Origin: Tricholoma matsutake | Lineage: Eukaryota > Basidiomycota > Agaricomycetes > Agaricales > Tricholomataceae | DNA length: 64,000 bases | NCBI GenBank assembly: GCA_026075535.2 | Contig: AP026549.1 | Span: 8,866,001-8,930,000, forward strand | Direction of reading: 5' to 3' | Shown here: one piece after another, positions 1 through 64,000 of the stretch | How positions within the stretch are numbered: the stretch's first letter is position 1 | Layout of the letters: each line of letters starts with the position of its first letter | Position numbers and translations under genes: made by a program | Notes under the pieces: generated by a model | The model's database searches: none | What the model was told of the DNA's origin: nothing | The model's input: only the letters and a program-made list of their open reading frames with translations

Positions 1-384
1 ATCTTCCCCTTGTCAATATTACCCCCTTCACAATGGGAACCATCTCCGGCGAGGATAAACTCCATTTCATCGCCATGCTCCACGTACTCACTCCTCCACA
101 ATACCAGAAAATTAACCAGATGCCCTATCAGCCTACCTCTGTCTCCTAACTCTCCTCCTCAACGCAATCCCCATCTTCATCCTCAATCCTCCACAGAAAT
201 GCACCGCTCATACATGGGACGGCACACCCCACGATCTCGATGATGCAGACTCGGACTCTGATTTCCCCAGAACCACCGCTAAATCCATCTCTGTCTCCGC
301 CATCTCTTCTTTCAACACATCATCCCATCTACCACCGCCTCCCATACCCACTCTAGATCTCTGCATCCTCAAATGCCTCGCCAC
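1..384. other. Unassigned left edge
   Basis: No gene can be supported here. Short open stretches exist on the + strand (for example 10-243), but they show no recognisable domain and use a proline/serine-rich composition typical of chance frames in pyrimidine-rich DNA. Similarity to KDZ copy 2 begins only at about position 385, so this stretch is either foreign sequence joined to the truncated KDZ element or a diverged part of it. Confidence 0.4.
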
Positions 385-804
385 CAGCCAATGGTGGCAG
401 TCAGCCTCACAGTCTGAGAATACCCTTCCTGGTCTGCTAGCCTATGCTAATTGCCAGCATGCTTCATGGTATGAATTAGCATTGAGGGCTGACAATGCAT
501 TTAGATCAACAATTGCTGATTATATCTCCCCTCTCTGACTGAAAAGGGCCACATGTATTATGTAAACATGATGTAAACACAATTATCTTGATCACCAACC
601 ATGACCATGTCGAACAAAAGTCTCTCAATCTTCAACCCTTTTTCTTTGCAATCGGGCCTGAAAGGGCAACTCCAAATGTGGACACAAGAGATCATTTGGT
701 ATGCGGAGTCCCGATTCTGTCAAGTTTTGTTGGAGTTAGACCAGGCAAACTTTGTAAAACAATGTTGGATGCAAAAAATTCTCTATGCCAAGCTTGTATG
801 TTGA
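385..804 (+). pseudogene. KDZ transposase C-terminal remnant
   Basis: Translation of about 385-535 and 601-804 matches the C-terminal part of the KDZ transposase of copy 2 (36559-37000 on the other strand), including the segments QHASWYELALRADNAF and ANFVKQCWMQKILYAK. In complete family members this tail follows the catalytic core and ends the protein. Nothing of the catalytic domain is present, so this is a fragment that cannot act as a transposase. The two blocks are separated by a stop and a short AT-rich stretch at the same position as in copy 2. Confidence 0.6.
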
Positions 805-1247
805 AATCTTTCCTAAAGGAAGTAAGTATACATCACTGACAAGTATGACAGATGTATGTCATGTCTTGGATCAGCATCGGCACCTCCATCGGCCTTATGA
901 TGGATGTGCCGATCCTTCTTCGGTCCTTGGCCGACAGTCTCACTGATGTGAATTTGGACCACCTACCCCTTGGATTCCATCCATCTCTCTTGGCCGCATT
1001 GGATGATGGTGTTGCCAGCGATGTTCCTAGCCATCTGGTGGATTCATATGTATGTGATTGGTGGAGCCACAATAGTGAACCGGCACCAGGGCAAATTTTT
1101 GCCAGTGACACCCTGGATAAGTGCCTCAATAGCTATCGACAGTATATCCCTGCCCCTGTGATCACCAGCTCACCACTCACTGATAGCCAGCCAGCAGACA
1201 ATGCTGCTGATGGCCAAGCCGACTGCCGATCTTGCATCGACCTGCAG

Positions 1248-1673
1248 TATAAGGGCAACCTAAGCCTCTAGCAAAGGGAAATCCAAAGTTAAAATTATAC
1301 TACATAATACAGGCATTGGGGACACACCTAGCAAAGGGAAATCCGAAGAGAAAACTCTAAGGATCCCCTTGCTGATGCCCAGTATATGTGAAGACGACAA
1401 AAATCAAATATAATCTAAAAATAGACAAAGGCAGAGATAGGCAGATCAAGGCTGCCGAATGACATCATACCAAGGGGTATGTGTCGGAAGGGGTCCTCCG
1501 CCTCTAAATATAAAAGAGTCAACATGTACAAACATGATAGCAAGGGAAAATTAGTAATAAAATCCGGAAAAATCATAGAAAATGAAGAATAGAAGGAAAT
1601 GAAGTGGGGAAAAATATAGGATGAACATAAAAAATAGGAAAAACACACAGGGCACCCCCCTAGTCCCCTTACA
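1248..1673 (-). repeat. 3' LTR of chromovirus A copy 1
   Basis: The LTR is 426 bp, beginning TGTAAGGGG and ending CCCTTATA in element sense, and pairs with 6861-7286. A purine-rich tract in element sense (AGAGAGGGGGTGA, 1674-1686) lies directly upstream as the plus-strand primer site. Confidence 0.95.
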
Positions 1674-1686
1674 TCACCCCCTCTCT
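1674..1686 (-). promoter_or_regulatory. Polypurine tract of chromovirus A copy 1
   Basis: Thirteen nearly all-purine bases in element sense abut the 3' LTR. This is the usual place and composition of the plus-strand priming site in Ty3/gypsy elements. The same tract precedes the LTR of copy 3 at about 51725-51737, and is deleted in copy 2. Confidence 0.8.
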
Positions 1687-1708
1687 AAGATGCATCGCCC
1701 CGATGCAT

Positions 1709-4700
1709 TCAAAATCGTATACGACCAAAGTCCATGACTTGAATGCAACACGGTGCAGCAGTGTGCCATTGGTGGAATTTCTTGATTAACCGAGGGGCAT
1801 TTACGTCAGACTCTTCGACCCATGAGTTCTCCTCATACCCATAACCCTTCCAATGTACCAAATACTGGAGTTTTCCTTGACGCAAATGGCTGTCCAAGAT
1901 TGACTCGACTTCGTATTGGGGTTCTCCCTCGATCACTGTAGGTGGTGGTGGTGGGTGTGAATGGCATCCCGGGAATGGATCTGGGGGAGCTGGAAGCAAT
2001 TTGACGACATGGAAGATGGGATGGAGTCTGGACATGGAGGCTGGGAGGCATAGATGATAGGCATGTGTTCCAATGCACTTGACAATGGGGAAAGGTCCCA
2101 AGAAGCGATGAGCGAGTTTCTTAGATGGACGTGTAGTGGAGACGTCACTGGAGTCAAGATAAACTCGATCACCAACCTTGTACTGAGGGGTTGGGGAGTG
2201 GCGTTGGTTGTAAAATCGTGCCATGTCATCCTTCACCTTTGCTAAGGCTGCCCTTGCCTCCTCCAAGCTATCCCTCATGCATTCTGTGAACTCATTCACC
2301 GTCTCGATGTGTGAGGGAGTTTGGCGAGGTTCAAATCCCATGCATGGATGTCGTCCAGTGTCTAAGAGGAAAGGGGTCTGTTGAGTGGAAGCATGGACAT
2401 GGTTGTTGTATCCGAACTTGGCCAAAGGAAGGAGATCATCCCAATCATCCTGGCGTTCATTGACAAAGAGGCGGATGAACTGCTCCAGTTCCTGGTTGAC
2501 TCGCTCCATCTGGCCATCAGTTTGTGGGTGATAAGCGGTTGAAGCGAGGAGTTTGATCCCCAGGAGTCGGTACAGCTCACGAGTGAACTCTGCCATGAAC
2601 TGAGGGCCACGATCCGAGAGGAAGGCACCAGGAAGTCCATGTAATTTCCACACGTGGTGGAGGTAGAGTCGAGCGGCACCTAGGGCACTGACAGTGGTGT
2701 GAGTGGGAATGAAGTGAGCGCATTTTCCCACTGAGTCAACTGTGCACATCACCGCATCAAACCTGTTTGACTCTGGCAATTCCACCACAAAGTCAACGCT
2801 GACAACATCTCAACGACTCTCTGGAACAGGAAGAGGGTGTAGCTCACCAATAGGCTTGCGACGAGGAACCTTGGTGGGTAAGCAAAGGTCACAAGTGCAA
2901 CAATACTGACCAATGAGCCGTGACATTTGTGGCCACCAATAGTTCCGTGAGGTGAGCTCCAAGGTCTTCCAGCGTCCGGGGTGGCCAGCAATCTGTGAGT
3001 CATGGTGTTGGGATATGATGCGCTGACAAAGGTCTGGGTCATTGGGAACATAGATGTGATCCCTGAAATACAACAAGTCCTCCTTTTCAGCCCACTCTGC
3101 CGCATGTAAGGAAAGGGTCGATCCCTTCCTCAGTTCTTTAACAGCTCGGGTGACAACATCCTCATGTAAACCGCTACGGTTTGTGCGACAAATGTCACAT
3201 AGGATGTCCCGCTCCTTGCCCTGGGGTGCGATGCCTTCCAGTTCATGAATGGTGAACAGGTCTGGCTGCAACAGCACAATGTTTTGGTTGTCACCGCTGC
3301 CATCCCCATGGTCTGCACATTGGGATAGGGCATCGGTCTTCCCCATGCTGCGACCCGGATGGTGGTGCAAGGAGAAGTCGAATCTAGATAGATACAGGGA
3401 CCAACGAGCTTGACGACGGTTCAATTTCTTGGCCATCATGAAGTACTTGAGGTTCTTGTGATCCGTCCAAATTTCCACCTTGTGTTGGGCACCCTCGAGG
3501 AAGTGTCGCCACTCCTCATGCGCACGCATTATCGCCAACATCTCCTTGTCATGGATCTTGTAGTTTCACTCTACAGCACTAAGGCTTTTGGAGTAGAACA
3601 CAACAGGATGCCACTTCTGGTCCTCCAGAGACTGCTGAGACAACACGGCACCCGTCACAAAGTCAGAACTGTTGGCTTCTACATGAAAAGGACGTGAATC
3701 GTCAGCAAAGGTAAGGATTGGAGCGGAAGTGACCATCTCCTTAAGCTTTTTGAATGCCTCCTGTTGTGCATTATACCACCTCCATGCCTCCTTTCCTGTC
3801 AAGTCGAACAGTGGTCGTGCATGATGTGAGAAATCCTTGATAAAACACCGATAGAAATTGATGAAGCCCAGGAAAGACTGCACCTCCTTCTTGTTCGTGG
3901 GCATCGGCCAAGCTGTGACCCCATTTACCTTGATAGGATCCATCTCCACTTGACCCTCCAAGATAATCAGGCCGAGGTACTCGATCTTGGTCCTTTCAAA
4001 CTTGCATTTGTCCTGACGAAGGTAGAGTTTGTACCATCGAAATCGCTCTAGGATGAGGCGCATGATGCGACAGTGCTCTTCAACCGTGCGAGTGAAGATG
4101 AGGATGTCATCGAGATAGATGCAGACAATGCCTTCGAGGATGAGGTCATGGAAGATGTCGTTCATCATGGTCTGAAAGGTGGCAGGGCTATTAGTAAGGC
4201 CAAAGAACATGACAAGCGGTTCAAAAAGACCATGGTTGGTACGAAAGGCTGCCTTCCACTCATCTCCCTCCTTTATCCTCACATTATTATAGCCCCAACG
4301 GACATCGAGCTTGGTGAAGTATCGGGCTCCATGGAGCTGGTTTACAAGTTCGGAGATGAGGGGTAGTGGGTAGCAATTTTTGACCGTGATGTTGTTGAGC
4401 CTTCTGTAGTCTTGAACCGGTCGAAGTGAGCCATCCTTCTTCTTGACAAAGAAAAAGGGAGAGGCCATGGGTGACTTCGATGGTCGAATACGTCCAGAGG
4501 CCAGGTGCTCATTGATGAACTGGTCAAGCTGCCGTTGTTCTTCCAGAGAGAGAGGATAGACCTTGCAGGATGAAGGGGTTGCACCGGGGGTGAGTTTGAT
4601 CGCGTGATCCCATGGCTTGCGCACAGGAAGAGAGTTGAATGACTCCTTGGAGAACACATCTTCAAACTCATGGAGATGAGGGAGTAAGGAGTTAGTAGAG

Positions 4701-5586
4701 GATTTAGCAGCGTTGTTTTTGTGGAAGGCCTCGGCAAGGCATTGGGATATGTTTGATGTGGCACACACCTCATGCAATGAGCGAATCGCAGTGTAGAAGA
4801 TCCGATCACCCTCCTCCACTTCCTCTGGCTCCTCATCATCATCATCATCATCTGAGTCCAGCATCAGATCAGGAACCCCTTCCAATTCCACTTCAGGTAT
4901 AGGCAGGGGTCCAGCACGACACTTCTGAGTACATCGTATTTCCGCCTTCTGTCCACGACCCTGGCTTCTGTGAAACACGTCTGACAGTGGGATGGACTTT
5001 GGCTCATGGTAACCTCCCCGGTATGCCAGTCGACCTCTGGGTTATGGTCTCAAAGCCATGGATATCCCAAAATCACCTTTTGCTTTCCTAATTGAGTGAC
5101 AGCAAAAAGGGCACGCTCACTATGATCTTTGTAACGGAGAACCAGGTCTGCAACCTCTCGGATGGCACCAGCTTCATTTGGGGATCCATCCACATTATAT
5201 ACAGGTATTGGACGTGAGAGTGAGCGAGTATTTAGGCGATGTTGTTGTACCAGATGGGAATCGATGAAGAGACCAGTCGCACCAGAGTCCAGGAGCGCAG
5301 AGACACTGAGTATCTGTCCAGTGTCGGTCGTCTGCAGTTCAATGGCTAGGTTTAAGGAATGTGCAGAGGGAGTGGATGCCACAATATACTTGTGTGGTAG
5401 TTTATGTTCCCATGATTTAATTTTGGGATGTGGAGTAGAAGGAGAGATGGGGAGAGCAGGTACATCTTTATCCAACTTCAAAGGGTCAGAGAGGGGAGCA
5501 GTCACAGAAATGGATTCATTCTCCAGGGATTCAACTGACAAGACTTCAAAGCGGTTATGGACAGGCAGTGAGGGCGTATGATTCAC
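1709..5586 (-). pseudogene. Pro-pol of chromovirus A copy 1: protease, RT, RNase H, integrase, chromodomain
   Basis: Blocks in order on the minus strand: aspartic protease (5586-5050) with LLDSGATGLFID and ILGYPWL; RT (4978-3566) with [19 protein letters not shown] and IYLDDILIF; RNase H (3541 onward) with [10 protein letters not shown]; integrase HHCC zinc module ([11 protein letters not shown] ... CTCDLC); the DDE core with VELPES, LSDRGPQF and QTDGQMERVN; and a C-terminal chromodomain (YEVESILDSH ... LVHWKGYGYEENSWV). RT, RNase H and integrase share one frame, broken by TGA at about 3563 and 2807. The first replaces the CGA of copy 2, the second a TGG kept in copy 3. The protease is in another frame and ends in TGA after YPWL. 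Catalytic residues look intact. A chromodomain in this family typically guides insertion to heterochromatin. Confidence 0.93.
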
Positions 5587-5599
5587 TCGCTGCGAATAG

Positions 5600-6694
5600 G
5601 AAAATCCTGCTCCTCTACAACTTCCAACTTAATCTCCTCTGCAACTTGATCCTTTGCTTCCTCAACATCTACAAGTGCCAACAAATCTTGCAGGAGTTCA
5701 TCTCATCCCTTGGGGGTGAGCATGCGGATATCCTGACGATGGGGACATGCTCCAGCCCTGTGTCCAGGTTCCCCACAATGGTAGCAGAGATCCAACTTAC
5801 GTGCACGGCTGTGGGCTGCATCAACATCCATTGGTACTGGGACATTGACGGCTGGTGTGGGAGTTTGACAAACAGGAATGGGGTTAGGGTGGGGGAGGCT
5901 TCAATTGAAGGTGTAGGGCGTATGAGTGGTAGTTGGAGCACGGAATGCAGCATTAAACGCCGCATTTGTGAGTCGGTTCTCATCACAGAGTGAAGCAGCT
6001 TCATACCAAGCACATCGTCCGCTGGGCGCCCCTCCAACATCTGTGCAATCTGGTCCTGAATTTCTCGGTTGAGTCCCAGTCGGAACTTCACCACCACTGG
6101 TAACCCACTCCCATATCCTGCCATGTCCACCAAATCCTTGAACTCATCGATATAGTCATCCACGGATCAATATCCCTGGTGGTAGGCGGATGACTCAAGT
6201 CATGTCACTGCTCAGTGGCATTCATTGAGGGGGCAGAAGTGGCGTACGAACTCAGCTCGAAAGTCACCCCAAGTGGAGAAAGGTAGAGAACCGAGTTCTT
6301 TAGTTTGACGTAGGATACGGTCCACATAGAGATAGGCACGTTCAGATTTCATGTATGTGAAGGCCCAATAAATTTTTGCAGCCTCATCGACGAATTGATG
6401 CGACTGGAGACTAATGTATAACTCACAGGAATTAAGGAATGCATGTCCCTGCGCACGTGCACCATTAAATTCAGCGGGGGGGGACAGTTTGATCTGGGCA
6501 CATTCCTTAGTGGACGTGTTTGGCAAAGCATCGTTGTTGGGTGCGCTTGGAGTCATAAAGGGGGAACTATTGGTCGTAGGGTTAGCCTGGAGGGTCCTAA
6601 CAAAGTTTTCAATCGTAGATTTAAGCGAGTCGATTTGCGTGTGCATTCCGGAAACGTCGCTTTCAAGCACGTCGAAGTGTTCTGATGCGTCCAT
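5600..6694 (-). pseudogene. Gag of chromovirus A copy 1
   Basis: It starts at ATG 6694 (MDASEHFDVLESDVSG), a start conserved in copy 2 (28854, MDTSE). It continues through a capsid-like region (FLNSCELYISLQSHQF, WAFTYMKSERAYLY, STWGDFRAEFVRHF) to a CCHC zinc knuckle, CYHCGEPGHRAGAC, near 5740-5800. The frame is broken by a run of TGA codons at about 6209-6170 and by a 7-nt deletion near 6010-6020 relative to copy 2, which shifts the knuckle out of frame. The frame is also open upstream into the LTR, but the predicted RNA start lies between, so 6694 is the natural first ATG. Confidence 0.85.
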
Positions 6695-6848
6695 GTCGCT
6701 AGGGAGCGCGTTTGGCGAAAATGGTGGCGTAATAAAGGTCAGATTATCTGGAACAGTGTGTAGGGACTCTGTGGAGCTTTGGGAAGCATCATCCAGTCCG
6801 TACCTGCCTATCTTGGGCAGTGCGTTCGCGATTTTCGGGCCTTAGGGG

Positions 6849-6858
6849 AGAGTTTTCT
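6849..6858 (-). promoter_or_regulatory. Putative self-priming primer binding site
   Basis: Two bases inside the 5' LTR, the element-sense sequence AGAAAACTCT is the exact reverse complement of AGAGTTTTCT within the LTR (6962-6971), near the predicted RNA 5' end. No match to a tRNA 3' end (TGG...) is seen. This geometry is that of the self-primed Tf1/sushi chromoviruses, in which the RNA 5' end folds back onto the primer site. It is conserved in copy 2 (29008-29017 with 29121-29130). Confidence 0.55.
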
Positions 6859-6860
6859 AC

Positions 6861-7286
6861 TATAAGGGCAACCTAAGCCTCTAGCAAAGGGAAATCTGAA
6901 GTTAAAATTATACTACATAATACAGGCATTGGGGACACACCTAGCAAAGGGAAATCCGAAGAGAAAACTCTAAGGATCCCCTTGCTGATGCCCAGTATAT
7001 GTGAAGACGACAAAAATCAAATATAATCTAAAAATAGAAAAAGGCGGAGATAGGCGGATCAAGGCCGCCAAATGACATCATACCAAGGGGTATGTGTCGG
7101 AAGGGGTCCTCTGCCTCTAAATATAAAAGTGTCAACATGTACAAACATGATAGCAAGGGAAAATTAGTAATAAAATCCGGAAAAATCATAGAAAATGAAG
7201 AATAGAAGGAAATGAGGTGGGGAAAAATATAGGACGAACATAAAAAATAGGAAAAACACACAGGGCACCCCCCTAGTCCCCTTACA
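6861..7286 (-). repeat. 5' LTR of chromovirus A copy 1, with TATA-like box
   Basis: The LTR is 426 bp. In element sense a TATA-like CATATAC (complement of 6995-7001) lies about 27-30 nt upstream of the AGAGTTTTCT that would be the RNA 5' end, placing R at about LTR position 316. The U5 part contains two direct copies of GGATTTCCCTTTGCTAG about 60 bp apart; recombination between them shortens the LTR of copy 3. Confidence 0.9.
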
Positions 7287-8476
7287 TGCAGGCTCTCATT
7301 GGGGATTTGTTCAATGAAGCACACAGGATGCGGGACTTCACAGATGGCTGCGAATCATCAGCAGAGGCTGCGATGAATGCAAATATCAGGCAATCAGCAG
7401 GGTTCCAACAGCTTCATGAGCTAGCCCTGCTCAAGGAGCTTCAGTCCAAACCATGTAAGTTAACAATGGCAGCGGCACCGGCAGCGGCATCAAAAAACAA
7501 CTGTGGACACGCTGGGAGAAGGTCAGCCATAAGAAGACAATCAGAACTGGTATCTGCACATGCACAGGCTGAACTTGAGCACCTGAAGGCCCTTCCCCCA
7601 ACCTCCTACAAGTGGACCTGGGGCATTGATATTGCAGAGAATGAGGTTTTAGCAATCAATCAGGCAACCAAGGCCAAGGGAAAGGCACAGCATTCTGGGT
7701 ATGCAGGGTCTCTACCTGATGGCGTGCAGCAAAAGAAGGAGTGGTCAGATGCACCAAGTCTCCCAACAGTTGTCTCTGCCTACAGTCGACCACCCACAGT
7801 TACTGGTCACAATGCTGGCCTATATTTTTCAGACGCTGAATCCAATGTGTCCAATGCTGGGACCGCTCCAGTTGTTCCTGTCCCCACTCCCGTTCCTTCA
7901 GTCCCTGTTGCTGATGCCAATCTCTCCACTGCCGATCTCTCTGATGCCGACGCCGATTCCGATTCCGTCCCCGTTCCCACTACCGATCCCGTCCCCGCTG
8001 CCGCTGCCGATGCCGAGGCACTCATGCTTTGGCAAGGTGAAGATGATGTAGCAAATGATGCTGATCAGCATACTGCCCTTCAGGCAGCCATGGCATATGG
8101 TTCTGATTCATCATCTGCCCCTACGGGTTCCCCAACTGGCATTGATGCTGCTGACTTCTACCTCGATGATTCTACCTCTTCATCTCCACCCTCAAATCCC
8201 CTATCAGCTTTTGCCACCACGTCTGATGCGGCAGATGTTTTTCTCTCATCATCAGAGACAGATTCCACTGGACCTCGGGGTGAATCCAATGCCGATGCCG
8301 ATGATGCCAGTGGCAATTCGGACAATTTTAGTGATGAGTCCCCCAGCACCTCCCAGATAGAGCACCCCACTCCTTTTCGCATCACGCTGCCCATCTATAC
8401 TCATGCAGACTTTGATTATGTTGATGACACTTGGTTGCATGGCTCTGATGATATGGACACTATGGATGATGGATGA

Positions 8477-9160
8477 TGCTCATTTATTTCATTTACATAT
8501 TCTATACATGAACATGTAGTAATAATTGTTGGAACACCGAATGTTTGCTGCCCGATCCCTAATCCCGGTGCCGGTGCCGTGCTCAATTCTGATACCGATC
8601 ACTGATTTCATGAAGGTCTGTATTATGCATCTGCTGCTGCTGATGTCAGTAAATTTTTAATTTCTGCCAGTGCCAGTGCTGACCCATTTCATAGGTCTGC
8701 ATACAACAAATGAATGATTGCTAATTGAGGCATTTATCATACATGTCACTATATAACCTTTGGCATCAGGAAATTTCCTTAGGCGGCATCGGCAGCATTG
8801 ACCAACACCAATCGGGTGGGCAAGCTGATCCCGTTTGGTAGGTCTGCACTACATAGAAAATTGCCTATAGCTAGGCATACAGTTTCCTATGCACATCTAT
8901 CCGTTAGCCTGATGCCGATGCCATATATCTATGCTGATGCCATTGCCATTGCCGTTGCCGAGTACTGTGTCCAATGCTATCTCTGATCTGTATATTAACA
9001 TTCTTCATAGTGTATCACAAGCAAGAATTGTCAAAGTGTATTCATTTGATACTAGTACATGTTATACATACTATGAGAGCGTTCGACGGTGTCCACCAAA
9101 CCCGTATCATTCGGTACACTGTATGCGTTCGATAGACCATATTATTTGGTACATTGTAGC
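8477..9160 (+). other. Non-coding right end of KDZ copy 1 with subterminal repeats
   Basis: No gene. The stretch corresponds to 34339-34819 reversed. It contains short runs of GCC/GTT-GCC type hexamers (8560-8600, 8905-8965). Near the end lie two direct copies of a unit with GCGTTCGA and CCnTATnATTnGGTACAnTGTA (about 9080-9160), which look like terminal transposase-binding repeats. Confidence 0.55.
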
Positions 9161-9396
9161 TTACCTATCTGGCAACGATGAGTGGAGCACGAGTCTATTG
9201 GGACGATAGCGAAGCACAACCCAAAATAGAGCACTTCAGCAATCCCATTCAAAGTGGGACCGAATGACCGAAAAACGCCAAGCATTATTTTGGAGCTTGT
9301 GACTCCACCTCCACAAAGGATTTGGCAACACACGTGACCACACAGCGTAGGTCATCTTCACATTTTTAAGGAATTTCTCTGACTCAGCTATCATAT
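9161..9396. other. Short spacer between KDZ and copia elements
   Basis: No coding sequence or recognised repeat. It ends with the copia target duplication catat at 9392-9396. Confidence 0.5.
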
Positions 9397-9640
9397 TGTT
9401 AATATATTGAGGCATCCCCGCACCTGCTGGTGGCACTGTCAGCTGTTACGGTAATATTTATTATTATGTTACATATTATTTATAGTACTACATACTATGG
9501 TAACCACGTCTCATACTATTTCAAACCATATATACAAAACATGATATACTTTGTAGTCATAGCCTGTCACCTCAGTGTTTGTTCATTCACTGAGGTTCCT
9601 CGTTATTCTACTTTAGTCCCCAACCGGTCCCTGCCTTCTA
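9397..9640 (+). repeat. 5' LTR of copia element
   Basis: It begins TGTTAATATATTGAGGCATC and is about 110 bp shorter than the 3' LTR. The missing segment lies between two copies of an AGTGTTTGTTCATTCACTG-containing repeat, so one LTR lost (or the other gained) one repeat unit. Confidence 0.88.
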
Positions 9641-9655
9641 GGTTATGGGCCCTGC
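9641..9655 (+). promoter_or_regulatory. Primer binding site complementary to the initiator tRNA anticodon arm
   Basis: Directly after the 5' LTR, GGTTATGGGCCCTGC is complementary to the anticodon stem-loop of fungal initiator tRNA-Met (GCAGGGCUCAUAACC as I know it from yeast). There is a single A>G change that still allows a G-U pair. This is the half-tRNA priming arrangement known from Drosophila copia. The gag ATG (9645) lies inside the site. Confidence 0.7.
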
Positions 9656-9779
9656 CGATATCTCTGATATGTCTTCAACAACCAATATGCAAGTTTTAAA
9701 TCTTCCGAAACTTCATAATGATGGCTCCAACTGGTCTACCTACCAAGAGCGTATTCTCAATTATGTTATGTCAAATTAG
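9645..9779 (+). pseudogene. Copia gag, N-terminal 44 codons
   Basis: The ORF starts inside the primer site and reads MGPADISDMSS, then LPKLHNDGSNWSTYQERI. The WSTYQERI-type segment is the usual start of copia capsid domains (L-x-G-x-N-Y/W-x-x-W). It ends at TAG 9777-9779 followed by TAA, where the large internal deletion begins, so no capsid is made. Confidence 0.7.
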
Positions 9780-9927
9780 TAACAACTCACAAACTCCATC
9801 CAACACATCTATACCATCTCCACACCAAAGAAAACCTTGACGAAACTCCCTTACAGGTCTTCCCCTGGTCGACGAAGCCCAATACGGCCGTGGAAAGTGC
9901 AACCGAGTTCCCAGCTCACGTAGCGCC

Positions 9928-10740
9928 ATGAACTTCTCGGATGCAATAGATGCCGCCCTCGTTCTTGATGATGATGGAAACCTTGAACCAGGGGGAGTGG
10001 AACTTGATATCTGTGAAGAGGACTGGTTTAGCAAGGTAATGGAGATGGCAATGGTAGTGAGTGAAGACGAACCAATGCTGACTGAGGTGTTAAATGGCAA
10101 CGAGTGCTCAGAGTGGTCTGATGCGGTTGATGCAGAACTTTCCCAAATGGAGAAAGTCAATGCATGGATTGACGCAAATGTCATTCTGTCCCGTTATGTA
10201 TTCCGCTATCTCTCCGGAACTAAGGGCCTGTCCTGGGAGGTAATGATTCTGATATTACGGGATATTCTGATGCAGATTGGGCTTCCCACATGCATCATCA
10301 CTCTATCTCCGGGTTCACTTACTTCATTGGAGCTGGTGTCGTAAATTGGAGCAGCAAAAAGCAGCCTATCATTACCCTCTCAAGCACCCGGCCCGAGGCC
10401 GAATATGTTGTGTTAACTCACGCATCGAAGGACGTTTTATGGATTCATAAATTACTTACCGAATTATCTTCTATTTTTAGTTTTGCCTTACCTACAACAC
10501 TTTTCTGCAACAACCAAGGTGCAATCCGACTTTCCAAGGATGCTACCTTCCACGGACGCACCAAACACATCGACATTCACTTCCACTTTATCCGCCAAAC
10601 TATTACCTCGGGTCACATCGTGATGCAATACTGTCCCACGGATGATATGATCGCCGACATCTTTACCAAATCACTTAGTCGTGTCAAGTACAAGAAATTT
10701 TGTACTCTTCTCGGGGTCATCTGTCTGGTGTTCACCTCGA
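9928..10740 (+). pseudogene. Copia RT N-terminal fragment joined to RNase H end
   Basis: 9928-10165 resembles the entry into a copia RT (LNGNECSEWSDAVDAELSQMEK). It is joined near 10170-10195 to the RNase H region (YVFRYLSGTKGLSW), which continues in another frame from about 10290 as GFTYFIGAGVVNWSSKKQ, LSSTRPEAEYV, CNNQGAIRLSKD and FTKSLSRVKYKKF. The RT catalytic domain between is deleted. The RNase H reading is open to beyond the purine tract. Confidence 0.8.
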
Positions 10741-10747
10741 GGGGGTG

Positions 10748-11102
10748 TGTTAATATATCGAGGCATCCCCGCACCTGCTGGTGGCACTGTCAGCTGTTAT
10801 GGTAATATTCATTATTGTGTTACATATTATTTATAGTACTACATACTATGGTAACCACATCTCGTACTATTTCAAATCATATATATGAGACATTATATAC
10901 TTCGTAATCATAGCCTGTCACCTCAGTGTTTGTTCATTCACTGAGGTGTACGTCCCCTTTCTCTATTTTATTTATTCTCTTACTTGCTTGTAGTAGTCCT
11001 CGTTATTCTACTCTAGGTACTACTGAATATGTTAGTGTTTGTTCATTCACTGAGGTTCCTCGTTATTCTACTCTAGTCCTCAACCGGTCCCTGCCTTCTA
11101 CA
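10748..11102 (+). repeat. 3' LTR of copia element
   Basis: The LTR is 355 bp, TGTTAATATATC...CTTCTACA. It contains a hairpin with perfect 8-bp arms (CCTCAGTG 10921-10928, CACTGAGG 10939-10946) and a repeat of part of this segment about 110 bp further on. Confidence 0.88.
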
Positions 11103-11815
11103 CATATATGTACCATAAGTCATACTAGCTAGTTTTATGCTGTTTTTGTACGTGGTTTGGGGGGTTGTATTGACTTTATCGACATGTTGATAATACCTTA
11201 CTCACGTGAGCTTAGCAACTTACTCAATTTGGTTGCACTACTTTGACTCGAAAAACAAGGTTTGACCGGTTTGCTGAAGTGCTCTAATAGCAGTACTCAG
11301 GGTAAGCAATCAATATCAATCAATCTTCTCTGTCTTAGTCCGAAACTCGATGGTGGCAGCCTGGCAGGGGGGTGCTGGAGCATAAGAAAACTCTGAAGAT
11401 TAGGTTCAGTGCACTAGATATGCATGAATCGGACAGCAGCTGGAAAGAATGAAGGAGAAGTACGTGGAGAAGCAACAGGTAGTGCCAAATGTTGAGGAGC
11501 AAAAACACTTCTTTGATGAGCATCGTGCAACCTCAGACTCGAGCTCCAGCTTCCAGCGTGATGACAGTTGATGTAGAAATTGAAATCAGATCTTTCCAGC
11601 CTAATCTTGAATAGAAAGCCAGCTCACTACTTACTAGATTCATTGCACAGGTTATATGGGTCATGTGTGCGAGATCGTGGATGATGTAGGTCATGTCCAC
11701 CCAGCCCGGAGTGTATGATATATCACAAGCATACCCTTTACAGCCTCGTGTCTTCCTTGTGTCAGAATCACCACACATACCCTCCTTTCCTTTTTTCCCT
11801 CTCACCAATCTTCTG
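11103..11815. other. Upstream region of the GTPase gene
   Basis: No complete gene is visible. A 40-codon open stretch at 11449-11571 (+, MKEKYVEKQQVVPNVEEQK...) has a charged, helical look and could be the last exon of a degraded upstream gene; a possible acceptor (acag) lies just before it. The remaining sequence is the likely promoter region of the gene starting at 11816, with no clear TATA element. Confidence 0.35.
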
Positions 11816-14800
11816 ATGGTTATGAAATTTAAGAGACTATTTGCATGGCTCTTTCGCAGTCGTCGGATGAAGAGACAAGTAACACATTATCTCCTCATTA
11901 CAACTTGAACTGCGATTGACCAACACTGTTGTAACACAGGTAACGGCCCTCAATCCAGAAGAAGAGCCCAATGCAGAGGTAGAAGAGCCTGATACAGAGG
12001 TAGAAGAGCCTGATGCGGAGGTAGAAGAGCCCGATACAGAGGTCACATGCACACTGATCCACATGCTATGGTTATACACTCATCGTCCATTTGCAGATGA
12101 ACAGAGCTATTGAAATACGCAGCCAATGTCGCCATTTTCGCATTCTTGTAATCGGACGAGCAAATGCTGGGAAGACTACACTGTTGAAGAAAGTCTGCGA
12201 GACCACAGATGATCCAAGGATTTATGATGCCGATGGGAAAGAGGTTGGTTTTATATATTAATACATATTGGTCAAATCTTACTGTTTGAGTTACTATTCT
12301 GTAGATTGACACATCGGTTGTGGCACCCTCTGCGCAGGTATGTCCTTCATTCACCCTTTCAGGCTTCAGGATAAAATACTGCTCTATCAGCGTGGGCTTC
12401 ATAACATCGAGAACCAATTGGTGTTTGCAAGCAACCCACAGTTTGTCTTTCATGATTCCATGGGACTTGAAGCAGGTGGTACTGAAGAACTAGAAGCTGT
12501 CAAAGCCTTCATTGCTAGCCGAGCAAAAGCAACCCATATGTCAAAGCAGCTACATGCAATTTGGTGCATTTTATGTTTGAATTTATTACTACTGACAGTT
12601 CAAGCTAATGTTTTTGGTTGTGGAAACCAGGTATTGTCTTCCTACTGACAGCAACAGACCGCTTTTAGAAGCTGACCACATTTTCTTTGAAAAATGTGGT
12701 ACTGGAAAAGGTCAGGCAAATTATTTGCTGATAGGGTTCATTTCTTTAACAGAACCATATTCCTAAGTCCCAGTTATTGCTATTTTCACCAAGTTTGATG
12801 CTCTCATTACCACTGCATTTGGGAAACTTTGGAAACAGGGTCACAAATGGGCAGATGCAAAGGACAAGGCTTCAGTTCATGCAGAGCATATATTGAAGGA
12901 GGATTATATTGATCAACTTCTTAAATCCAAGTACAAACCCAAGAAGCATGTTTGGCTGAAAGGTACTTTAAGTATATTTGAATTTAAAATGTGGCTTCTA
13001 ACATATTGTTTACATATAGACATGCATCAGGATGCAACAAGCTGCCTGGAATTGATTAAGGAGACAGCACAGGCTACTGATGATAGTGCTCTCAAGCTGC
13101 TGTTTGTATCAGTCCAACAAAGCAATGTTGATATTTGCATTAGGAGTGCAATAGAAAGGTATTATTTATGTGTTCATTTTGTTTAGCAAGATCTCACCTT
13201 ATCATAGATCTATTGGTAAACATCACATCAGCCTTTCAAAATGTGGGGAGCTTATCTAAGACTGCTTTTTACAGGCAGGTTTGAAAGGGGGTTTGAAAGG
13301 GGTTTGAATGAAGAAGCTCTTAAGGTACTGGTCACGAACACAGCTGCATGGTTTCCACATGTGTGGGTGAGTTCTCAAGTTGATATAATTTTCCTCAGTA
13401 TGTCCTGAGATAATCCATAGTTACATGTAAGCAGAATATGTCTTTGTTTTGATTATATAGTTGCTCTAACAGGTTATCTGGGGAAATTTCTTAGGATGTA
13501 GGTGCCCAACTATGAAACATAATAGGTAAATGTGGCTAATATGCTCAATCCAAGACCTACCAGTGGGTGAGGACTCATTACAGTAATACAAACACTTACT
13601 CAATAATGGTTAATGTTCATATTGAACCAAAACAGAATGTATGTGTTAAATATTCCTATTCCTAAAAGTGTACTTACATATGGCATAGGATGTAAGTTAT
13701 ATATCTAGATAGAGATCATGACTACTACTTATTACTATGTTATGATGGCATATCCTTTTCTCAGGTGAGTACTGATTTTTGAATAACTGGTAACGGATGC
13801 TGAGCACTGAATGCAACTTCTACAGGATGTAACTGGCTGTTTATTGATCAAATATGTTTGCTCAGCACAGACTGCAACCTCTACAGCTTGTAAGTGGCTG
13901 TTTATTGATCAAATCTGTTTGATCAGCACTGACTGCAACTTCTACAGGAAGTAAGTGGCTGCTTGTTGATCAAATATGTTTGCTCAGCACAGACTGCAAC
14001 TTCTACAGCTTGTAAGTGGCTGTTTATTGATCAAATCTGTTTGCTCAGCACTAACTGCAACTTCTACAGAGAGTAAGTGGCTGTTTATTGATCAAATATG
14101 TTTGCTCAGCACTGAGTGCAACTTCTACAGAGAGTAAGTGGCTGTTTATTGATCAAATCTGTTTGCTCAGCACTGACTACAACTTCTACAGAGAGTAAGT
14201 GGCTGTTTATTGATCAAATCTGTTTGCTCAGCACTGACTGCAACTTCTACAGAGAGTAAGTGGCTGTTTATTGATCAAATCTTTTTGCTCAGCACTGAGT
14301 GCAACTTCTACAGGATGTAAGTGGCTGATTATTGATCAATTCTGTTTGCCCAGCACTGGCTGCAACTTCTACAGGATGTAAGTAGCTGTTTATTGATCAA
14401 ATCTGTTTGCTCAGCACTGAGTGCAACTTCTACAGGAAGTAAGTGGTTGTTTATTGATCAAATCTGTTTGCTCAGCACTGACTGCAACTTCTACAGGAAG
14501 TAAGTGGCTGTTTATTGATCAAATCTGTTTGCTCAGCAGTGACTGCAACTTCTACAGTTTGTAAGTAGCTGTTTATTGATCAAATCTGTTTGCTCAGCAC
14601 TGACTGCAACTTCTACAGAGAGTAAGTGGCTGTTTATTGATCAAATATGTTTGCTCAGCACTGAGTGCAACTTCTACAGTTTGTAAGTGGCTGTTTATTG
14701 ATAATCTGTTTGTTCAGCACTGACTGCAACTTCTACAGGGAGTAAGTGGCTGTTTATTGATCAAATCTGTTTGCTCAGCACTGACTGCAACTTCTACAGG

Positions 14801-15693
14801 AAGTAAGTGGCTGTTTATTGATCAAATCCATTTGCTCAGCACTGAGTGCCACTTCTACAGGTTGTAAGTGGCTGTTTATTGATCAACTCTGTTTGCTCAG
14901 CCCTGACTGCAACTTCTACAGAGAGTAAGTGGCTGTTTATTGATCAAATCTGTTTGCTCAGCACTGCCTGCAACTTCTACAGGGAGTAAGTGGCTGTTTA
15001 TTGATCAAATATGTTGGCTCAGCACAGAGTGCAACTTCTACAGTTTGTAAGTGGCTGTTTATTGATCAAATCTGTTTGCTCAGCACTGACTGCAACTTCT
15101 ACAGATTGTAAGTGGTTTTCTATCAATCCAATCTATTTGCTCTGTACTGACTGCCACTTCTACAGTTTGTAAGTAGCCATCTATCTCATTAAATTACTAT
15201 CACTTGATACTGTGCTATAATCAGGAGGTCAATATCTCTGCTTTCACCAAAGCACTTCAACCACTTTTACATCAGGTTTGTCATACAAATACATGTTGCC
15301 TTAATTACTGTCTTTTCATTGCACATGATGTCTAGGCCAATTCATTGCTACCTGATTGTCAGGTGTTCTTTATGGGTGTAGGTATGTTTGCTCAGTTATA
15401 CATTTGTTTCTGGTCCTTTATTCTTTATGAGTTATCCTCTTATGTATCAAGCATACAGTGTCATTGGCAGAAGATGTCACTGTATCACTTGATAGAAGCT
15501 TTCCCATTGCCATCCAGCATTATCAACAACAAGGAATTTTCAACAAGGTGTTTGAATCTTTGAAGGACAACTCAGGTCTATCTGAAAGCAAAGATAAATA
15601 CAATCAGTTGTGGGCACTGATCCAGGATAATTGCTGTACGTGTTTTATTATTCTTCAGCATGCCCATCCAACAGTTTTCCCCTTGTGCTATAG
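11816..15693 (+). CDS. Multi-exon G-domain (P-loop GTPase) protein with a microexon array
   Basis: Reconstructed exons: 11816-11878, 11940-12041, 12097-12243, 12305-12337, 12391-12563, 12631-12710, 12768-12962, 13020-13158, 13279-13366, the microexon array, 15225-15275, 15336-15381, 15459-15635, 15659-15693. All join in one frame without a stop, about 442 residues plus 23 or more single codons. The N-terminus is basic (MKFKRLFAWLF), followed by acidic EEPDxEV repeats. The G domain has the P-loop GRANAGKTT (residues 75-83), DSMG (137-140) and TKFD (207-210). After FPHVW (residue 340) comes the array, then a diverged C-terminal part (SFPIAIQHYQQQGIF). Ordinary introns are mostly 53-67 nt with GT-AG ends. 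The P-loop family is expanded in Agaricomycetes; its biochemical role is unknown to me. The start is the first ATG that links to the G domain; ATG 11822 is an alternative. Confidence 0.82.
11940..12041 (+). repeat. In-frame acidic repeat in exon 2
   Basis: Three and a half copies of a unit reading EEPDxEV or close variants (for example EEPDAEV) are encoded between the basic N-terminus and the P-loop. The DNA repeat is about 24 bp, a multiple of three, so copy-number change would keep frame. Confidence 0.75.
13367..13764 (+). other. Diverged 5' flank of the microexon array
   Basis: This part of the gap between exons contains three further triplets in the same AG-NNN-GT setting: GAT at 13495 (ttag/gtaggt), AAT at 13636 (acag/gtatgt) and GAT at 13689 (atag/gtaagt). 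They are separated by unrelated spacers of 138 and 50 nt. At 13764/13765 an acceptor (ttttctcag) directly abuts a donor (gtgagt) with no base between. If used, these would add three codons before the regular array. Confidence 0.45.
13765..15224 (+). repeat. 61-bp tandem array of intron-like units separated by 3-nt triplets
   Basis: There are 23 triplets bounded by CAG on the left and GTA on the right, at 13826, 13887, 13948, 14009, 14070, 14131, 14192, 14253, 14314, 14375, 14436, 14497, 14558, 14619, 14680, 14739, 14800, 14861, 14922, 14983, 15044, 15105 and 15166. The segments between are 58 nt each (one is 56), begin GTAAGT (first one GTAACT), hold a CTGAC-like branch motif and end CTTCTACAG (first: CCTCTACAG). 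The triplets read GAT CTT GAA CTT AGA x4, GAT GAT GAA GAA TTT AGA TTT GGA GAA GTT AGA GGA TTT ATT TTT. The outer introns (13765-13825 and 15169-15224) are diverged. The array lies in phase 0 between coding exons. Confidence 0.97.
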
Positions 15694-17038
15694 AACTTTG
15701 ATTTTCTCACCTGCTGCTAGTTGACTTTTTCCCCTCTGAATTCTTACCAGCTATCATGTTCATTTGTCTGCCTATTTTTGATACGATCCATCCTTTTTAT
15801 ATTTACAGTTCTTTACTCCTTCAAATATGAGGTCTATTCCAAGCATTCTACAAGGCTGTTCTCATACCTACCTGAGAAGTAGCTATATCCATGTCGATTT
15901 AAGTGAATTTAAGGAATTGATTCTAAATTGAGCACATTGCAGAGTTGCCCCCTCCTGCTGTTTGATCTCACCTAATACACCTTTCAGATCTTTCTGACTT
16001 CAGATGCTAGGCATCTCATGGACCAAATCTGGTCAACAGATGAGATGTCCCTGCATTTGTACAGTCATAATATGATGCTATTCAATGTGGTATATACATA
16101 GGACTTATATATTTAAACTGTTGTTGTAAAGCTGACAATAAGATGAAATCCTCAAGCCACAGTCTTCCCTAAATTCCAATGTGATGTGAGAACCATCAAG
16201 TGTTCATATTTCACTGGAAAAACATGTGGGAAGCAAGCAAATTCAGCTTTAAATCAGGATCAGCTAACTGAGAGCTGAGCTGAACTTCCTTATAGCAGGC
16301 TTAAATTGAGCTTTGACTGAGTTGGTTCACATTAAATTGCCCAGGGATAAGTTACTTAGCCCTCAAATTGACACTTATTTCCAGTTATTGGTTTGCAAAC
16401 AGATAGATAGAGACTGAGTAGCTAGAATGATCATAAATGTGTATATTGCATTTGCAGACCCAAAACCACTCACATGGTGTGTGTTTCCTGCCAAATGATG
16501 GCAGGAGGCATGTCACAACCATGTCATGTGACATTTCCACTCAAGTTGGGCTGGGTCAAAGAATGAATGACAAGGAAGATGACTAGCCATCATTCAGCAA
16601 TCAGATGTAGCATGGGATGCAAGTGATCAACCAGTTGCAACCACAAACACTACAGGCTTGGAGGGTGAGGGTCCTTCAAATAATCCACAGGCTAAGTCAG
16701 AAATGCCAGTGGATGATGCAACTGCAACAGACTTGCTTTGTCACATCACATCATCTTTTACCTGTGTTGATGAAGATGACAATGATGATCTTGATCCCAC
16801 ATCAAGAAAAATTTCCAATATATTTAATTATGAGAACAGCATGGGGACAGAGATCTTGAAGGAACTGGTGTGGGGTGTAACATGGGTCACACCATGTGTG
16901 ACTTCAGCATGTAAGATAGTCCTCATTCATAGTCAATGAGGTCAGATGATGTGACTTTGATGTGATGGATCACATGTTTACCACATCACAATAATGTTTA
17001 TGGTGCGCATTGATGCACTTGGAGCTGTAGAAAATCAA
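15694..17038. other. Downstream intergenic region of the GTPase gene
   Basis: No gene with recognisable content. A 93-codon open stretch at 16658-16939 (+) is rich in Asp and has weak character of a degraded coding sequence, but no motif. The 3' untranslated region and terminator of the GTPase gene should be at the left of this stretch. Confidence 0.4.
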
Positions 17039-17172
17039 CCTAGTACAACAAGAGTGAACTCGGTCTCTGTATAAGTGACTATATTAGTACTGTACCTAGT
17101 ACAACAAGAGTGAACTCAGTCTCTGTATAAGTGACTATATTAGTACTGTACCTAGTACAACAAGAGTGAACT
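17039..17172. repeat. 56-bp tandem repeat, about 2.4 units
   Basis: Units start at 17039, 17095 and 17151 with cctagtacaacaagagtgaa. The first two differ at one position. Part of the unit (cagtctctgtataagtgac) recurs at 17224-17243, where it is flanked by ctcagt/actgag. Confidence 0.9.
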
Positions 17173-17356
17173 ATAAGTACAGTAAGTAATCGATCACTAC
17201 TAAATAATAAGTTGTTACTCACCTCAGTCTCTGTATAAGTGACTGAGGTGATCTGGTATCCATCTACTGTATATATACGAGTCAGGTTAGATAAAGAAGA
17301 ATGGTACAAAGGTATCCGTGACATGGATATAAACATGCACATCAAAGGGATGTGCT

Positions 17357-17542
17357 TGTAAGAGAGTCCTTCTCTTACAATACACACATCACTATGCGAC
17401 CACCACGTTACTCAACATGGTCACATGACTATTAGAGAATCCTTAGATACAAATAATATGGTAAACTACTCCCTCCTTGAATCGATACCACGTTCATCAC
17501 AACTTGCTCACCTTAAGTGTTGGGAGAACATACTCCCTTCCA
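17357..17542 (+). repeat. 5' LTR of chromovirus B
   Basis: The LTR is 186 bp, TGTAAGAG...CCCTTCCA. Its first 23 bases form a perfect hairpin (TGTAAGAG / CTCTTACA, 7-nt loop). No convincing tRNA-type primer site follows; a T-run comes directly after. Confidence 0.92.
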
Positions 17543-17948
17543 CTTTTTTTTTGTGACATTCATGATTCATTTCCAGTCCACAAAAGGAAACGGGATCAAT
17601 ACAGGCACACTATCCCGCAAATACCCCAGCATTACCCCCATTTTAAACCCCCCCTTACTCCTGGCATCACCTGCAACTTCTTGCATAGCTCATGTCATGC
17701 CATGCAAACCGCAACTTCCAATGCCAGGTACACCACGTCATAAATGGATTGCATCACCAGCCAGCACGCATACAGTCCAATGCGCATATAGTCACACCCC
17801 CACCGTATATATAACTACAAGTTTTACCAAGCGATAACAAATAATCCCCATTCCAAACTTCATATCACACCCTGTCTTGAACACCCTCCACTCATATCCT
17901 GCTCACCACCCATAGAAGGGCATGTGAGCACCCACCTCCAGCCCTCTC
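17543..17948 (+). other. Leader of chromovirus B
   Basis: A 5' leader of about 400 nt between LTR and gag, C-rich and without a conserved open frame. This length is usual for the gag leader of fungal gypsy elements. Confidence 0.5.
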
Positions 17949-20900
17949 ATGACACTGCCCAGTTCCCCAGCCACACAGCCCCCACCTGTTGCCCCTGCCC
18001 TCCTGCCCCCTGACTCATCCGATTCAGACTCTGATACCAGCCTGACAATGGATAACATGCCCTATGCCCCTGCTGTTGTTAGCAGTGGGAAAGGTAACCA
18101 CGCTCCCATCCTGTCAGCGGGATGCATCATGATTGCTGCTATGCATATTTTTGAGAATGCCTGTTGTTGTTTCTTCCAGAATAAGAAGATTGCAGAGGAT
18201 GAATGTGTTGTGAACATCATCTATAACTTTGAAGGCTCCTCCATCCAGTCCTGGGTCAATATCCACCATGACTGCCTTCTCCTCCTCACCTTCCCTGCAT
18301 TTATGTTAGAATTCAAGAAGAAGTTCTTGCCAAGGAACTGGCAGGACGACTTAGTGGCCACCCAAATCTCCACTCAAGGCCCTCAGGCTTTCCTCTTGTG
18401 GACTGAGGCAGTATGCAAAGTGAACTCCGAGTTGGGAATTGCAGGTTCAGACTACCATATCGAGGAAGATAAGCTCTGAGCACATTTCATACCACGACTA
18501 TCGCCTACGCTCAAATGCTCATACAACGCGAATAATACACATGGCATGCTTGACAACATCATCAAGCTCAAGGCTTGGTTGCAACGAGTCCATCTGCTGG
18601 ATGTCGAGAACCAGAGCAAGCGTGATGAATGGCTGAGGATTGTGGAGGCCGTGGGATGCACGAACACAAAGACCACACATGTGCCTAGTGCTGGAACCAG
18701 TGGGAGTGCAGCCACAACAACTGGAGGAAGTACTCAGCCAGTCCTCACAAACACTATGAATATGAACCAACCTTTCATGGCTAAGCTCACCCAAACTGAA
18801 CATGACCTGCTTAAAGCTCATCGCAGCTGCTTCCGCTGCAGGTTATTCTATGCAGGACACTTCGCAGGAGATTGCCCTCTTGGTAACAAGGGAAGGCCTA
18901 CAGCTGAAGCTTGCAAGAACATGACAATCGCCGAGGCTCTCAAAGCCAAGGCAGCCTTTGAAGTGGCCGGACCTATGGTGGTAGCAGGTGTGTTCAAGAC
19001 AGATGACGAGGACACCTTCGAGATGTCCGAGGGCAAAGCATCAGAGTACGTGTCAAATTCCTTCTCCTTGCCACCACACTTGTGGTGGGACTTTTGTATA
19101 GATGCCCCATTAACCTGTGCGCCCACTCTGATTCGGGCACTCATTGACCATGGCTCTCCCCCAGTGCTGATTTTGTCTGAGATGGTAGAGATTATGGGCC
19201 TCAAGCAACGCAAACTATTCAAGCCTTTTCAAGTTACGGGTGCCTTTGTAAATGGACAGAGAAGCAGAGAGTCTATGTTATCAGAGTATTGTAAATTACA
19301 CCTTCAATTGCCAGATGCATCATGGAAACCAAAAGTAATAAAAGCTGTCATTAGTCCAAACCTTCACACAGGAATAATTCTTGGACTCGATTTCCTGGCA
19401 CAGAACAAGATCGTCATCGATGCGGAACTCAGGACAGCAATCACAAAGGATTCAGGTTATGACCTTTTGAACCCACCCCAAACTGAACTGGAAATCATGC
19501 CACTGTCAGCGCAAGATCAACGGAGAGCAACAGTGAGAAAAGTAAAAAGTGGACTCATGCAAGCGTGAGTGGACTGCAAGTTGGTTCATGAAGAATTGCG
19601 TTGCCTTTTTGAAGAAAATCCAGATCGCTTCAACTTTGAAGCACATTCAATGAAGATGCTGTGTGTGATCGCAGTTATCAAGAAAAGGATAGAAGAGCTC
19701 ACCGCAGCTAGCATTCTTGAAAAATTAGACTGCACGTACAAGGCGCAGTTCACAGACCGATTTCCATCTGACATCCCACATGCAAATGATTTGCCTACCA
19801 ACGTGTATCATCACATTGAGGTCAAGCCCAGGGCAGCAGTGTCTGTTGGACGCGCGTATTCTTGTCCTAGAAAATATAGGGATGGTTGGAAAACCCTGAT
19901 AGAACAACATTCGAAAGCAGGACGGATTCGGCCATCCTCATCTCCTTATGCATCACCTTCTTTCATAATTCCTAAAGCAGATAGCTCTGTTTTGCCTAGA
20001 TGGGTGAATGATTATAGAAAGCTAAACAAGATAATGGTCCCTGATAACTACCCTCTTCCATGTATCCACGACATTTTGGCTGATTGCACCAAGGGAAAGA
20101 TATGGGGAAAAATAGACATGACCAACTCATTTTTTCAAACACTGGTTCGCCTGGATCACATTAAATATACCGCTACGTTGATGCCTTTTGGTTTATGGGA
20201 ATGAGTAGTGATGCCCATGGGGTTGAGGAACTCACCAGCTACCCATCAACGACACATAATGTTAGCATTGGCAGATCTCATTGGGAGAATATGCCATGTT
20301 TACTTGGATGAGATTATTATTTGGTCATCTACCCTCACTGAACATAAGGCTAATGTAACTGCCATTCTGCAAGCTCTTCGAGATGCACAGCTATACTGCT
20401 CCACAAAGAAATCCTCGCTGTTCACCACCAGTATCAACTTCCTCGGGCACCACATTTCAGCAGAGGGAATTGAAGTGGACGGTGAAAAGGTAAAGCAAAT
20501 ACTGGACTGGCAAGTGCCACGATCTGCAAAACAGATGTGGCAATTTCTGGGCCTCATCAGATATATCAGTGCATTCTTGCCAGCGCTCGCGGAACACACC
20601 ATGGCACTCACGCCATTGACGAAGAAAGAATGCAATAAAGCTTTTCCAGTATGGACTGAGGAGCATCAGCAGGCGTTTGAGGCCATCAAAAGGCTGGTGC
20701 TGGGTCAGGACTGTTTGACAACAATCGACCATCATGACCCAGGGAAAAACAAAATTTTTGTTACCTGCAACGCAAGTAAAAGGTGGACAGGAGCAGTTCT
20801 CTCTTTCGGAGAGGACTGGGAAAGTGTGCGGCCAGTAGCTTTTGAAAGCAGGCAGCTTAAAGGTCCAGAATTACACTACCCAGTGCATGACCAGGAGATG

Positions 20901-22661
20901 CTAAGCATCATGTGAGCATTAGCAAAATGGAGAGTTGATTTGTTAGGAACTCACATCAACATTTACACTGACCATAAGACGATCGAAAATTTCAATGGTC
21001 AATGAGACCTGTCACTTCATCAGGTTAGATGGATGGAATACCTGTTGCAATATGAATATTCCATCAGCTACATCAAAGGGGAAGATAACACGGTTGCAGA
21101 CGCACTGTTGAGACTTCCAGAAACAGTGACAATCCCCACCTCTGTAAACGCTGTATTCGATATTGAGTCCAACCCAAGATTATTCGCGAGAATCCGGAAG
21201 GGCTACCTGAAAGACACCTGGTGCGCAGGCATATTGCAAGACCTGAAGCAAAAGGTTACGGACACAAAGCTAGGCTTCATATTTAAGAATGGCCTACTCT
21301 TCATTGGAGAGCGCTTGGTCATACCAAAGTACAAAGACGTCTGGGAACAGCTGTTCTGCCTGGCACACGACCATCTAGGGCATTTCGGAGGTGATAAATC
21401 ATATGTCACGCTCAAAAATGATTTTTATTGGCCTAACATGAGAAGGGATCTCATTTCGGTGTATATTCCAGGATGTGGGCCTTGCCAATGAAACAAGTCA
21501 GTGATGGCAAAGGTTCCAGGCCCACTGCATCCCCTTCCCATTCCAGATAAAAGATTTGACTCTGTAGTGATCGATTTTGTGGGGCCACTACCTGTTGATA
21601 ATGGATTCAATGGTATTGTGACGATGACCGACAGGTTGGGTGCTGATGTCCAGATTGTGCCTTGCAAAACGGACATGACGGCCGAAGAATTTGCAGAAAT
21701 ATTTTTCGGAGTGTGGTACTGTGAGAATGGGTGCCTGCTCGAGATCATAAGCAACCATGACAGGTTGTTCATGTCGAAATTCTGGAAGGCCCTGATGAAA
21801 TTGGCCAGAGTGAAGCATAAAATGTCAATGTCATACCACCCAGAGACAGATGGATTGTCAGAGAGGTCAAACAAGATGGTTATCCTATGCTTGAGGTATC
21901 ACGTAGAAAGAAACCAGACTGGGTGGGTGAAAGCATTGCCCAAGGTGTGCTTCGACATCATGAACATGGTCAATGTGTCCACGCAGGTCTTCCCACTCAT
22001 TCTAAAGACTGGTCGATCACCCCGAGTTCTCCTGCCTTTGGTCACTAACATGGATGAAGGACCTGCACAGGAAGAGGATGAGGAAAAGCAGGCTTGAGAG
22101 CTAATAGAAAGGATAAATGGAGAGGTTGACGGAGCAAAAGATTGTCTCCTTGCTGCAAAGATCACGCAAGCACACCATGCAAATAAAGATAGAGGGAGTG
22201 ACCCAGAATTTGTGGTGGGGGAAAAAGTGATGATGAAGACAGCTCACTGCAGGCATGAATACATGCAGAAAAAGAGTGGAAGGGTCGCAAAGTTTATGCC
22301 ATGATTGGATGGGCCATACAAAATTCTGGAGGCCTTCCCACAATCTTCCACATACAGGCTGGCATTGCCGCCTCCATCATCGCATTTTACAACCTTCCAC
22401 ATGTCCCTACTGAAACAACATGTTGAAAATGATGACGAGCTATTCCCAGGGAGATGGATGGAAAGACCAGGGCCCATTGTAACACCAAAAGGGACGATGG
22501 AATATTTCATTGACAAAATCTTGGACGAGCGGCCACATGGACAAGGCAAACAGTATTTCGTGCAGTGGAAAGGGTACAGACTGGATGCCGATTTATGGTT
22601 GCTGAGGTCAGAGATGTTGGAGACAGAGGCACTTGAGGTTTGGGAGTCAAGAGCACGGTGA
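17949..22661 (+). pseudogene. Gag-pol of chromovirus B: gag, protease, RT, RNase H, integrase, chromodomain
   Basis: One frame runs through. Gag starts at 17949, with a zinc-knuckle-like CFRCRLFYAGHFAGDC at about 18830 (spacing 2-6-4, two longer than standard). The protease has ALIDHGSPPVLI (DHG at 19146) and ILGLDFL. RT has WVNDYRKLNKI, the substituted VYLDEIIIW (20298) and FLGLIRYI. RNase H has YTDHKTIENF. Integrase has the zinc module (HDHLGHFG ... CGPC) and a core with D at 21573, N at 21753 where the second Asp is expected, and E at 21861 (35 residues between). The chromodomain (YFVQWKGYRLDADLW) follows. In-frame stops at 18477, 19566, 20202, 20913, 21003, 21489, 22095 and 22302 are all TGA. 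RT (YLDE) and integrase (N for D) both look inactivated by substitution as well. Confidence 0.92.
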
Positions 22662-22688
22662 GATGGAATTTTTTGGAACGAGAAGGAG

Positions 22689-22874
22689 TGTAAGAGAGTC
22701 CTTCTCTTACAATACACACATCACTACGCGACCACTGCGTTACTCAACATGGTCACATGACTATTAGAGAATCCTTAGATACAAATAATATGGTAAACTA
22801 CTCCCCCCTTGAATCAATACCATGTTCATCACAACTTGCTCACCTTAAGTGTCAGGAGAACATACTCCCTTCCA
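22689..22874 (+). repeat. 3' LTR of chromovirus B
   Basis: 186 bp, nearly identical to 17357-17542, preceded by the purine-rich gagaaggag. The few differences are mostly transitions. Confidence 0.92.
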
Positions 22875-22879
22875 GTGCT

Positions 22880-23422
22880 AAATATAGGACACACATCAAT
22901 TAATGTGCCGAGATCCGTATTTGGCAATACAGTGTTTGCATGCACTCACGGTGTCATTCTCAACAGGAGCCAATGTAACAAGAATCTCAACTTAATTATG
23001 ACCCATAGTATAATATTAGGTAGATATAGCATTTGGCTTATTAAAAAATGAAAGAAGAATGACACAATGACCATTATATCTCTTGCAGGTTGTGCCAGCA
23101 AGGCCCATGTTGGGCCTATGCATGCATGAAACATCAGGAATGATTAGAGCATGTGATAAGAGCTATGGTCAGCACAGCACCAATTTTTTTATAATGAAAC
23201 TTGACATCTCATTGAAGTTCCTGTTCATCATTGTTATGGTTGCTGCCACCATCCTATTCCTCACATCATTATCTGGGGCAGCATCACCTTGTGTGGATAT
23301 ACCATAACTAGGATTGTTACCTGTGGTTTGTAGTCTCATTGTGGATATACTCATCTCATCATTTCCTGTCCCATGCAAGTTTCCCACTGTTTGGTCATGT
23401 GACCTCATTTCACTGCCCATCT
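22880..23422. other. Spacer between chromoviruses B and A copy 2
   Basis: AT-rich and non-coding; no motif, no repeat recognised elsewhere in the window. It ends with the target duplication cattc of the next element (23423-23427). Confidence 0.5.
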
Positions 23423-23427
23423 CATTC

Positions 23428-23850
23428 TATAAGGGCAACCTCAGCCTCTAGCAAAGGGAAATCCAAAGTTAAAATTATACTACATAGTACAGGGATTGGG
23501 GACACACCTAGCAAAGGGAAATCCAAAGAGAAAACTCTAAGGAACCCTTTGCCGATGCCCAGTATATGTGAAGACGACAAAAATCAAATTATAACCTAAA
23601 AATAGAAAAGGCAGAGATAGGCAGATCAAGGCCACCAAATGACATCATACCAAGGGGTAGGTGTCGGAAGGGGTGCTCCGCCTCTAAATATATAACTGTC
23701 AACATGCACAAACATGATAGAAAGGGAAAATTAGTAATAAAATCTGGAAAATTCATAGAAAATGAAGAATAGAAGGAAATGAAGTGAGGAAAAATATAGA
23801 ATGAATGTAAAAAATAGGAGAAATACACAGGGTGCCCCCCTAGTCCCCTC
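23428..23850 (-). repeat. 3' LTR of chromovirus A copy 2
   Basis: Matches 1248-1673 but lacks the last bases: tagtcccc is joined directly to tctctaag, removing the LTR start (in element sense) and the tract before it. Confidence 0.88.
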
Positions 23851-23881
23851 TCTAAGATTCATTGCCCCGATGCATTCGAAA

Positions 23882-26800
23882 TCACATACAACCAAAGTCC
23901 ATGACTTGAATGCGATGCAGTGCAGCAGTGTGCCATTGGTGGAATTCCTTGACTAACTGAGGGGCATTCACATCAGACTCTTCGACCCATGAGTTCTCCT
24001 CATACCCATAACCCTTCCAATGCACCAAATACTGGAGTTTTCCTCGACGCAAACAGCTGTCCAAGATTGACTTGACTTCGTATTGGGGTTCTCCCTCGAT
24101 CACTGTAGGCAGTGGTGGTGGGTGTGAATGGCATCCCGGGAATGGATCTGGGGGAGCTGGAAGGAGATTGATGACATGGAAGACTGGGTGGAGTCTGGAC
24201 ATGGAGGCTGGGAGGCATAGATGATAGGCATGCATTCCAACACACTTGACAATGGGGAAATGTCCCAGGAAGCGATGAGCGAGTTTCTTGGATGGACATG
24301 TAGTGGAGATGTTACTGGAGTCAAGATAAACTCAATCACCAACCTTGTACTGAGGGGTCGGAGAATGGTGTTGGTTGTAAAAGCATGCCATGTCATCCTT
24401 CACCTTTGCTAAGGCTGCCTTTGCCTCCTCCAAGCTATCCTGCATGCATTCTGTGAACTCATTCACCATCTTGATGTGTGAGGGAGTTTGGCGAGGTTCA
24501 AATCCCATGCATGGATGCTGTCCAGTGTCTAAGAGGAAAGGGGTCTGTTGAGTGGAACCATGGACATGGTTGTTGTATCCGAACTCAGCCAAGAGGAGAA
24601 GATCATCCCAATCATCCTGGTGTTCATTGACAAAGATGTGGATGTACTGCTCCAGTTCCTGGTTGACTTGCTCAGTCTGGCCGTCGGTTTGTGGGTGATA
24701 AGCAGTCAAAGCAAAAAGTTTGATCCCCAGGAGTCAGTACAGCTCGCAAGTGAACTCTGCCATGAACTGAGGGCCACAATCAGAGAGGAAAGCACCAGGA
24801 AGTCCATGTAATTTCCACACATGGTGGAGGTAGAGTCAGGCAGGACCCAGGGCACTGACAGTGGTGTGAGTGGGAATGAAGTGAGTGCGTCTCCCCACTG
24901 AATCAACTGTGCACATCACTGCATCAAACCCATTTGACTCTGGCAACTCCACCACAAAGTCAACACTGACAACATCACAACAACTCTCTGGAACAGGAAG
25001 AGGGTGTAGCTCGCCAATGGGTTTGCAATGAGGAACCTTGGTGCATAAGCAAAGGTCACAAGTGTAACAATACTGACCAATGAGCTGTGACATTTGTGGC
25101 CACCAATAATTCCATGAGGTGAGCTCCAAGGTCTTCTGGCATCCAGGATGACCAGCAATCTGTGAGTCATGGTGTTGGGATATGATGTGCCGGCAAAGGT
25201 CTGGGTCATTGGGAACGTAGATGTGGTCCTTGAAATACAACAAGTCCTCTTTTTCAGCCCACTCTACTGCATGCAAGGAAAGGGTGGATCCCTTCCTCAG
25301 TTCTTTAACAGCTCAGGCAACAACATCCTCATGTAAACTGCTATGGTTTGCATGATGAATGTCATGTAGGATGTGCCGCTCCTCGCCCTGGGGTGCAATG
25401 CCTTCCAGTGCCCAAATGGTGAACAGGTCTGGCTGCAACAACACAATGTTTTGGTTGTCATTGCTGCCATCCCCATGGTCTGCATGTCGGGAGAGGGTGT
25501 CGGTCTTCCCCATGCTGCAACCCAGACAGTGGTGCAAGGAGAAGTCAAATCTGGATAGATACAGGGACCAACAAGCTTGACAACGGTTCAATTTCTTGGC
25601 CATCATAAAGTACTCGAGATTCTTGTGATCCATCCAAATTTCCACCTTGTGTTGGGCACCCTCAAGGAAGTGTTGCCACTCCTCAAGCACACACATTATC
25701 GCCAACATCTCCTTCTCATGGATCTTGTAATTTCGCTCTACAGCACTAAGGCTTTTGGAGTAGAATGCAACAGGATGCCACTTCTGGTCCTCTGGAGACT
25801 GCTGAGACAACACAGCGCCCATCGCAAAGTCAGAACTGTCGGCTTCTACACAAAAAGGATGTGAATTGTCAGCAAAGGAAAGGATGGGAGTGGAAGTGAC
25901 CATCTCTTTAAGCCTTTCAAATGCCTCCTGTTGTGCATTATCCCACCTCCATGCCTTTGCTGTCAAGTCAAACAGTGGTCATGCATGATGTGAGAAATCC
26001 TTGATAATTGATGAAGCCCAGGAAAGACTGCACCTCTTTCTTGTTTGTGGGTGTTGGCCAAGCTGTGACCCTGTTCACCTTGATAGGATCTATCTCCACC
26101 TGACCCTCTGAGATAATCAGGCCAAGGTACTCGATCTTGGTCTTCTCAAACTCGCACTTGTCCTGACAAAGGTAGAATTTGTACCGTCAAAGCTGTTCTA
26201 GGACAAGGCGCGTGATGTGATGGTGCTCTTCAACCATGTGAGTGAAGATGAGGATGTCATCGAGATAGATGTAGACAATGCCTTCAAGGATGAGGTCGTG
26301 GAAAATGTCATTCATCATGGTCTGAAAGGTGGCAGGACTATTAGTAAGGCCAAAGAACATGACAAGCGGTTCAAAACGACCACGGTTGGTACAAAAGGCT
26401 GCCTTCCACTCATCTCCCTCCTTTATCCTCACATTATTGTAGCCCCAACAGACATTGAGCTTGGTGAAGTATTGGGCTCCATGGAGCTGGTTCACGAGTT
26501 CAGAGATGAGAGGTAATAGGTAGCGATTTTTGACCATGATGTTGTTGAGCCTTCTGTAGCCTTGAACCAGTTGAAGTGAGCCATCCTTCTTCTTGACAAA
26601 GAAAAAGGGAGAGGCCATGGGTGACTTTGATGGTCAAATACGTCCAGAGGCCAGGTGTTTGTCGATGAACTGGTCAAGCTGTCATTGTTCTTCAGGAGAG
26701 AGAGGATAGACCTTGCAGGATGAAGGGGTTTCACCGGGGGTGAGTTCAATCGCATGATCCCATGGCTCGCGTGCAGGGAGAGAGTTGAACAATTCCTTGG

Positions 26801-27740
26801 AGAACACATCTCCAAACTCATGGAGATGAGGGAGCAAGGAATTAGTAGAGGATTTAGCAGCATTGTTTTTGTGGAAGGCCTCGGCGAGGCGTTGGGATAT
26901 GTTTGATGTAGCACACACCTCATGCGATGGATGAATCGCAGTGTAGAAGATCCAATCACCTTCCTCCACTTCCTCTGGCTCCTCATCATCATCATCATCA
27001 TCTGAGTCCAGCATCAGATCAGGAACCCCTTCCAAGTCCACTTCAGGTATAGGCAGGGGTCTGGCATGACACTTCTGAGTACATCGTATTGCAGCCTTCT
27101 GTCCACAATGTTCTTGTCTGGCTTCTGTGAAACAAGTATGACAGCAGGATGGACTTTGGCTCATGGTAACCTCCCCGGTATGCCAGTCAACCTCCGGGTT
27201 ATGGTCTCAAAGCCACAGATAGCCCAAAATCACCTTTTGCTTTCCTAATTGAGTGACAGCAAAAAGGGCATGCTCACTATGATCTTTGTAATGGAGGACC
27301 AGGTCTACAACCTCTCGGATGGCACCAGCTTCATTTGGGGACCCATCCACATTATACACAGGTATCAGACACAAGAGTGAGCGAGTATTTAGGTGATGTT
27401 GTTGTGTGAGATGGGCATCAATGAAGAGACCGGTCGCACCAGAGTCCAGGAGTGTAGAGACACTGAGTATCTGTCCAGTGTTGGTCGTCTGCAGTTTGAT
27501 TGCTAGGTGAATATGTAGAGGGAGTGGATGCAACAATATATTTGCGTGGTAGTTTATGCTCCCATGATTTAATTTTGGGGTGTGGAGCAGAGGGAGAGAT
27601 GGGAAGAGCAGGTATGTCTTCAGCCAACTTCAAAGGGTCAGAGAGGGGAACAGTCACAGAAATGGATTCATTCTCCGGGGATTCAACTGACAAGACTTCA
27701 AAGTGGTTATGGACAGGCAGTGAGGGCATACGATTCACTT
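23882..27740 (-). pseudogene. Pro-pol of chromovirus A copy 2
   Basis: The same domain order as copy 1: protease (LLDSGATGLFID, 27536-27207), RT (26618 onward, IYLDDILIF), RNase H (WMDHKNLEYF), integrase ([21 protein letters not shown]) and chromodomain (LVHWKGYGYEENSW). It is broken by TGA codons, by an 11-base-class deletion near 26000 that removes the FYRCF-type segment, and by further frame changes. The active-site YLDD of RT is still readable. The integrase second Asp stands in a changed context (LSDCGPQF). Confidence 0.88.
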
Positions 27741-28854
27741 GCTGCAAATAGAAAAATCCTGCTCCTCTACAACTTCTGACTTGATCTCCTCTGCAACCTG
27801 ATCCTTCGCTTCCTTGACATCTACAAGTGCCATCAAGTCTTGGAGGAGTTCATCTCGCCCCTCAGGGGTGAGCATGCAGATATCCTGATGATGGGCACAT
27901 GCTCCAGCCCTGTGCCCAGTTTCCCCACAATGGTAGCAGAGATTCAACCTACGTGCACAGCTGCAGGCTGCATCAACATCCATTGGTACTGGGACATTGA
28001 CAGCTGGTGTGGGAGTTTGATGAACAGGAATGGGGTTAAGGTGGGGAAGGGTTCAATTGAAGGTGTAGGGTGCATGAGTGGTAGTTGGAGCACGGAATGC
28101 AGCATTAAACGCTGCATTTGTGAGTCAGTTCTCATCACAGAGTGAAGCAGCTTCATACCAAGCATAGATATCATCATCCGCTGGGCGCCCTTCCACCATC
28201 TGTGCAATCTGGTCCTGAATTTCTCAGTTGAGGCCCCATTGGAGCTTCACCACCACTGGTAGCCCACTCCCATATCCTGCCATGTCCACCAAATCCTTAA
28301 ACTCATCAATATAATTGTCCATGGATCGATGTGCCTGCTGGTAAGAGGATGACTCAAGTTGTGTCACTGCTTGGTGGCACTTGTTGAGGGGACAAAAGTG
28401 GCGTACAAAGTCAGCTTGAAAGTCACCCCAAGTGGAGAAAGGTAGAGAATTGAGTTCTTTAGTTTGACGCAGAATACGGTCCACATAGAGATAGGCACAT
28501 TCAGATTTCATGTATGTGAAGGCCCAATAAATTTTTGCAGCCTCATCGATGAATTGATGCGATTGGAGACTGATGTATAACTCACAGGAATTAAGGAAGG
28601 CACATCCCTGCGCACATGCACCATTAAATTCAGTGGGGGGGGGATGGTTTGATCTGGGCATGCTCTTTAGTGGGCACATTTGGTGGTATGTTGTTGTTGG
28701 GTGCGCTTGGAGTTGCAATGGGGGGAATATTGGTTGTAGGGTTAGTCTGGAGGGTGCTGACAAAGTTTTCGATTGTAGATTTAAGTGAATCAATTTGTGT
28801 GCATATTCTGGAAACATCACTTTCAAGCACGTCGAGGCACTCTGATGTGTCCAT
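27735..28854 (-). pseudogene. Gag of chromovirus A copy 2
   Basis: Begins at the conserved ATG 28854 (MDTSECLDVLESDVS). An extra G in a G-run near 28640 shifts frame before the capsid region (FLNSCELYISLQSHQF), and the CCHC knuckle CYHCGETGHRAGAC is present at about 27900-27945. Unlike copy 1 it keeps the 7 bases after PADD, so copy 2 shows the ancestral reading there. Confidence 0.82.
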
Positions 28855-29019
28855 GTCACTAGGGGGTGTGTTTGGCAAAAATGGGGGCGCAGTAAAGGCG
28901 AGACTGTCTGGAACGGTGTGTAGGGAGTCTGTGGAGCTTTGAGAAGCATCGTCCACTCTGTACCTGCCTATCTTGGGCAGTGCATTCACAATTTCGGGCC
29001 TTAGGGGAGAGTTTTCTAC

Positions 29020-29445
29020 TATAAGGGCAACCTCAGCCTCTAGCAAAGGGAAATCTGAAGTTAAAATTATACTACATAGTACAGGGATTAGGGACACACC
29101 TAGCAAAGGGAAATCTGAAGAGAAAACTCTAAGGAACCCTTTGCCAATGCCCAGTATATGTGAAGATGACAAAAATCAAATGATAACCTAAAAATAGAAA
29201 AGGCGGAGATAGGCAGATCAAGGCCACCGAATGACATCATACCAAGGGGTAGGTGTCGGAAGGGGTGCTCCACCTCTAAATATAAAACTGTCAACATGCA
29301 CAAACATGATAGAAAGGGAAAATTAGTAATAAAATCCAGAAAAATCATAGAAAATGAAGAATAGAAGGAAATGAAGTGAGGAAAAATATAGAATGAACAT
29401 AAAAAATAGGAGAAACACACAGGGCGCCCCCTTAGTCCCATTACA
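29020..29445 (-). repeat. 5' LTR of chromovirus A copy 2
   Basis: 426 bp, the same length as both LTRs of copy 1, with the self-priming pair conserved: AGAAAACTCT outside (29008-29017, complement) and its partner inside (29121-29130). Confidence 0.92.
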
Positions 29446-29450
29446 CATTC

Positions 29451-29875
29451 ACTCTTCTGCCATTTTATTTGCCAAACACTCTTACATCTCTCCCACACCT
29501 CCTCCCCCAATGTGTCAGAACATTCAAGATGGTTGCCATGACCACATTCATTTGAATCATTTCCATTGCAATTGTTGGCCTTCTCAGACATGGAAGCTGT
29601 AATGCCCAAAGCTTCTCCAAGTGAGCTAGGCAACATGAGTGTGTTCTGACCTGAATTGCTTTGGGTAGCTCTGGCCTTGCTCATTTGTGTGAATAACATG
29701 TCACTCCTGCCTGTTGTTGTGTTTAATGATGTGATGCATTGAACTCACAGTATTTTCCTCTATGTCCTCCTGCTTCTGTTTCTTACTGCTGATGTTTGCA
29801 CACCCCTTTAGACTCTTTTGAACTTCATCTTCTTGAGTGTAGGCATACACAATGCTGCATGCTTTTCATGGTAGG
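29451..29875. other. Spacer before the solo LTR
   Basis: No gene or repeat recognised. It ends with the target duplication gtagg at 29871-29875. Confidence 0.5.
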
Positions 29876-30277
29876 TGTTAGGGTGACACCCACTATCTGC
29901 TAGCTAAGACCATGCGGGTTCTCTCTACAAGAAGGGAGCGGGATCCGCGCTCGTGATGGGGGAATTGATGGTTTTGATGTGAGGGGTTATTAATAGGTGA
30001 GTTTGTTGAGATAGGCCTTTCACACTGAAAACATAGGTGGAATACCTAAGAGAACACAACTGGGGTCCCCTAGGCATATATTTAGGGTTTATATACTATG
30101 TTACATATATTGTACATTGTTGTTACTGACGCACTCATACATGCACGTACATTTTGATGCGTGCGAAATAAAATTCTCACGCTATCAAAATGTAGCGTCA
30201 TTTGGTGTCATGTAGTGTAATTTGACATAATAAAATAAAAATGAAAGTTTATTAGGTAATGGGGTGGTTTCCTAACA
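29876..30277. repeat. Solo LTR, 402-bp family, copy 1
   Basis: TGTTAGGG...CCTAACA, exactly 402 bp, with target duplication gtagg on both sides (29871-29875 and 30278-30282). A second copy of the same length is at 52088-52489. No internal element of this family is in the window. Such solo LTRs arise by recombination between the two LTRs of a full element. Confidence 0.95.
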
Positions 30278-30282
30278 GTAGG

Positions 30283-31291
30283 CTGGATTTGAGTGGTAGC
30301 TAAATATAGATATGGGTGGTCTGACTCAAAAAAGTTGTACTCTTCACTCAATTCTTACAAAATCAAAATTATGGCCCTGAGTGATTGATCATTTTTACTT
30401 TTAGCACATTTCCTCAGGCCTAGAATCATGCAAAATTCTTTAGTTACAAAGCCTTGTCCATTTTTTTCATTTTGTCTAATGTTTTGATCATGTGATGTCA
30501 TTGTCTATGTATGAGGACTGTTTTACTGCATCTGCACCTGCCAACACCATCCCCATGAGTATGGTTTTTTACCATGGTTTTCAAAGAAACCTGTGGGTTT
30601 TATGACTGTTTTACACTGCAAAAGCCTACTATAAATACACAAATATAATAGACCATATTTGCAGCAGGGTCCACATTTCTTTTTGTGAACCTGATTTGGC
30701 ATCATCACTCAGGTTTTCCCAACTTGCTGCTTGATGTCTGTTCATCCACATCACCTTGAAAATCTTGTTTGAGCTTGGGATATGTTTCTATTATATACCC
30801 ACAACATACTGTGCAAACCAGTAGTGCATAGGTGGGCTGTGGAAGCTCTCAGAAAGACGGTGATGTTTGCTGTCTTGTTGCCAAAGCCTGATGTGGACAA
30901 ACCAATTTTTTGATGGAAGTGTCTGTTTGGTGGTTGCAAATATGCTCTAATTTTCTTAAAATCAGTTGAGAAATGCTGACAATCATTACATTGCACTTTT
31001 GGAGTTTGAAGCTCCAACAGCCTAGTACACAATTGATAACACATGACATATACCCACCAACTACCCACAGAAATGGCAACAAATACAAGGAGAGGGATGC
31101 TCCTTGTTCTGGTACTGCCACCAGCTCAAAAACTTCCCATGGCTCATGAAGCCAAGAGAGGAGAAGGAGGACAAGTGCAGGGATAGCATAGCATCATAAT
31201 ACACTACATGCTAGCCTAGAACTAGCCTTATGCCATGTTGCAACACTCTACACACATGCCCCCACAAACAAGACAAAAAACAGGAGCCACA
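30283..31291. other. AT-rich non-coding stretch before the LINE
   Basis: No gene supported; open stretches on the minus strand (30523-31121) have no motif and are chance frames. The right part may be the untranslated leader of the LINE that follows. Confidence 0.45.
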
Positions 31292-33130
31292 ATGACAAAG
31301 AAATCACAGAAAGAACTAGAAAGTGCAGAGGGCATCAACACTGATGTGTGAATGAAGGAACAAGTGTTAACTTTCCTTACAACAAAAGAATATCTCACAC
31401 TGGGTAAACCAGTTGACTTGCAGACACTATCTCATGTCCTCTTACAGTTTGGTAATGCTACAACCAAAATGCTGAAGATCTTGACAGATGTGATATGAGC
31501 AGTAGCCCTCCTTATAGCCAATGCCAGCACTCAGCAAATGGCCACCAAAATCATGGCAATGGTCAAAATACAACTACAAGAACACATCAAAACTTTCACC
31601 TCCAATGTAGAGACCATGTGAGATGCCATTGAACATGTACAAGAAGCTGCAAAGGAAATGACAGGAAGGATAGATGAGTTCAACAATGGATTTCAAGAAA
31701 CTGCTGACCAACTTACACAAGCAACTCAGGAGAACTACCAAGGTTGCGCCAGCCTTCACCCACAGACCAGAGATGTATGCAGCCATTGCACAGCAACACA
31801 TGCCCCCAGCCCACAAATCTGTAATTGCAAGAGGAGACATTTTTGATAAGCAGATCATGATTCAGAAAGACCCCAATGCTACTGACAATGCCCCTGACAG
31901 CCTCTCAGAAAAAGACCTCCTAGTGAAGGCAAACACAGCCCTCGACCTGATGGGCATGGAAGCCACCAACAAACCACTGGACATGGTCTTTGGGGGAGCA
32001 AAGAAGCTATGAAATGGGAGGAGCATCATGTATCAGCTCAATTTGAGAGACTTGGCAAACTGGCTCAAACAAACCGATGTGCAGAAAGCATTCATGACGA
32101 ACTATGGCAGCACCTCAAACATGTGCAATAAGTTGCATTATGTTATAGCTGAGTTTGTCCCCACTACCTTTGACACAGGCTTGAGCCATGCACATGCCAA
32201 AGTGGAAGAGGACAGTTTGCTAAGCCCCAACAGCATCACATACTCAAAATACATCAAGCCACTGCACCTCCATAGCAACAACCAGAAAGTTGCCCATGCA
32301 GTCCTAGGCTTCAAAGAACAAGCTAGCAATCCAGTATGGCATGTTCATTGAGGGAAAACATGCAAACATCTGAAAGATGCTCTCCAAACCAAGAAGATGC
32401 CTGAAATGCCAGAAATTTGGACACTTCATACCTAACTGCAAAACAGAAGCAGACATCTGCACTTGATGCAGTGGGCAACACCAAACAACAGCATGTGATA
32501 TCACAGACACCATGGCTCTCTGTTGCACTGGACTGGAAGCCAAAGGACATGGAGTGGCAGACAGGAACTGCCCCATGTTCAAAGCAGAACAGGAAAAGAT
32601 ACAAGAATGCACCCCAGAAAACAAGTATAAATTCTTCCCAACCCAAAGCCCAAATACCTGGAGACTACTAAATGAATCAGACCCCTATGCAGATAACCAT
32701 CAGCAACAATGACAGCAAAACAACACCTGGACCCAACAAAACAACGATGCAAGATATTGTGCAAACTTCATGGAAGACTGGCAGATGGTACAAAGATGGG
32801 GCAGACCTGCCCCCATTCCACATGACCCACCACAAAGCAGGTACAGAAACAACTGAACAGGAGCTAACGACAAACCGGTAGCCAACAGCTGGCCTACAAG
32901 GCCAGTACAGTCCACCCTAGATAACTTCATCAATGCCACACAAGTGAATGGTCAATGAGGGCAACAAAGACCCCACAATCCAGAATGACAAAACACACCA
33001 TGGGGAGACTGAGACCCAGATGAACAAGATGGATGGGAACAATGAGACCACCACCAAACAGGGAATCCATGCCTCTCGAATATGCCTGAAAACCAAGAAC
33101 AAGAACAATCCTGGAGACCGATACAAATCC
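31292..33130 (+). pseudogene. LINE ORF1 (gag-like, zinc knuckle)
   Basis: ATG at 31292 (MTKKSQKELESAEG), then a helical region (DAIEHVQEAAKEMTGRIDEF), a conserved block around PAFTHRPEMYAAIAQQHMPP, an RNA-binding-like part (MYQLNLRDLANWLKQTDVQK) and a Cys/His cluster CLKCQKFGHFIPNC followed by a second half-cluster at about 32400-32590. The tail is Gln/Asn-rich. The frame is broken by TGA at several places, for example before MKEQVLTF and after GGAKKL. In intact relatives ORF1 makes the RNA-binding protein of the LINE particle. Confidence 0.72.
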
Positions 33131-34338
33131 AACAGAAAAATGTCAGTAAATCCCTAGAAAGCCAACATGACCTGCTAGAAAGCCTAAAACAGAACATATA
33201 TGATGTATGCATGATACAAGAACCATACATTTACTTCAAAGGAAAAACATGAGCCTATCGAAACTGGACCACAGTATACCCCAATACACATGACAGACAC
33301 CCAGACAGGACAAGGTCAGTAATTCTCATCAATGCTAACCTCCTGACAGATGCATGGAAGCAAGTAAAATTTGAATGCCCAGACATCACAGCAGTTGAAA
33401 TACAAGGCCAATTTGGTATGTTATGCATAATCAAGTATACAATGACTGTAAAAACAATATGTGCTGACCCACATATCTGCATTCATGTGAGATCAAGAGA
33501 GACAGCAACACACAGTGGGCCTGCTATGCACCATATGGATGGGAGACTTCAACTGACACCACCTGCTGTGGGATGAGGCCTGGAACACACATCTATTCAC
33601 AAGGGAAAATCTGGATCTAGCACAGCTGCTACTAGACATATTAGGATGACACAATATGAAGATGGCACTACCTCCATACATTCCAACACTATGCTCACAC
33701 AGTACAGGCAACCACACCCAAGTTGACAATGTGTTCTGTACAGAAGGACTTATGGATGCAGTAATAAAGTGTAACACAGAGGATGCGATGTGACCAGTCA
33801 AGACAGACCATTACCCAATCATCACACAAATTGATATGTATGCACCAAATGCTATTGAGAAACATGTCAAGCTGATGACATCAAGCTCATACTCAGAGAG
33901 ATGGTGGACAAAGGAACTAGTGAGCAAGAAGAAGAAGAAGCAACAACTTGGAGGAAGATCAAGACACCACCAACAAAATACCCAGCACCCAGTACATGAT
34001 GAATACTGATGCAAATGCAACCACTACTTGGAAATGATATGAAAAGCAAAGGCAGAACACTGGGTCAAATGGCTGGAGGGACTCGACAAAGCCAGCATCT
34101 GGGAGGCAAGTAGACTAGTGACATCACCAGTGACTGATGCAGGAAAAGCAAGGATCCCAACACTACAAGTCAAAGACCCAGTAACAAAAAGAGTGGTAAG
34201 AGAAGCAGCAGATAATAACAGCAAAGGTCAACTGTTCTATGAAACCTTCTTTCCATTACCAAACCCAGTGCCAACGTCAGTGCCACAAGGCTACCAATAC
34301 CCACCACCATGATGGATGTTCATGAATCACATACAGCA
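33131..34338 (+). pseudogene. LINE ORF2 endonuclease part
   Basis: Endonuclease/exonuclease/phosphatase signatures are readable: DVCMIQEPYIYF (catalytic Glu region), MGDFNWHHLLWDE (Asp/Asn region, about 33540) and KTDHYPIITQI (terminal Asp-His, about 33800). A linker follows, leading toward RT (KDPVTKRVVREAADNNSKGQ). RT itself is missing. TGA stops and frame changes interrupt it. Confidence 0.75.
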
Positions 34339-34819
34339 GCTACACTGTACCGAATAATACGGTATATAGAACGTATACATTGTACCAAATGATATGGGTT
34401 TGTGGGAGCCCATAGAACGCTCTCATAATAAGTTTAACATGTACTACTATCAAATAGATACAGTTTTGGTATTATGGCTTGATATTTACTACAGAGAATG
34501 TTAATAGCCAGATCAATCACCTATGAGATAGTGTTGGACACAATAAATGGCAACAACATCGGCACTGGCACCAGCAACGGTAGTGGCATAAAAGTACAGC
34601 ATCGGCATTAGACACCACATAGTACGGGCTAAGGAGTTTTGTGATGGTGAAGGCATCATTAATTCCTCATGTAGCTATAATTGATTTATTGTGGTATGCA
34701 GACCTATGCATGGCACCGGCACCGGGATCACAATCATGCTGAAAATGTTTGGTGTACCAAAAGCACCAACAATTATTACTACATGTTTATGTATACAATG
34801 CAAAGGGAATAAATGAGCA
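34339..34819 (-). other. Non-coding end of KDZ copy 2
   Basis: Counterpart of 8477-9160, with the same subterminal repeats (ccgaataatacgg / ccaaatgatatgg next to ACnTGTACC). No coding sequence. Confidence 0.55.
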
Positions 34820-36511
34820 TCATGTGTCCTCCATAGTGTCCATATCATCATCAGAGCCCGACAACCAACTGCCATCAACATAACTAAAGTCCACATGAGT
34901 ATAGATGGGCACTGGCAGTGTGATGCGGGTTGGGGAGGGATGCTCTATCTGGGAGGTGCTTGGGGATTCATCACTAAAACTGCGTTCTGAGTCAGAATTT
35001 GCACTGGCATCATCGGCATCAGCATCGGATTCACCCACAGATCCAGCAGAATCTGCCTCTGATGAAGAGAAAAAAACCTCTGCTGCATCAGACATGGTGG
35101 CAAAGGCTGAAGGGGGATTAGAATCTCCAGATGAAGAGGTAGTAGAGTCATCAAAGTAGATGGCAGTGGCATCAAAGCCAGTTAGGGAACCCATACCAGC
35201 GAGGACAGGCTCGGCATCGGCAGTAGAACCCGTACGGGCAGATGATGAATCACAATCAAATGCCATGGCTGCCTGAAAGGCAGTATGACCAGCGTCATTA
35301 GCAACATCATCTTGACCTAGCCACTGCATGAGTGTGTTGCCATGAGAATCAGCAGCGGGCACAGGATCAGCATCAGTTGTAGAACCAGCACTGGCGGATG
35401 ATGAATCAAAATCAAATGCCATTGCTGCCTCAAAGACAGTATGCAGATCAGCATCATTCGCTACATCATGGGGAATGGGGACAGAATCGGGAATAGGAAT
35501 GGGGGCGGCATCGGGGGCAGCGGCAGCAGGAACAGGAAGAAAGGGAGTGGTTCCAGCATTGGATACATCAGAATCAGATTCTGAAAAATAGAGCCCTGCA
35601 TCATGACCAGTTACTGTGGGTGGTCGACCATAGGAAGAAACTGTTGGGAGACTTGGGGTTTCTGACCACTCCTTGTTTTGTGGTGGGCCATCGGGTAGAG
35701 ACACTATGTACCCAGAATGCTGTGCCTTTCCCTTGCCCTTCTTCTGATTGATTGCTAACACCTCATTCTCTGTAATATCAATGCCCCAGGTCCACTTGTA
35801 GGAGGTGGGGGGAAGGGCCTTCAGGCGCTCAAGTTCAGCCTGTGCATGTGCAGATACCCATTCCATTTCTGATTGCCTTACCCATCTCCCAGAGGGTCCA
35901 TGGATGTTTTTCGATGCCGATGACGTGGCCGGTGCCGGTGCCAGTGTTAACTTACTTGGTTTGGACTGAATCTCCTTGAGCAGGGCAAGCTCATGGAGAT
36001 GATGAAATCCTGCCGCTTTCCTCAAATTCGCATTCATTTCAGCATCCACTGCTGATTCACAGGCACTTAGGAAGCTGTGCATCATGCATGCTTCATCAAA
36101 CATATCATGTATGAGAACGCACAGGTCAATGCACGATTGGCAATCAACTTGGCCACTGGGAGCATCCTGCCCTGACTGGCTATCGATGGGTATTGAGACT
36201 GTCACAGGGGTAGAGACCCATTGCCGATAGTGATCAAGGCATTTGTCCAGGGTATCGATGCCAAATATTCTGCCAGGTGCTGGTTCTGCCTTGTGATGCC
36301 ACCAATCACATGCATATGACTCCACAAGATGACTAGGACTGTCGCTGGCAACACCGTCATCCAACAAGGCCAAGAGAGATGGATGGAATCCCAGGGGTAG
36401 GTGGTCCAAATTCACATCAGCAAGACTGTCGGCCAAGGACGGAAGAAGGATTGGCACATCTATCATAAGGCCGATCGAGGTGCCGATGCTGATCCAAGAC
36501 ATAACATACAT
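34820..36511 (-). CDS. KDZ accessory protein, 563 residues, intact
   Basis: A single open frame without stop, while the neighbouring transposase carries several. Start MYVMSWISIGTSIG; N-terminal half of predicted helices with conserved DYW-like aromatic spots (CDWWHHKAEPAPG); a middle block PPTSYKWTWGIDITENEVL; a tail of about 250 residues rich in Asp, Ser, Ala and Pro with repeated FEAAMAFDFDSSSASAGS-like units and the ending LSGSDDDMDTMEDT. Copy 1 has the same protein split by a retrotransposon. It has no catalytic signature that I can see and is not a TET/JBP dioxygenase. A nuclear or DNA-bound helper role for transposition is a guess from position only. A short intron-like stretch precedes the first ATG, so the ORF could be a 3' exon of the transposase transcript. 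Confidence 0.6.
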   Translation of the reverse strand: MYVMSWISIGTSIGLMIDVPILLPSLADSLADVNLDHLPLGFHPSLLALLDDGVASDSPSHLVESYACDWWHHKAEPAPGRIFGIDTLDKCLDHYRQWVSTPVTVSIPIDSQSGQDAPSGQVDCQSCIDLCVLIHDMFDEACMMHSFLSACESAVDAEMNANLRKAAGFHHLHELALLKEIQSKPSKLTLAPAPATSSASKNIHGPSGRWVRQSEMEWVSAHAQAELERLKALPPTSYKWTWGIDITENEVLAINQKKGKGKAQHSGYIVSLPDGPPQNKEWSETPSLPTVSSYGRPPTVTGHDAGLYFSESDSDVSNAGTTPFLPVPAAAAPDAAPIPIPDSVPIPHDVANDADLHTVFEAAMAFDFDSSSASAGSTTDADPVPAADSHGNTLMQWLGQDDVANDAGHTAFQAAMAFDCDSSSARTGSTADAEPVLAGMGSLTGFDATAIYFDDSTTSSSGDSNPPSAFATMSDAAEVFFSSSEADSAGSVGESDADADDASANSDSERSFSDESPSTSQIEHPSPTRITLPVPIYTHVDFSYVDGSWLSGSDDDMDTMEDT

Positions 36512-36558
36512 CTGTCATACATCTCAGTGATGTATACTTACTTAATTTAGGAAAGATC

Positions 36559-39500
36559 TCAACATACAACCTCAGCATAGAGAATTCTTTGCATCCAACT
36601 TTGTTTTACAAAGTTTGCCTGGTCTACCTCCAACAAAACCTGGCGGAATCGGGACTCCACATACCAAATGATCTCTTGTGCATGCCTTTGGAGCTGCACT
36701 TTTGGGCCCGATTGCAAAGAAAAAGGGCTGTAGACTGAGAGACTTTTGTTTGACATAGTTTTACTGATGTTATCAAGATAATTGTATTTACATCATGGTT
36801 ACATAATCATCGGTCACAAAGGGGAGATATAATTGGCATTTGTTGATCTAAATGCTCAGTCAGCCCTCAAAGCTAATTCATACCATGAAGCATGTTGATG
36901 ATTAGCATAAGCAAGTGGACAAGGAAGGGTATTGTTGGACTCTGAGGCTAACTGCCACCATTGGCTGTGATGGATGAAATACTGCATGGTCCACTGCATT
37001 TCATATGTGATGAGTAGAAACTCCTCCCTCCACCGATTTCTCTGAGCCCGTGAACGAAGCCAATGTACGTGTCTGACTATGAAAAGTGTGAGCACAATGA
37101 ATACAGATGACCACCCAAAAAAATTACATTCCCAGAATCGACCGACGTCGGCATCAGCATCGGGTACAGCTGCGGCCCCGCTCTTGGAATCGGCACCGAT
37201 GCCACTGTTGGCTAAGACACCAGTACAAAAGGAATTATGCCAAATCCAGGACAGATGAACAGAGGTGGACTCAGCTACATTTGGATTCAAAATAGCTGTG
37301 CCAGCATTGAGGTCATCCTTGGTTAACCGCTGAAACATACTCAATGTGTGAGCATCACAATCCAGTGCCAGCAATCGGCTATGGCAATGGTTATACATCT
37401 GAGCATGCAAGCTAATTTTGTTAACCAACTCATGGACAACAGCTCATGACCGGGTGCGAACTCCCTTTCATGGCGCCGCTCACATGATGTGTGAATATTG
37501 AAATGATTTTTCAGCAATGAGCTCCCACAGCTGGTGCAGCAGTCGGCTTGCCTGGCACTTCTGGAGCTTAATCTCTACCTCGGCCAGGTGGCCATGACAA
37601 GGAAGGTATACTTGTTGCTCCTCCACTGAAATAGTAGATGATGCAGGAAGGTTTGATGGGCCAGCTGCCGATGCCGCTGCCATTGCTGATGCTGCTGCCG
37701 GTACCAATGCTGTGTCATCATCAAGTTCACCTGGGGTTTCAAATTCGCCTTCATTATCATGGTTGATCCACAAGGAAGCAATGTCATGATTGGCTATATC
37801 GGCAGCATTTTGTAACTGGGTTAAGGTTACCATGTGGGATGTCAGAGCTTCTCTTTCCCATTCAACAGCTTGCATGTCGGACATGTGAGGTGATTTACCC
37901 AGTTGGCGGACTTTGTCTCACAATTCAATCCTGGTGATGATAAATGATTGGTTGTCATCTGGGGTAGTCAGTGGAACTCACTGCATTTGTTGACAAAGAA
38001 TAGCAAAATCAATCCACTCCTCAACCGCAGATTGAACCGGTGCCATTTCTGAAGAGGACACCATGCCCGACACCAATCCCAATCCCACTCCCGCTGCCGC
38101 TTCTGATATTTTAGTGGCATACATGTCCATTACCTTGATATCTGTAAGTCTTCGGGTTTCTGCTGAGATGACTTCATCCTCCCATCGTTTGATTGGTTGC
38201 TGGCCGAATTCTGCCATTAGTTCAGCATGGTATAGGCCAAGTTGTGTGGAGTTCTCAAGTGCTTCCCGAGCTTTTGAGCATAGTGTGACTGTCATGCCAA
38301 GCATTTTCTTGTGATTTGAATCTGTAGCATGATCATCAAGCATTTCTGCCCAATGTGGCAAGGTCGCTGTTCTGACTGTTGGGGAGATGGAATTCAGTGA
38401 CGCCCACAAAGACTCAAGTATTTCTCCTGCTACGATGCCGGACCCTGGGATGAAAGATGGAGCATAGTGAAAAAAGCATTCATCTTTGTGGCCATGAACA
38501 TGTAAAAGCCCAATGGCCTGGTCGATCATCAAGCTGGCCGGAAGATGGGCACCAATACATTCCCAAAGGTAGATAATGTACTGGCAGACAATGTTGTAAA
38601 TGAGCATGACTCCCTGTTGAGGGTCAACTCTAGTGATCTTCAGCGCTTGAAGGAAAGCAAAGTCGATATTCTTCTGCTGTTCTCCATGAAACAGGTCTAC
38701 CAATGCATTGGGAACATAACATCCATGCCATGCACATGCAATGGCTGTGCATCCAGTCCTGTCACATGCCTTGGATGCCAGAAAAGCATTCACAATGGCT
38801 AGGAATTTATTTTCGCAAGGGGACTTCTGCAAGTCCAGATAGAAATCAGATCAGCATCAGATCAGGCAGTGGGAATGGCAACAGCTGCTATCAAGGGAAG
38901 GTACCTACTGTTAATCGTTCTATGGCGGCTTGGAGAAAGCGATGATATTCAGCCTGATTTGGGGCCATCCCACCTCCATCCCATAGCCATATATCAGTTT
39001 CGGAGTTTTTCTGCCGGACATGATCGGCTTTGAAATTGCCATCGGCCACAAATACATGTTTGAAAACAAATCTAAATTGCAAATTGTCATTTTCCACGCT
39101 ACTGCAGAGACATTCTGACAACATCATCCTTCCAATTGTCTGGTATGTTTATGCCTACTTGAGGACAAGCTGGGCAGAAATTAGCAAGGGTTCCTGGTTT
39201 GGGATTCAAAGGATCTTTTTGATTGTGTCCATACCCTGCCCATTTCAATCTTTTCATCCAATGCCATAAGCGGGACATGCACCGAAGCTCATGGTAGAGA
39301 TTGACCACTTCGGCAGGCCTCATTGGCGATGTTACATGCCGCATCAGCTGGTAAAACTGATAGGCTGAGGCCTTTAATTCAAGATTACAGAGCCGAAAAT
39401 AGTCTAGGACCTGCACAGTGAACAGAGTCCGTATGTTGGTGAAGCTTGTGGGTAGTAAGTTGCTGGTTACTAGGTCCAAGGGAATTTGGTGTTCCCCCTG

Positions 39501-40053
39501 ACACCAGCAGGTAACCATCACCATGTGATGTATTCCATTTGTATGGACCACACAAATATAACTGTTGTTCAAGGCATCAGCAGTGGGAACAGCATTGGAT
39601 CGGGGAACGGCATTGGGATGGGGAACGGCATTGGGACGGGGAACAGCAGCGGCAGAACAAGCGGTGTCGGCAGTGGGAACAGCATTGGGAGTCAGATTTA
39701 TGGTAGGCAAATATGGCTGAAAGCCATGGATGTCTTCATTGGCTTGTTGAACTTCAGATTCATCATTGCCATCAAAGAAGTCTTCAAAACCATGCTCAGT
39801 GTGAATGTTGCTGTTCCCTTGATCCCAAAGGGAATCAAGATGATCCAAAAAGGCTGAGTCAGCAGCAGTTTCATCATCCAAAAAGGCAGAGTCGGCGGCG
39901 GTTTTACTTTCCCACTCATGATATGGCTTCGATGCTGAGTGAGGCGAGGTGGGCCATTGCTGCTCCCAATCGTCGGCCTGATCACTTTCTGACTCTTGCT
40001 CTGCTTGATCCTTCATGTATTTGAATGACTTCAGATATTGTATTTGAAAGTCC
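36559..40053 (-). pseudogene. KDZ transposase, copy 2
   Basis: From the N-terminal side: YLKSFKYMKDQAEQ; a Cys-containing block (CWCQGEHQIPLDLV, TSFTNIRTLFTVQVLDYF); MSRLWHWMKRLKWAGYGH and CPACPQVGINIP; VFVADGNFKADHV and LWDGGGMAPNQAEY (about 39060-38930); an intron of about 90 nt with GTAGGT and TTGCAG; then the core with ACAWHGCYVPNALVDLFHGE, DPQQGVMLIYNIVCQYI, HVHGHKDECFFHYAPSF and SGIVAGEILESLWASLN. The C-terminal part has LHQLWELIAEKSFQYSHIM and TSVHLSWIW. Stops (after CQQMQ, IEL, SHIM and others) are TGA. These signatures are those of KDZ transposases, a DDE/RNase H-fold group. Copy 2 is inactive. Confidence 0.82.
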
Positions 40054-42171
40054 ACCCCAACAAACATAAAGGCAGTTAGATCCTTCCTGGGATTTGGGAA
40101 CTTCTACAGGAAATTCATCAGACATTTTGCGGAGACAAGCAGACCGCTTAACAAACTGATGAAGAAGAACAAGATGTTCAACTGGACAACAGAATGCGAA
40201 CAAGCCTTTTGGATGCTGAAAAGGAAATTTGCAGAAGCACCGGTACTACTGATGCCAGACCTGACCAAACCATTCACGATCAAATCTGACACCTCAAAAC
40301 ATGCAATGGGAGGTGTACTGAGACAAAGGGATATGAATGGGGATTGGCACCCATGCGGGTATATATCGCATGCGCTGACACTGACAGAATGGAACTACGA
40401 GATATATGACAGGGAACTACTGGCGATAGTATGATCACTAGAAACCTGGAGACACTACCTGTTGGGTTCAGAACACCCGGTGGTAATCCTGTCAGATCAC
40501 AAGAACCTAACATATTTCTGAACGGCAAAGAAACTAAACAGATGACAGGCAAGATGGAGCCTATTCCTATCGGAATTCAAACTCCAACTCGTCCACGTGC
40601 CCAGATCACAAATTGGAGTGATGCATTATTGTGAAGGGCAGATCATGTACCGGAAGAAGACAATGATAATGAAGATGTCACGATGTTACCTGAGACGGTA
40701 TTTGTGAAGTTCATTGATACAGAAATTCATGATCTACTTGCAGGAAGTATCATGAAAGACGACCTGGTGAAGAGCACAATTGAGGTGCCAAAGATGAAAG
40801 GAACCCCGCCAATAAAATCAGCATTAGAAGACTGGAAGATAGAAGATGGGCTTCTATTCTTCTGAGACAGGTGCTACATCCCTGACAGTGGAAACTTACA
40901 AAAGAAACTGGTGCAAAAATACCATGAGGGAGTAACCAACAGACACCCAGGACAATGGCAAACTATGGAGATGGTCAGGAGGGACTACTGGTGGCCAGGA
41001 ATGATGATGTACATCAAGAACTATGTCACCAGATGTGCAATCTGCCAGCAGATGAAGGTCAACACCCACCTGACAACACCCCCCCTACAACCAATTGGAT
41101 CCGAAGCAATGAGACCATTTGCGATGGTTATGACTGATTTCATAACCGACCTACCAGAGTCTGACAGCTGTGATGCTCTCATGGTTGTGGTAGACCATGG
41201 TCTTATGAAGGGGGTAATTTTTATCCCTTGCAGGAAAACCGTGGATGCTTTCAGAGCAGCCAACCTCTACTTGGACTACGTCTACAAGTGATTCAGCCTC
41301 CCAGACAAAATCATATCAGACAGAGACCTGAGATTTGCCTCTCAGCTCTTCCAGGAACTGGGAAGACTGCTCGGAATCAAATTAGCAATGAGCACGGCCT
41401 ACCACCCACAGACTGATGGAGAGACAGAACAGGTGAATCAAGAAGCAGAAGTGTACCTACGGATCTTCTGCTCGAACAACCAAGAGAATTGGAAGCACCT
41501 CCTCCTGACTGTGGAGTTCACACACAACCAGAGGACACACTCCATACAGAAGAACTCCCTGTTCTACCTTATGATGGGCTATGAACCCAAGGTGATCCCC
41601 CTCCCCTACCTGAAAACAAACATACCAGCTATCAAGAAGTGAATCATCCCACTGCAATGAGCCCGAGACGAGGCAAAGGCAACTCACGAGTTAGCCAGAC
41701 AAATGATGGCAGAAAGAAGGATGAGACACTTCACCCCATTCAAAGAAGGAGATAAGGTGTGGCTAGAAGCAAAGAACCTCAAGACAGCTCACCTGATGAG
41801 GAAGCTCGCACCAAAAAGAGAAGGACCATTCACTATCAAAGAAGCTCTAAGCCCACTTTCCTACTGACTAAAACTACCCAATCAGTGGAAAATACACCCG
41901 GTGTTCCACATGGCACTCCTTTCCCCATATAAAGAAACCAAGACACATGGACCGAACTTCCCAGAACCACTGCCTGATCTGATAGAAGGCAAATTGGAGT
42001 ACGAAGTAGAAGTGATCATTGGACACAAGAAGAAAGGAAGGGCCATGCACCTCTTAGTGAAGTGGGTCAGATAACCGACCTTGGAGAACTTGTGGGAGCC
42101 TGAGGGAAACCTGAAACATGCCAAGACAATCCTTGGGGCATATAAATGGCGACGACAGCTGTAGAACCCCC
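40054..42171 (+). pseudogene. Pol of chromovirus C: RT end, RNase H, integrase, chromodomain
   Basis: RT thumb ([18 protein letters not shown]), RNase H (VILSDHKNLTYF), integrase zinc module (KYHEGVTNRHPG ... CAICQQ), DDE core (MTDFITDLPES, IISDRDLRFASQ, PQTDGETEQVNQE) and chromodomain (YEVEVIIGHKKKG ... LLVKW). The three integrase acidic residues are readable. The frame is cut by TGA codons at many points and by one TAA in the chromodomain. There is no 5' half, so neither gag nor protease is present. Confidence 0.86.
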
Positions 42172-42779
42172 AAACTGAAAACACCCATCAAACCGAAGAA
42201 AACACAGAATGCTCCCCCCCCCCCCCCCCCATCAACACTTCACAGACCGAACCAATTATGAAACACACCACCTGGATGAGTGGTCATTGACCAAAGACCA
42301 TTAATGAGCACACTCCCAGGCAGACCCTCTTGGTTATGCCTGCATGGGATCCCCTTCTGGATATCAAGGGATGATTGGATTAAAAGGGTGTCCTCCACTT
42401 GTCCCAAGTGCTGCCTCTTCACTTGGAGGAGTATGGAGGGGGACCTGACTCAGGTGAGGACACAGTACGAGGAGTGGTGCTTCGAAGGGGAACTTGACAA
42501 TGAAGACTACCTCCCTGGAGACTTCTGCATAGATTGAGAAGGGCTCACCCCTGGCACAAGACCACTGACACCCCTGTGGAGGGACCTCCAGTGGAACACC
42601 CATTACAACAAGGAGAGCAGATACAGCCTGGCAAAGAGGCTCCTGCTTGGGGAACATGGAGAACTGGGAACATTACTGAGGTCCAACCAATTCCCTCAAA
42701 CCCCAATCTGCCCCACCTCCTGAACAAAGAAAAGAAGATAGTAATCAAAGTTGGTGACTTTGATGATAGAGAGGGGTGA
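42172..42779 (+). other. Post-chromodomain region of chromovirus C
   Basis: Contains a 16-base C-run near 42213-42229 and a degraded frame (42280-42540, then 42534-42779 in another frame) that is acidic and Pro-rich. Some fungal gypsy families carry an extra coding segment here, but I cannot name one. It ends in the purine tract used for plus-strand priming. Confidence 0.5.
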
Positions 42780-43132
42780 TGTTATGAATTTTGTTATTGT
42801 AACCCAGGATGACCAGATGTATGCCAGCAAGGCCGGGTACTTTATTTTTCTTTCACATTTGACTTGACTCATTTCTGATGGAGATCCACCCCAACTGACA
42901 TGCTGTGCTGCAGCATTCCGTGACATCGGACCCTTGACATCGGATCCGTGATGTCGGATGCCTCATGCTTGGCATGAGGCTTATCTTCTATTATTGTTTG
43001 ACATGCTGTGTGGCAGCACTCCAGGACATCAGATGCCTCATACTAGGCATGAGGCTTGTTGTTCTATTGTTCCTTCTATATTTACTTGATAGGCATCTTA
43101 CATTCTGATTGGATGGTACATACTCCAGAACC

Positions 43133-43140
43133 GTATATAA
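43133..43140 (+). promoter_or_regulatory. TATA box of chromovirus C LTR
   Basis: TATATAAG follows the U3-like part of the LTR. A start site about 25-30 nt downstream (near 43165) would make the hairpin array at 43218-43450 part of the R-U5 leader of the RNA. Confidence 0.6.
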
Positions 43141-43217
43141 GCTGTAGCTACACCTAGTGTATTTCTCAGCTTGACCTAATTCAACCTATGGTCTTAAACT
43201 CAACTCGAACAACTCAA

Positions 43218-43450
43218 CAGTCTAAGAAGCCCTTAGCTGTGATAACCCGAACTCAACAGTTGGAAAGCCTCCAACTGTGATACACAAACAATGATACACA
43301 AACAAACAGTATACTCAGAAAGCCTCTGAGTACAAATAGCCGTGACAGCTTGAGGAAGCACCCAAGCAAAGGCCAAAAGCCCACAACACTAGGAAAGCCT
43401 CCTAGTGCAATAAATGAAGACAAGTTTGAGTTAAGACCAATAGTCTTAAC
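43218..43450 (+). repeat. Hairpin array with constant AAGCC loop
   Basis: Perfect or near-perfect stem-loops follow each other: ACAG(T)CTAAG-AAGCC-CTTAGCTGT (43218-43240); ACAGTTGGA-AAGCC-TCCAACTGT (43256-43278); TACTCAGA-AAGCC-TCTGAGTA (43312-43332); CACTAGGA-AAGCC-TCCTAGTG (43387-43407). A fifth at about 43348-43366 has loop AAGCA. The LTR end itself is a stem GTTAAGAC/GTCTTAAC. The stems differ completely while the loop stays the same. Confidence 0.8.
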
Positions 43451-43455
43451 ATGCA

Positions 43456-43887
43456 TTGCTATCCATCATATCTGTCATCATCCCTGAGACAGACCTTTGC
43501 GACTCTCCAGTGGCTTTCTCCAGAGGTTTGTTTGGTACCGCACCTAAATGCCTGGGTGCCTGGGAAGTAAAAGCGTTTGCGGTAAGGCAGCCTCCAGCTG
43601 AGGTGATACACCCTTGGGCAACTGAGTTTCAGACATCCTTCCCTCTGGATGCATGTGTCCCACAAGCAAATCCCTGGCACACAGAAGTGCTTCCCATTCC
43701 AACAGTTGGGATGGGCATTGATGGGGCACTGGCAGAATTCCTATGGGACATCTCATCTCCAGCAGCTGCTCCTGATACAAGGGTGCCTGGGCTGGCGCCT
43801 ACACTGCATGACTTACAATGCTTCTACTACATGTGTCACAATGCACATTTCAAGCCAGTAGAAAGACCCATACCTGGATTTCTATAA
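43456..43887 (+). CDS. Orphan ORF, 143 residues
   Basis: An open frame starting just after the LTR of chromovirus C. It reads PETDLCDSPVAFSRGLFG, then a Pro/Ala-rich part, and ends with APTLHDLQCFYYMCHNAHF and PVERPIPGFL. The aromatic/Cys-His end looks like real coding sequence more than chance. I do not recognise the family. It could be a fragment of a host gene or part of an element whose remainder is lost; the first codons may derive from the junction. Confidence 0.35.
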   Translation: MLSIISVIIPETDLCDSPVAFSRGLFGTAPKCLGAWEVKAFAVRQPPAEVIHPWATEFQTSFPLDACVPQANPWHTEVLPIPTVGMGIDGALAEFLWDISSPAAAPDTRVPGLAPTLHDLQCFYYMCHNAHFKPVERPIPGFL

Positions 43888-45818
43888 CCTCACATGCCTG
43901 AAAGTCACACTGTGAGCACAGAAAAAACCCAGACTGGCAATCAATTCTCCTTGGTTCACCCACCCCCTGGAGATGCACAAGTGCATAATTTGGTACAAAC
44001 ACTGGCTGTTTTCCATTGGATCCCCCCTGCATGGGTAGCCTGCTGTCATTTTCTTGAGCAGTCATCCAGCAACTTTGCAAACTGTGCAAGCTTACCTTGA
44101 AATAATCTTGCTCTTTTTGGGCCTATGTAATGACGCTGTATGAGACTGCTTTCAATAGCAAGGAATATCTGCCACAGACTGCCTATTTTTTTTTGTCCAC
44201 CCGGCTCTTCCCTAGCTGTTCCTCCTTTGGATTGGTAGGACTGCATTGATCTGGTTCTTTTAGTCCTGTTATCGACATGGTTGCCATGGAAATCGCTCAT
44301 AATACAGCAGAAAATATGCACAATGTAGCTTGCATAGCAGTAGATAGGGAGACTGGTGTGTTGTACTGAAAAAGAAGTCCAACCCCAAAAAATCAGCCTC
44401 AATTGAAGCACTCCCATTCTGGGCAAATCACATGATGGTGGTTGAACCAATGCATGACATCGGTTCTTTTCCCTAACCTGTACATCAAATCTTCTCAACC
44501 TCTAATGCAGTTCACAAGGTGCATTTGTATCCATGACATTGAAAAAGAAAGAGAAAAAGAAAAAGAAAAAAGCAGCATGGTGCCTGCCATGTCTACATAA
44601 TTACATATTAAACCATTAATTCCTACACATGACTGATCAACATTTTGAGAGCTGACAGAAACAGCAAGACACCAGTCACATGACTGGTAAATGTTTGGAG
44701 AGGTGGAACAGTGCAGGAGGGATTTGACACAGAAAGGCAGGCAAGAGGGAGTGAAAGGAGAAAGAGTTCAGAAAATGGCAAATACAAGGATTCAAGATTG
44801 GCTTACTTGTGGTGTCTCGATAGTAAGGAAGCATATCTGTTGGTCTGTATTTCATTTATCATCCACTGCCATTGAAGCCTGACTCTATCTAGTAGTATTA
44901 TCAACAGGAACCGTTAAAGAGTACTCCTGAACTTTGTACATATCCCATCTAACTTATTCTCTGTTCACCCACTTCTGTTCTTGTTGCTCAAATTCATATG
45001 TGAGTTTTTTTTGCCAACTAGGTTCTATGGTTTGACCCAGAACTGAACCTGCCAATCCCAGTTCTCTCAGTTCTGGTTCACGGTTCTACCTACATGGTTT
45101 GGAGAAATACCTCAGAGAACCAGACCAAACCCAACTTTGGCATCCCTAAGTTACTCAGGTTTCATCTTATCAGTAACTTATAGTCAACCATATTATTAAT
45201 AACATTTATATTCACCAGTACTTTTCCATTAATAAATAGACTACTTTGTTCAAGGTGAAAGTGGGATATATGGTGGTGAGGATGCAGGAGGACCATTGTA
45301 ATGAGTCATGGCAACATCTGTACAAGAATTAGAAGTTAAGAACTCTTCTTCATCCCAATGAGAGTGGTGCTGCACCTGGTAGTGTATAACCATGTTCAAG
45401 AAGTCGGTCTCATTCTTGTTGCACATCTAAATACATATCACGTACATCAGAAAACTGAGGCATAACTGAATTAAAATAAATACTGTTCAAGTGAAAGCGC
45501 ATATCTTGGATTGCCCTCTGGTGCTTACCAAGAGTTTTCTTCACTTCCTCCAGTTGGGCCTCCAGATCTGTGGCCCTTTCTCGCTCAACTTGGACATTTT
45601 GACTCAACATCTCAACATTGTACTCCAACCACTCATTTTTCACTCACTCACTCTCCAATTCCTCTGTGTGCTTCGCCCTCTCAATAGATAGGGATTGAAC
45701 AACCTGTTGTTCTTTGTTATCCATCATGATAGACTTATTTGCCTTTCAGGGTGGAATTCGAATAAAATGTTGCTCAGTAGGTTGCAATATGGGGTTCACA
45801 TTTTGCTCAGTAATTTAC
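43888..45818. other. Non-coding stretch with simple repeats
   Basis: No gene supported. It contains a purine (GAAAAA) run at about 44537-44575, a copy of the ACCAGTCACATGACTGGT palindrome near 44670-44690, and a low-complexity GGTTC/GAACC-rich part at 45020-45130. A minus-strand open stretch at 45410-45643 has a coiled-coil look (ERATDLEAQLEEVKKTLGKH) and may be a worn host exon. Confidence 0.4.
45410..45643 (-). pseudogene. Possible coiled-coil gene remnant
   Basis: 77 codons without a stop, with heptad-like charge pattern (VQVERERATDLEAQLEEVKKTL). No start context, no neighbour exons found except a possible continuation at 47966-48208 (-), which reads EEDQAILSQRLEAFFAVMNKETERCK and lies just beyond the hairpin-rich unit. 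The two could be exons of one gene split by that insertion. Weak evidence. Confidence 0.35.
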
Positions 45819-45829
45819 ACTCATCCACC

Positions 45830-45985
45830 TATTCTGATCGGACTCACTGGAGTCCACTGGATTCCGATCGGACTCACCAGATTCCACTGGATTCCAATCG
45901 GACTCACCAGATTCCACTGGATTCTGATCAGAGTCACTGGATTCCATTGGATTCCAGTGGATTCCAGTGGATTCCGGTAAGTCCG
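45830..45985. repeat. Short tandem repeat of ATTCC-GATCGGACTCACCA type
   Basis: About five imperfect units of 20-33 bp containing gattccactggattcc and tcggactcacca. The same words recur inverted at 47780-47985, so they form part of the ends of unit A. Confidence 0.7.
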
Positions 45986-46092
45986 ACCAGATTCTGGTTA
46001 CTCCAGATGCTCAACTTAGAGTATATACCCTAATGGATAGTCAAATTTCAAGTCTTAAGTTGTCAAAGTGCCTACAAAATATATTTGTGCAG

Positions 46093-46180
46093 AGTAAGGA
46101 TTGAACTCAAGACATCTTGATTAGAGTGATCACATGACAAACCAAACATGTGTGCTTAACCAGTTGAGCCACAGGAGAGT
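46093..46180 (-). ncRNA. tRNA-like (SINE-type) segment
   Basis: On the minus strand an A-box-like TGGCTCAACTGG (complement of 46160-46171) is followed 52 nt later by a B-box-like GAGTTCAATCC (complement of 46098-46108). The fold is too decayed for a working tRNA. It may be an internal Pol III promoter of a tRNA-derived SINE. Confidence 0.4.
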
Positions 46181-46557
46181 TATTAGTTAGTAATATAAGG
46201 TTTATTCATGACACTCTAATTTTTTTCAAAGTAGTTAAGATCAAAACTTTTTAATTAACCACATCCCTCACATTGAATGCGAGGGAGTTGGGATGATTGT
46301 GATTACATACATAAACAAAAAATCCTCCCTCTCACAAGATGCGAGAGGGAGTTTTATTTATATACATAAAAAGCTAACCCCTTGTGCCAAATGCAAGGGG
46401 GGAGGTAAAAAAATCCCTCCCCCACGCAACATGGGGGAGGGGGGGCACAATACTAATAAATAATTAAAAGTACAAAAAAATCCCTCCCCACATGAAGTGT
46501 GGGGGAGGGGGAGGGGACGCGACCCTGCTGTTGTCTGTCCTTCCACCCATGATCCAC

Positions 46558-46995
46558 CCCACGAGCAGTTGCTCGTGAGGCTGGGGGTGGGTGGCTTGTT
46601 GTTGTTGTTCCACCTGTGATCCACCCCACGAATAGTTGCTCATGAGGCTGGGGGCAGGTGGTGTGTCGTCGTCTCCTATCCGGGCGCCTAGGCATTGTTC
46701 CACCCATGTTCCACCCCATGAGCAGTTGCTCGTGAGGCTGGGGGTGGGTGGTGTGTCATTGTCGTCTCCTGTCCCTGTGCCTGGGCATCATTCCACCCAT
46801 GATCCACCCCACGAGCAGTGGCTCGTGGGGCTGGAGGTGGGTGGTGTGTTGTTGGCCCTGTCATCATTGTCCATCATCATTGGCAGCCATGCTTTGCATT
46901 CTGGGGGGTTCTGGTGCTGATAGATGGTGGCGTCATTGTTGTTGTTGCCTGCACACACTCACGATCCACCCTATGAGCAGGGGCTCGCAGGCATG
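46558..46995. repeat. Tandem units with a CACGAGCA/TGCTCGTG hairpin
   Basis: Five imperfect units, each with a short stem-loop followed by GG(C)TGGGGGTGGGTGG: 46560-46577, about 46626-46643 (decayed), 46717-46734, 46809-46828 and 46970-46990. Stem changes are often compensated. Confidence 0.75.
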
Positions 46996-47027
46996 GGGTG
47001 GGTGTGTTGGCTCATTTGCAGGTGGTG

Positions 47028-47425
47028 GTGTCATTACTAGTAGATTATAACCTAGAAAACTAAAAAAATGAGTTAGTTTATAAAAACAAAAAGCAAATGA
47101 AAAAAACTCACATAGGGCCCATGTTGGCTTGTTTGCGGGTGGTGGTGTCATTACTAGTAGATTATAACCTAGAAAACTAAAAAAATGAGTTAGTTAGTTT
47201 ATTAAAACAAAAACCAAACAAAAAAACTTACATAGGGCCCAAACAATGCGATCTGCATCATTTGGGCCCGCGTCGGCTCGTTTGTGAGTGGTGGCATCGT
47301 TGCCAGTAGATTATAACCTAGAAAGCTAAAAAAAAGGTTAGTTAGTTTGTAAAAACAAAAAGCAAACAAAAAAAAACATACTTAGGCCCCAAACGACGTA
47401 ATCTGTGTTGTTTGGGCCCGCATTC
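47028..47425. repeat. 120-150-bp tandem repeat with GGGCCC hairpin, three units
   Basis: Each unit has tagattataacctagaaa, then an A-rich part with gttagttta and aaaacaaaaa, and then ac(t/a)ta catagggccc. Units two and three carry a long hairpin (arms GGGCCCAAA...TTTGGGCCC, 47235-47269 and 47386-47420); unit one has lost it. Confidence 0.75.
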
Positions 47426-47679
47426 CATCCAGTCAGCTCGTTTGAAGGTGGTGGTGATGGTGGGAGTGGGCGTGGGAATGGTGGTGGCAGGTGCGCATGC
47501 AGTGGTGGTGGTAGAGTGGAGAGGAGGAGGAGGCAGCCTTGACGATGGTGGTGGTGGTTGTGAGCTGGCAGTCATGTGTCACGTGTCATGCAATATGCAT
47601 GTGTGTGTATTCCATTAATGGCTGTAACTATGCACCTTGGTTGGGTAATAAAAGTATTAGATGTATGTAGTTGAATAAT

Positions 47680-47757
47680 GACCTGGTAGCTCAGTGGTTA
47701 AGTGTGCTGTTATGTGTGCAGACCCAAGGTTGAGTGTTCAATTCTTGTTGCACATCA
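47680..47757 (+). ncRNA. tRNA-like (SINE-type) segment
   Basis: A-box-like TAGCTCAGTGG (47687-47697) and B-box-like GTTCAATTC (47736-47744) at tRNA-like spacing, opposite in orientation to the segment at 46093-46180. The T-arm pairs poorly, so a functional tRNA is unlikely. Confidence 0.45.
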
Positions 47758-48006
47758 AAATTTTATTTGGGAAAGCACATGCATTCCAGTTATTCTGGTT
47801 ATGCTAGTGCTGTGCATCTGGTTGATCTGACTATTCCAGGTAAAAATGAGTCCGGGTAGATTCTGGGGATTCCAGAGGTAAAATTGACCCCCCAGTCCGA
47901 CTGGAATTATGAATTGTGAGAAAAATATATGTAAATGGAATTGACCGGAATTCCAGAAATTCTGATCAGAATGGGCATTCCGACTGGAATAGGTGGAGGA
48001 GTGTAA

Positions 48007-48789
48007 TGTACTCATTTTGCTTGGAATATATTAACATGGTGGTTGTTCGATAGATGTCAAGACTTACTGCAATAGGAACTTGTTTACACCTCTCCGTTTC
48101 CTTGTTCATGACTGCGAAGAATGCTTCCAACCTCTGGGAGAGTATGGCCTGGTCCTCCTCCTCCACACCTTGCATCTTGGCAGCATAAAGAGAGATCGAG
48201 GACATCATTGGTGTACAGGTGTATGTCAGAGAAGGTCACAGAGTTTCAAGAACCATACTCCCAAAACAGCACACTTCCACGATCAGACATTTCTTGATCA
48301 GAGGTGAGGCTGTGCTAATGGACTAAGATCTATGATTGGATGTTTAGCTCAGGTATGTGTTCTATTTCATAACTACACACCCCCACCATCCACACAATTC
48401 CCTTTATTTCAAGCTAAACTCCTCGGTATCAACTTCAAGTTTCACCCTATCAAGTATTCCCAACTGCACAGGTAGTAGGTCCAGCTTGCCTGCATATCCC
48501 TGAACAAGTGTGGATTCGTGGATCTGGGGAGCTAGATTTCTTGCTGATCGGAGAACTCATCTTTCTGGGAGAGTCAGCAGCTGCATCACATAAGAGAAAA
48601 GCAAAAAGGGACAGGGGAGAGAGAGAGGAATGGAAGGAGGGGGAGGGGAGGGGAGATAGGGGAGGGGAGAGCAGGAAAGCAAAAAGGGACAGGTGAGAAT
48701 TGAGGCCTAGGGGTCCCTCAACCACTCTCACACAAATGCTCAGATGTGTCCCCAGAGCGAGAGGGAAATAATATGATATGACACACAAT
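48007..48789. other. Non-coding stretch with a G-rich run
   Basis: No gene beyond the possible coiled-coil exon mentioned at 47966-48208 (-). 48636-48668 is a purine run with five G-tracts of four or five bases, a strong G-quadruplex candidate on the + strand. Confidence 0.45.
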
Positions 48790-48961
48790 GCAAACCTTGT
48801 TTGATGTCATGTGACTGGTGAACATTTGGAGAGGTAGGGATGGCACAAAGGACAGGGTTGCAGAAGACACCAGTCACATGACTGGTGAATGTTTGGAGAG
48901 GTATGGATAGGGTTGCAGAAGATGGCAGTCACATGACTGGTGAACGTTTGGAGAGGTATGG
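48790..48961. repeat. Tandem repeat with ACCAGTCA palindrome, about 2.5 units
   Basis: Units of about 65-85 bp containing accagtcacatgactggt and gtttggagaggtatgg. The element at 48962 is inserted in one unit; the unit continues at 55470, and an isolated copy follows at 55500-55550. Further single copies lie near 44670 and 56105-56210. Confidence 0.75.
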
Positions 48962-49990
48962 TGATAGGTCCACTGTGCACTCTAAGCTCTGGGAACATCT
49001 CCAGAGGCATCAACACATCAACATGCAAGTTCTGAACCCCTATGAACCCCATGACACTGCTCCGAAACTACTTTGAACAATCTCGAATGACTTCGAACAA
49101 CTTCGCAGCACTTCAAACACCTTTGGCCACCATACATCTATCGCACTGCCCTTTGGATACATGCAGCACACCTTGTAAGAGTTAGTGCATCGCATATCGA
49201 GCACCACCAGACACAAGGAGACACAACAACAGGATTTTAGGATGCAATTGTGGTGCTTTGACATCTTGATAATATATTGGATCAATGGGGACAGGTACCA
49301 GTGATAGATCATGCCTCTAGATGTTTCTCTTCTTATCATCTTTCATTTATTCTATGATTTGCAAAGATTCTCTATTGTTTTATATCTTGCCTCATGTATT
49401 CCTCATGTTTTATTTCCTTTTTAGTATCACTTCTCCCAAACATATATAGCCTTGTACTAGCTACTTAGAAAGACAGAATATATTGTCCTCTCACACCAAT
49501 CATCTGATTTAAGAGCCATTCTCTTGAGTCCAAGCATCTCAACTTAGTCTCAAAGTTCAGTGTTTTACACCAAATTTCCTTGAACTCCTCGTACTAGCTT
49601 CTCAAAACTATCACATATCATCTATCCTCTCTCAACACCTTTCTACATCCTTATAGTCTATTTTCAGCCACTGTCAAAAGTGTCTTTGTCTTCTATAAAG
49701 GCCTTCGAACTTCTTTGAACATCATTGCCCCTCTTCAAACTTCTTCGAACATCATTGGACCTCATCACACACTCTTCAAACTTCATTAAATTTCTCTCAA
49801 ACGCTATTGCAATGCTTCAAATACTTTTGAACCTCATCGAACTTCATCGCACACCCTCTAGAGTCATTTTCATATCCTTGGTTTACAGCAGTGATATTTA
49901 GTACCACCTTGCAACCTTCCTCTAACTAGTGTTATACCATTCGAGCCCTTATAGTGGGTTTTGTTTGGGTTTCCTGGTCAAGTATCATCA
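48962..49990 (+). repeat. 5' LTR of element D
   Basis: 1029 bp. It contains many copies of short words such as cttcaaac/cttcgaac and cgaactt (49070-49850), so the LTR is partly low-complexity. TATA-like catatatagcc is at about 49440. Confidence 0.88.
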
Positions 49991-50028
49991 TTTTGGAGCC
50001 CACCACAAGGGGTTTCTAAATCATTTCA

Positions 50029-51705
50029 TTGACTTCTCCTTGCACCACCGTCTGGGTCACAGCATGGGGAAGACCGATGCCCTCTCCTGACGTGCAGGCC
50101 ATGGGGATGGCAGTGATGACAACCAAAACATTGTGTTGTTGCAGCCAGACCTGTTCACCATTCAGGCACTGGAAGGCATCGCACCCCAGGGCGAGGAGTG
50201 GGACATCCTACGTGACATTCGTCGTGCAAACCATAGCAGTTTACATGAGGGATGTTGTTGCCCGAGCTGTTAAAGAACTGAGGAAGGGATCCACCCTTTC
50301 CTTGCATGCAGCTGAGTGGGCTGAAAAAGAGGACTTGTTGTATTTCAGGGACTGCATCTATGTTCCCAATGACCCAGACCTTCGCCAGCGCATCATATCC
50401 CAACACCATGACTCACAGATTGCTGGTCATCCTGGATGCTGGAAGACCTTGGAGCTCACCTCATGGAATTATTGGTGGCCACAAATGTCACGGCTCATTG
50501 GTCAGTATTGTTGCACTTGTGACCTTTGCCTATGCACCAAGGTTCCTCGTCGCAAACCCATTGGCAAGCTACACCCTCTTCCTGTTCCAGAGAGTCATTG
50601 GGATGTTGTCAGCATTGACTTTGTGGTGGAGTTGCCAGAGTCGAATGGGTTTGATGCGGTGATGTGCACAGTTGATTCAGTGGGGAAATGTGCTCACTTC
50701 ATTCCCACTCACACCACTGTCAGTGCCCTGGGTGCCGCCCGACTCTACCTCCACCATGTGTGGAAATTACATGGACTTCCTGGTGCTTTCCTCTCTGATC
50801 ATGGCCCTCAGTTCATGGCAGAGTTCACTTGTGAGCTGTACTGACTCCTGGGGATCAAACTCCTTGCTTCAACTGCTTATCACCCACAAACTGACAGCCA
50901 GACTGAGCGAGTCAACCAGGAACTGGAGCAGTACATCCGCATCTTTGTCAATGAATGCCAGGACAATTGGGACGATCTTCTCCCCTTGGCTGAGTTCGGA
51001 TACAACAACCATGTCCATGGTTCCACTCAGCAGACCCCTTTCCTCTTAGACACTGGACGGCATCCATGCATGGGATTTGAACCTTGCCAAACTCCCTCAC
51101 ATATCAAGACAGTGAATGAGTTCACAGAATGCATGCAGGATAGCTTGGAGGAGGCAAAGGCAGCCTTAGCAAAGGTGAAGGATGACATGGCATGCTTTTA
51201 CAACCAACACCATTCTCTGACCCCTCAGTACAAGGTTGGTGATCAAGTTTATCTTGAATCCAGTGACATCTCCACTACACGTCCATCCAAGAAACTCGCT
51301 CATTGCTTCCTGGGACCTTTCCCCATCGTCAAGTGTGTTGGAACGCATGCCTATCATCTACGCCTCCCAGCCTCCATGTCCAGACTCCACCCAGTCTTCC
51401 ATGTCATCAAACTCCTTCCAGCTCCCCCAGATCCATTCCCAGGATGCCATTCACACCCACCACCACCACCTACAGTGATTGAGGGAGAACCCCAATACAA
51501 AGTCGAGTCAATCTTGGACAGCCATTTACATCGAGGAAAACTCCAGTATTTGGTGCATTGGAAGGGTTATGGGTATGAGGAGAACTCATGGGTTGAAGAG
51601 TCTGATGTGAATGCCCCTTGGTTAGTCAAAGAATTCCACTGATGGCACACTGCTGCACCGCATCGCATTCAAGTCATGGACTTTGGTTGTATGCGATTTT
51701 GAATG
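50029..51705 (+). pseudogene. Pol remnant of chromovirus A copy 3 (RNase H end, integrase, chromodomain)
   Basis: Integrase zinc module ([11 protein letters not shown] ... CTCDLC), DDE core (VELPES, LSDHGPQF, QTDSQTERVN) and chromodomain (LVHWKGYGYEENSWV). The residue after the second Asp is His where copy 1 has Arg (CGA/CGT>CAT type change). Stops after CELY and KEFH are TGA. Confidence 0.88.
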
Positions 51706-51737
51706 CATCAGGGTGATGCATCTTAGAGAGGGGGTGA

Positions 51738-52509
51738 TGTAAGGGGACTAGGGGGGCACCCTGTGTGTTTCTCCTATTTTTTACATTTGTTCCATATTTT
51801 TCCTCACTTCATTTCCTTCTATTCTTCATTTTCTATGAATTTTCCAGATTTTATTACTAATTTTCCCTTTCTATCATGTTTGTGCATGTTGACAGTTTTA
51901 TATTTAGAGGCGGAGCACCCTTTCCGACACCTACCCCTTGGTATGATGTCATTCAGTGGCCTTGATCTGCCTATCTCTGCCTTTTCTATTTTTAGGTTAT
52001 TATTTGATTTTTGTTGTCTTCACATATACTGGGCATCGGCAAAGAGTTCCCTAGAGTTTTCTCTTTGGATTTCCCTTTGCTAGAGGCTGTTAGGGCAACA
52101 CCCACTATCTGCTAGCTAAGACCATGCAGGTTCTCTCTACAAGAAGGGGGCAGGATCTGTGCTCATGATGGGGGAGTTGATGGCTTTGATGCGAGGGGTT
52201 ATTAATAGGTGAGTTTGTTGAGATAGGCCTTTCACACCGAAAACGTAGGTGGAATACCTAAGAGAACACAACTGGGGTCCCCTAGGCATATATTTAGGGT
52301 TTATATACTATGTTACATATATTGTACATTGTTGTTACCGATGCATTTGCACATGCGCATACATATTGATGTGTGCGAAATAAAATTCTCATGCTATCAA
52401 AGTGTAGCGTAATTTGGCATCATGTAGTGTAATTCGACATAATAAAATTAAAATGAAATTTTATTAGGTAATGCGGTGGTTTCCTAACAGAGGCTGAGGT
52501 TGCTCTTAT
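51738..52509 (+). repeat. 3' LTR of chromovirus A copy 3, shortened and split
   Basis: Once the solo LTR and one gaggc are removed it measures 365 bp, 61 bp less than 426. The loss is exactly one copy of the direct repeat pair GGATTTCCCTTTGCTAG plus the DNA between. Confidence 0.85.
52088..52489. repeat. Solo LTR, 402-bp family, copy 2
   Basis: Same length and ends as 29876-30277, target duplication gaggc at 52083-52087 and 52490-52494. It is the innermost layer of a three-level nest. Confidence 0.95.
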
Positions 52510-53031
52510 CAATCGCAAGATGCGACCTCAATATTTAGGCCTCCTCATCATCATCGATTGAAACTATGGAGGAGCCTACATCATCTGCAAACTTGATGGA
52601 TCAGTATTTCATCAACCAGTTGCAGCCTTCTGACTCCTTCCCTATTTTGCATGAAAATCAACTCCCCTGCTGCCGAACTTCCTCGATATCGACTCTGAAT
52701 GACTCAAAAAACTTTGAAACACTTCAAACGTCGACAAAGATATTCCCAAAGACCTTCCGGACTTCGAAGACAAATAATTATCTCCTTTCCTTGTTCATGA
52801 TCACTTACGCATGACCTCAATCTCTTTTAGTGTACAATACAAGTTGTGATATCACATTATAGCGTGGTCATGCAAACTCCAAAAGGGTTTTTCGGCCATG
52901 ATGATCTACTGAGCTTTTCCCTTATTCCTTTTTTTTCTTTTCTTCTTTCTTTTCCTTCTTACTTTTCTTATCACTACTTTTGAGACTCACAAAAAATCTA
53001 AATTATAAAACAGAAAGAACAACAAAAACTT
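52510..53031. other. Interior of element D, non-coding part
   Basis: Follows the nested chromovirus. It contains a T/C-rich stretch (52918-52980). In the minus direction it could be the 3' untranslated part of the antisense gene. Confidence 0.4.
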
Positions 53032-54294
53032 CTACTCTTCCAACATCTCCTCCACCACTTCTATCTGCCTGCACAAGACTTCCATTTCGACCTTCAACTC
53101 TGCCAACCTCATTGCCAGGAATCGACGACGAGTCACAACCTCCTCATCGACATCCTCACCCTCTTCGAAACTATGCAATACTTTTGCTTTCACCTTTCCC
53201 TTTCCCTTCGATGACCTCTTTTTCTCCTTTGATGGTTTTGAAGGGCCTGCGACTGGTTCAATGTCGGCGATGGGACCCACAATGTGAATTCTAGGTACTT
53301 TCGATCCGAAAATAGGTTAGCATACACTACGAGATTATATCAAATGAGTTTTGTACCTGGTTTTGGGCATGAATCCGGTTTTGCAACCCTGAATCTTCTT
53401 GCTTTGCCTTTGCAAAGTCCCTGCCTCAAGACCTCTTCCAGTAGCACCCCTGCGCTGCCTGAGTGCACTTTGGGGCTCCCTCCTTGACAATGCATGATGG
53501 CTGGGATATCATCCTAGCACATCGATCGCACTACGATTAGCACTCCAAAAACCCTTCGAAAACAAAGCAAAAACTCACCAGACCCTCAAAATCGAGAAGT
53601 CCGCCCTCAGCGAACCTCCTCCGCTTGCTCTCTAGCTTGTCCTCATCATCCTCGCCTCCCTCAATCTCCATTGCCTTCCACTTCCCAATCCTGATTATCA
53701 GCAATCCTCCCAAATCTTCTTCCTTGTCCTCCTCTCCAGCCTCTAGCCTCTTGATCGCTTGTGCCTCTGTGAGCTCCACGTTTCATTGCTGCAGTTCCTC
53801 CTTCAACAAAGTTTTAGCATGAAACACAGCAAGAGCTGCATTTCAAGCATCTACTAATCCCCCCCTCCAAGCCTCAATCTTCGCCTTCTTTGCATCTTTC
53901 TCCACCCTGCAAGCCTCCTCCTCCTCCCAAACCCATCTCACTTCCTCTTCCCTTCGCTCTTGCTCTACCTGCTCACTCAGATCTGCAAATAAAAAGTCTC
54001 CCCCCCATGAAAGCCATCGCATTGAGCCATCAGTTTGAAAAGCTCAAAAACCTCATCAATGACTTGCTGCACAGTCGAGTCGCATTCCTCACCCAAGTCA
54101 TCTGCCAGTTCATTGTATTCCACCTGAACATATTGCATTAGAATCCGAATATCAAATAAGAATCAAAAACTTACCATCCTCTCACAAAACCCTTTCCCCC
54201 ACACTTCAAAGTTGAGGTCTTCTGCGACACTGCGATCTGGCATCGATTTGGCATATTCAAGGACTTCGGTATTGAGTTCAGTGAGGAGAGACAT
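53032..54294 (-). CDS. Spliced antisense gene inside element D (charged coiled-coil protein)
   Basis: First exon 54294-54175 (40 codons, MSLLTELNTEVLEYAKSM...). Intron 54174-54124 (GTAAGT...TTCAG, 51 nt). Next exon from 54123 (VEYNELADDLGEEC, VQQVIDEVFELFKLM). Later parts read EQVEQERREEEVRW, ELTEAQAIKRLEAGEEDKEE and ESKRRRFAEGG. After another likely intron (GTGAGT near 53588) come a Cys-containing part and the C-terminal GPSKPSKEKKRSSKGKGK and MRLAELKVEMEVLCRQIEVV. The protein is acidic/basic in blocks with a C-terminal coiled coil. I do not recognise the family. In-frame stops in the middle suggest decay. It runs against the LTR direction and could be a captured host gene. Confidence 0.5.
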
Positions 54295-54442
54295 AATGAA
54301 CAGCTAGTGTCAAGAGTTTAGAGGTTGAGGAAGGAGAACGAGAAGTTTTTGAGTTTTGTTTACAGCTTCAACACAGTCATGCATTTTGCATGTGACTCTG
54401 ATCAGCTGACTGGGACAGTCAGGATTTCAATAAGGGGGAGGA
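54295..54442 (+). other. 3' internal end of element D and polypurine tract
   Basis: Non-coding on both strands. It ends in aataagggggagga directly before the 3' LTR, as expected for plus-strand priming of an element read on the + strand. It also holds the putative promoter of the antisense gene. Confidence 0.55.
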
Positions 54443-55469
54443 TGATAGGTCTACTGTGTGCTCTAAGCTCTGGTAATGTCTCCAGAGGCATTGACACATC
54501 AACACGCAAGTTCTGAACCCCTATGAACCCCGCGACACCGCTCCAAAACTACTTTGAACAATCTCAAACAACTTCAAACAACTTTGCAGCACTTCAAATG
54601 CCTTCAGCCGCTGTATACCTATCGCACCGCCCTTTGGATACATGCAGCACACCTTGTAAGAGTTAGTGCATCACATATTGAGCACCACTGGACACAAGGA
54701 GACACAAGAACAGGATTTTAGGATGCAATTGTGGTGCTTTGACATCTTGATGATATATTGGATCAATGGGGACAGGTACCAGTGATAGATCATGCCTCTA
54801 GATGTTTCCCTTCTTATCTTCTCTCATTTATTCTATGATTTACAAAGATTCTCTATTGTTTTATATCTTGCCTCATGTATTCCTCATGTTTTATTTCCTT
54901 TTTAATATCACTTCTCCCAAACATATATAGCCTTGTACTAGCTACTTAGAAAGACAGAATATATCATCCTCTCACACCAATCGTCTGATTTAAGAGCCAT
55001 TCTCTTGAGTCCAAGTGTCTCAACTTAGTCTCAAAGTTCAGTGTTTTACACCGAATTTCCTCGAACTCCTCGTACTAGCTTCTCGAAACTATCGCATATC
55101 GTCTATCCTCTCTCAACACCTTTCTACATCCTTATAGTCTATCCTCAGCCACTGTCAAAAGTGTCTTCATCTTCTATAAAGGCCTTCAAACTTCTTCAAA
55201 CATCATCGCACCTCTTCAAACTTCTTTGAACATCATTGGACCTCATTGCACACTCTTCAAACTTCATTAAGTTTCTCTCAAATGCTATCACAATGCTTTG
55301 AATACTTTTGAACCTCATCAAACTTCATTGCACACCCTCTAGAGTCATTTTCGTACTCTTGGTTTACAGCGGTGATATTTAGTACTACCTTGCAACCTTC
55401 CTCTAACTAGTGTTATACCATAAGCCCTTATAGTGGGTTTTGTTTGGGTTTCCTGGTCAAGTATCATCA
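54443..55469 (+). repeat. 3' LTR of element D
   Basis: 1027 bp, about 93-95 percent similar to 48962-49990 by eye, with differences that are mainly C/T and G/A. Confidence 0.88.
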
Positions 55470-55473
55470 ATGG

Positions 55474-56480
55474 ATGGCACAGTGACAAAGGACGGGGTTG
55501 CAGAAGACACCAGTCACATGACTGGTGAATGTTTGGAGAGGTATGGATGGCACTTGGGTACTGGCAGTGCCTGTCCTATTTCCTTTTCTTTGGTCCCCCA
55601 CCAAAATGACAATTTCACTCATAAATAATGGTATCCTGGCTGTTAGACCTTCCTCAAGCAACCCATTTGCCCAAATTGTGTACAGTATGTAAGTTTTAGT
55701 ACATATCAGTAGTACACAAGATGTCAGTAGTACTAGATAAGATCAGCTCAACAACTGGTGCATCTGCGAACCCTCACACACACTTTTGATAGCAGCAAAA
55801 ATTGTGGGAAAGGTGATGCTGATGTGATCAGAACATTTTGTCCAGTTGTTTTTTTAAATTTCTTTTGTCTTACAGTTTGTAGACCTTAATAATGTGTAAA
55901 AATGCGAAAATGCGAAATGAATTCTGGACAAAGGCTTCAAAATGTAAATAAATACAACTCCTCCCTGCACAACTAGCCTGTGGGTTTTGTGTGTAAAGCT
56001 GTATTGACAATGCAAGTCGCATACCATGGTCTCAGCCACATTATGTTTACACATGACAAAGTTTGGCAGGCACTGCCAGTACCCAATGGCACAAAGGACC
56101 TGGTCATGGAAAACACCAGCCACATGACTGGTGAACAGTTGGAGAGGTAGACAGGTGGGTCAGGAAGAAAAAAAAAAAACAAAGGCCACATGACTGGTGA
56201 ATGATTGGAGAGGGGGGGGGGTTGGGTACAGTAGCACAGCACTGGTGGAATGACAATGTGAAGTTTAAAAATAGAAAGAACAAAAAGGTTGCTATTCTAT
56301 TTTTGGAATTTATTTTGACAGGGCACCACCACCTGGCACCACCTAGGTGGTGCCAGAGATGATACTAATAGGTGGCCACTGAGCCAACTCGGCCACACAT
56401 TGGGATGGTAGGTTTCTGACACTGATTGCTTATGGAGTGAGGCTCATATACAAATAATAGAGACAGCAAGACTATGTACT
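55474..56480. other. Repeat-bearing spacer before KDZ copy 3
   Basis: No gene. It holds an ACCAGTCA-palindrome repeat unit (55474-55555), inverted copies of ttgggtactggcagtgcctg (55555-55574 and 56068-56090), two more palindrome copies (about 56105 and 56185) and a perfect 24-bp palindrome at 56333-56356. Confidence 0.5.
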
Positions 56481-59096
56481 GGAGTTTGTGGGACGAGTAG
56501 ATGAATTGCTGCAAGCATCCCTTGCTTGGCAGGCATGGTCAGTTGACAAACAAGTTTGCACCCACTGTCCATTCAATACATGGGCAATTTGGTGATGCAT
56601 TGATTGTTCACTGGGAAGCACGCTTTGCCACACATGCATGTGTGTAACCCACAGGCAAAATCCCTTCCATCACATTGAATGCTGGACCAGCACACACTTC
56701 CACCTGGCTGAGCTATGGGAGGTCAGCACATACATTTTAGTCCAGCACCAGATGGATCAGCCAATTTGCAATGCTCTGAACTTCCAATTGAAATATCTGG
56801 AGACATTTGAAGACGTGAAGGATAAAGCAGAGCAAGAGTCAGCCAACTGGCAGGCAAACAATCGGCAATGGCAGCGAGACTGGCACCAGCATCGGCCCTC
56901 TTCACCTGACTCAACCTTGGATGCATATAAAGAGTCTCAGGCCAACAACAGGGCCAAAGATGAAACTGGGGCTGACTCAGCATTTTTTAATTACCTTGAT
57001 GCAAGGGAAGGAGAATATTGATGTTGAGAATAGTTTCCAAGACTTCTTTGATGGTAATGATGAATCTGAAGTTGAGCATGCCGATGACAACATCCATGGG
57101 TTTCAACCATATTTGCCTGATCCTCATCAAACTGCTGATGCCATCCTACCTGCTGCTGCCATCCCACCTGCCACTGCTATCCCACCTGCCACTGCCATCC
57201 CAACTGCCAATGCCTTGAACAACAGTTATATTTGTGTGGTCCATACAAATGGAATTCATCACTTAGCAATGGTTACCTGCTAGTGTCAGGGGGAACACTG
57301 AATTCCCTTGGCCCTGGTAACCAGTAACTTACTACCCACAAGCTTCACCAACATACAGACTCTGTTCACCCTGCAGGTCCTAGACCATTTTTGGCTCTGT
57401 AATCTGGAATTAAAGGCATCGGCCTATCAGTTTTACCAGCTGAACATTGCCAATGAGGCCTGCCGAAGTGGTCAATCTCTACCATGAGCTTCAGCACATG
57501 TCCCGCCTATGGCATTGGATGAAAAGATTGAAGTGGGCAGGGTATGGACACAATCAAAGAGATCCTTTGAATCCTGAACCAGGAGCACTTGCCAATTTCT
57601 GTCCAGCCTGTCCTCAAGTAGGCATTAATATACCAGAAAATTGGAAGGACAATGCGAACCGGTGGGTGTCAAAATACCTTGGTGCAGTGGCATCTAAAAT
57701 GATACTATGGAATGCAGATTTGTTTTTACAGCTAATTACATATTTGTTGGCAGTAAACAAATGACATGTTAGGTACAAAAATGGCAGACTTAGCCAAAAT
57801 TTCACAAGTGCCCGCTCTCATACCTCAACTAATTATTTCCACAGTCACTTTCAGACTTTGCCTTTGCTGGAGAATCTGTAGATAAGTAGCTCAGCTACAG
57901 TTCTTGTGTATAAAAAAATGTTCTAAAGTCTAATTTGAATTAATGGGCTGCAAACTACAGCACAAACTAATTTATACCTGCTTTTTGAGAATGAAGGGAT
58001 CACAAAAAAACATTTTAATCAGTAATAATTGTAGCAATGCCATTTATGTACAGATTCTCCAGCAAACACAAAGTCTGAAAGTGACTGTGGAAACAATTAG
58101 TTGAGGTACAAGAGCGGGCACTTGTGAAATTTTGGCTAAGTCTGCCATTTTTGTAACTAACATGTCATTTGTTTACTGCCAACAAATATGCAATTCACTG
58201 TAAACACATATTCATGGCTGATGGCAATTTCAAAGCTGATCATGTTTGGCAGAAAAACTCCGATACTGATATATGTATCGCTATGGGATGGAGGTGGGAT
58301 GGCCCCAAATCAGGCTGAATATGAGGGGTTTCTCCAAGCAGCCATAGAACAATTAAAGGTAGGTACACCTTCCCTTGGTGGCAGCCAATGCCATTCCCGA
58401 TGCCATCCCCAAAGCCAGTCTGATTTGTATTTGGGTTTCCAGAAGGCTCCTTGTGAAAATAAATTCCTAGCTGTCATGAATGCTTTTCTGGCATCAAAGG
58501 CATGTGACAGGACTGGAGTAGCAGCCATTGCATGTGCACGACATGGATGTTATGTGCCCAATGCATTGGTAGACCTGTTTTGTGGAGAACAGCAAAAGAA
58601 TGTCGACTTTGCTTTCCTTCAAGTGCTGAAGACCACCAGAGTTGACCCTCAACAGGGAGTCATGCTCATTTATGACATTGTCTGCCAGTACATTATCCAC
58701 CTTCAGGAACATATTGGTGCCCATCTTCCGGCCAGCTTGACCATTGACCAGGCCATTGGGCTTATGCATGTTCATGGCCACAAGGATGAATGCTTTTTTC
58801 ACTATGCTCCTTCTTTCATTCCAGGGTCTGGCATTGTAGCAGGAGAAATACTTGAGTCTCTGTGAGCATCACTGAATTCCATTTCCCTGACAGTCAGAAC
58901 AGCGACCTTGCTACATCGGGCAGAAATGCTTGATGATCATGCTACAGATTCAAATCACAAGAAAATGCTTGGCATGACAGTCACATTCTGCTCAAAATCT
59001 CGGGAAGCCCTTGAGAGCTCTACACAACTTGGCCAATACCATGGTGAAATAATGGCAGCATTTGGCCAACTGGCAATGCAATCTCAAAGGGGGGTA
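56481..59096 (+). mobile_element. KDZ DNA transposon, copy 3, 3'-truncated
   Basis: This is the only copy with the N-terminal CxC2 region and transposase core. It stops at about 59096, before the C-terminal part and the accessory ORF. A foldback element is inserted at 57739-58190. The left end is uncertain: coding similarity starts near 56481. Confidence 0.8.
56481..59096 (+). pseudogene. KDZ transposase, copy 3 (CxC2 region and core)
   Basis: N-terminal cluster: CTHCP ... CIDCSLGSTLCHTC ... HRQNPFHHIECW (about 56550-56700), typical of CxC2-type domains of KDZ proteins, with TGA at 56593. Then YLETFEDVKDKAEQ; a Cys pair with TAG for Trp at about 57281; MSRLWHWMKRLKWAGYGH; and CPACPQVGINIP. 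After the foldback come IFMADGNFKADHV-like sequence, LWDGGGMAPNQAEY, an intron (about 58359-58440), then ACARHGCYVPNALVDLFCGE, DPQQGVMLIYDIVCQYI, HVHGHKDECFFHYAPSF and SGIVAGEILESL followed by TGA, and MLDDHATDSNHKKMLG. Inactive through stops, insertion and truncation. Confidence 0.82.
57739..58190. mobile_element. Foldback element with 142-bp inverted arms
   Basis: Arms 57739-57880 and 58049-58190 are inverted copies of equal length with about five mismatches, around a 168-bp AT-rich centre. If the first bases are a TA duplication (57741-57742 and 58187-58188) the element is 57743-58186 and could be a Tc1/mariner-type MITE. No coding sequence inside. It interrupts the KDZ transposase region. 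Confidence 0.8.
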
Positions 59097-60187
59097 TGTA
59101 ACAGATTTTGCTTATACTTGTTTGTATCCTCACACATACCCTATTTGGTACATGGTTGGTGTTATGTAAGCAGCTACTTCCTACAATACTACACTACCTA
59201 CAGCAATACCATCTGGTCAAGCTCTGGGTACTCATAGTGAGTAAGTCGGTGTAAAGGATAAAACCTTTACACTAACAAAGAAGAAAAACACTTAGTTAGT
59301 AGAGAAAAACAAGAATTGAAACAAAACAAAAAATACCAATGGTGCAGATGACAGTTGCCATCATTCATGCCCATGTTATCTCCTATATCATCATTTGGGG
59401 CTATTCATGAACATCTCACATCCCTTTTGGAGGGGAAGAGAGACGTGCGCAATGGCTGGCATAGTTGTTACCGAGGTATCTAGAGAATTAGATGGGGAGA
59501 TATAAGAATCATTAGTTCGGCTAATCACAAGGCTAAGAAAATCAAAGACATGTTTACTTTGTGTTACAAGGGTCCCACATACCAGATAACAGTATAAAAC
59601 AAAGGAAAAGAGTGTAGCATATGGTAGATGAAGAGAGGGGACTCAGGGGAGGGAAAGCAATGCGGGACAAGCAGCCAGTGTGACAGCAATGCACGAGTCA
59701 ACAAAGCCAGCTGACATGTGCTATATTTGGACAGCTAAGCCACTCTGGAGCCATGGAAATCAGCTTGGCTCATGAGTCACAGCCAAAAAATCAGCTTGAG
59801 CCAAGCCGTGGCAACACTACCCAGATTCAGCCTGCTCCCCTATTGCCAAAGTCCAACCAAAGTCATTGTTATTGTCCACATGGTGCTTACTGTCAATGGT
59901 GACAACCTGGTGTAGCTGCCAAAGGAAGTGCATTGGAAATTTGGAAGTCATTGATAGGCTTGAGATACATCAGTTTTGAATAAGACAAGGGGGATCAAGG
60001 GGGTGTCAAAAAAAAAATTAAGCACTGTATCAAGTCAAATTTTTTTTAATGGCCTGGGTAGGGGAACTAACTAACTAGGTGTGGGAATCAGTTACTATAT
60101 AGGGAAAATTTAACATTGCCCTTGTCACATTATCCTCACCGCCACTTTCCACCATGCCTCTGACTGTTTCTACTTGCCTCACATGCC
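59097..60187. other. Non-coding stretch after KDZ copy 3
   Basis: No gene. 59249-59272 is a perfect hairpin (GTGTAAAGG / CCTTTACAC with a 6-nt loop). The rest is unremarkable, with A- and T-runs near 60010-60050. Confidence 0.45.
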
Positions 60188-60532
60188 TCACAAGCCCAGC
60201 CATTGACAACATACTCCAGATTGATGCACTGTAGGTGGTACTGGATGCACTATAAACCCAGTGATTCTGCTGTACACAGGTGGCTGTTGAAGTAATGTGT
60301 TGAGTGGTCCATCAAATTTTTCCAATGCATCTTCATCCTCCCCAACACATCCCACTGGATCCCCCAAAAATACTGCAAGTGGATGGTTCAGGTTGGCTTC
60401 ACCCACATCTGGTGGATGTGCTTCTACACACATATGGAATTTGTGCAAAAGTGCAACACCAACAGGACATCTAGTCAAAGCAGGATGCAGAGGTGGTAGG
60501 TGTGGACTATTCACTGAGTGTGTGTTTGACAA
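60188..60532 (-). CDS. Hypothetical ORF, 114 residues
   Basis: Open frame reading HLPPLHPALTRCPVGVALLHK, HPPDVGEANLNHPLAVFLGD and GVCCQWLGL. Composition fits coding sequence but no family is recognised, and no neighbouring exon is evident. It may be a fragment of an element or gene cut by the unit at 60551. Confidence 0.3.
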   Translation of the reverse strand: MSNTHSVNSPHLPPLHPALTRCPVGVALLHKFHMCVEAHPPDVGEANLNHPLAVFLGDPVGCVGEDEDALEKFDGPLNTLLQQPPVYSRITGFIVHPVPPTVHQSGVCCQWLGL

Positions 60533-60550
60533 AGTTGAGGGTGTGTGAGT

Positions 60551-61977
60551 GTTTTAAGGTTCAGTTCAGCCCGGTTTTTCAACCCCTAGGAGGGTTAACC
60601 AGGATTGTAACTGGTCTAGACTGTTACCCTAAGTCATATGGACCATAACCAAACCAATGAAGACCGGTCCTCATCAGTTCAGTTACCTGGTTTAGACTGG
60701 TTTCAACCAGTTTTATGAGCTAAATAAATTCTATTATATAGTAAATAAAACTATTCAACAATCACAGCCTGCGAGCAGGTGCTCGCAGTGGTGGTGTATT
60801 GCTAAGAGAATAAAAAAAGAAAAAGAGTTAGAAAAGAAAAAACCTCACATTTGTAGCGAGGGTGGGTCATTGTGTTGTCCCCACTGTTTGTTGTCCCCGC
60901 ATTTGTTGTCCCTGCTGTTAGTCATCCCTGCATTCATTGTCCCCACCATCTGTTGTCCCCACCATTTGTTGTCCCTGCCATCCATTGTCCCCACATTCAT
61001 CATCCCCGCTATTCATTGTCCCTGCCATCCATCGTCCCCATGTTCATCGTCCCCATCATTCATTGTCCCTGTGTCATCCATCCCAGTCATCCCTGCTGTT
61101 TGTTGTCCCCATCATCCCTGCCATTCATTGTCCCCATGGTTTGTTGTCCCCACCCTTTGTTGTCCCAGCGTTTCTTGTCCCCCATTTGTGGCTGCCATCA
61201 TCATCAGCACCTCCAATTCCCCCTATGAGCAGTGGCTCATAGGTGGGTTGGTGGTGCATGTGATGTGGCAGTGGTGGCAGTGGCAGAGGTTGCTGTTTGG
61301 TGTGTCAGGTTGTTGTTGCTGGCCATTGCCATTGCCATGTAAGAACCGAACCCATTGCTGCCCTGCAAGCAGAGGCTCGCAGTGGCAGCACAGGGTGTGT
61401 GTCATTCAGTGGGTGGGTGATGTTGTAGTCAAGACACAACAACCTAAAAGCAAAACATTTAGTTAGTAAAAGAAACAATGATAATATGAAAGACTTACAC
61501 ATGGGCCTGAACAACAACTGGCATTGTTCAGGCCCACCTTGCATTGGTTTGTTTTGGTGGTGGTGTGCATGTCATTGGTGGTGAGTGCAGATGGAGGTGG
61601 TGGTTTGGTAAACAAAGAAACACCTCAACATGTGATGCAAACAATGTGTATTACATGTTCATTTACTGTGAACAAATATGTACAACTACTGCAATGTATA
61701 TAAGCCTCACCAATTTGTGTGGCTTCCTCCCTCATCATTAGTTTATTATATATAATATGTACATTACAGGGTATATAATCTAAGGGTGAAAAGACTGGTT
61801 ACAACCAGTTACAACCAGTTTTACAATGGTTTTCAAATGTTTTCAAAACAGGTTAACCAATAACTGAACCATGGTCTTGGTTACTCATTATTTCAGAAAA
61901 ATGGACTGGACCAAAGCATGGACCGTGGTTCAGTCTGGTTTGGCCTTCGGTCCAATGGACTGAACCTTGATACACTA
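60551..61977. mobile_element. Hairpin-rich non-autonomous unit B with inverted ends
   Basis: Left end agtgttttaaggttcagttc (60551) and right end, on the complement, agtgtatcaaggttcagtcc (to about 61977) are inverted copies. Both ends continue into self-similar GGTTnnnACCAG/CTGGTTT words. The interior shares blocks with unit A: the (C)GAGC/GCTC(G) hairpin with GGTGGTG, an A-rich part with ttagttagta, and a GGGCC hairpin (61502-61536). It lies in the DIRS-like RT fragment. No coding capacity. Confidence 0.5.
60870..61190. repeat. Degenerate TTGTCCCC minisatellite
   Basis: About 18 imperfect units of 15-18 bp (cattcattgtccctgc, catttgttgtccccac and similar). All three + frames stay open over much of the length, so the ORFs here are chance products of the repeat. 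Confidence 0.85.
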
Positions 61978-62363
61978 CATGCATCATCTGATGATATATA
62001 TGAATTCAGAGAAAAATCTCTGGCTGACTGATTGATGACCATCTGCAGTTTGTCTGAATGTGGTTTAGGGACAACCCACAACAGAACAGTTGTCATTCCA
62101 GGCAATAACAGTGTAAATGCTTCTGAGAAGTGACCTAAGGCTATTTCTTCATCATGCTGCTTGTGTATAAAAGCTAAATGTTCAGGATTCTTGATTTTCT
62201 GAAGTGATGCATTGTCAACTATAGATGGAGGATGTGCATGCTCTGTCTTACCCCATGGCCAGAAGCCTTCTTGAAGACCTTGGCAAACAGATGCAACAAG
62301 TGGTTGGTTCAGCTGTGAGGATAACAAGGCATGAAAGTGTTCGACATTAACAGGGGTGCCTCC
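61978..62363 (-). pseudogene. DIRS/Ngaro-like reverse transcriptase N-terminal fragment
   Basis: The minus strand reads GGTPVNVEHFHALLSSQLNQ, VCQGLQEGFWPWGKTEH, DEEIALGHFSEAFTLLLPG and VPKPHSDKLQMVINQSARDF. The PGM...PKPHSDKLR-type segment is characteristic of tyrosine-recombinase retroelement RTs in fungi as I know them. The frame stops at ISSDDA, exactly where the end of unit B begins. The catalytic part is missing. Confidence 0.6.
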
Positions 62364-63948
62364 TGAGTCTTGCGATGGTCAGGTGATGCTACTCATGGGT
62401 GTCTCACCATGCTCTAACATGACACAATCATGGATGTGAAGAATTAAGGCAACCAGGATGACCAAGGCATGAGAGGGAGGTGACAAGAAACTCTTGTGCA
62501 ATGGGTAAGACTACATACCACTTGTGAGACAGATGTTGTCATAGGAGACAATGTGTAAGCAAAAGAAGGTATGCACAGAGCTGACAAGCTCGGGGAAAGA
62601 ATACCAAGAGGGGGAGCTGTGGAAGCTCAAAGAGGTACATGAAGGTGTATGGGCACTTGAAGGTGTGGGCTGTCATCACCAGATGTTGCCTTCATGGTGA
62701 TTAGTCTAAGTGTGGTTAATCGCCTCAATTTACAGGACTGAATTGGTGAGCAGTAAATTGATTGGTAAATTCAGCACATTTCAATCTCCACTCTCAGCTG
62801 CATGAAAGCTCACTACAAACGCACCCAGCAGCATCAAGCTTTGGATGCATAGGATTTTTGCATGCTGTGTTCTTTTTGACAAGGTAGCCCATTATTTTAG
62901 TGTAATTACTTCTGTAGTGCTTCTGGCACCTATGAATTAGATTTTTTTTCATTCCAGCATGCAGACAAATTACTTATTTAGGGATACTGTGACTAGGGCT
63001 TTCAGGACTTCTTCCCTCCTGCATTTAGTCTTTGTGGACCTACTGCAAGATAAGCAGGAGCACAACATGTGTGATCTCCAAATTACAGTGCTTGATGATG
63101 GGGATTCTCGAGCCCATCAGCAACATCTCTATAATTAGCTTACCATCAATCAAACCCTGATGTTTGGCCAGGGTTCACTGTCAGATTGTAAATTGGGCTG
63201 GTTGGCATCATGGGGCTGTAAATTGAACCATAAATTGACCTCAATTTACAGTAAATTATCAGTCATTAAGTACTTAAGCTGCCAAAATCACAACTTAATC
63301 ACTTAATGAGCTGAGCCAGGTACAATGCAACTTATTTTGTGTAAAATAGGTACATATCCCCTTCCCTTGTGTGGGGAGCAGCATGCTACGTTGAGGGTGC
63401 ATGTCTGGCCACTTCCAAGCTTGCTAATTTTGAGCACCTTTCATTTTTATTGCACTTTCATGAGGTGGAATGCATTCTCACTTTTGTTTTTGTTTTTAGG
63501 ACCATGTGTGTATTACTAATATACCACAATATGGCATGTCATGCCATTCTACTATGAGAAGCTGCTGCATGACACTTTTTTTTTTTTTCATCATTTCAAA
63601 GGGGAAGACAAGGCCATGTGCATTGGACAATGCAAAGGTGTGGACAATGCAAAGGTGACGATGTGCTCATCGGAGTTTGAAACCCCTCTGCAGGGCAGCA
63701 CTGGCAACACCCAGTAAATTATCAGTACTAAGTACTAGTGCTGGGTTTTGATGGCAGTTGTAATATACAGCTTGTATTATACAGTGTATTATACCATATT
63801 ATACCATCTATACTACTGGGGGGGTAAATTGTCATGTATAATTCAGTATTGATTCCCAAAAAATTGACCCAGCCTCAGTCCCAGAATCTGCTCCAGCACG
63901 AAAACCACTTTCGACGTGTCCAAGTCGATATCAAGCTACAAGACAGCC
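62364..63948. other. Non-coding right part of the window
   Basis: No gene supported and no repeat shared with the rest of the window. Contains a T-run at 63575-63587 and a short TATA/ATAC-rich part near 63760-63810. Confidence 0.45.
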
Positions 63949-64000
63949 ATGATCACTGAGCAGCTGGACAAGCTCAATAATGCTGGAAAGGCTTTTCTGG
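63949..64000 (+). CDS. Possible gene start cut by the window end
   Basis: ATG at 63949 opens a frame (MITEQLDKLNNAGKAFL) that runs to the last base, preceded by open sequence. The length is too short to judge. Confidence 0.2.
   Translation, partial: MITEQLDKLNNAGKAFL

Follow-up and report, generated by a model that had tools for sequence, protein, structure and literature searches.

Anatomy of the GTPase gene and its triplet array

The window, that is, the whole 64-kb stretch of Tricholoma matsutake DNA analyzed here, carries a P-loop GTPase gene on its forward strand. In the gene model, the GTPase domain occupies 12097..13366 (exons 12097-12243, 12305-12337, 12391-12563, 12631-12710, 12768-12962, 13020-13158 and 13279-13366). 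A match to MMR_HSR1 (PF01926; E=1.1e-4, 22.7 bits, cut-off 21.9) and fungal G-domain homologues support this assignment, and the Walker A motif reads GRANAGKTT; the gene encodes a GTPase, not a NACHT protein. The original prediction had placed its other introns at 53-67 nt, which held in the model except for the 120-nt intron at 13159-13278. A 21-bp repeat at 11960..12043 (+), encoding an acidic EVEEPDT-like stretch, is tentatively taken as a probable upstream exon of this gene. The paralogues L011 and L012 have a similar stretch, which aligns to the N terminus of P0001, a related protein of 363 aa from a 1302-bp transcript-like jgi contig.

Downstream of the domain lies an array of 23 triplets (13826..15168, +), each bounded by CAG and GTA, with first bases from 13826 to 15166 and in phase 0. 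These putative one-codon exons read GAT CTT GAA CTT AGA (four times) GAT GAT GAA GAA TTT AGA TTT GGA GAA GTT AGA GGA TTT ATT TTT. The period is 61 bp, the sole exception being one 59-bp unit whose intron has 56 nt; the other introns have 58 nt. The donor is GTAAGT in 22 of 23 cases (the first is GTAACT), and CTACAG closes all 22 introns between triplets, which are alike, the last of them being more diverged. Our recount thus reproduced the predicted triplets, period, splice sites and single short intron. The predicted extent, 13765..15224, stood at its end, where the last intron, unlike an array unit, runs over 15169..15224 (+), but not at its start: 13765..13825 (+) is a degenerate first unit that follows a zero-length CAG/GTGAGT junction and has no triplet before it. 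The intron at 13692-13825 may be removed in one piece or in two steps. As had also been predicted, the reading frame is kept between exons 13279-13366 and 15225-15275, whether the triplets are included or skipped.

When the 21 full-length units are compared, the columns of the triplet are the three most variable of the 61 (entropies 1.68, 1.58 and 0.99; next highest 0.86). That the triplets vary more than any intron column of this array was a point absent from the original prediction.

Between the GTPase domain and the array, we identified a short leader. It begins with a candidate 6-nt exon, TTACAT, inferred at 13421..13426 (+) from the context CATAG-TTACAT-GTAAGC; all five paralogues have this exon as TTACAT, TCACAT or GTACAT. 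Four putative one-codon exons follow on the same strand: GAT (D, 13495..13497), TGG (W, 13564..13566), AAT (N, 13636..13638) and GAT (D, 13689..13691). The W has a counterpart at the corresponding place in P0001, where an N comes after it. When 13367-13825 was shuffled 2000 times under a first-order Markov model, no shuffle produced a chain of four or more triplets. Including these four leader triplets with the 23 of the array, a single gene carries tens of putative 3-nt exons. A scan of both strands of the window for chains of at least four triplets, under a donor rule that 22 of the 23 array triplets pass, returned only the array and this short upstream chain.

Beyond the array, the gene model continues with an ordinary exon at 15225..15275 (+), EVNISAFTKALQPLLHQ, which starts the C-terminal part. 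It resembles, by eye, KNVAFCIDALKN, which in the homologue P0058 stands directly after YFPHVWD. The following exon, at 15336..15381 (+), is tentative.

Arrays elsewhere in the matsutake genome

We searched the matsutake genome (161 Mb, 13 contigs) and found one-codon arrays, beyond the single gene of the original prediction, in further GTPase genes, in NACHT genes and adjoining one HET domain; some of these genes are of a kind with which fungi distinguish self from non-self. The pattern for exons of length 3 gave 191 matches compared with 2 for the reversed pattern, and among the matches listed at least 10 belong to a simple repeat at C6:8074 kb. By contrast, the length-4 pattern gave no signal (1 match vs 6 reversed), and that for length 6 gave 5 matches vs 2 reversed, all 5 in the same simple repeat. 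A local scan of exon lengths 0-15 in 25 loci, 11 found by length-3 patterns and 14 by homology, detected chains of at least four at length 3 only (522 units in 23 loci; 0 antisense). Neither exons of length 2 nor zero-length exons formed such chains in these 25 loci; the CAG/GTGAGT junction at 13764/13765 is a single one. Likewise, 155,024 bases of antisense sequence from 24 fetched loci held no chains of four or more triplets.

The arrays fall into eight groups with mutually unlike intron sequences. With an array defined as a chain of at least four triplets, homology-picked loci were positive in 5 out of 6 cases for GTPases and 7 out of 8 for NACHT (12/14 together); the one GTPase and one NACHT locus left had no array. 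L028 and L031 have short chains. The GTPase picks were 6 further loci out of about 14. The NACHT picks were 8 of the top 11 ranks. Rank 7 was already in the set, and ranks 4 and 6 were omitted for no stated reason; rank 4 has an in-frame stop, and rank 6 scores equal to rank 5. Because L023 nearly duplicates L018, and introns are shared between L020 and L021 and between L022 and L024, the five GTPase positives represent three intron groups. No arrays were found in eight P450 loci (from the top 11 places) or in four further HET loci (from 14 places), also picked by homology, even when chains of three were sought. HET genes as a general carrier of arrays were rejected on the latter result.

Five paralogues share the 61-bp unit, with 8, 9, 30, 25 and 23 triplets. 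Counting leaders, the number of triplets per locus reaches 36 in GTPase loci and 51 in the NACHT locus L013. A NACHT domain is present in L013, L015, L016 and L017, as well as in the loci picked by NACHT; ANK repeats had no match in five ORFs, parts of genes only, scanned with Pfam. The window's 61-bp unit had 90 genome matches among the best candidates scored, all within the five known arrays and none scattered. In L012, blocks of units such as TTT GAA GAA are repeated. L009 contains an inverted self-copy in its leader and one unit with a lost donor.

Codon variation and homologous proteins

Stop codons were nearly absent from the triplets: 1 out of 540, a TGA at L025:1447, compared with 36.3 expected from positional base composition and a minimum of 21 in 2000 permutations. 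Between units, triplets differed 4.4-29 times as much as introns in the 19 arrays that had at least five units of modal intron length with a 75% match to the consensus (9.1 times in the window array); arrays that offered fewer than five units for comparison were excluded, as were units that differed in length or matched less well. At L018, seven different codons occur among 16 units with letter-identical 68-nt introns. Of these 19 arrays, 11 have one or more intron columns as variable as some triplet position. Codons variable amid constant introns look like the building or reshuffling of a variable protein stretch one residue at a time.

Different codons encoded different residues more often than expected by chance. 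At 22 loci, 217 codon types specified 193 residue types (null 177.4 +/- 4.2, with no more than 189 in any of 500 trials), although related loci overstate this pooled result and no single locus reached 0.05 (lowest 0.072). Among codon pairs differing by a single base, 21 out of 267 were synonymous, a share of 0.079 against a null of 0.146 +/- 0.019 (minimum 0.092 in 300 trials). Both tests leave out loci with fewer than eight triplets and the one stop triplet. A third-base C occurred in 3 of 540 triplets, compared with 53 of 302 codons in the gene's ordinary exons and 113 of 498 in a NACHT ORF; part of this scarcity may be a splice-site preference. Codons were linked to variants of the following intron in 3 of 9 arrays (permutation P < 0.05) and to the preceding intron in 1 of 9, a weak and mixed association, compatible with either the presence or the absence of recombination within introns.

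P0001 is uninterrupted at positions where the GTPase gene has introns. At the array site it reads WFPHSW, then ten in-frame codons (VQWNYSEDVA), then the tail VSSCLVIKSVCSALTATSTV, which is a single array intron translated in frame, as if retained. The W and N among the ten residues match the window's leader, and only some of the ten fit; they could also come from one 30-nt exon. The retained unit is only suggestive of alternative splicing of microexons. P0058 has nearly no residues at the array site, joining YFPHVW almost directly to the C-terminal part. Among the 120 public homologue models listed, 54 have a WFPH-like motif, and 45 of these have at most 45 residues after it. A homology search with residues 285-458 of P0079 matched only P0079 itself, and NACHT homologues inspected by eye showed no clear spliced insert.

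Probable one-codon exons, alternative explanations and known systems

We think it probable that the triplets are real one-codon exons that give the GTPase a hypervariable insert, varied via the alike introns and likely serving self/non-self recognition. Splicing of every triplet as a single codon, as the original prediction had it, receives strong though indirect support from the scarcity of stops, the exon length, the codon variability and P0001. Each 3-nt exon would be joined in through intron definition between complete 58-nt introns; if every 3-nt segment is spliced as a codon, the GTPase acquires some 27-29 additional residues between the part that binds GTP and the C-terminal part. The near-identical introns could then act as a scaffold, in which misaligned recombination or conversion copies, deletes and reorders codons by intron exchange and never shifts the frame. 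Selection for amino-acid change would keep the codons unlike while the introns homogenize. Because the design is common to NACHT (NLR-type) genes and a locus beside one HET domain, the insert is, by analogy, most likely a self/non-self recognition segment, as has been proposed for the codon-sized microexons of Tuber nank genes.

Four other explanations were each rejected as the main reading. The entire stretch might leave as one long intron holding a minisatellite, with the triplets never in mRNA. The flanking exons do join in frame without the array, and P0058 lacks nearly all residues there, but the missing stops, the exon length of 3, the restriction of variation to codons, and P0001, with its ten codons and one retained unit, make a single intron quite unlikely. 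Recursive (ratchet) splicing, in which AG-NNN-GT sites are used stepwise and the triplets are themselves removed again, would suit the donor after every triplet and the zero-length site at 13764/13765. To our knowledge, ratchet points require neither a 3-nt spacer, nor frame, nor stop avoidance, whereas the arrays have all three; P0001 also speaks against this route, which we regard as extremely improbable.

Mobile intron copies could instead have cut an ordinary exon at each codon, with no selection for diversity. Insertion of this kind accounts for identical introns beside unlike codons, and introner-like elements are reported from fungi (PMC4457414). We nevertheless hold it unlikely, given the confinement of the 90 scored unit matches to five arrays, the low third-base C (perhaps partly a splice-site preference), the repeated unit blocks and the homologues with almost no residues at the site. 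Finally, the arrays might mark decaying genes in which splicing fails, the loci being pseudogenes. The TGA triplet, the inverted copy and lost donor of L009, and the many homologue models that stop near the site are compatible with decay; however, short models would also arise where prediction programs fail to place exons of 3 nt, and the single stop in 540 triplets and the arrays in 12 of 14 homology-picked loci render decay highly improbable.

Returning to one-codon exons, if these are real, the architecture confines variation to one codon and leaves the signals for splicing and recombination constant in the intron, and a recognition segment could change residue by residue with its frame always safe. 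How fungal NLR-type genes diversify recognition would become testable in an edible, sequenced fungus. The arrays also offer a natural test of the lower limit of exon size for a spliceosome that works with short, complete introns, and they suggest that gene models of array-bearing families are truncated or wrong at these sites. More tentatively, and as a possibility rather than an expectation, they may represent a general frame-safe codon shuffler of mushroom-forming fungi that combines recombination tracts in identical introns, by which single codons come, go and change order like cassettes, with combinatorial splicing. Such a shuffler would build hypervariable recognition segments in GTPase and NACHT proteins, two families without relation to each other, and at one HET locus, and would be independent of the system in ascomycetes.

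Within the conserved WD, ANK and TPR repeats of fungal NLRs, few positions vary. The high internal conservation of these repeats, as described in PMC4986451, and their occurrence in the same gene class as the NACHT arrays recall the present units, but they repeat protein, whereas each repeat of the matsutake arrays consists of an intron with a single codon. Introner-like elements and stwintrons of fungi are likewise families of alike introns; the descriptions available to us present them as scattered over genes or nested and do not mention tandem one-codon exons. Introners are recognized as alike introns at scattered, unrelated sites, a distribution that the window's unit does not show among the best candidates scored. 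In Drosophila homothorax, one 3-bp microexon can be spliced (PMC7392893), but that microexon, as described there, is single and regulated, in contrast to an array of putative 3-nt exons.

Our literature search found nothing on one-codon exon arrays in basidiomycetes. The original statement that no described system of this kind was known nevertheless fell, even as its proposal of one-codon splicing gained indirect support from sequence: according to citing papers, tens of codon-sized (3-bp) microexons were reported in the nank (NACHT-ANK) genes of Tuber melanosporum by Iotti et al. in 2012, with a proposed role in diversifying the sensor part (PMC4986451, PMC10197012, PMC3689799). Judged from those descriptions, both systems have NLR-type genes with tens of exons the size of a codon, putative ones in matsutake. 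Tuber, however, is an ascomycete in which they are reported for the NACHT-ANK family, whereas matsutake is a basidiomycete, and its arrays, which occur in P-loop GTPases and next to a HET domain as well, are built of alike head-to-tail units in which chiefly the codon varies.

The array gene and its leader

The 23 triplets of the array were located at 13826-15168 and recur, as in the original prediction, at a 61-bp period, with one unit of 59 bp; GTAAGT donors in 22 of the 23 units and phase 0 within the gene model likewise held on measurement. The exon model and Pfam indicated that the ordinary exons of the gene encode a P-loop GTPase. Upstream of the array, the stretch that follows the last GTPase exon (the leader) holds four further one-codon candidates (GAT, TGG, AAT and GAT), flanked by unlike introns, as well as a candidate 6-nt exon. 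First-order Markov shuffling of the leader, repeated 2000 times, never produced a four-triplet chain of this kind. The leader is alignable across five close paralogues, and all four triplet sites are intact in the window and in L011 and L012, and altered in L009 and L010 (L009-L012 being GTPase paralogues that share the 61-bp unit).

We also observed a zero-length CAG/GTGAGT junction, resembling a recursive splice site, at 13764/13765 of the window; the same junction occurs in L009 and L012, and a GTGAGA version in L010 and L011. The leader of L009 (4231-5130 of that locus, contig C8, oriented +) contains an inverted copy of part of its own gene's exons, with minus-strand tblastn matches within 4578-4809, and has lost the TGG one-codon site. 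The array unit just before position 5130 has the donor GAAAGT rather than GTAAGT, so that the triplet there would join an intron piece or be skipped. At 17038-17172 of the window, 3' of the gene, lies a 56-bp tandem repeat of 2.4 copies with 98% matches.

Fungal splicing works by intron definition on short, complete introns, so a unit can be removed singly and its triplet kept. Each array unit would be spliced out by itself, and each triplet would stay as one codon. Because one unit equals one codon, whole-unit gain or loss would preserve the frame, and exchange inside introns would thus reshuffle codons safely; retention of a single 58-nt intron would shift the frame.

Arrays elsewhere in the matsutake genome

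Pattern and DNA searches covered a genome of 161,040,721 bases in 13 contigs, in which the window occupies C12:8866001-8930000. The 61-bp-unit pattern gave 84 matches at five loci, which together contain 95 triplets and all encode a GTPase. A DNA search with the window unit returned, among the best candidates scored, 90 matches, every one inside those five arrays. A generic pattern of two introns and 3-nt exons matched 191 times, versus twice when reversed, although at least ten of the matches listed represent a simple repeat at 8074 kb of contig C6. Also among the matches listed were 67-bp and 71-bp arrays, whose introns are unlike those of the window. Arrays were hosted by NACHT genes at L013, L015, L016 and L017 and by another GTPase gene at L018, and one (L014) lay directly 5' of a HET domain. 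The array intron consensuses formed eight groups unlike each other, leaving aside L016 and L031, which are not tandem units.

A second set of loci was chosen by homology rather than by triplet pattern. In 4-kb stretches adjoining six GTPase loci, five carried arrays of 8-36 triplets each and L019 had none. In 4-kb stretches 3' of eight NACHT domains, seven contained chains of at least four triplets (short ones in L028 and L031), and L027 had no array. No arrays were found in eight P450 loci scanned on both strands, nor in four HET loci beyond L014; the HET association thus amounts to one locus so far. Excerpts of PMC4986451 tie fungal NLR-type genes to non-self recognition and cell death, and the HET domain is named in Pfam for heterokaryon incompatibility. 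Given these ties and the carriers (GTPase, NACHT and one HET locus), recognition appears the most likely role of the variable segment.

Variable codons between constant introns

Among exon lengths of 0-15 scanned in the fetched loci, length 3 alone formed chains. Genome-wide, a length-4 exon pattern matched once, versus six times in the reversed control, and a length-6 pattern five times versus two, all five within the simple repeat on C6. Across 23 loci, the 540 triplets include one stop; positional shuffling of bases inside each locus gave 36 on average and a minimum of 21 in 2000 trials. The sole stop is a TGA at L025:1447, and more triplets follow it. With loci pooled, the codon types encoded 193 residue types versus 177.4 +/- 4.2 in a composition-matched null, and of the 267 codon pairs one base apart, 21 were synonymous (0.079, versus 0.146 +/- 0.019), a pooled result that looks stronger than warranted because some loci are related; locus by locus, no residue-type test was significant (lowest P 0.072).

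In 19 arrays, differences among units were 4.4-29 times as frequent at triplet positions as at the mean intron position. No intron column was as variable as any triplet position in 8 of the 19, and at least one such column existed in the other 11. L018 has seven codons over 16 units with letter-identical introns, and L023 four codons over eight such units. Ordinary minisatellite drift was rejected, as it would not leave introns alone while changing three bases. We favour selection that keeps codon diversity, together with exchange that homogenises introns. The less favoured alternative, that the codons are older than the introns, sits poorly with the recurrence of unit blocks in L012 and with the confinement of window-unit copies, among the best candidates scored, to five arrays. 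It is also opposed by the near absence of third-base C from triplets (3/540, versus 53/302 in ordinary exons), perhaps because C right before a donor is poorly spliced. A linkage test between codons and neighbouring intron variants gave a mixed outcome.

Homologous proteins and known systems

Among the 120 public homologues of the GTPase listed (P0001-P0120), the T. matsutake protein P0002 showed 92% identity over 64% of the query, and P0001, from a 1302-bp jgi contig, 79% across 71%. P0001 is uninterrupted at the intron sites of the GTPase gene; this continuity and the contig's size suggest that the contig represents RNA. In it, WFPHSW is followed by ten residues, VQWNYSEDVA, and then by twenty more that correspond to the intron of the 61-bp unit, translated in frame 0 starting at its GTA. 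The window leader would predict W then N, and the 6-nt exon of L011 would predict V. Continuity, the fit of W-N and V, and the intron-derived tail together suggest that, in that relative, excision and joining of the leader and first units went piecewise, with one unit retained.

Two further jgi proteins, P0042 on a 2583-bp contig and P0079 on one of 1727 bp, are related GTPases with low-complexity inserts at the array site, with 12 and 8 residue types, respectively, when bounded by eye; these are compatible with spliced arrays and may represent them. In 45 of the 54 listed homologues bearing a WFPH-like motif, at most 45 residues follow it, as if gene models in other Agaricomycetes ended at the array site.

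The original prediction knew of no described system like this one. That does not stand, since the kind of system is already known: the portions of PMC4986451, PMC10197012 and PMC3689799 consulted report diversification of nank (NACHT-ANK) or NLR genes of Tuber melanosporum through alternatively spliced microexons of codon size or 3 bp, which two of the three papers credit to Iotti et al. 2012 and the third to a numbered reference. As far as the literature searched shows, codon-sized exon arrays are new for a basidiomycete, for GTPase genes and for a site next to a HET domain; also new are the head-to-tail arrangement of units with alike introns and the measured split between constant introns and variable codons. 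Tuber is an ascomycete and its system is described for NACHT-ANK genes, whereas the matsutake arrays also occupy GTPase genes and one HET-adjacent locus.
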